The notes beneath the pieces were generated by a model. That model did not search any database, had not been told where the DNA came from, and worked only from the letters and a program-made list of their open reading frames with translations. From positions 1-24,344 of IMG/VR virus record IMGVR_UViG_3300021091_000412: DNA of 24,344 nucleotides, one strand, 5' to 3'. The translations under genes and the position numbers were made by a program. This document shows, in pieces, positions 1 through 24,344 of this stretch; position 1 is the stretch's first letter; each line of letters opens with the position of its first letter. The stretch is from a virus.

Positions 1-51
1 CGCTACTCCACATCTTTCTGCTTTCCTACTTATAAATAAAATTTTTTTCAT
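1..51 (-). CDS. Glycosyltransferase family 4, N-terminal fragment (cut by window edge)
   Basis: Only the first 17 codons are inside the window; the gene continues past position 1. The visible peptide begins MKKILFISRKAERCGVA. A beta strand followed by a CG-V/I-A motif about 13 residues in is common at the start of GT-B fold (GT4) glycosyltransferases, where this loop lies near the acceptor or donor site. The ATG (51-49) directly follows the stop codon of the GDP-mannose dehydratase gene (54-52), so the two are probably co-transcribed and translationally coupled. Pairing with a GDP-sugar enzyme fits a transferase, but the donor cannot be told from this fragment. The family call rests on a short N-terminus and is tentative. 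Confidence 0.55.
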   Translation of the reverse strand, partial: MKKILFISRKAERCGVA

Positions 52-1017
52 TTATTTTTTTAGGAGGTTAATATCATTTTCAACCATAATTTTTACTAAA
101 TTCTTAAAAGAAGTTTTTGGTTCCCAGTTTAAAATGCTTTTTGCTTTATTATAGTCTCCTATTAAACAGTCTACTTCAACAGGTCTTATAAGCTTAGGAT
201 CTATTTTTACATATTTAGACCAATTATCTATTCCTATCAAACTAAATGCTTCATCTAAGAACTCTCTAACACTGTGGGATTCGCCTGTAGATAATACAAA
301 ATCGTCAGCAAATTCCTGTTGTAGCATTAGCCACATGCCCTCTACGTAATCAGGAGCATATCCCCAGTCTCTTTTCGAGTCTATATTACCTAATGAAATG
401 TAATCAGATAATCCCAAATGTATCTTAGCTACACCGTCAGATATTTTTCTAGTGACAAATTCATGACCTCGTCTTTCTGATTCATGATTGAATAAAATAC
501 CGCTAGTTGCAAAAATATTATACGATTCTCTATAGTTCTTAGTTATCCAATGGGCATACAATTTAGAAACTCCATAAGGAGAACAAGGATAGAACTCTGT
601 TTGTTCATTAGCGGTTCCTCCCTTTCTACCAAACATCTCAGATGAACTTGCTTGATAAAACTTAATATTTTTATTTCCGTATTCTCTTATTGCTTCAAGC
701 ACTCTTAATGCACCAAGTCCTGTGATATCAGAAGTTTGTTCTGGCATTGTCCAGCTCTCACCAACAAACGATTGCGCTCCCAAATTATATATTTCATGAG
801 GTTCACATTCTTTAATTACTCTTAAGAGAGAATTTTGATCTGATAAATCTCCTTTTAATAAAGATATTTTACCTTTTAAATGTTCTATGTTAGGCGCATA
901 ATAATTTGCTTTTCTTCTTTCAATTCCAAAAACGTCATATTCTTTAGTCAATAGGAAGTCAGCTAAATGAGATCCATCCATACCATTAATACCAGTTATC
1001 AATGCTCTTTTCTTCAT
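52..1017 (-). CDS. gmd: GDP-mannose 4,6-dehydratase
   Basis: 321 aa short-chain dehydrogenase of the extended (atypical) type. Enzymes of this family convert GDP-D-mannose to GDP-4-keto-6-deoxy-D-mannose, the entry point to GDP-fucose, GDP-rhamnose and GDP-perosamine, in the cytoplasm. Visible are the NAD(P)-binding GxxGxxG (residues 9-15, GINGMDG), the ERRK element after the second strand (about 33-36), the NLGAQSFVGESW stretch (about 78-89), a serine-rich active-site strand SSSEMFG (124-130), and the catalytic YxxxK (Y148, K152). Length is slightly under the usual 340-370 aa, but the protein looks complete. The start is an ATG after an A-rich leader without Shine-Dalgarno. No reductase or synthase that would finish a fucose pathway is visible here, so the final sugar is unknown. 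The downstream neighbour is a probable GT4 transferase. Confidence 0.93.
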   Translation of the reverse strand: MKKRALITGINGMDGSHLADFLLTKEYDVFGIERRKANYYAPNIEHLKGKISLLKGDLSDQNSLLRVIKECEPHEIYNLGAQSFVGESWTMPEQTSDITGLGALRVLEAIREYGNKNIKFYQASSSEMFGRKGGTANEQTEFYPCSPYGVSKLYAHWITKNYRESYNIFATSGILFNHESERRGHEFVTRKISDGVAKIHLGLSDYISLGNIDSKRDWGYAPDYVEGMWLMLQQEFADDFVLSTGESHSVREFLDEAFSLIGIDNWSKYVKIDPKLIRPVEVDCLIGDYNKAKSILNWEPKTSFKNLVKIMVENDINLLKK

Positions 1018-1027
1018 CTTATTTGTT

Positions 1028-1267
1028 TTATTCCTTGATTTGAGAAATATCTGATAGATATTTTTTTAGATCATTGTAGTTCGGTGCGTTGTCTTGACAA
1101 CCTAAACCCATATTCGACATTATGATTTTAATATCTTTAATAGTATTGACTTTATCCCAATCTATTGAATACCATCTAGGTTGCTGATCGACTTGTACAG
1201 GAGGAGTCGCTAAAGGTATAGCAACCACCTGTGTTCTCTTCTTTCTAGGTTTATCACTTACTGCCAT
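1028..1267 (-). CDS. Hypothetical protein, 79 aa
   Basis: I do not recognise this protein. The first 15 residues are very basic (KPRKKR), followed by a Pro/Val/Ala-rich linker and a more ordinary C-terminal half with acidic and aromatic residues (WYSIDWDKVN). A basic tail could contact nucleic acid, but that is inference. It is 10 nt upstream of gmd and starts just after the stop of the 54-aa ORF, overlapping no neighbour, so it belongs to the same minus-strand run. The ATG follows GTTAAATAAT, with no Shine-Dalgarno. Confidence 0.6.
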   Translation of the reverse strand: MAVSDKPRKKRTQVVAIPLATPPVQVDQQPRWYSIDWDKVNTIKDIKIIMSNMGLGCQDNAPNYNDLKKYLSDISQIKE

Positions 1268-1268
1268 A

Positions 1269-1433
1269 TTATTTAACTTTGTTGTACATTTTAAATTTAC
1301 ACAATTTATTCAATTCTTCTATAACTAAGTTAATAGTATCTACCCATTCTTTATATTCTTTTCTTTTCCTCTTATCAGGTTGTTCAGAGAATAGTTCTTC
1401 AACTCTATCTACTAAGTCAACTACTAAAGCCAT
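1269..1433 (-). CDS. Small hypothetical protein, 54 aa
   Basis: This ORF runs from ATG (1433-1431) to TAA (1271-1269). It encodes a helical, charged 54-residue protein: an acidic N-terminal half (VDLVDRVEELFSEQ), a very basic patch (DKRKRKEYKEW), and a Leu/Ile-rich helix. The start codon overlaps the stop of the upstream 89-aa ORF by one base (TAATG), the coupling arrangement seen elsewhere in this window. The next gene starts 2 nt after its stop. It fills the gap between two genes exactly and has a plausible helical composition, which supports it as real. No family recognised. Confidence 0.65.
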   Translation of the reverse strand: MALVVDLVDRVEELFSEQPDKRKRKEYKEWVDTINLVIEELNKLCKFKMYNKVK

Positions 1434-1702
1434 TAGAAACGACTAGCTATTTTAAGAATGAGTTCCTCTTCCTCTTTAGTAAGCATATTCCACTTACCAT
1501 TAAGTTTATTCAAAGCATCTTGATAATCCTTTTCAGGTACGCTGTAGAGTTCATAGTCTACAGCCCTACATTTTTTATCTATGTTACCTGTATCTATTAG
1601 ATAATCTATAACTTCATCGATCTCACTACTATCACATCTATCTAAAAACTCATCGACTTCAATATTAACATTAAATTCTTCTTGTTGATAAAATTTTGGC
1701 AT
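1433..1702 (-). CDS. Hypothetical acidic protein, 89 aa
   Basis: Acidic, mostly helical protein. The N-terminal half contains alternating V/I/D residues and then EVDEFLDRCDSSEIDEVIDY (about 15-34), reminiscent of short phage proteins that consist of one acidic DEFLDxCxxxEIDExIDYL helix pair. I know of no assigned function. The start is preceded by AAACAAACAGTTATG, the recurrent A-rich GTTATG leader, which supports the chosen ATG. The stop overlaps the start of the 54-aa ORF by one base. Confidence 0.7.
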   Translation of the reverse strand: MPKFYQQEEFNVNIEVDEFLDRCDSSEIDEVIDYLIDTGNIDKKCRAVDYELYSVPEKDYQDALNKLNGKWNMLTKEEEELILKIASRF

Positions 1703-1715
1703 AACTGTTTGTTTT

Positions 1716-2456
1716 TTATTTTACTGAATTTATTCTTAGTTTGTCGTCTTCTATAATTAAATAATCTCCTGATGTGTCCATAGTGTCTACGAAATAATAT
1801 CTACCTCCTGTAAACTTATCTGATCCTTCAAGATCTAACCTTCTCATTTGAGTATGGCCCACAATTTGTATGTAGTCTTTTTTTAATCCTTTATTATGCT
1901 TTTTATTAACACTCATCAATGATCTTGGTCTAATCCATATAGGAGTTTGGTATGTATTGTCTCCTGAAGCGTCTACGCCGTTAAACTCAAATGCACTTGG
2001 TCTATATTTTAATAGTTCATTTAAATTATTAACTACATTCTCTTTAGTCCAACCTTCATCTCCAAATTCCCCATCCATGAATGTAGGACTTACACCAGCA
2101 TGGGTGAATAGATAATTATCAAAACCATAAGCCATTTGTAAATGCTCTTTGTTCTCTTCTATAACATGTCTAATAGACGGCGCTATCCTATATTGATATC
2201 CGGATATTGTTGTATCTGTAAAACCAGGATAGTACGGCATATCATGATTTCCTAGCAGAAGAATGACCTCAACTTGTGGATTGTTTTCTTTGTACTGAAT
2301 AATTTTTTTGAAATTGTCTATTTGCTCTATACCAGGAATATTAAATGAGTCAAAGTAATCACCAATGAATATAACTCTATCTACGGGTTTTTCTTTATGA
2401 ATGGCTAATTTCCAATTGGATCTACCATGAGTATCTCCTATGACTACAGTACGCAT
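1716..2456 (-). CDS. Calcineurin-like metallophosphoesterase
   Basis: 246 aa, soluble. All the metal-binding motifs of the calcineurin-like phosphoesterase fold are present in order: GDTHG (7-11), GDYFD (32-36), GNHD (69-72), THAG (118-121) and GHTQ (200-203). Such enzymes hydrolyse phosphomono- or diesters using a two-metal centre. Phage members include serine/threonine phosphatases of the lambda type and enzymes acting on nucleotides or RNA ends; the substrate here cannot be read off. Length is close to the lambda phosphatase class (about 220 aa). It sits 14 nt before the acidic 89-aa ORF and 37 nt after the membrane-protein gene. The ATG follows AAATTTGTTTC, with no Shine-Dalgarno. Confidence 0.92.
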   Translation of the reverse strand: MRTVVIGDTHGRSNWKLAIHKEKPVDRVIFIGDYFDSFNIPGIEQIDNFKKIIQYKENNPQVEVILLLGNHDMPYYPGFTDTTISGYQYRIAPSIRHVIEENKEHLQMAYGFDNYLFTHAGVSPTFMDGEFGDEGWTKENVVNNLNELLKYRPSAFEFNGVDASGDNTYQTPIWIRPRSLMSVNKKHNKGLKKDYIQIVGHTQMRRLDLEGSDKFTGGRYYFVDTMDTSGDYLIIEDDKLRINSVK

Positions 2457-2493
2457 GAAACAAATTTAATTGTTTTTTGTTACAGATAATATT

Positions 2494-2841
2494 TTATTTC
2501 CAAAGTACTTGAATAAGAATGATAAATAAACTTAGTAGTAGGCATACTCCTGTTTTAAGACTAATGCCTTCTTTAAATAGAAACCATCCCATAACGCCGA
2601 ACACAACAATCCCTACCGCAAATCCTAGTATGCGACTTGGATATATTTCACCGCCAAAAGATAAAATAAAATTTTCTACACTCTTCATGAAAGCCCAACT
2701 AATAGGAAGACCTAGGAACATTAGAAGTACTCCATACTTCTCTGTCCATCCCCACTTAATACCGGCTTGTAATTGGATAAACGATAGGATTTGTCCTATA
2801 ATACCATATAAGACCCCGTAAATAAAATTTTGCACAACCAT
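2494..2841 (-). CDS. Small multi-pass membrane protein, transporter-like
   Basis: 115 aa with four hydrophobic segments, roughly residues 5-24, 38-53, 72-89 and 95-114. The sequence reads as a four-helix inner-membrane protein of SMR/DMT-like size and layout: a helix pair, a short charged loop, and a last helix after FKEGISLKTG, a pattern resembling the xFxExLxxxxxxGxxLI segment of small multidrug/EamA-type transporters. The family link is by general pattern only. Similar single-copy membrane proteins occur in large phages, but I cannot name a substrate. The leader AAAAAACAAAACAAATG lacks Shine-Dalgarno. The plus-strand reading of the same DNA is poor in protein character, so the minus strand is preferred. 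Confidence 0.72.
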   Translation of the reverse strand: MVVQNFIYGVLYGIIGQILSFIQLQAGIKWGWTEKYGVLLMFLGLPISWAFMKSVENFILSFGGEIYPSRILGFAVGIVVFGVMGWFLFKEGISLKTGVCLLLSLFIILIQVLWK

Positions 2842-2853
2842 TTGTTTTGTTTT

Positions 2854-3126
2854 TTATTCTTCAGTATTCAGAGTGAGGTCCATCATATTTCCTCCTTCCT
2901 CTGCTACCTCTTTTTTATTGATCAACTCATAAATCTCTTTCTTGATTTCCTTAATTGCATCAATATATTCTTTTAGTTTCTTTTTGTTATCTGGAGAAAG
3001 ATTGTAGATTCTTTCTTCAATAGTAGATTTACCTTTAACAGGAACAACTTCCTCGGTTTTAGGCATATCATCTTCCATCAAAGACTTTAGCTTCTTACTA
3101 TATTCTACTGGATTCAAATAGTTCAT
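2854..3126 (-). CDS. Hypothetical helical charged protein, 90 aa
   Basis: Not recognised. Strongly charged and predicted helical. The central part (about 35-72) is a Lys/Glu/Ile-rich stretch (NKKKLKEYIDAIKEIKKEIY) with heptad-like spacing, so a coiled coil is likely. The C-terminal tail is Gly/Met/Asp/Thr rich. Its ATG overlaps the stop of the upstream zinc-binding ORF by 4 nt (ATGA), so the two are translationally coupled. Confidence 0.65.
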   Translation of the reverse strand: MNYLNPVEYSKKLKSLMEDDMPKTEEVVPVKGKSTIEERIYNLSPDNKKKLKEYIDAIKEIKKEIYELINKKEVAEEGGNMMDLTLNTEE

Positions 3127-3341
3127 CGTGATACTTTATCATAAATATTTGACATCTTAACTAATTTCTTAGCCACCTCAGGATCCTTGATAACATGAAC
3201 TTCAAAGTCATTCTTTGATCCTGCTGCAATGATACCACTATACCTCTCGGCTGTGGAATGGTTAACGCAGGTCGTACTATATCCTAATTGAACTCTTTTT
3301 GGGTGGATCTTTTCACCACATACTTTACAATACTTTGTCAT
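3123..3341 (-). CDS. Small zinc-finger-like protein, 72 aa
   Basis: The N-terminus carries a probable zinc site C5-x2-C8 ... C25-x2-H28, set in KYCKVCGEKIHPKR. This resembles the CxxCGxxIxxxR start of DksA/TraR-type and other small treble-clef zinc fingers. The rest is a short alpha/beta segment with no other motif. A DNA- or RNA-polymerase-binding role would be a guess. The ATG has a perfect AAAAATAAAAGTT leader, and the gene is coupled to the downstream coiled-coil ORF by a 4-nt overlap. Confidence 0.65.
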   Translation of the reverse strand: MTKYCKVCGEKIHPKRVQLGYSTTCVNHSTAERYSGIIAAGSKNDFEVHVIKDPEVAKKLVKMSNIYDKVSR

Positions 3342-3365
3342 AACTTTTATTTTTATAATGTCATA

Positions 3366-3830
3366 CTACCAACTTGATTGATAAGAATATTCTTGATCCT
3401 TAGCACCATCTTCTGATAGTACTTCCTCTAACATTCTAACAGTATTCTCTACATCATAGATATAATGTTCATCATACTCTGTTGAACCAAAGAAGAAACC
3501 TCCTTGAGTAGGTAGAAGTTCTGACGCCTTACTTTTATCTTTTAAGACCTTATTACATACATTAACAAGCTCTTCAAGTTTATAGATGGGTACACGATAT
3601 TCTCCACAGTCGTCTATCCCTTTCTGGATATTCTCAACGAACCATTGGTGAATGTGGTTTGCCTTTCTCCAATAGGCAACTTCCTCTACTACTTCTTTGA
3701 TGCGCTTTTGCTTGATAGCAGGATGAGGCTTACCGCCCTTAGTTACTTCAACTGCTTCTCTCTCATTCTGATTAACATAGTCTCCTGTAAAAAGAAATGA
3801 CTTTTTATTTAAATACATGTCTAATCCCAT
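3366..3830 (-). CDS. Conserved phage-type protein (MGLDMYL family), 154 aa
   Basis: The N-terminal MGLDMYL followed by a YWRKANHIHQWFV segment (about 73-85) matches a family seen in many phages and some prophage-bearing bacteria, to my knowledge without assigned function. The middle has a helix ending in NVCNKVLKDK, then a GGFFFGSTEYDEHY loop (about 110-123) and a helix VENTVRMLEEVL (about 127-138). Length and motif order look complete. The start is preceded by AAAATAAAGGTTATG, the recurrent leader. No membrane segment or signal peptide. The family identity is from recall of the motif, not a search. Confidence 0.75.
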   Translation of the reverse strand: MGLDMYLNKKSFLFTGDYVNQNEREAVEVTKGGKPHPAIKQKRIKEVVEEVAYWRKANHIHQWFVENIQKGIDDCGEYRVPIYKLEELVNVCNKVLKDKSKASELLPTQGGFFFGSTEYDEHYIYDVENTVRMLEEVLSEDGAKDQEYSYQSSW

Positions 3831-3859
3831 AACCTTTATTTTAGTTTTATTAATTATTT

Positions 3860-4144
3860 TTAGTCGTCTGATTCGTCCTCGTCTTCATCAGAAGCTTCAC
3901 TATTTAGATACTCCTCTAGAGTATCGATATAGTCTTTCATTTCATCTAAAGCACCTTCTGTAAATGTGTCAGAGTTTCTTGAGCACAGATCTTTCAGCTC
4001 ATCTAAAATGTAAGACAAAGCATTAGAATTCTGTCTCTCTAAATTTTTTCTAGTGTAATTGTAGATAGTGTTATCAAACTGTTCGGCAACTGCCCAACCA
4101 TGATTCTTGTAAATAACCGCATGCGCGATGTCAATAATATGCAT
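3860..4144 (-). CDS. Hypothetical protein with acidic tail, 94 aa
   Basis: Not recognised. It has a small helical body and ends in a run of Asp/Glu/Ser (last 14 residues almost all acidic). The N-terminus (IDIAHAVIYKNHGW) is mildly hydrophobic but too short for a membrane segment. Acidic-tailed small proteins in phage accessory regions sometimes mimic DNA or bind host proteins; here this is only a possibility. Leader AAATAAAGGTTATG. Confidence 0.65.
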   Translation of the reverse strand: MHIIDIAHAVIYKNHGWAVAEQFDNTIYNYTRKNLERQNSNALSYILDELKDLCSRNSDTFTEGALDEMKDYIDTLEEYLNSEASDEDEDESDD

Positions 4145-4162
4145 AACCTTTATTTTTTTTAA

Positions 4163-4357
4163 TTAACTAAACAAATAACTCTTCTGATTCCAAGTACCGT
4201 TCTTGTATGTCTCGATAACGTAGTCACCATTGTACTTCCTGTTCTCTCTTAATACTAACCAAACTTTCATACCGTCTTCCTGTATCTTAAGCTCGTCTCC
4301 GTCCCATGCCTGTTCTATTGTCTCTAGATTCTCTAATTCTCTTTTTGTGTAGTTCAT
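4163..4357 (-). CDS. Hypothetical protein, 64 aa
   Basis: Not recognised; a small alpha/beta protein with several Trp and Tyr residues and the central stretch KVWLVLRENRKYNGDYV. Two in-frame ATGs lie 6 nt apart (4363 and 4357). I chose 4357 because it completes the recurrent GGTTATG leader seen at 3830 and 4144; the alternative adds only Met-Val. This is the first gene after the first promoter/repeat module (4381-4513), so it probably heads a transcription unit running toward lower coordinates. Confidence 0.6.
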   Translation of the reverse strand: MNYTKRELENLETIEQAWDGDELKIQEDGMKVWLVLRENRKYNGDYVIETYKNGTWNQKSYLFS

Positions 4358-4380
4358 AACCATTTGTTAATTGATATAAG

Positions 4381-4440
4381 TAAAATTAAGACATTCCAGT
4401 GACATAAAAAAATATTTTTACTCTTTTTTTAAAAATTCTC
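4381..4440 (-). promoter_or_regulatory. Putative promoter segment of module 1
   Basis: On the minus strand this reads T-rich/A-rich DNA, then ATTTTTTTATGTC, 12 nt later TAATTTTA (4388-4381), then a short leader to the start at 4357. TAATTTTA matches the Bacteroidota -7 consensus TAnnTTTG except the last base. The same arrangement, with identical 24-nt spacing between the A-rich element and the -7 box, occurs at 5561-5619 and 9280-9339. Conservation of non-coding sequence at three places supports a regulatory role; the exact start site is not determined. Confidence 0.55.
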
Positions 4441-4513
4441 GATTGATTATCAACAAGTTATAAGTGATTGATTATCAATTGGTTATAAGTTATTGAGTAT
4501 CAATTAGTTATAA
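4441..4513. repeat. Operator-like triple repeat, module 1
   Basis: Three direct repeats: 4441-4465, 4466-4490 and 4491-4513, with a 25-bp period. Each carries ATTGA-nnn-TCAA(T/C), a short inverted repeat, followed by GTTATAA. Two units are identical at 22 of 25 positions. The repeats are contiguous, with no unique spacers, and sit directly upstream of the putative promoter at 4381-4440, suggesting tandem binding sites for a dimeric regulator. Confidence 0.7.
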
Positions 4514-4543
4514 AAAGAAAAGCCCGGGTAAAAACCCAGGCCG
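4511..4543 (-). terminator. Rho-independent terminator after HTH gene
   Basis: On the minus strand a GCCTGGGT stem (4541-4534), a 4-nt T loop and ACCCGGGC (4529-4522) form an 8-bp helix with one G-U pair, followed by TTTTCTTTTT. It lies 24 nt after the stop of the HTH gene. On the plus strand the same hairpin (one C-A mismatch) is followed by seven T's, so weak bidirectional activity is possible. Confidence 0.85.
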
Positions 4544-4566
4544 TTTTTTTAGGATGCAACTAACCA

Positions 4567-4821
4567 TTAGACGCCGAAGCTAGAAAGCTTAACAGCGTTT
4601 GATACGCGACCTCGCGTAAGATCGTACAAGGCATTAACCAACTGATCGTTAAAATAATTACCAGCACATACATCAGATACGTGGGTAGTTGAATAACCAG
4701 TAGCTTCTGCTACTTTTGTAATGTCGCCAGTTCTCAATTTACGATTGATACGGCTTACTTTCTGAATGTAGCTCAACTTGTTGTAAGAGCTAGGGCGATT
4801 TGAATTTGTCATAATACGCAT
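4567..4821 (-). CDS. Small helix-turn-helix DNA-binding protein
   Basis: 84 aa, basic. Residues 33-54 (DITKVAEATGYSTTHVSDVCAG) have the spacing of a helix-turn-helix: a helix with Ala at position 5, a Gly turn, then a recognition helix rich in Ser/Thr/His. A second basic helix (about 57-72) and a short tail follow. This is the size of phage Cro-type regulators. The start at 4821 follows AAAAAACAAAA; an alternative ATG lies 9 nt further in (4812). The gene has its own putative -7 box upstream (4848-4855) and a strong terminator downstream, so it is a single-gene unit immediately beside the first operator-like repeat block. Regulation of those repeats by this protein is an attractive inference, not shown. 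Confidence 0.75.
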   Translation of the reverse strand: MRIMTNSNRPSSYNKLSYIQKVSRINRKLRTGDITKVAEATGYSTTHVSDVCAGNYFNDQLVNALYDLTRGRVSNAVKLSSFGV

Positions 4822-4847
4822 TTTTTGTTTTTTAATTATTAACAATA

Positions 4848-4873
4848 TAAATGTAAGACATTATTTTTAATCT
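4848..4873 (-). promoter_or_regulatory. Putative promoter of HTH gene
   Basis: On the minus strand: ATTAAAAATAATGTCT then TACATTTA (4855-4848), a TAnnTTTG-like -7 box. The TGTCTTA-nn-TTTA core recurs at 23570 and, with TAATTTTA, in modules 1 and 3. There are 26 nt between the box and the ATG at 4821. No three-repeat array precedes it. Confidence 0.5.
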
Positions 4874-4907
4874 AATATAATTGATCTTTTTAGTGCAATA
4901 CTTTTTT

Positions 4908-5108
4908 TTAAAAATCATAATCGTCTAACAAATTGTCCTCACTCCAATTGTCAATTATTGGTTGATTCACTTCGGCGTTAATCATGTCTATAAGCTGTTC
5001 AGCTTCCTGTTTAGTGACCCACCCTGAGCCATCTACATCTACTATGTCGCCGATATAATACATGTCGTCGAATTGTCTTAAGTCTTTTAATTTAATTTGA
5101 TATGTCAT
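4908..5108 (-). CDS. Hypothetical acidic protein, 66 aa
   Basis: Not recognised. Acidic (tail NLLDDYDF). The middle contains DVDGSGWVTKQEAEQLIDMI (about 24-43), which has EF-hand-like spacing (D-x-D-x-S-G-W-x-T-x-x-E) followed by a helix; a single calcium loop is possible, but the loop has substitutions and there is only one. Leader AAATAAACAGTTATG supports the start. It lies 7 nt after the stop of the 59-aa ORF. Confidence 0.65.
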   Translation of the reverse strand: MTYQIKLKDLRQFDDMYYIGDIVDVDGSGWVTKQEAEQLIDMINAEVNQPIIDNWSEDNLLDDYDF

Positions 5109-5114
5109 AACTGT

Positions 5115-5294
5115 TTATTTTTTTAAGTGTACTGGAATATATTTCATCGCAAGCTTACCGATAAGGGTATTGATATCGTAAGAGACATTGTACATCTCAT
5201 TAAGCATATCTAAGCTTCTCCTACGTCTCAAGTGCTTTCTAAAGTTAGGACTCTTCATTCGTCCTTGATCTCCAAATTTGTTTACTGTTCTCAT
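5115..5294 (-). CDS. Small basic hypothetical protein, 59 aa
   Basis: Runs from ATG (5294-5292) to TAA (5117-5115). Very basic in the first half, with an Arg cluster (HLRRRRS, about 21-27), then a helical, mildly hydrophobic C-terminal half (LIGKLAMKYIPVHL). The basic helix could bind nucleic acid. The leader AATCAAAGTTATG matches the recurrent GTTATG pattern, and the ORF fills the gap between two other small genes, which supports it. Not recognised as any family. Confidence 0.7.
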   Translation of the reverse strand: MRTVNKFGDQGRMKSPNFRKHLRRRRSLDMLNEMYNVSYDINTLIGKLAMKYIPVHLKK

Positions 5295-5338
5295 AACTTT
5301 GATTTTTTAATTAAAGGAAAAGAACATTAGTCCATGTC

Positions 5339-5536
5339 CTAACAACCGGCCATACGCTCGTTATAGTCATCAATTTCCAATTGCATTTTCCTAAAGGATT
5401 CGTAGTCATATTTGAATTCAGGCCACTTACTGTCATCAGACCATCCGTCTGGGAACATTGGTTCATAATTAGGATTCTGTTGCATGTATTCATCTTGGCT
5501 CATGCTTACCAATTTTTCTAAGTCATTCTTACTCAT
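5339..5536 (-). CDS. Hypothetical acidic protein, 65 aa
   Basis: Not recognised. Acidic, rich in Met/Asp/Tyr/Trp, with MFPDGWSDDSKWPEF in the middle (about 27-41) and a helix at the C-terminal end. It is the first gene downstream of module 2 (5561-5694), 25 nt from the putative -7 box. A competing ORF in another frame (5311-5493) has biased, unlikely composition and no leader, so this frame is preferred. Confidence 0.65.
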   Translation of the reverse strand: MSKNDLEKLVSMSQDEYMQQNPNYEPMFPDGWSDDSKWPEFKYDYESFRKMQLEIDDYNERMAGC

Positions 5537-5560
5537 AATAATTAATTTTAATTTACATAG

Positions 5561-5619
5561 TAAATATACAACAAATTTTTGACATAAAAAAATATTTTTA
5601 GTCTTTTTTTAAAAGTTTT
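5561..5619 (-). promoter_or_regulatory. Putative promoter segment of module 2
   Basis: Minus strand: AAAAATATTTTTTTATGTC, 12 nt, TATATTTA (5568-5561), then ACTATG and the start at 5536. It is nearly identical to modules 1 and 3 in the A/T-rich part and has the same spacing, but the 12 nt between differ (TGTCAAAAATTTGTTG) and the -7 box is TATATTTA rather than TAATTTTA. Confidence 0.5.
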
Positions 5620-5694
5620 TATTGGCAATCAATTAGTTATGTAAGTAATTGATAATCAATAAGTTAGGCAGATTGGAAATCAATAGGTTATATA
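5620..5694. repeat. Operator-like triple repeat, module 2
   Basis: Three tandem units at 5620-5646 (27 bp), 5647-5671 (25 bp) and 5672-5694, each with (A)TTG-n4-TCAAT followed by n-AGTTA or n-GGTTA. The inverted-repeat core is best in unit 2 (ATTGATAATCAAT). The block ends exactly at the stop codon of the 96-aa ORF (5695). The length pattern 27/25 is the same as in module 3. Confidence 0.65.
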
Positions 5695-5985
5695 TTAACA
5701 ACCGTATTTATGCATAAGTTGATCAATTATCTCCTGATCAAACTTATCTATAGATTCTCTATTCTGAAGCTTTTTAATGTAGTTAACATGCTTCTCTATG
5801 ATTGATTTGTCTTGTAGTTTTCTTAGTATTGTAAACTTATACTCTTGAGTAAGTATTTCTTTGAGAATTTGAACCTTTTTTATGTAGTCTTTTTGTTTTT
5901 CTTTTTCATCAAAATGTTGTTTATTTTTATCAGCTTTAACTAGTATGTCAGACATTTTGTTTAAAGAAAATTTATAATAATTCAT
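5695..5985 (-). CDS. Hypothetical helical protein, 96 aa
   Basis: Not recognised. Lys/Glu/Gln-rich and probably all helical (KADKNKQHFDEKEKQKDY, then long helices with Ile/Leu heptads), ending in KYGC. A GTG one codon earlier (5988) could also start, but the ATG at 5985 overlaps the upstream stop by one base (TGATG), the usual coupling here. The gene follows the holin-like membrane protein in the same run and ends where module 2 begins. Confidence 0.62.
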   Translation of the reverse strand: MNYYKFSLNKMSDILVKADKNKQHFDEKEKQKDYIKKVQILKEILTQEYKFTILRKLQDKSIIEKHVNYIKKLQNRESIDKFDQEIIDQLMHKYGC

Positions 5986-6275
5986 CACTCTTGTTTTTTA
6001 ATCATATAGTTAAAGATTGTTTTTTGAAGTGAATTGAGAGCGTCTGTATTTTCTTTAATTAGTTGAGAGAGTCTATCTCTTTCTTCCACTAATAGTTGCA
6101 TCATTTCTTCTTGTAGTTTGTCTACTTTTAATTCTAATGCATCATTCTTTGCTACTAGTCTTTGATATTGTGACCATGCAAAATATCCTAGTAGAAAGGC
6201 TAATAATCCTAATATACCGTATTCCATTAAGTGTGATTCGGTAAATTGTGTGGTAATATTTTGCAGTAGTTTCAT
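5985..6275 (-). CDS. Holin-like membrane protein with coiled coil
   Basis: 96 aa. One clear transmembrane helix at about residues 19-36 (YGILGLLAFLLGYFAW) follows a short polar N-terminus. Then comes a long cytoplasmic or periplasmic coiled coil (about 43-90) ending in ERDRLSQLIKENTDALNSLQ. This layout resembles BhlA/UviB-type and other phage holin-like peptides, whose soluble part ends with a similar xxLIxENTxAL segment. I would call it holin-like, not a proven holin: no endolysin or spanin gene is recognisable next to it. Coupled upstream to the 70-aa ORF (TAATG) and downstream to the 96-aa helical ORF. Confidence 0.65.
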   Translation of the reverse strand: MKLLQNITTQFTESHLMEYGILGLLAFLLGYFAWSQYQRLVAKNDALELKVDKLQEEMMQLLVEERDRLSQLIKENTDALNSLQKTIFNYMIKKQE

Positions 6276-6487
6276 TAATTAAGTGACGAATATTTTTTAA
6301 ACAACAAATCTTCCCAATTATTTGCATAACGCCATAAAGTTTCATATTTTGATTGGATGGCTTTACTTTCTAATAACTCAACCATTATTTGTACCCACGC
6401 GTCTCTTGAATTTATATGTAATATAGGATGTATACCATTAGGTATTTTTGAATCCGCTACTTCATCCAATATATCATAATATAACAT
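6275..6487 (-). CDS. Hypothetical protein, 70 aa
   Basis: Not recognised. Soluble, mixed composition, with three Trp in the C-terminal half and a helix IMVELLESKAIQSKYETLWRYANNWEDLL (described here by its ends, about 34-62). The leader ends in GTTATG. The TAA overlaps the ATG of the holin-like gene by one base. A TAATTTTA -7-like box lies at 6504-6511, 17-24 nt upstream of the start, but has no clear -33 partner. Confidence 0.6.
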   Translation of the reverse strand: MLYYDILDEVADSKIPNGIHPILHINSRDAWVQIMVELLESKAIQSKYETLWRYANNWEDLLFKKYSSLN

Positions 6488-6520
6488 AACAATAAATATT
6501 AAGTAAAATTACTTTAAAGA

Positions 6521-6898
6521 TTAAATATTAAAAACTTCTCTCAAACATTTTTTTGTATATTTCTTGGAAGTCTTCTCAGCTTCTATTTCTAGAGGATTCT
6601 TATGATCAGGTAAATATAGAGATAAAATTTGGTAATGCCTCATATTCTGTTTGTAGTGTGTGTATTCATGTATGATGCTGTTTACTAACTCTTCTAAATC
6701 TGCATGCTTATCTTTAGATACAAATATAATAGATTCAATTTCATCATAGAACGCCATACAGTCTTCTGTGTAATAGTCAGACTTTCTAAACTCTAGAGTA
6801 GGAAAGATTTTGTTAAATTTAGATTTTCCATAAGTCTTAACACACCAATCCAATATCTTTGTGGCATGGTTTCTAGTAATCTTTATTGGTTGTTCCAT
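6521..6898 (-). CDS. Putative HExxH zinc metalloprotease-like protein, 125 aa
   Basis: Carries HEYTH at residues 77-81, preceded by LVNSII, matching the helix of zincin metalloproteases (two zinc-binding His and the catalytic Glu). A plausible third ligand is a Glu in NPLEIEAE (104, 106 or 108) about 25 residues later, as in gluzincin-like and SprT-like folds. The protein is short and lacks a signal peptide, so it would act in the cytoplasm or be a minimal catalytic domain. It starts 2 nt after the stop of a second HExxH protein and is likely co-expressed with it. Substrate unknown; a role in processing phage or host proteins is inference. Confidence 0.75.
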   Translation of the reverse strand: MEQPIKITRNHATKILDWCVKTYGKSKFNKIFPTLEFRKSDYYTEDCMAFYDEIESIIFVSKDKHADLEELVNSIIHEYTHYKQNMRHYQILSLYLPDHKNPLEIEAEKTSKKYTKKCLREVFNI

Positions 6899-6900
6899 AA

Positions 6901-7494
6901 CTAGAGTCCTTCTTGTTCAAATACTGTTTTTATTCTTTTTGGTAATACTGAATAGTCTTTCATAAAATACCTAGGCATCTTTTCTATTATCTTTTGGTTA
7001 TTATATGGACTATTTTTTGGAGTAGCCCATTTTCTGGTGGCCAATAGTCTGTTATAAAACAAAACATAGGCATTAGCCTTTTTTATATATTTGTCAATGT
7101 CTATATCCAGATTGAACTTCTTAATAATCCTGACTGCCCTCTTCTCGTTGTCTAATTCAAGGTTTCGGCAAGTAGCAAGATGTTTCTTTATATTAGGCAC
7201 TTCTTTCCCTTCCAACCATTCATCTACCAAAGGCATTGAGATCATACTTTTCTTCCAGATGTCTATGTTCTTTTTCCACTGCGTAAAGTGACCAAACTCG
7301 TGTGCAAGTATTTCTAATGAGTCTGGTCTATTCATTGAACAAACTAAAGCAGGTTCCTCTTCATCAAAATAGCCGGAACACTTTATATTTCCTGATAGTT
7401 TTACGTATTTAGTTTTTCTGAGATCACATTTAATTCCGTGCTGCTTACATTCAGACTTAACATGTTTTATGAAGTCTTTAGCTTTCTTGTTCAT
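6901..7494 (-). CDS. Putative HExxH zinc metalloprotease, 197 aa
   Basis: HEFGH at residues 65-69 within SLEILAHEFGHFTQW is a canonical zincin active-site helix (short, hydrophobic, His-Glu-x-x-His, Gly as in metzincins and ImmA-type proteins). The helix ELDNEKRAVRII (about 113-124) supplies the probable third ligand. The C-terminal part (YVLFYNRLLATRKW to PRYFM) recalls a small phage family annotated only as conserved hypothetical or putative metallopeptidase. No export signal. It lies directly upstream of another HExxH protein that shares no obvious overall similarity, so the pair is not a simple recent duplication. Confidence 0.8.
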   Translation of the reverse strand: MNKKAKDFIKHVKSECKQHGIKCDLRKTKYVKLSGNIKCSGYFDEEEPALVCSMNRPDSLEILAHEFGHFTQWKKNIDIWKKSMISMPLVDEWLEGKEVPNIKKHLATCRNLELDNEKRAVRIIKKFNLDIDIDKYIKKANAYVLFYNRLLATRKWATPKNSPYNNQKIIEKMPRYFMKDYSVLPKRIKTVFEQEGL

Positions 7495-7521
7495 AGTAGA
7501 CTAATTTAAAGTTGCGGATCC

Positions 7522-7845
7522 CTATGATAAATATGAAGATTTAATCTCATCTATGTGCTTACATGATCTTTTATTTCCTGAAAATTTAAAGGCATAGCAA
7601 TTGCAAGACCAATCATCATCATTCACCTCTACTTTGTACTTTCTTTCATCAGATCCTGAAACTTCCCAATCCATTTGGATCTTAAAGGCTTCATTCTTTC
7701 CTCCTGGATATGGCCTTCTAAACCACATGATGTGATTTCTAGTAGTACCGCTTGGAAGATCTTTTATACCACTATCATCAATAATATGTGATCCAGTTTC
7801 ATCTACCCAAAAGAAGGGTGCTTTGTAGCTGTGAACTATTATCAT
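7522..7845 (-). CDS. SWIM-type zinc-finger protein, 107 aa
   Basis: The C-terminal region has C81-x-C83-x11-C95-x-H97 (WSCNCYAFKF ... SCKHI), the CxCxnCxH pattern of SWIM zinc fingers, which bind nucleic acid or protein in transposases, kinases and helicase-associated proteins. The N-terminal part is beta-rich with several Trp/Phe/Pro residues and no other motif, so this is a stand-alone SWIM domain with a small extra domain. Stand-alone SWIM proteins are known in phages. Its ATG overlaps the stop of the upstream ORF by 4 nt. Confidence 0.75.
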   Translation of the reverse strand: MIIVHSYKAPFFWVDETGSHIIDDSGIKDLPSGTTRNHIMWFRRPYPGGKNEAFKIQMDWEVSGSDERKYKVEVNDDDWSCNCYAFKFSGNKRSCKHIDEIKSSYLS

Positions 7846-8069
7846 GGGTTAATCAATTTAAACAATTTCCTGTAACCTAGAAAACCTAAGTCCTCAGTTC
7901 TAGTGAATAGTTTATTGAAGTCATATTGCTTGTTCATAGTATGAGCAACCTCATCAATATAAAACTTCTCTACTCTACTTCCTACTTTAAACTCTTTACA
8001 CCATTTATTGATGTCCATAGTTCTGTCTGGTACACACGTACTTTTAATCTTAAGTTGTTCGTTTGTCAT
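7842..8069 (-). CDS. Hypothetical protein, 75 aa
   Basis: Not recognised. Basic and polar, with KSTCVPDRTMDINKWCKEF at about 9-27. I start it at the ATG at 8069, because that codon overlaps the upstream TGA in an ATGA arrangement and because longer versions would read into the preceding gene. It is coupled at both ends by 4-nt overlaps, so expression must be tied to the 60-aa ORF before it and the SWIM protein after it. Confidence 0.65.
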   Translation of the reverse strand: MTNEQLKIKSTCVPDRTMDINKWCKEFKVGSRVEKFYIDEVAHTMNKQYDFNKLFTRTEDLGFLGYRKLFKLINP

Positions 8070-8248
8070 AGTTTTTCTATTTCTTGTTTTACTTCTTCCC
8101 AATACATTTTATCAAAGGAATGCGCTTTTATTATCTCATCTACTGCTATTAATGCGCATTGTTTAGATTCGTACCATTCAGCCTTTGAACTTGGTATTGC
8201 ATTACAAAATAAAATATGTAATTGTTTTGCTTTTTCTTTTGATGTCAT
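8066..8248 (-). CDS. Small conserved phage-type protein, 60 aa
   Basis: A short helical protein of the kind AKQL...CALIAVDEII...YWEEVKQEIEKL, a pattern I recall as frequent in phages of Flavobacteriia and relatives, always unannotated. The central KQCALIAVDEIIKAH helix and the C-terminal amphipathic helix are the most conserved-looking parts. Leader AAATAAACAACTATG. Function unknown; the recall is not backed by a search. Confidence 0.68.
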   Translation of the reverse strand: MTSKEKAKQLHILFCNAIPSSKAEWYESKQCALIAVDEIIKAHSFDKMYWEEVKQEIEKL

Positions 8249-8254
8249 AGTTGT

Positions 8255-8617
8255 TTATTTTTTGTAGCCAAAACGTTTAGTGTCGTCATGCTCTCTGAAT
8301 GAGTACTCGATTCTAACCATCTTCTCAAGAGTCTTTTCTTTGATGACTCCGGTCTTACGATCTTCTATCATAACCTGACCGATACCTTCATATATGTCAA
8401 GGTCTACGGTATCATAATACTCTTCAGCCTCTTCTAACGTATCAAAGACTTTAGTATTTGTATCATTATGGTTGTAGCCATCTATCAATATTGATTCAGT
8501 ATCTCCAAACTCATCTACTTCATAGTAATAAGGACCTGATGTTACAAAGAACATATTTGGATCTTGTCCGTCTCCTACTAACTCTCTAGCTAATTTTTGT
8601 GCTTCTTGATTTGTCAT
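8255..8617 (-). CDS. Hypothetical acidic protein, 120 aa
   Basis: Not recognised. Starts MTNQEAQKLAREL, then a Tyr/Asp/Gly-rich beta region (YYYEVDEFGDTES, about 30-42) and a helix LEEAEEYYD. The ATG at 8617 sits exactly at the end of the recurrent leader AAAATAAAAGTTATG, which decides this start over upstream in-frame codons. The acidic, Tyr-rich composition is shared by its neighbours at 8637-8999. Confidence 0.68.
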   Translation of the reverse strand: MTNQEAQKLARELVGDGQDPNMFFVTSGPYYYEVDEFGDTESILIDGYNHNDTNTKVFDTLEEAEEYYDTVDLDIYEGIGQVMIEDRKTGVIKEKTLEKMVRIEYSFREHDDTKRFGYKK

Positions 8618-8636
8618 AACTTTTATTTTAAATTGA

Positions 8637-8999
8637 TTAATAACATATAGCATCACGTGAAAGGAAGTTCTCTTCAATGAGCTGATCTATCTGACGCTCA
8701 ATCTCATCATCTTCATTACACATAGAAGGACACCCCTTGTACCACTTATTGACATAAGCGTTCCAAGACATACGACCCTCGTCGTAAGCAATCTCGTCCC
8801 TCTCCATATTAAGAGGAGGAGTGCAGATGAAGTTGTTATCATCCACAAAAAAATTCACCTGACAATCAGGATATGCTCCTCTGAACACATTGTGATTGTT
8901 CTGTACTGTCTTCCAGTCACTAGTAACCTGTATCTGACTGTCAATCTCTACTTCATTCGTAAGGAAGTTGATAACTTTAATCTTAATATTCATATTCAT
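8637..8999 (-). CDS. Hypothetical protein, 120 aa
   Basis: Not recognised. A beta-rich N-terminal half (KIKVINFLTNEVEIDSQIQV) is followed by a loop with Cys, Asp and Trp residues and an acidic C-terminal helix ending SRDAICY. The start at 8999 follows AAAATAAAAGTT and has a second ATG two codons in; upstream codons to 9020 are rejected because they would swallow the leader. Four Cys residues (DCQVNF, ICTPP, GCPSMC) could bind metal but are irregularly spaced. Confidence 0.65.
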   Translation of the reverse strand: MNMNIKIKVINFLTNEVEIDSQIQVTSDWKTVQNNHNVFRGAYPDCQVNFFVDDNNFICTPPLNMERDEIAYDEGRMSWNAYVNKWYKGCPSMCNEDDEIERQIDQLIEENFLSRDAICY

Positions 9000-9009
9000 A
9001 ACTTTTATT

Positions 9010-9255
9010 TTATTCTTCAAAAGAAAAAATTACTACCTCCGATAGAACATTTAGTGCTTTTATTTTTATAATATTTTTCTTAAATAAATGCATTAGTTCT
9101 GTTTCTCTAGTTCCGTATACCCAATGAAACAGAAGATCATTAACAACCTCTGCGTAAATACATGGATCGTTTCTCATGTCTTCTAAAGTCTCATCAAACA
9201 TTTTTTTAATTTCTTCTGTTCTGTCTACGTAATTAATGTCTAAATATGGATTCAT
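9010..9255 (-). CDS. Hypothetical protein, 81 aa
   Basis: Not recognised. Helical, with an acidic N-terminal half (RTEEIKKMFDETLEDMRND) and a hydrophobic, Lys-rich C-terminal end. It is the first gene downstream of module 3 (9280-9414), 24 nt from the putative -7 box, with the leader GAATAAAAGTTATG. Being led by one of the three repeated modules, it is likely co-regulated with the genes at 4163 and 5339, though the three proteins are not visibly similar to each other. Confidence 0.65.
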   Translation of the reverse strand: MNPYLDINYVDRTEEIKKMFDETLEDMRNDPCIYAEVVNDLLFHWVYGTRETELMHLFKKNIIKIKALNVLSEVVIFSFEE

Positions 9256-9279
9256 AACTTTTATTCGTTTGATACATAG

Positions 9280-9339
9280 TAAAATTAAGACATTCCGTCG
9301 ACATAAAAAAATCTTTTTAGTACTTTTTTAAAAATTGTC
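9280..9339 (-). promoter_or_regulatory. Putative promoter segment of module 3
   Basis: Minus strand: TTTTTAAAAAAG, CTAAAAAGATTTTTTTATGTC, 12 nt, TAATTTTA (9287-9280). The last 18 nt before the end (GGAATGTCTTAATTTTAC) are identical to module 1, and the spacing is the same as in modules 1 and 2. The TAATTTTA box fits the Bacteroidota -7 element with one mismatch. No canonical -33 TTTG is evident; a phage-specific factor could replace it. Confidence 0.55.
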
Positions 9340-9414
9340 GATTGAAAATCAATCAGTTATGCAAGTGATTGAATACCAATAAGTTATAAGTGGTTGAAAA
9401 TCAATGAGTTATTT
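9340..9414. repeat. Operator-like triple repeat, module 3
   Basis: Three units at 9340-9366 (27 bp), 9367-9391 (25 bp) and 9392-9414, each with (A/G)TTGA-n3-(T/C)CAAT followed by n-AGTTAT. Unit 1 core is ATTGAAAATCAAT. The third unit overlaps the last codons of the HNH-like gene, including its TAA stop at 9409-9411. Confidence 0.7.
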
Positions 9415-10158
9415 ACGGATGTCTATGAACTCATTGCCGTCCTCGTCCGGCTCAGGCTCGTCCGGCTTAAATAGAATATCTCCAGATCCTTCCAGACCGA
9501 GTCTTTTTAAATGATCATAATAGAAATCATCCAAAGCATAAAATTCCTGAACGTCTTCTTTAACTTCAGACACTTCTATATTATTTGATTCTATTCTTTG
9601 TAGCATCTTACTTGTGAATGGATCATCAACAAATAAGAAATAGCAGTTATAGCAAAGCCATTGAAGGTTCTCTATTCTCCAGTCACTACGCTTACCATTC
9701 TTAAAGTTAAGTAGTAGTGGTACTTTCAAATCAGATAATCTCTTCTCAGCAAATTTACATGCGCAGCACTGGTAACCGAGTCTACCATCTTTCATCAACG
9801 ACTCTTTCAATCTTGCTATCTTTTTAGAATTGATAGGTTGGTTCTCTACAAGCATATCATCTAGATCCTTCTTCCATACTCCACCTGCCCAATTCTTAGG
9901 CATACCTTTTCCTGACTGATTCTTGTGTAATTCAAATAAGCTTTTTCCTGTAGCTTCATCAAATGTATTCTTTGAATACTTCTTGTATGTTATATCTGTA
10001 ATGCCTAACCATCTTGCAGCTTCTTTATTACTACGAGTGTTAGCCATAGCTTCTCTTAGTTGTGCTTCAGTTAATTGAAGTCCTTTATGCCACCAAGATT
10101 CTGGCCTTTTATCTTTGGCCATATTTTCTTTTGTAAAAAACGGCGTCTTCTTACTCAT
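9409..10158 (-). CDS. HNH-like protein with degenerate catalytic site
   Basis: 249 aa. The N-terminal third (about 28-62) looks like a helix-turn-helix: LTEAQLREAM ... SNKEAARWLGITDITYKKY. The centre (about 129-175) has the zinc frame of an HNH fold, C131-x2-C134 and C169-x2-C172, with the ENL...CxxCH-type end (IENLQWLCYNCY). However the position where HNH nucleases have a catalytic His (DHxxxD/N-type) reads VPLLLNFKNG, with no His, so nuclease activity is doubtful. An acidic C-terminal tail (KPDEPEPDEDGNE) follows. HTH plus HNH is the plan of homing-type and sigma-like phage HNH proteins. The stop codon falls within the third repeat of module 3, and the start overlaps the upstream gene by 8 nt. 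Confidence 0.72.
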   Translation of the reverse strand: MSKKTPFFTKENMAKDKRPESWWHKGLQLTEAQLREAMANTRSNKEAARWLGITDITYKKYSKNTFDEATGKSLFELHKNQSGKGMPKNWAGGVWKKDLDDMLVENQPINSKKIARLKESLMKDGRLGYQCCACKFAEKRLSDLKVPLLLNFKNGKRSDWRIENLQWLCYNCYFLFVDDPFTSKMLQRIESNNIEVSEVKEDVQEFYALDDFYYDHLKRLGLEGSGDILFKPDEPEPDEDGNEFIDIRK

Positions 10159-10558
10159 CTAATTTAGTATTTATTTGACACAACAAATTCCATAACTCAT
10201 AAGGGTTATTCAATATGATCTCTTGATCTTCTTCATCTAGTATGGCGTTTAGCGTACCATCAGCATTTACTCTTTCATATAGATAAAATGAAATTACTTC
10301 CATACATTCTTTACCAAAATTCATAAACAACAATGTATCTATGACAGTAAAAAACTTCTCATCATAATTAGAAAAATCTAGATTTAAATCAGCATACATT
10401 AAATTTTGTCTTACATTAAGCTCGTCTATACTATTAATAAGATTATAGAATGCTTCCCTCTTTTTGTCTGAGTTAGACTTTCTCTTTCTTCTAATTAGTG
10501 TTTTAGTTCCTAATATAGAGTCTACTCCTAATTGTATTTGTTTAAAATCCTTCTCCAT
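10151..10558 (-). CDS. Conserved-looking phage protein, 135 aa
   Basis: Predominantly helical. It has a basic, disordered N-terminus (GTKTLIRRKRKSNSDKKRE, about 17-35) and then a segment DLNLDFSNYDEKFFTVIDTL (about 58-77) and an FGKECMEVISFYLYERVN helix (about 81-98). This reminds me of unassigned helical proteins conserved in T4-like marine phages, but I cannot place it in a named family. Overlaps both neighbours (8 nt with the HNH-like gene, 17 nt with the upstream ORF), so the three form one translational unit. Confidence 0.65.
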   Translation of the reverse strand: MEKDFKQIQLGVDSILGTKTLIRRKRKSNSDKKREAFYNLINSIDELNVRQNLMYADLNLDFSNYDEKFFTVIDTLLFMNFGKECMEVISFYLYERVNADGTLNAILDEEDQEIILNNPYELWNLLCQINTKLDE

Positions 10559-10892
10559 CCTTTTTCTTTAATGATAATTTGAGTTTATACTTGTCGTGTA
10601 CTGCATGGATTAGATTCTTAATGTGATTACACATCTCATAATCCTCTTCATCTACGTACCAAACAAGACATGTTTCTAAAGCCTGTATCCAATGATTCTT
10701 GTGTATCTCTATAAAATAGTTAGAGTCGTTTATTTCAAACAAGGAAGCGTAAATCTTATTTCCTACTAATGCGTCTTCAATAGCGATAGGAAGATGCTTC
10801 TTTATAAGGGATTTAAGTATCTCTGACTTAGAAATCTCATTAGCTGTAAGTAATTCTGGACTATTAAACATAGCCCTAACTATTTTTCTCAT
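10542..10892 (-). CDS. Hypothetical protein, 116 aa
   Basis: Not recognised. Soluble, helical, with a LPIAIEDALVG helix and two Trp-rich helices (NHWIQALETCLVWY, about 68-81). The C-terminal tail is Lys-rich (LKLSLKKKDGEGF). I use the ATG at 10892 because it completes the TTGGTTATG leader; a TTG two codons earlier (10898) is a weaker option. The 3' end overlaps the next gene by 17 nt. Confidence 0.6.
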   Translation of the reverse strand: MRKIVRAMFNSPELLTANEISKSEILKSLIKKHLPIAIEDALVGNKIYASLFEINDSNYFIEIHKNHWIQALETCLVWYVDEEDYEMCNHIKNLIHAVHDKYKLKLSLKKKDGEGF

Positions 10893-10909
10893 AACCAATT
10901 CTCTTTTTA

Positions 10910-11224
10910 TTAAGTTTGTCCTTTGAGTATCTTAATTAGCATATTAGATACTGAAGCTAAAGGTACAATAAATCCTATGACATTTTTATAGGGATTGCGA
11001 TCATCGTAGTCAATCATAATACCAGCATCACCAAACCTTTTCTGTAAAGCAACACTAATCTTATTAGCAAGCTCTTGTTTATCTCTTGGGTCTTGAAATT
11101 CTTGATCTAGAAGGAATTGCATCTTCACACCCTTTTTAGTGGGATTGTCGTTTACATCAAATTGAAGTCTGTACTTCTTTCCTTCTACTGTAATATTATA
11201 TAGTGGGTTAACGGCCTGTGCCAT
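10910..11224 (-). CDS. Hypothetical protein, 104 aa
   Basis: Not recognised by name. The composition is that of a small alpha/beta domain: strands LYNITVEGKKYRLQFDV, helix DKQELANKISVALQKRFG (about 48-65), then strands ending in NVIGFIVPL and a hydrophobic helix ASVSNMLIKILKG. No signal or membrane anchor apparent. It follows the first glycosyltransferase gene by 22 nt. The start ATG follows TTAAAAAAC. Confidence 0.62.
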   Translation of the reverse strand: MAQAVNPLYNITVEGKKYRLQFDVNDNPTKKGVKMQFLLDQEFQDPRDKQELANKISVALQKRFGDAGIMIDYDDRNPYKNVIGFIVPLASVSNMLIKILKGQT

Positions 11225-11246
11225 GTTTTTTAATATAAATATCTAG

Positions 11247-12422
11247 TTAGAATATGTTTTTAGTAGCCACAAAAGGAAGTTCTGTATTTTCAGGCTCTGT
11301 TTTGTTTACTTTGATTTTGAATATACCGAACTCATAATCTCCAGTTTCCTCTACAGTTGCTAGTATTTCAGGCAGTTGTGTTATGAATTGTGCACCATTG
11401 TTGTCCAGATTCATCCTGTCAAACTCAATTACCACAGCATGATTGTAAATACTCTGTAATGGCTTCACTCGATCAGGCATGGAATACGAGGTTTCTGGTT
11501 GTGTCACCTTAATATACTCATCAATAACATCTTGACTTTGAAGATAGGTTGTACTACTCCAAGGTTCCACAAAGTACAGGCAGTTCATGTCACAGTTGTT
11601 GATCACGAACCCAATATCATACTTGTTAAGAAGGATTGGATGTTGAAACTCATTATTCTTAATCCAGCTTCTCCATTTTCTAATATAGTTTCTACCACTA
11701 TTATTTGATGCCACTTTAAAATAATCATCATCTTTCTGTATCTCTTCTGTCCATCTATGTCCACGACAAGTTAAATGATATACGAAGGCATCTCTGGACT
11801 GTATAAGCTCGTAACCTGCTAGTATCCACCTTTGGAATATATCAGAGTCTTCATAAGGAAACGGTGCGAATATGGCATCGTGGCCACCCATGGAAACGAA
11901 GTCCTTCTTATAGATTATCCAAGGAGCGAACATGCCTTTAGTGGTTTTATCCTTAAACTCTTCTTGCTTTACTAAGCAGAACGATTCAAACCCTTCTACA
12001 TCTAGATCATCAAAGTCCATACCAAAGTTATATATTATCTTTTCATCCCCAGGTGGATGGAGTGGTGGTTCTATCCTTGTACCACATACAACAGTACCTG
12101 GTTCAATGTGCTTGATCATGTTCTTTACATAGTTAGGTCCCATGATCATATCAGCATGCATGATGCCTACTATCTGATTTTTAGCAAGGTTTATGCCTAG
12201 ATCATATAAAATAGTATGGCCTTCTCTTTTATCTCTTTTCAGGACACGTAAGTTATTATCTCCTTCTTTTAACTGCACCTCTTGAATCCATTCAAAAGTA
12301 CCATCTGTTGATGCATCATCTATTAGAATGAGTTCTACTTCTGGAGCATGTTTACGTACACTTGCGTATGCATTCTTTAGGTGTTTTAAGTTATTATGGC
12401 TTGGTATTACTATTGATATCAT
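11247..12422 (-). CDS. Family 2 glycosyltransferase, 391 aa
   Basis: GT-A fold transferase using a nucleotide sugar. The N-terminus SIVIPSHNN is the first strand; D35-D36 (IDDAST) binds the nucleotide; HAD (89-91) is the DxD-like metal site; E191-D192 (PYEDSD) is the catalytic base region, followed by FQRW (196-199), a QxxRW-type end. Residues after about 260 form an extra 130-aa C-terminal part with no recognised motif. No membrane helix. It starts the downstream end of the glycosyltransferase island and overlaps the stop of nothing upstream except a 4-nt ATGA contact with the 240-aa transferase. Donor and acceptor unknown. Confidence 0.88.
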   Translation of the reverse strand: MISIVIPSHNNLKHLKNAYASVRKHAPEVELILIDDASTDGTFEWIQEVQLKEGDNNLRVLKRDKREGHTILYDLGINLAKNQIVGIMHADMIMGPNYVKNMIKHIEPGTVVCGTRIEPPLHPPGDEKIIYNFGMDFDDLDVEGFESFCLVKQEEFKDKTTKGMFAPWIIYKKDFVSMGGHDAIFAPFPYEDSDIFQRWILAGYELIQSRDAFVYHLTCRGHRWTEEIQKDDDYFKVASNNSGRNYIRKWRSWIKNNEFQHPILLNKYDIGFVINNCDMNCLYFVEPWSSTTYLQSQDVIDEYIKVTQPETSYSMPDRVKPLQSIYNHAVVIEFDRMNLDNNGAQFITQLPEILATVEETGDYEFGIFKIKVNKTEPENTELPFVATKNIF

Positions 12423-13141
12423 ATTATATAATTTTCTCCAAAGCTTCTTAGATCAATATACAAATTAGAATATTCTGAGGTTATAAAATAATTATTCATC
12501 CTAGTCTCAGCTTCTCTACAGAATTCATTTATGCCTATGTCTATTTTGTTTCTTTCAAAAGTCTGGGAGTTTAAATGACATATCGTATGATTGTCTGATA
12601 CAACTGTCTTAAGATCATATTCATCACATACACAACCAATATAAAAGTCAACTCCCCAACCGTAAATTAATTCATCGGGTATTCTTTCTGTCTTTTGTAA
12701 TATGTCTCTTCTTAATAAAGGAGATTGAAAGTCTATCCATCTAACGTATCTTAAACCTTTACCCCAATTCCACATCTGCTTCCAATGACATTGTTTAATT
12801 GAAGCATTGATTATAGATGGAGAATAAACACAAGCATCAGAAGACTTAGCTTCATTTATCGACGTTGTTAAAAACGATGGACCATGAAATATAAGATCAT
12901 TATTTAAGAAATATAAATAATCGTGATTAGTGGATAAAAAATAATCCAAGACTATATTAAAGCCACCACCAAAGAAAACGTTCTGTTCTAATCTGTGTGT
13001 AGTTGACGCTGCCAATTCTTCTTTAGACCCATTGTCTACTACCATTAATTCACAATCATTAAACAAAGGATCCTTCTTCAACTGATTGACTAAGTTGTCT
13101 GTAAGCTGTGGTAGGTTATGATTGAGTGTTGCTATTAACAT
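12419..13141 (-). CDS. Family 2-like glycosyltransferase, 240 aa
   Basis: GT-A type transferase: strand MLIATLNHN, nucleotide-binding VDNGS (35-39), FFGGGFN loop (57-62), and NND (80-82) as the DxD-like metal site in FLNNDL. It lacks a clear QxxRW motif but has YGWGVDFYIG (about 160-169), where the aspartate could be the base. Length fits a minimal rhamnosyl- or mannosyltransferase-like GT2 domain. The 3' end overlaps the 391-aa transferase by 4 nt; a 117-nt untranslated gap precedes its start, so it may begin a new transcription or processing unit. Confidence 0.8.
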   Translation of the reverse strand: MLIATLNHNLPQLTDNLVNQLKKDPLFNDCELMVVDNGSKEELAASTTHRLEQNVFFGGGFNIVLDYFLSTNHDYLYFLNNDLIFHGPSFLTTSINEAKSSDACVYSPSIINASIKQCHWKQMWNWGKGLRYVRWIDFQSPLLRRDILQKTERIPDELIYGWGVDFYIGCVCDEYDLKTVVSDNHTICHLNSQTFERNKIDIGINEFCREAETRMNNYFITSEYSNLYIDLRSFGENYII

Positions 13142-13258
13142 AATTTTATTTTGGAACCCAAATAGTTCGGTTAGAGTCGGTAGGCTCGTTCTTAAGAATA
13201 TCTAATTAGAATAAACTGAGATTAGATTTTGTTCAAACATAATATTTAATATTTAGAT
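13142..13258 (-). promoter_or_regulatory. Non-coding gap with possible -7 box and weak hairpin
   Basis: No ORF of credible size. On the minus strand TATGTTTG at 13241-13234 matches the Bacteroidota -7 consensus TAnnTTTG exactly, 93 nt upstream of the ATG at 13141, but no TTG-type -33 element is seen 19-21 nt upstream. A weak hairpin GAAC-TATTTGG-GTTC lies close to the start. It may be a promoter with a leader; support is thin. Confidence 0.3.
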
Positions 13259-14050
13259 TTAATATTTTAAAGGTGCGTTAAAATTAGATTGCATAACAAT
13301 TCCATGATAATTTTGAGCTATCATATCTTCTGTGTATCCCTGTTCTTTATATTCTTTTATTTGCTGAGGATAATGAAAAAACTTAAACATAGGTTCTAAA
13401 GGATAAATTTGTATTGACTTAAAAGCCAATAAACTTTCACCATACCAACTAAATTCACTAGGAGAGACATTTATTAATTGTTCGAATGTTAAATTATTAG
13501 GAATTATATAGTAATTTTCTAAATCATTCCAGACTTTCTTTGACCAGATTACTGGCCCAGGTCCAAAATCATAGTGTTTACTGGATCTGTTAAATATGCC
13601 CATAATCTTATTTCTATCTTCTATATAACTTTCTTTTGGATCAAAACCTAAAATATGTTTTTTATTAACGGTCCAAGAAAAGAGTTCTTTTTGTTCATGT
13701 ATTATTGTAAAAGGATTTTCATCATCATACATAAAATCTTTAATAGTAAAAGGTTTTATAAAATATGAGTCTGAGTCTATACATATATAATTTTCACACA
13801 GGTTTAATTTCCAAAAGCTAGATTTGATTATTTGTTGTTGTATCCAACCTGTACCTTTTGGCATACATATAGATTCATCTGAAATTACTTCTACTTCATT
13901 TAATGTTTTAAACATTTTTAAGTCATCAGATGGTACACTAACATAAAAAGGTATTTTGTCAATGTTGTATTTATGAATAGATTCAAGTAGTACTTTAAAT
14001 CTTTCAAAATCATTTCTAAAGGACTTACAATATAGTACTATTTTGTCCAT
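13259..14050 (-). CDS. Putative GT-A glycosyltransferase (DUF6492-like), 263 aa
   Basis: The N-terminal IVLYCKSFRNDFERFKVLLESI pattern, then GTGWIQQQIIKSSFW (about 66-80) and the DxD-containing strand YICIDSDSYFIKPF (D92-S-D94) match a family of small GT-A proteins usually annotated as DUF6492 or putative glycosyltransferase. C-terminal motif FSWYGESLLAF (about 215-225) could hold the base. No membrane segment. AT-richer codon use than neighbours is suggested by long A/T runs, but not measured. The start overlaps the upstream transferase by 13 nt. Confidence 0.75.
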   Translation of the reverse strand: MDKIVLYCKSFRNDFERFKVLLESIHKYNIDKIPFYVSVPSDDLKMFKTLNEVEVISDESICMPKGTGWIQQQIIKSSFWKLNLCENYICIDSDSYFIKPFTIKDFMYDDENPFTIIHEQKELFSWTVNKKHILGFDPKESYIEDRNKIMGIFNRSSKHYDFGPGPVIWSKKVWNDLENYYIIPNNLTFEQLINVSPSEFSWYGESLLAFKSIQIYPLEPMFKFFHYPQQIKEYKEQGYTEDMIAQNYHGIVMQSNFNAPLKY

Positions 14051-14886
14051 GGTCTTATTGTTCCGTATTCATCAAACTCAGGCATCTTACCCCACTTATT
14101 AAACCACTTCTGGGCATTAACTGCTTCTGCCTGTTTTTGTCTATCAGATGACTTGCCATCGTTCTCTTCAAGCCTGTGTGATCCTCTAGCACCAAAATGC
14201 CATACAACAGACTTAGAAGTTAAAACAAATTTATACCCTTCATTTAACATTCTCAAGAATAGATCCATATCTTCCCAACTAGTAGGAGAGAATACGGGGT
14301 CGTTTCCTCCAATGTGATCCCAATCTTTCTTACTTATTAGACCACTAACACCCTCAGCTTTAGGTATAGTAAAGTCGTTTAATCCTATGAACTCTCTACT
14401 AAACTGATCAAACAACTCTCTATTGAAATCATTATAGTAAGCACCGAAAGTATCTTTAGGTACTATAACTGTACCTGGCCTTTGAGGACTACCAAACATA
14501 TCTGGTTCTACTCTATGACTAAAAACCATTGTCTTCTCACCTTGCTTCAACAACTCTTCATAACAAGCTAGATCCCAATCTTTAGTTACATAGAAGTCTG
14601 AATGTAAGAACATTAAATAGTCTGTCTTAACTCTTTCAGCACAGAAGTTCATGCCTCCTCCTATACCAAGTGGCGATTCATTCTTGTCTATATAAACTTC
14701 AAAGCCATACTTGTCAACATTATTACTAAGCCATTCGTTAGTACCGTCAGTGCAATTCTCTGCGTGTATTATAAATGGCGCATCAAAGAAATGACTGTTC
14801 TCTCTAACAGACTCGACTGCTAATTTCAAGTAGTTGAGATTGTTATAGGTTGATATACAGAATGTGATGGGCTTAGATTGTTTCAT
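14038..14886 (-). CDS. Family 2 glycosyltransferase, 282 aa
   Basis: GT-A fold: FCISTYNN first strand, HAENCTDGT loop (41-49) where the nucleotide base binds, GIGGGMNFC helix start (74-82), HSD (95-97) as DxD-like metal motif in LFLHSDF. Later SWEDMDLFLRM carries the ED base pair. The closing WHFGARGSHR (about 230-240) resembles the flexible loop of LPS-type GT2 enzymes. It overlaps the transferases on both sides (13 and 14 nt), so four transferases from 11247 to 15484 appear to be one operon-like block. Confidence 0.87.
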   Translation of the reverse strand: MKQSKPITFCISTYNNLNYLKLAVESVRENSHFFDAPFIIHAENCTDGTNEWLSNNVDKYGFEVYIDKNESPLGIGGGMNFCAERVKTDYLMFLHSDFYVTKDWDLACYEELLKQGEKTMVFSHRVEPDMFGSPQRPGTVIVPKDTFGAYYNDFNRELFDQFSREFIGLNDFTIPKAEGVSGLISKKDWDHIGGNDPVFSPTSWEDMDLFLRMLNEGYKFVLTSKSVVWHFGARGSHRLEENDGKSSDRQKQAEAVNAQKWFNKWGKMPEFDEYGTIRPWTK

Positions 14887-15484
14887 ATAATTGGTTTTGC
14901 AACTCTTGCCTCTTTATATGTTTAGGATGAATCAAAGCCCAATCTTCATAATCGGCCGGGAATACTGATGATGTTTTAAAGCCATCTAATTTTTCATGGA
15001 CTTTACCAACCCATTGAATATGAGGTACATTCTTGCATATCCTTGTTTGATAGTCTGGCCAGTTGATTCTTTTTCTTTCATCCACTCTCCAACCCCACTG
15101 TTTTATATGTGACTCAGTGAGTCCATCTACTGTATTAACTCTTGGAATACCGTAGCATTCAACATTAGAGTTTACCTGCAGTATTTGCTTAAGTAGTTTA
15201 AGTAGATGTTCAGACAAATACTCATCTGCATCAATAAAGAAGATGTAGTCTCCTTTACAATTTAATTTAAGATTATTTTTAAATGTAGCAAAGTCTTTGT
15301 TAAGACCAAATGTAATGGATCTAATAGGGTAAGAATCAACCACAAATTTAACTTTATCTGTAGCTGTTTCATCCAACTGCACTATGATTTCATCTTCAGG
15401 ATCCTTTCCTTCTATTAATTGTTTTAGAAGTTTATTCAGTTCTTCTGCTTCATTGTGAGCAGTGATAGCATAACTTATTTTCAT
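14873..15484 (-). CDS. Family 2 glycosyltransferase, WaaE/KdtX-like, 203 aa
   Basis: Starts MKISYAITAHNEAEELNKLL, the classic GT2 opening (ITxxNE). DETATD (38-43) is the nucleotide site, DADEYL (85-90) the DxD metal motif, followed by WGWRVDERKRINWPDYQTRI and VHEKL (about 150-174), typical of the short WaaE/KdtX-like glucosyltransferases that modify lipopolysaccharide core. The start at 15484 is chosen because it overlaps the upstream TGA (ATGA). A longer version starting at 15514 would read into the dehydrogenase. WaaE-like identity is by motif only; acceptor unknown. Confidence 0.85.
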   Translation of the reverse strand: MKISYAITAHNEAEELNKLLKQLIEGKDPEDEIIVQLDETATDKVKFVVDSYPIRSITFGLNKDFATFKNNLKLNCKGDYIFFIDADEYLSEHLLKLLKQILQVNSNVECYGIPRVNTVDGLTESHIKQWGWRVDERKRINWPDYQTRICKNVPHIQWVGKVHEKLDGFKTSSVFPADYEDWALIHPKHIKRQELQNQLYETI

Positions 15485-16299
15485 ATAATAGCTCTCCCTT
15501 TCATTTTTTCCCAATCTCTGTTCTTACGTACTTGATCGTTAGTTTGTCTAGCAGCTTTAAGAACGTTGTTGGTTGTATTAATTTGTTCTGTTAAATGTAT
15601 CATTGCAGATAGATCTTTAGGGAAACAATGCCCACCAAAACCAAAGTCACCATCATGGCCAGGTACAGACCAATGTGAGTTACCTAGTCTTTGATCATAG
15701 ATTGCATACTCCACTACCTTATCGTAGTCTACGTTTAACTCATTACACATTTGATAGATCTCGTTAGCAAACGAAACCTTAACTGATAGAAATGTATTGA
15801 TCAAATACTTCACTATCTCTGCATAAGTAGAGTCTGTCTTAATTATGTAAGCATTAGGAAATACCTTAGAGAAGATCTGTTTGAGAACAGTTGTAGCTTC
15901 TTTTGGTCCACCTAATATGATCCTCTCTTGGTTCTCATAGTCTTTGATAGCGTTCCTCTCAGTCAAGAACTCAGGATTGAATACAACACTTATGTTATCA
16001 AACTTATAATTCCATAACTTAGTAGTTGCTGGAGGTATAGTTGATTTGACAACAACTGTATGTTTACCTGTTATATTCAGCTTCATTAGAACATCTTCAA
16101 CTATATCTATATTACAACTACCATCTTGATTCATCGGTGTAGGTAGGCATACAAACACAATCTCACACTTAGCTGCAAGATCATCAAATGTAGAATTACA
16201 TTTAGTATGGTCTAGATCATAAGTTAGAACATCATAGTAGTCTTTAAACTTATGATAGACTGCATTTCCTACAAAACCCTGTCCTATTATTCCTATCAT
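15481..16299 (-). CDS. UDP-glucose/GDP-mannose 6-dehydrogenase, short form
   Basis: 272 aa. NAD-binding GQGFVG (6-11), STIPP strand (86-90), FNPEF (107-111, Glu110), the Lys/Asn active-site helix YAEIVKYLINTF (K164, N168), and the catalytic cysteine in GFGGHCFPKD (Cys225) are all present. The family oxidises the C6 hydroxyl of a nucleotide sugar (UDP-glucose to UDP-glucuronate, or GDP-mannose to GDP-mannuronate) with two NAD+. Typical members have 390-450 aa; this one stops at about the end of the central domain and lacks the C-terminal UDP-sugar-binding domain. So it is either a minimal phage form, or partners with another protein. Coupled by 4-nt overlaps to the epimerase before it and the GT2 gene after it. 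Confidence 0.85.
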   Translation of the reverse strand: MIGIIGQGFVGNAVYHKFKDYYDVLTYDLDHTKCNSTFDDLAAKCEIVFVCLPTPMNQDGSCNIDIVEDVLMKLNITGKHTVVVKSTIPPATTKLWNYKFDNISVVFNPEFLTERNAIKDYENQERIILGGPKEATTVLKQIFSKVFPNAYIIKTDSTYAEIVKYLINTFLSVKVSFANEIYQMCNELNVDYDKVVEYAIYDQRLGNSHWSVPGHDGDFGFGGHCFPKDLSAMIHLTEQINTTNNVLKAARQTNDQVRKNRDWEKMKGRAII

Positions 16300-17150
16300 A
16301 ATGATTTGATATATTGTTCTAATCTATCTTCAGCCTTCCAACCAAGACGGTCTATAGCATCATTGTTTATTCTAAGTGTTTCTCTATAGTTACCTTTAAC
16401 ATCATCTACATACTCTCTATGTATATTTCCAAACATACTGGCAACTTCATTTAAAGAATAATTATTCCCTGTTCCAAGCTCCCAAGCATCTTCGTGCTTT
16501 TCATCTGACTCAGCTATTTTAATTAGACCATCAACTATATCATCTATGTGAGTAAAGTCACGGCGTTGTTCACCATCTCCGTGTATTAATATAGGAAGGC
16601 CTTTATTAATCATATGTCTCCACGCTCCAATTAATGCGGCCATGTGTGAATCAACTAATTCGCCTGGACCATACACATTATAAAATCTAACTATTTCTGC
16701 ATTAAGATCATATACTTTTTTATAAAGTTTAATCCACTCTTCTCCAATGTGTTTAGTCATGGCATAAGGAGATAGTTCTGGATTATGGTGTTTTGATGAA
16801 GATCCTGAATATATTAACTTACTACCATTTTTTAATGCATATTCCACTACTTTTTTTGTTCCATCTACATTCACACTAAAAGTCCAAGATGGATTTTTAA
16901 ATGATGGTTGTATTCTACTTAGAGCCGCTAAATGAAATATATATTTGTAAGCCTTATCAGGTATGTTGTTCATGGCCCTAACATCACCATTAATAAACTT
17001 AGCACCTAACTCTTCTACATTTTTAGCCTCTTTACCAATACTCAAATTGTCAATTACATCAACCTCGTATCCTTTTTGTAAGAGCTGTTTAGTTAGAGCA
17101 TAACCAATAAAACCACAACCTCCTGTTACTAATATTCTATTTGTTTTCAT
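16296..17150 (-). CDS. NAD-dependent nucleotide-sugar epimerase/dehydratase (extended SDR)
   Basis: 284 aa. GGCGFIG (10-16) binds NAD; VIDNLSIGK follows the second strand; SGSSS (115-119) and Y129-x3-K133 form the catalytic triad; RFYNVYGPGE (about 156-165) and DFTHIDD (about 203-209) are typical of UDP-galactose/GlcNAc 4-epimerases and their relatives. Substrate cannot be fixed: UDP-hexose 4-epimerase, UDP-glucuronate epimerase or decarboxylase are all compatible. Its position directly before the 6-dehydrogenase (4-nt overlap) suggests both act on the same UDP-sugar pool. The N-terminus overlaps the preceding zinc-ribbon gene by 14 nt. Confidence 0.87.
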   Translation of the reverse strand: MKTNRILVTGGCGFIGYALTKQLLQKGYEVDVIDNLSIGKEAKNVEELGAKFINGDVRAMNNIPDKAYKYIFHLAALSRIQPSFKNPSWTFSVNVDGTKKVVEYALKNGSKLIYSGSSSKHHNPELSPYAMTKHIGEEWIKLYKKVYDLNAEIVRFYNVYGPGELVDSHMAALIGAWRHMINKGLPILIHGDGEQRRDFTHIDDIVDGLIKIAESDEKHEDAWELGTGNNYSLNEVASMFGNIHREYVDDVKGNYRETLRINNDAIDRLGWKAEDRLEQYIKSL

Positions 17151-17598
17151 TTATTTCAATATTGAAAAAACCAATATAATCACAAGCCTCAAAATAATCT
17201 TTACCAAAATTTTTTAAAGTCTTTGAATCTGACTTATGTGTTTTACCTTTAAACCTTAGGCTTTCTTTTTCCTCTTCGGTAAGCGGTGTAGACTTAATTG
17301 CACTCCACTGCCATTCATCTTTAGATGTCCCATTAGCAAATACTGTACCCTTACCATCTAAGTTTATAATATGAGGATACCAAACTCTACCTTTATCATC
17401 TGTGTATTTAATATCTTTGTAAAGCTCAGGCATTTCATTTTCATATTCTTCAAAGTTAAATTCACCTTCACGCATCAAATCGTTGGTTTGAAAACCACAA
17501 TTGAAGCATACGTATGAATTATGAAACTCATTTAATGGTACAGTATAACAAGAATCTTGCACTCCGCATTTTGGACACGTTAAAAGATTGTCAGTCAT
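17137..17598 (-). CDS. Zinc-ribbon protein, 153 aa
   Basis: N-terminal zinc ribbon C8-x2-C11 ... C31-x2-C34 (CPKCG ... CFNCGF), then a mixed domain with conserved-looking KGRVWYPHIINL and WQWSAIKST segments, and a C-terminal DYFEACDYIGFF helix/strand. It resembles a group of phage zinc-ribbon proteins, found near sugar and structural genes in large marine myoviruses, without known role. A nucleic-acid-binding function is the usual guess for such ribbons. Overlaps both neighbours (14 nt downstream, 8 nt upstream). Confidence 0.7.
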   Translation of the reverse strand: MTDNLLTCPKCGVQDSCYTVPLNEFHNSYVCFNCGFQTNDLMREGEFNFEEYENEMPELYKDIKYTDDKGRVWYPHIINLDGKGTVFANGTSKDEWQWSAIKSTPLTEEEKESLRFKGKTHKSDSKTLKNFGKDYFEACDYIGFFNIEINENK

Positions 17599-17806
17599 TT
17601 AATTGTTGTTTTTTATTTTCATTATTACTATAAGTCCATGTAGCACTTTCAGGATAAGAATAAGCAATCGATGTATTTGTAGATTTTAAAGAATTAACTT
17701 TTTGTAATTCTTCTTTTATTGTATCCCATTGTTTTGGCGTAGGTGCATACTCATTACATGCCGTAATAAAACCTTTCATCCAGATTACAAACTCTTTTGA
17801 TGTCAT
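17591..17806 (-). CDS. Small conserved phage-type protein, 71 aa
   Basis: The first 40 residues (MTSKEFVIWMKGFITACNEY, then TPKQWDTIKEELQKV) match a short motif that I recall as widespread in phages, a helix-loop-helix with a WxxKGF core and a TPKQWxxIxxxL second helix, function unknown. The tail is Ser/Thr/Asn-rich and probably disordered. It shares only the MTSKE start with the ORF at 8066-8248. Overlaps the GT4 gene upstream by 4 nt. Confidence 0.75.
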   Translation of the reverse strand: MTSKEFVIWMKGFITACNEYAPTPKQWDTIKEELQKVNSLKSTNTSIAYSYPESATWTYSNNENKKQQLND

Positions 17807-19128
17807 ACTTTATTTAGTTTAGGTAGTTCAACTTTATTTAATTTAGGAAGTTCAATCTTTTTTAATTTAGGTAATTTTAGCTCAACTTGTTTAGGTATTG
17901 CATCAATATATGTGAGTAGTAAATTTTTCATTTGTTCAAAACTAAAGTTAGTTTTTGAATAATAAGACTGTTTTTTTGCTAGTTCAACGTATTTGTTATA
18001 CTTTTCATATACGTCTTTTAAATAGTGTTTAGCTTGATTTATATCTGGATTAAACCACCCAGATTCTTCTAATATCATATCTTTTACTCTTGCTGATGGG
18101 TGTACTTGTAATATTTTTCCTCCTATTAAACATGACATATCTCTTTGTAAAAAATCAATATGCCCCGACCAACCAGAAACTATAATGGGTTTTTTAGACA
18201 AACTAAACTCTAAAAGTGGTCTACCAAAACCTTCACCTTTAGTTAAATTAAACATTGCTTTAACTTTATTGTGATTATACAAGTTGTTTATATCTTTATC
18301 ATCTAATTCTCCGTGAAGTAAATATACGTTAGGGAGATTTCCTTCTACTGTATTACGAACTTCATCTATTTTTTTAAGTATTTCATCTCTATCTATTATA
18401 CTTGATCCAGCGCCAGATACTTTCATAATTAGTGCAGGTCTTTTTTTACAATCCTTAAATGTTTCAAAAAATGTTTTAAGCATTAAACCTACATTTTTTC
18501 TGTCTTCACCCACCTCTCCTTGTAGCCAATGCCCTACAAACAAATAACAAAACTCTTCTTGTATTGTATCTAATTCTAATACTAAATCTGTTTCCTCTAG
18601 GTCTTTATCTGGTATATGGAAGTACTTATTTAGGTCCGCTCCTTCAAACAATACTTCAACAGGTTTTTCTAACACTACTTTAGATATAGTATTTCCTTTA
18701 TCGTCTTTCTTTTCAAATACTGACTGTTTAAATACTGTTTTAGCGTGTTCTGAAGATACTAATGTAATATTCATTCGATTAATTCCTTCTATCCATGTCG
18801 CATGACACAATGTAGTTTCGATGCCTGCTGTAACACCTATGTTATATTTACCTATTGATTGAAACTCATTAGGTACGGTTATTTGAATCCATATATCAGG
18901 CTGCTTAGGTAATTGAGATGATTTGTTCATCATTGGTATTACCCAACCCCAATCTTCTTGATTATCTTCTAAATATCCCCAGGGAGTTTGCCCCCAGCGC
19001 TGCCCTAAAATTAAAAATTCGTATTCGTCTTTTTTTAATTCATATAATGCTTTAAAGAAATCTCTTGATCTCGCGCCATAGCCTGAATATGTATCTATAG
19101 GACAACTAATTGCACAAAACTGTTTCAT
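17803..19128 (-). CDS. GT4-type glycosyltransferase with C-terminal repeats, 441 aa
   Basis: GT-B fold transferase. N-terminal Gly-rich loop YSGYGARSRDF (14-24) is where acceptor and phosphate bind; VEVLFEGADLNKYF (157-170) leads into the C-terminal Rossmann domain; FVGHWLQGEVGEDRKNV (197-213) is the donor-domain start; EGFGRPLLE (299-307) is the E-x7-E-type donor-binding motif. The last 24 residues (418-441) are three 8-residue repeats of (K/E)LPKLxK(I/V), a Pro/Lys tail outside the enzyme fold. No membrane helix. Adjacent to a second GT4-type gene (1 nt between). Confidence 0.88.
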   Translation of the reverse strand: MKQFCAISCPIDTYSGYGARSRDFFKALYELKKDEYEFLILGQRWGQTPWGYLEDNQEDWGWVIPMMNKSSQLPKQPDIWIQITVPNEFQSIGKYNIGVTAGIETTLCHATWIEGINRMNITLVSSEHAKTVFKQSVFEKKDDKGNTISKVVLEKPVEVLFEGADLNKYFHIPDKDLEETDLVLELDTIQEEFCYLFVGHWLQGEVGEDRKNVGLMLKTFFETFKDCKKRPALIMKVSGAGSSIIDRDEILKKIDEVRNTVEGNLPNVYLLHGELDDKDINNLYNHNKVKAMFNLTKGEGFGRPLLEFSLSKKPIIVSGWSGHIDFLQRDMSCLIGGKILQVHPSARVKDMILEESGWFNPDINQAKHYLKDVYEKYNKYVELAKKQSYYSKTNFSFEQMKNLLLTYIDAIPKQVELKLPKLKKIELPKLNKVELPKLNKV

Positions 19129-19129
19129 A

Positions 19130-20572
19130 CTAATATACTAATGGATGAGGAATTTTTTTTCTTGGTAGTTTACTTGTCTTAATTAATTCAAACTTAGGTC
19201 TAGATTTAAAGTTGTTGATTGTATCTTCAATAGCAGAGATTACATTATCACACATATGCTCAGCACTCATCATAGATTCATCAGATAAAACCCAATCGCG
19301 CCCTTCTAAACCTCTAGCCTGTCTTTCTTCTAAAGGTAAATTATATACTTCCTGTATAGCTTTAGCTACATCTTTAAAGTCACAACGATCATCTAGAATA
19401 TAAGGAGTTGGAATTGATCCTACAATACTTGAATTAGTAGGAAATACAGGTACTACCCACCTACCGTGCTTCTTATACTTACCGTAGTGATTAGAACAGA
19501 ATTTATCATCAAAGTCTATCCACTTGTCGTTCTCATCAACAAACTTCATTTGATCTTGCATACCCCCCGTTACATTTCCTATGATCATTCTACCTGCCAT
19601 CATAGACTCGGTTAGAGATAATCCCCATCCTTCATTAGAAGATATTAAGCAAGTAACATCTGACATATTATACAGTAGGTTAATATCTTGAGCATTTATT
19701 CTAGCATCAGAGAAATAAACCTTTTGATATTCTGGATCACATAACAAATCTCTTACTGCTTCAAGGTTTGTGCCATTATCGTCTTGTCTTTGTGTGTGAA
19801 GTAGTAGTGCACATTTACTTGCCTTCTCTCTACCGATTGAATCACAGAATATAGCGTAAGCTGCAATTAGATCAGATGTGCATTTACGTCTAATATTTCT
19901 TGCATTATAAAATACAACAAACTCAGGATTAAAATTACCAAATAATTGTTTCTTCTTTATTTCTAAAGCTTCATTCTGATCTTTCATAAACTCTGTAATA
20001 GGATAAAAGACTTTTTCATTAATGCCATGTGGTACATACCTTAGCATTTTATTTTTAACTTTATCTCCTAACACCATTTTATTAATATTAAGTGTTTGTT
20101 TAGATATTGACATTAATGTATCACAAGATTCATAATATGATTTATTATACAAAGGTGCAGGAAGATCATCCCATATATTCAAATAAATCATGGGAATATT
20201 TCTCCTTATTTCATTTTCCATTTGAAACAACCATATCCAATATCTTGGGTCAGTAAAGAACATGATAGCACTAGGTTTTTCGATATCAATCAATTGTCTG
20301 ACTGCTTCTTGAGTACCATATCCTGACACGGGATAAATAAATACAGATGCGTCCTGAATATCATTTAGCTTGTTTGTATCTTCAGAAATGTCTAATCTTT
20401 TACCTTGATCAGGATGATTTATGGCGCCTCCTAAATTAACCCAGTTAAATTTGTGTGAAGTACCTACAACTATTTCTCTTGCCATCGTTGATATACCACT
20501 CGTCATTCTGATATCATCACACAAGAGGAGAATTTTTTTTCTATCTTGTTTAGGTATATAACCCTTTTTCAT
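19130..20572 (-). CDS. GT4-type glycosyltransferase, 480 aa
   Basis: GT-B fold. KILLLCDDIRMTSGISTMAR (12-32) gives the first strand and acceptor loop; VPHGINEKVFYP (180-191) is the typical linker to the donor domain; YNARNIRRK (222-230) the donor-domain first strand; EGWGLSLTES (314-323) the donor-binding E-x7-E motif. Longer than the neighbour, with extra inserts near 335-380. It lies at the head of the run of sugar genes, after an 8-nt gap from the RHH gene; the leader is AAATTTTAA. Donor and target unknown. Confidence 0.87.
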   Translation of the reverse strand: MKKGYIPKQDRKKILLLCDDIRMTSGISTMAREIVVGTSHKFNWVNLGGAINHPDQGKRLDISEDTNKLNDIQDASVFIYPVSGYGTQEAVRQLIDIEKPSAIMFFTDPRYWIWLFQMENEIRRNIPMIYLNIWDDLPAPLYNKSYYESCDTLMSISKQTLNINKMVLGDKVKNKMLRYVPHGINEKVFYPITEFMKDQNEALEIKKKQLFGNFNPEFVVFYNARNIRRKCTSDLIAAYAIFCDSIGREKASKCALLLHTQRQDDNGTNLEAVRDLLCDPEYQKVYFSDARINAQDINLLYNMSDVTCLISSNEGWGLSLTESMMAGRMIIGNVTGGMQDQMKFVDENDKWIDFDDKFCSNHYGKYKKHGRWVVPVFPTNSSIVGSIPTPYILDDRCDFKDVAKAIQEVYNLPLEERQARGLEGRDWVLSDESMMSAEHMCDNVISAIEDTINNFKSRPKFELIKTSKLPRKKIPHPLVY

Positions 20573-20579
20573 TTAAAAT

Positions 20580-20798
20580 TTATTTTATAGATTCAATTAA
20601 ACTAGAACCTGTATAGTACGTATTGTACTGTTCGTGAATAGTTTGTCTAAAACTAGAGTCTGTAAGATACATGTATATGGCTCTTTCAACTATATCTTGT
20701 AAGTTCATTTTAGTTTTAATTGATGTAACTTTGAAATCTTCGTACAGAGTCTGCGGGATCTTAACCGATGTTATAACTCTTTTTGTTTTATTAATCAT
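20580..20798 (-). CDS. Ribbon-helix-helix (CopG/Arc-like) protein, 72 aa
   Basis: Residues 6-47 (KRVITSVKIPQTLYEDFKV ... LQDIVERAIYMYL) have the ribbon-helix-helix plan: a short basic strand with alternating VxSVKI, a P-x-x-LYxxF helix start, then the second helix LQDIVERAIYMYLTD. RHH proteins bind DNA as dimers and often autoregulate. No toxin gene is adjacent, so a toxin-antitoxin role is unlikely; a transcription repressor or accessory factor is possible. A 59-nt AT-rich gap separates it from the nuclease gene upstream. Confidence 0.75.
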   Translation of the reverse strand: MINKTKRVITSVKIPQTLYEDFKVTSIKTKMNLQDIVERAIYMYLTDSSFRQTIHEQYNTYYTGSSLIESIK

Positions 20799-20857
20799 AA
20801 TTCTTTTATAATAAATATATTAAAATATATAAATAAATACATAAATAAAAAAATATT

Positions 20858-21763
20858 TTATGGAGTTTTGTCACAAAGCTCTGGCTTATTGGTATAAGGG
20901 CAGAACTTACAATTGTTAATATTCTTAAGGTAAATTCTATCTTTATTGTATTTGGCCTTGTCTGTAAAGCACTCTTTGATGAATTGTGACATGTCTTTTA
21001 CTGCATCATCAACCTTTTTCTTACCGTTTGCTGGTATAAACTCTTGAATTCTGTAAGTAGGATAATCAGGATTTACAAACACTTTTCTCTTTACTATAAA
21101 GAATTTAACGTCTATTTGATCCTCAGGAATATTCATTCCTTTAGAATAGAATCTCTTGTATAATAATATTTGATTAAGTTTAGTCTGATCCTTCTTCTCA
21201 TATTCTGACCATCCTTTTGTACTTGTTTTGATATCATAAATTGTATATCTATCTACACTCTTCTCATATATGATAAAGTCTATAGATCCATTCATTAATA
21301 TATTTGGCATGTCATCTAAGACAGGAAGTAGAATTGGAATTTCTATTCCTACCAGTTCAGATGTCTTTCTTGAGAAGTACTTTGGTCTATTCTTTTTAAA
21401 CCAGTCTAGTGTTGCTTGGCCATCAGCTAAAAACTCTTTCAACTCTTCTTTAGTGCTGAAGTGTTCGTTGTTATTCTCTGATATGGCTTCTTTATAATTA
21501 GCTACGAGTTTCTCTTCAAGTAGTTTATTTAGATCTAATTCATCGGCAGCTTTACCTGATTTGTCATACATGGTTTGTAAGTAGGATTGAATTACTTCAT
21601 GCATGCTTGTACCATAAACTAAATAAATAGAAGGTTTAAAACTAATTTCCTTCTTTATATAGGTTAAGTACCATTGATATGGGCACTGCTTGTATATAGA
21701 ATACTGAGAATAGCTTACTGCTTTTTGGTAAGCGTGATTTATATCAATCTTAGGTTTAGGCAT
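20858..21763 (-). CDS. PD-(D/E)XK nuclease, RecB/Cas4-like
   Basis: 301 aa. YSQYSIYKQCPYQWYL (18-33) is the RecB/Cas4-type opening; H55 in GTSMHE, D162 in GSIDFII, D177-x-K179 in YDIKTS, and Q198 with Y202 (NQILLY) are the active-site and QxxxY residues. Four Cys (C27, C285, C288, C297; CKFCPYTNKPELC) can hold a 4Fe-4S cluster, as in Cas4 and AddB-type exonucleases. Such phage proteins degrade or process DNA ends in recombination or replication. No CRISPR array or cas1/cas2 is present in the window, so Cas function is not implied. The stop-start junction with the MazG-like gene is a 1-nt overlap. Confidence 0.9.
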   Translation of the reverse strand: MPKPKIDINHAYQKAVSYSQYSIYKQCPYQWYLTYIKKEISFKPSIYLVYGTSMHEVIQSYLQTMYDKSGKAADELDLNKLLEEKLVANYKEAISENNNEHFSTKEELKEFLADGQATLDWFKKNRPKYFSRKTSELVGIEIPILLPVLDDMPNILMNGSIDFIIYEKSVDRYTIYDIKTSTKGWSEYEKKDQTKLNQILLYKRFYSKGMNIPEDQIDVKFFIVKRKVFVNPDYPTYRIQEFIPANGKKKVDDAVKDMSQFIKECFTDKAKYNKDRIYLKNINNCKFCPYTNKPELCDKTP

Positions 21764-22029
21764 TACTTCTTTTTACCGTCTATCACCCTTTTAATTCTCT
21801 CTATGTAATTAACGGCATCCATTAACTCTTCTTGTAAATGTGTTAGCCATTCAGACAAAGAATAGTCTTCACGGTCTAATGTAGTACCATATTTAGCCTT
21901 GCCCATTCTAGAACGATCAATAAACTTGTCTACAATAGAATCAACGATAGAATCTGTCTTAAGTATTATTCTAGTATTCTCTGGTTTGTACTCTGTAATA
22001 GTGCCGTAAATGTCTTTATTCTTGCTCAT
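21763..22029 (-). CDS. MazG-like helical protein, 88 aa
   Basis: Helical protein with KFIDRSRMGKAKYGTTLDRE (about 35-54) and SLSEWLTHLQEELMDAVNYIERIK (about 57-80). The arrangement R-x-x-x-G-x-x-K-Y-G-x-(T)-L, then W-x-x-H-x-Q-E-E-L-x-D-A-x-x-Y, is typical of a phage family related to all-alpha NTP pyrophosphatases (MazG/dUTPase-like); here only one helical pair is present, with a plausible EExxD metal motif (EELMD). House-cleaning of nucleotides would be the family role; activity is not certain at this size. Confidence 0.7.
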   Translation of the reverse strand: MSKNKDIYGTITEYKPENTRIILKTDSIVDSIVDKFIDRSRMGKAKYGTTLDREDYSLSEWLTHLQEELMDAVNYIERIKRVIDGKKK

Positions 22030-22255
22030 TATTAATTAATTCTTTTGGATAAAACTCTTTGTTAATATGCCCGCATTTTGCACAGACAAATGTTGAAATT
22101 GGCATTACGCCGTCTTGTGCGTCGCCTGTTAAAAATTTACTTACTTTACGTAGTATTAAGGCTTCTTGAAAAGCAATGCTACCACATTTTTCGCATGTTA
22201 TGCCTATAGTTTTATCTAAAGGTATTTTAACTTGCATAGGCTTTTGTTGGCTCAT
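22016..22255 (-). CDS. Zinc-ribbon protein, 79 aa
   Basis: Zinc ribbon with C21-x2-C24 and C58-x2-C61 (CEKCGS ... CAKCGHIN) enclosing AFQEALILRKVSKFLTG and MPISTFV. This exact layout (CxKC-x5-F-x4-LRKVSxxL-xG ... F-CAKCGH-N) resembles a short protein common in T4-like and other large marine phages, usually unannotated. Overlaps the MazG-like gene by 14 nt and the tiny membrane ORF by one base. Function unknown. Confidence 0.75.
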   Translation of the reverse strand: MSQQKPMQVKIPLDKTIGITCEKCGSIAFQEALILRKVSKFLTGDAQDGVMPISTFVCAKCGHINKEFYPKELINNEQE

Positions 22256-22416
22256 TATTTCTGTTTTTCAGATTTGAATAAGTCTTTGAGTTTTCTACCT
22301 GGTTTTATCTCTCTATATCCTTGTTCTGTCTCTTCACCTACAGGTGCTGACCATAGTTCATACATGAACCAAAGAACTACAGCTACTACGATTGTGATTG
22401 CTATGTATGTATTCAT
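22255..22416 (-). CDS. Tiny single-pass membrane protein, 53 aa
   Basis: ATG (22416-22414) to TAA (22257-22255). The N-terminal helix TYIAITIVVAVVLWFMYELW (about 3-22) is strongly hydrophobic, followed by a charged 30-residue tail ending in FKSEKQK; topology is probably N-out or N-in single pass. Leader AAATAAACAGTCATG. Start overlaps the upstream TGA by ATGA and the stop overlaps the downstream ATG by one base, so it is locked into the operon. The charged, Lys-rich tail suggests cytoplasmic exposure. Not recognised. Confidence 0.72.
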   Translation of the reverse strand: MNTYIAITIVVAVVLWFMYELWSAPVGEETEQGYREIKPGRKLKDLFKSEKQK

Positions 22417-22724
22417 GACTGTTTATTTTGCCAGTAAATTTGACGAACTTTCTCTCCTAACTCTTGATCATTAGGTGTACTATAGACTAAGTCTTCTGAG
22501 ATGGTGAATAGTTTTCTACTTCTCTCTTGTGCACACATGTGAGGTTGAAAGCAACCTTGGCCTCCGCCTTCTACATAACCTATTCTATAATCAATGTGTG
22601 TTGTAACATCGTAAGGTGTATCTTTACCACAGATAACACACTTATCAATTAGTCTAACTGGTCTGTCTACAACCGCGTCTCCTGGGTTGTATTCCATTTT
22701 TGTGTAGTGTTGTTTTTCTTCCAT
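22413..22724 (-). CDS. Cys/His-rich small protein, 103 aa
   Basis: Possible zinc site formed by C29-x2-C32, then C58, H62 and C64 in GGGQGCFQPHMC, with THIDYRIGYVEG between. The CxxCG-x-TPY...THIDYRxGYxEGxGQxC pattern resembles small phage proteins that I recall without function. Soluble. Leader AAACAAACAGTTATG. Its stop overlaps the start of the 53-aa membrane ORF by 4 nt. Confidence 0.7.
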   Translation of the reverse strand: MEEKQHYTKMEYNPGDAVVDRPVRLIDKCVICGKDTPYDVTTHIDYRIGYVEGGGQGCFQPHMCAQERSRKLFTISEDLVYSTPNDQELGEKVRQIYWQNKQS

Positions 22725-22754
22725 AACTGTTTGTTTAATTATAAATAAGGTAAA

Positions 22755-23084
22755 CTACTGTTCTTCAACTTATTTTTTTATTTTAATTATTTTTTTAATT
22801 TTAAACTGTTTACTAATTTGTCTAGTCTAGAATCTAGTTGAGAATATATATCTCTTTCAAAAATGTCTACTCTAGAATGTATTTCCTTATTTTCTTGAGC
22901 TATACATTGATAGATATCTGCAAATCTTTGATCTAGTTCATTGATTTGTTTTTGCACTTTTATTACCTTAACGAAAGCGTAAGTAGCAACTATAGCCAAA
23001 GCTATAACCGCTACGAAAGCTATCCCTAAAACGAATGATAGTGTTTCCATAATTTGTTTCTCCTTATATGTCAAAGAACAGTAG
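22755..23084. repeat. Inverted repeat flanking a small membrane gene
   Basis: CTACTGTTCTTCAAC at 22755-22769 on the plus strand and CTACTGTTCTTTGAC at 23084-23070 on the minus strand match at 13 of 15 positions, as inverted copies either side of the gene at 22787-23050. Feature bounds cover both arms and the gene between. Confidence 0.4.
22787..23050 (-). CDS. Single-pass membrane protein with coiled coil, 87 aa
   Basis: METLSFVLGIAFVAVIALAI (1-20) plus VATYAFVKVI form one transmembrane helix (about 4-30). The rest (about 33-85) is a Gln/Asp/Leu-rich coiled coil (VQKQINELDQRFADIY, SQLDSRLDKLV). I start at 23050; the reading frame extends upstream into the tRNA-like gene (23090-23159), which cannot be translated that way. 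Unlike most genes here, it has AAGGAG 10 nt before the ATG, a Shine-Dalgarno-like sequence. Layout is like the holin-like protein at 5985-6275. Function unknown. Confidence 0.7.
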   Translation of the reverse strand: METLSFVLGIAFVAVIALAIVATYAFVKVIKVQKQINELDQRFADIYQCIAQENKEIHSRVDIFERDIYSQLDSRLDKLVNSLKLKK

Positions 23085-23089
23085 TTTTG

Positions 23090-23159
23090 TGCTCCGAGTC
23101 GGATTCGAACCGACACGCCTTCCTAAGACCCACCCGTCTACCAATTTCAACATCAGAGC
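23090..23159 (-). tRNA. Degenerate tRNA-Leu(UAG)-like gene
   Basis: Minus strand, 70 nt. Acceptor GCTCTGA/TCGGAGC pairs over 7 bp (one G-U). The D arm TTGAAATTGGTAGACGG is strongly Leu-like, and the T arm GTCGG-TTCGAAT-CCGAC is canonical. The would-be anticodon loop CTTAGGA gives UAG (Leu, CUN). However the strand that should close the anticodon stem after TGGGT is missing (AGGCG instead of ACCCA), and there is no long variable arm, so about 15 nt are absent compared with a normal 85-nt tRNA-Leu. It may be a pseudo-tRNA or carry an unusual fold. Confidence 0.6.
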
Positions 23160-23188
23160 TACCAGTGGCTTTTACACTGTGTTCAGGC

Positions 23189-23345
23189 TGTCGAGGTAGG
23201 ATTCGAACCTACATGCTGCGATTCAGTAAAGGACAAAATAGCCGGCTTTGTGGTCAACCCATATCCATTTACCTATCTCGAACTCAGCGCCCGCGAGACG
23301 AGCGGGTGTGTATTCCGTTGCGTATACGCTTTTCACCACTCGACA
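23189..23345 (-). ncRNA. tRNA-like structured RNA element, 157 nt
   Basis: Minus strand. The ends pair perfectly over 7 bp (TGTCGAG / CTCGACA) and the 3' part has a canonical T arm (GTAGG-TTCGAAT-CCTAC), as in a tRNA. At the 5' end TG is followed by GTG...CAC that could close a D-like arm with a 23-nt loop containing GCGTATACGC, then a perfect CCCGC-TCGTCTC-GCGGG hairpin. About 76 nt then precede the T arm, including the AGCCGGCT palindrome and a GGT...ACC hairpin. By hand count GC is about 50%, well above the AT-rich surroundings, which fits structured RNA. It is not a standard tRNA: too long, no U33 in the loop. Could be an insertion-bearing tRNA, a fused or decayed pair, or a novel tRNA-like RNA. 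Confidence 0.5.
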
Positions 23346-23349
23346 AAGT

Positions 23350-23556
23350 TTAGTCTTCTTTATATTCTTTAATCTTTTTAACCCAAGTTAATGTAATGTC
23401 AACTGCTGCAAGTACTGGAGCAAAACAAAGAATGAATAATGTTTCAAGTCCTGGTGTTGGTCCTACTGGATTATTTTTACCAAAGCTCTTAGTATAACCT
23501 TCAGTCATTCTCCAAAGACAATAAAAAATACTGATAATGTAAATGTACCAAATCAT
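23350..23556 (-). CDS. Small membrane protein, 68 aa
   Basis: Not recognised. Two hydrophobic segments: IWYIYIISIFYCLW (about 2-15) and LETLFILCFAPVLAAVDITL (about 37-56), with a polar Gly/Pro/Asn-rich hairpin between and a charged Lys/Glu tail. Leader AAAATAAAACAGTTATG; a putative promoter at 23570-23595 lies just upstream. It begins the unit that runs into the tRNA-like elements. Confidence 0.65.
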   Translation of the reverse strand: MIWYIYIISIFYCLWRMTEGYTKSFGKNNPVGPTPGLETLFILCFAPVLAAVDITLTWVKKIKEYKED

Positions 23557-23569
23557 AACTGTTTTATTT

Positions 23570-23595
23570 TAAATGTAAGACAAAATATTTTTAAT
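23570..23595 (-). promoter_or_regulatory. Putative promoter upstream of 23556 gene
   Basis: Minus strand: TTAAAAATATTTTGTCT followed by TACATTTA (23577-23570), the same TGTCTTACATTTA core as at 4848-4873. The -7 box is TAnnTTTA, one base from the Bacteroidota consensus. It lies 13 nt before the ATG at 23556, leaving a very short leader. No triple repeat is attached. Confidence 0.45.
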
Positions 23596-23618
23596 GAGAT
23601 AATATAAGTTTATAGTAA

Positions 23619-23918
23619 TTAAAGAAATGGTACTTTATTCTTTAAGAACTCATAGATTTTCTTTCTATAATTGTCAACTTGAGTCATCGCAACCCACTTA
23701 CCAAATACACTTCCAGATATATAGACTACAACAACAGGCCAATCTCTGGCAAATAGCCTTTCAAGAGAAAAATAAGTTGAAGCAAGACTCACAAGATTAA
23801 TCCAAACTGAATTAAAGATAAGCGGCGTAACCTTGTTCTCATAAGTATACTTTATTTCAAGTGTTTTAAATACATTAAACATAACTTGAAATACAAAAAC
23901 TAATATATAAATTATCAT
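23619..23918 (-). CDS. Membrane protein, 99 aa
   Basis: Three or four hydrophobic segments: IIYILVFVFQVMFNVF (2-17), SVWINLVSLASTYFSL (about 37-52) and PVVVVYISGSVFGKWVAM (about 61-78), with a basic tail (NYRKKIYEFLKNK). It resembles small DUF5698/UPF0316-type membrane proteins and a similar protein in large phages, function unknown. I start at the ATG at 23918; the frame extends upstream into tRNA-Glu, which rules out a longer start. The ATG lies only 2 nt after the tRNA discriminator base. Confidence 0.68.
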   Translation of the reverse strand: MIIYILVFVFQVMFNVFKTLEIKYTYENKVTPLIFNSVWINLVSLASTYFSLERLFARDWPVVVVYISGSVFGKWVAMTQVDNYRKKIYEFLKNKVPFL

Positions 23919-23920
23919 AG

Positions 23921-23992
23921 TAGTCTCGAAGAGAATCGAACTCTCGTTTGAAGAATGAAAATCTTCCGTCCTAACCATTAGACGACGAGACT
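23921..23992 (-). tRNA. tRNA-Glu(UUC)
   Basis: 72 nt on the minus strand. All arms fold: acceptor AGTCTCG/CGAGACT, D arm GTC-TAATGGTTAG-GAC, anticodon arm GAAGA-TTTTCAT-TCTTC with anticodon TTC, short variable region, T arm GAGAG-TTCGATT-CTCTT, discriminator A. CCA is not encoded. It reads GAA and GAG codons, useful for the acidic-protein-rich phage genome, but that link is inference. Confidence 0.93.
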
Positions 23993-24112
23993 AATTTTAG
24001 CTTTCAAGGATTCTAATTTACAATATTTTGGTCTCAAACTAAGTATGCTACCTGTGTATACTAAATCCCTATTTTATTAATAAAATTACAAAAACTCTTA
24101 CTAATTTAAATA
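23993..24112. other. Non-coding gap between tRNA-Glu and the edge ORF
   Basis: About 120 nt without a credible ORF. It contains a palindrome ATTTTATTAATAAAAT at about 24071-24086 and a stretch with several A/T-rich -7-like sequences on the minus strand, none with a convincing -33 partner. It may hold a promoter or processing site for tRNA-Glu. Nothing more specific is visible. Confidence 0.3.
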
Positions 24113-24344
24113 TTAATTAGAAGAGTGTGTTAAGTTTACATCCCCAAGCATACAATATTTAATATTTTGTGTAACATTAACAGTTGTTACATTGATAGTG
24201 AATGATGTTACTGCGTTAATAGTGGAGAAATTAGTTTTGTTTATTAAATCATAATCAGTTGGATTGAACCATAATACTTTATTTATTAATCTATATCCAC
24301 TATTATGAGCAGCAATTAAATAAGCATCACCTAAATCAAGTTCA
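24113..24344 (-). CDS. C-terminal fragment of an unknown protein (5' end beyond window)
   Basis: An open frame of 76 codons ends with TAA (24115-24113) and has no start inside the window. The peptide is Asn/Thr/Ile-rich (INKVLWFNPTDYDLINKTNF, then INVTTVNVTQNIKYC), with beta-like alternation, and ends NLTHSSN. This composition is common in phage virion or surface proteins such as fibres, but no motif proves it. It is uninterrupted over the whole stretch to the window edge, which supports coding. Confidence 0.55.
   Translation of the reverse strand, partial: ELDLGDAYLIAAHNSGYRLINKVLWFNPTDYDLINKTNFSTINAVTSFTINVTTVNVTQNIKYCMLGDVNLTHSSN

Follow-up and report, generated by a model that had tools for sequence, protein, structure and literature searches.

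To our knowledge, transcription control in large Bacteroidota phages has been little described. Promoters of the Bacteroidota primary sigma factor start transcription 5 to 8 nt downstream of their -7 element. At the E. coli rrn P1 promoter, Fis sites and an UP element lie upstream of a strong core, with the nearest Fis site near -71, and P2 Ogr and P4 Delta use a promoter site near -55. IHF at Mu Pe and Fis at rrn P1 serve as models for a host protein bound upstream of a promoter. The Bacteroidota primary-sigma consensus consists of a -33 TTTG and a -7 TAnnTTTG and has been given as TTTG/TANNTTTG (PMC6847099). The late promoters of P2 and P4 carry a palindromic upstream site, TGT-N12-ACA, and their Ogr/Delta activators have the cysteine motif CX2CX22CX4C (PMC3931495). 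Halovirus HF2 is reported to have intergenic repeats carrying promoters (PMC8707807).

Here we describe three control regions in an uncultured Bacteroidota phage (IMG/VR record IMGVR_UViG_3300021091_000412; the window is the whole stretch analyzed, 24,344 nt) that share one layout, a host-type promoter with three stacked near-palindromes. Our literature searches, incomplete in their coverage, returned no description of such a module or system.

Layout of the modules

A sequence-only reading had reported three copies of one non-coding module in the window, and all three were found where it had placed them. The correct reading strand is the minus strand, on which nearly all the neighboring genes lie. 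Read in this direction (5' to 3'), a module begins with the repeats, followed by the A/T tract, TTTTTTATGTC, 12 nt, TAnnTTTACT, and ATG, and each module contains three copies of ATAACTnATTGATnnTCAAT with 24 to 27 bp between centers. The TAnnTTTAC boxes occupy positions 4380-4388, 5560-5568, and 9279-9287, and TTTTATGTC occupies positions 4401-4409, 5581-5589, and 9300-9308.

4380..4513, minus strand: module 1; sites centered at 4498, 4473, and 4448, then A/T tract, TTTTTTATGTC, N12, TAATTTTACT
5560..5694, minus strand: module 2; sites centered at 5678, 5654, and 5627, then A/T tract, TTTTTTATGTC, N12, TATATTTACT
9279..9414, minus strand: module 3; sites centered at 9399, 9374, and 9347, then A/T tract, TTTTTTATGTC, N12, TAATTTTACT
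4521..4542, minus strand: intrinsic terminator of the HTH gene, directly upstream of module 1
4163-4363, 3860-4144, 3366-3830, 3123-3341, minus strand: module 1 operon
5339-5536, 5115-5294, 4908-5108, minus strand: genes behind module 2
9010-9255, 8637-8999, 8255-8617, and further genes, minus strand: genes behind module 3

The palindrome centers are spaced 25+25 bp in module 1, 27+24 bp in module 2, and 27+25 bp in module 3, and module 2 has lost one base between its two distal units. The unit lengths given earlier (25/25/23, 27/25/23, and 27/25/23) captured the tandem triplets and were slightly off in their exact values. Each module does precede a different small gene, as had been claimed (4163-4363, 5339-5536, and 9010-9255, all on the minus strand). 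Family searches returned no clear match for the first of these genes and none for the other two, and no relatives of the phage were found among sequenced phage isolates, either by DNA or by the HTH protein.

The core promoter

TAnnTTTA is the predicted -7 element of a Bacteroidota primary-sigma promoter, and the module core is, on this sequence likeness, a putative form of the -33/-7 promoter. TAnnTTTA, one mismatch from TAnnTTTG, is present in all three modules. Some 20 bp upstream of the -7 element lies a candidate -33 element, T-rich or TTTG: the diverged group-B relatives show an unambiguous TTTG-N20-TAnnTTTAC in the corresponding place, and the window modules have only TTTT. The phage promoters differ from the bacterial one in the last base of the -7 element (A, not G), in an extra segment, TATGTC or GTTTC, immediately below -33, and in the addition of one to four upstream palindromes. 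A scan for E. coli-type sigma-70 promoters gave no excess over shuffled sequences. The TAnnTTTA and TATGTC segment had been regarded as belonging to the module, an assignment that does not survive comparison, since the same core occurs in many other phages without the repeats. The new part is the repeat array; the core promoter is of an already known kind.

Placement and conservation of the palindromic site

The repeated site is a 27-bp near-palindrome, ATAACTnATTGATnATCAATnAgTTAT, present in one to four copies per promoter. Copies inside genes are few, as a regulatory role for the modules had been taken to imply: the window holds 11 TTGRnnnYCAA palindromes, of which 10 lie between genes, with non-coding DNA making up 7.3% of the window (binomial 4e-11). 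All nine window matches to the full site with at most two mismatches are likewise intergenic, and a reversed-sequence control gave one match. Across nine genomes, 111 of 142 sites (78%) are intergenic, compared with 7.2% non-coding DNA, and reversed-pattern controls across the contigs gave approximately no matches. The left half, ATAACnnnTTGRT, has 64 intergenic matches in the array genomes, and the right half-site YCAA is retained in 60 of them, compared with 14 of 26 matches within open reading frames. This retention fits a dimer.

The distance from the promoter-proximal center to the TA of the -7 element is 60, 59, and 60 bp in modules 1, 2, and 3. More widely, these distances show a main peak at 59 to 61 bp and smaller peaks at 50 to 51 bp and at 69 bp; the 60-bp mode dominates the distance statistics, and the 69-bp class comprises few independent cases. 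Among 50 de-duplicated candidates, 20 fall at 59 to 61 bp and 7 at 50 to 51 bp. Relative to the inferred start, the proximal center lies mostly at about -72, with a minority of cases near -63 or -81, and in dozens of arrays it lies about 80 to 100 bp before the ATG. The distance from site to promoter is apparently near-fixed and helix-phased. The spacing of 2.4 to 2.5 helical turns pointed out earlier holds for the 25-bp packing of the repeats, but the distance to the promoter is more informative.

A large group of giant uncultured phages uses this design again and again, at many of their operons. The site was present in all of the first relatives examined, reaching about 38 copies in a single genome, and the three-copy circuit first envisaged, correct for the window, is larger overall, with 2 to 14 arrays per relative. 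Beyond the module borders the sequences show no relationship, and in group-B phages the layout is retained although the core sequence differs. Among 15 promoter-only contigs, 13 lack the site and 2 have a single one-mismatch match, and no tandem site pair was found in 84,980 prokaryote genomes; because the contigs compared are related, the counts of conservation and of co-occurrence cannot be treated as independent. The common design points to a putative shared DNA-binding switch protein. The idea of a dedicated regulatory circuit is borne out insofar as promoter-like modules with their own tandem site are kept across diverged phages. Its companion, a phage-specific activator, is not, since in our comparisons none of the phage proteins follows the sites in both presence and absence, and a single site is also found in Bacteroidota chromosomes.

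A model for the modules

Each module probably serves as promoter for a short operon made up of small genes, with an upstream activator array that would recruit polymerase. The placement of the sites resembles that of class-I activator sites, and by this analogy the array would act as an upstream activator on early-type operons. Host RNA polymerase carrying a Bacteroidota-type primary sigma factor would read the core (-33 TTTG or TTTT, -7 TAnnTTTA), with transcription presumably starting at the modules, and a dimeric protein would bind the one to four near-palindromes, the nearest centered near -72 (sometimes -63 or -81), on the helix face of the polymerase. The bound protein and the A/T tract may then recruit polymerase, by class-I activation or by DNA bending and wrapping, and scattered operons, possibly of early or takeover genes, would be switched on together. 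Upstream sites could also be used for repression or looping. The phage module resembles rrn P1 in its strong core, adjacent A/T tract, and several phased upstream sites, but it differs in sequence and phylum, in its 25-bp direct packing, and in its use at many phage operons. The 25-bp tandem repeats, lying next to an A/T tract, also look like iterons, yet it is very improbable that they are replication iterons or partition sites, or that recombination has spread them: iteron origins are confined to one or a few loci close to an initiator gene, whereas the several arrays of each genome are mostly promoter-linked, at preferred distances from the promoter and the start codon, and neither the module flanks nor the group-B cores are shared.

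Candidate binding proteins

The protein that binds the array may be encoded by the phage, with ZF the first candidate and RHH the next, or may just as well be a host DNA-binding protein; our analysis names three phage proteins and a host protein class as candidates.

3123..3341, minus strand: ZF, a 72-aa protein whose zinc finger is DksA/TraR-like (CX2C ... CX2H), encoded by the fourth gene of the module 1 operon
20580..20798, minus strand: RHH, a ribbon-helix-helix-like protein of 72 aa, ranked after ZF as candidate binder, outside the array operons
4567..4845, minus strand: HTH protein, conserved neighbor between modules 1 and 2

We tentatively entertain a host Bacteroidota DNA-bending or growth-linked activator, whose site the phage would have multiplied, capturing strong host-type transcription. 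A single site followed by TAnnTTTR occurs at about 80 bacterial loci, nearly all in Bacteroidota, and 11 of 28 TAHHTTTG boxes there lie 50 to 52 bp downstream of the site, matching the second distance class of the phages. Several Flavobacterium loci have the whole layout ahead of tRNA clusters, and rpsO is also among the loci, but some of the tRNA loci have RNA-ligase-like and MoxR/WGR-like neighbors, which suggests that these could be mobile or defense loci. In one Microscillaceae MAG, 150 kb of sequence contain 44 extra sites, compared with 0.3 in shuffled sequences; in hosts outside this MAG, however, the site is rare (2 extra in 434 kb), and tandem pairs are missing from all bacterial genomes searched. 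The half-site ATCAAnnnnTTA corresponds to the E. coli IHF consensus WATCAANNNNTTR, which is matched, by inspection, in 8 of 9 window units, and no recognizable HU/IHF protein was found in the phage genomes tested, which sets aside a phage-encoded HU/IHF as the binder. As at IHF sites in phage promoters such as the Mu early promoter, ATCAA-N4-TTA fits this consensus, but the phage site is near-palindromic, occurs in up to four tandem copies, and strongly keeps the other half (60/64), which IHF does not need and leaves unconstrained.

ZF is the family that tracks the arrays best. It is present in 9 of 9 array contigs of at least 100 kb and in 0 of 7 non-array contigs of that size, lies inside an array-headed operon in 9 of 9 annotated genomes, and among its closer relatives (at least 57% identity, plus two at 50%) has sites within about 2.8 kb upstream in 38 of 40 cases; these data also served to choose ZF, and common ancestry underlies the comparison. 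It is nevertheless doubtful that ZF is itself the binder, a small zinc-finger activator that would regulate its own operon and resemble P2 Ogr in function but not in descent. Its more distant relatives (42 to 50%) mostly lack sites, including on a 115-kb contig, and have no obvious substitute tandem palindrome upstream, so that ZF is rejected as a sufficient regulator; sites also occur with ZFs of only about 30% identity. Its match to PF01258 is below the cut-off (E 0.028), its structure model is poor (pLDDT 64), and its finger resembles DksA/TraR, which bind polymerase, not DNA. P2 and P4 likewise have a phage-wide set of operons with a palindromic upstream site and a small zinc-finger protein. 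The phage site, ATTGAT-n-ATCAAT near -72, nevertheless differs from TGT-N12-ACA in sequence, copy number, and distance, and the ZF alignment shows CX2C followed about 16 residues on by CX2[H/C] instead of the Ogr/Delta motif. The broader proposal, a genome-wide regulon in giant uncultured Bacteroidota phages in which ZF would represent a new activator family, small zinc-finger proteins that bind the stacked palindromes upstream of host-type promoters and switch on their own operon, seems unlikely. Less likely again are arrays that act as operators for a phage repressor, for example RHH, later shutting off the early operons. Ribbon-helix-helix proteins bind palindromic or tandem sites, mostly as repressors, and RHH occurs in 8 of 9 large array contigs, is missing at the syntenic position in array-less G033, and has its gene outside the array-driven region. 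Its relatives, however, occur in many site-less contigs, including G048 (155 kb) and G049, which discounts it as a sufficient regulator, and the sites lie upstream of the -33 element without overlapping the core promoter. RHH, with matches to RHH_3 (E 0.014, below the cut-off) and PDB 4aai (E 0.015) and no significant result in a fold search, is a weaker candidate than ZF; structure models gave no significant fold match. The HTH protein is an unlikely binder, being absent from site-rich G014, G018, G019, and G021 and present in two copies in array-less G034 (Fisher 0.15).

Like the phage, halovirus HF2 has a repeated intergenic promoter module across its genome that is kept in relatives (PMC8707807), but it is an archaeal virus, and its published abstract mentions no stacked activator-like palindromes. 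The phage module is a searchable motif and yields a prediction of the operons, comprising dozens of unstudied genes, that would be turned on in concert; it would also give a design for a strong, possibly inducible promoter for Bacteroidota genetics. At arrays L029 2248, L030, L031 10295, L043, and L053, a different repeat region follows, not this promoter at the usual distance.

Three modules join a promoter to an array of palindromes

The window (24,344 bases of an IMG/VR virus fragment, 32% GC) carries nearly all of its genes on the minus strand, and a check of the sequence bore out the sequence-only reading that one module of a promoter and three repeats occurs at three places. The sense of the modules, however, is on that strand. 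Each module runs from three copies of ATAACTnATTGATnnTCAAT through an A/T tract, TTTTTTATGTC, 12 bases and TAnnTTTACT to an ATG 20 to 45 bases further on, and the palindromes are centered as follows.

4498, 4473 and 4448, minus strand: palindrome centers of module 1 (4380-4513)
5678, 5654 and 5627, minus strand: palindrome centers of module 2 (5560-5694)
9399, 9374 and 9347, minus strand: palindrome centers of module 3 (9279-9414)

A terminator directly precedes module 1, and 10 of the 11 TTGRnnnYCAA palindromes in the window are intergenic, in a sequence that is 7.3% non-coding. Two more promoter-like stretches (TGTCTTACATTTA), both without repeats, lie on the minus strand at 4848-4870, ahead of the gene for the HTH protein, and at 23570-23590; a tRNA-Glu (TTC) gene occupies 23920-23992 on the same strand.

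Sequence comparison strongly supports reading the modules as promoters with an upstream tandem array of sites, and positive control of these promoters by a dimer is likely. Because the array operons carry small genes of no assigned role, we infer that they are expressed early. The core promoter itself is ordinary; the unusual part is the repeat array. Scanning IMG/VR for TTTTTATGTC-N12-TAnnTTTACT returned 74 stretches, the majority without repeats, and TAnnTTTA differs by one base from TANNTTTG, the -7 element of the Bacteroidota primary sigma factor (PMC6847099). Seen against four diverged array phages (G014, G018, G020 and G021), whose core position carries ATTTGG...TAnnTTTAC in the textbook TTTG-N20-TAnnTTT form, TTTTTTATGTC makes most sense as a degenerate -33 region with a local addition. 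Core promoters of the form TTTTTATGTC-N12-TATATTTACT are crowded together in two contigs, L073 (125,503 bases) and L087 (72,031): eight copies fall in a stretch of about 4 kb, as two divergent sets, and palindrome arrays are absent.

Spacing and symmetry of the sites

The proximal palindrome center lies 60, 59 and 60 bp from the T of TAnnTTTA in modules 1 to 3, and in other contigs this distance clusters at 59 to 61, 50 to 51 and 69 bp (50 de-duplicated candidates). Placing the T at -12 (PMC6847099) puts proximal centers near -72, -63 and -81, positions that resemble those of class-I activator sites. Helical phasing of the proximal sites is suggested by what are mainly two distance classes, in homologous modules that are not independent. 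The commonest spacing of adjacent centers is 25 bp (29 of the 65 pairs that lie within 110 bp), followed by 26 to 28 and 38 to 40, and in dozens of arrays the start codon is about 80 to 100 bp from the proximal center. When sites were sought by the left half-site alone and the right half was then scored, the right half was kept in 60/64 intergenic matches versus 14/26 inside open reading frames, so the repeat unit reads as a near-palindrome, as for a putative dimer.

In working mode the modules resemble three known pairings of promoter and protein: rrn P1 and Fis, Mu Pe and integration host factor (IHF), and the P2 late promoters and Ogr. A half-site of the phage palindrome is identical to the Escherichia coli IHF consensus, but plain IHF does not fit the conserved second half, and the defining features of Ogr sites and of plain IHF sites were absent from the phage site where tested.

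Distribution of the arrays

The site was present in all nine first relatives searched (reversed-pattern controls, none), and a scan for tandem pairs yielded 33 stretches, in contigs of up to 274 kb. Whole contigs have up to 32 sites at one mismatch (controls, 0 to 1), whereas 13 of 15 promoter-only contigs have none and the other two one match each. In nine genomes, 111 of 142 sites (up to two mismatches) are intergenic by simple gene calling, with 7.2% of the DNA non-coding. No tandem site pair was found in 84,980 prokaryote genomes. The 162-kb relative G003 has genes for a T4-type portal and head protein, for a UvsX-like recombinase and for a DnaB-like helicase, and the array-bearing relatives are therefore large tailed phages. 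Variant modules (L029 at 2248; L030 at 8478, 10291 and 14185; L031 at 10295; L043 at 2793 and 7003; L053 at 10756) have one or two sites, then repeated GAAGAATCTTCAAT-type motifs, and end in another promoter-like sequence (GTTCAAAAATAGTTAGTATATTTA); another repeat seems to take the place of the remaining sites.

Candidate binding proteins

Four candidate binders, namely the HTH, RHH and ZF proteins of the phage and a host protein, were judged by genome comparison. Several site-rich contigs lack the HTH protein (4567-4845), whose gene adjoins module 1, and a site-less contig has it twice. RHH (20580-20798) is found in eight of nine large array contigs, and the array-less relative G033 has a different gene at the syntenic place, but relatives of RHH also turn up in many contigs that have no sites. 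ZF (3123-3341), a 72-amino-acid DksA/TraR-like zinc finger protein, was picked by asking for families present in all six large array genomes and absent from three array-less ones. Among contigs of at least 100 kb, ZF occurs in 9/9 with arrays versus 0/7 others, and it lies within an array-headed operon in all nine annotated genomes; distant relatives were found without sites. Such co-occurrence is weak evidence, because all contigs share ancestry; ZF was also chosen from the same data. With its relatives L401-L438, ZF belongs to a widespread family of phage proteins of about 70 amino acids that have the DksA/TraR-like zinc finger and lack a coiled coil.

As to a host protein, a single site followed by TAnnTTTR was found at about 80 loci in the prokaryote genomes searched, nearly all Bacteroidota. 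TAHHTTTG boxes lie 50 to 52 bp from the center in 11 of 28 cases, versus 3.1 expected from an even spread over the searched range, several loci being homologous. In Flavobacterium, loci with the phage layout, A/T tract included, stand 0.3 to 0.5 kb ahead of tRNA clusters, and the bacterial loci L439, L440, L451, L477 and L478 have the site, an A/T tract and a TTTG/TAnnTTTG promoter before such clusters. Judged by reading the sequence, L451 and L477 neighbor RNA-ligase-like, MoxR-like and WGR-like genes; the Flavobacterium loci beside such genes may differ from the usual tRNA operons of a chromosome, and L451 and L477 are perhaps RNA-repair or defense loci. At one bacterial locus the site precedes rpsO, again judged by reading. 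The site is rare in hosts other than the Microscillaceae MAG Prado074, which has a full palindrome ATAACTnATTGATnATCAATnAGTTAT roughly every 2 to 3 kb (21 loci, L441-L518); 63 of 68 copies are intergenic and gene starts are not favored, a distribution like that of REP elements or of sites for a nucleoid protein.
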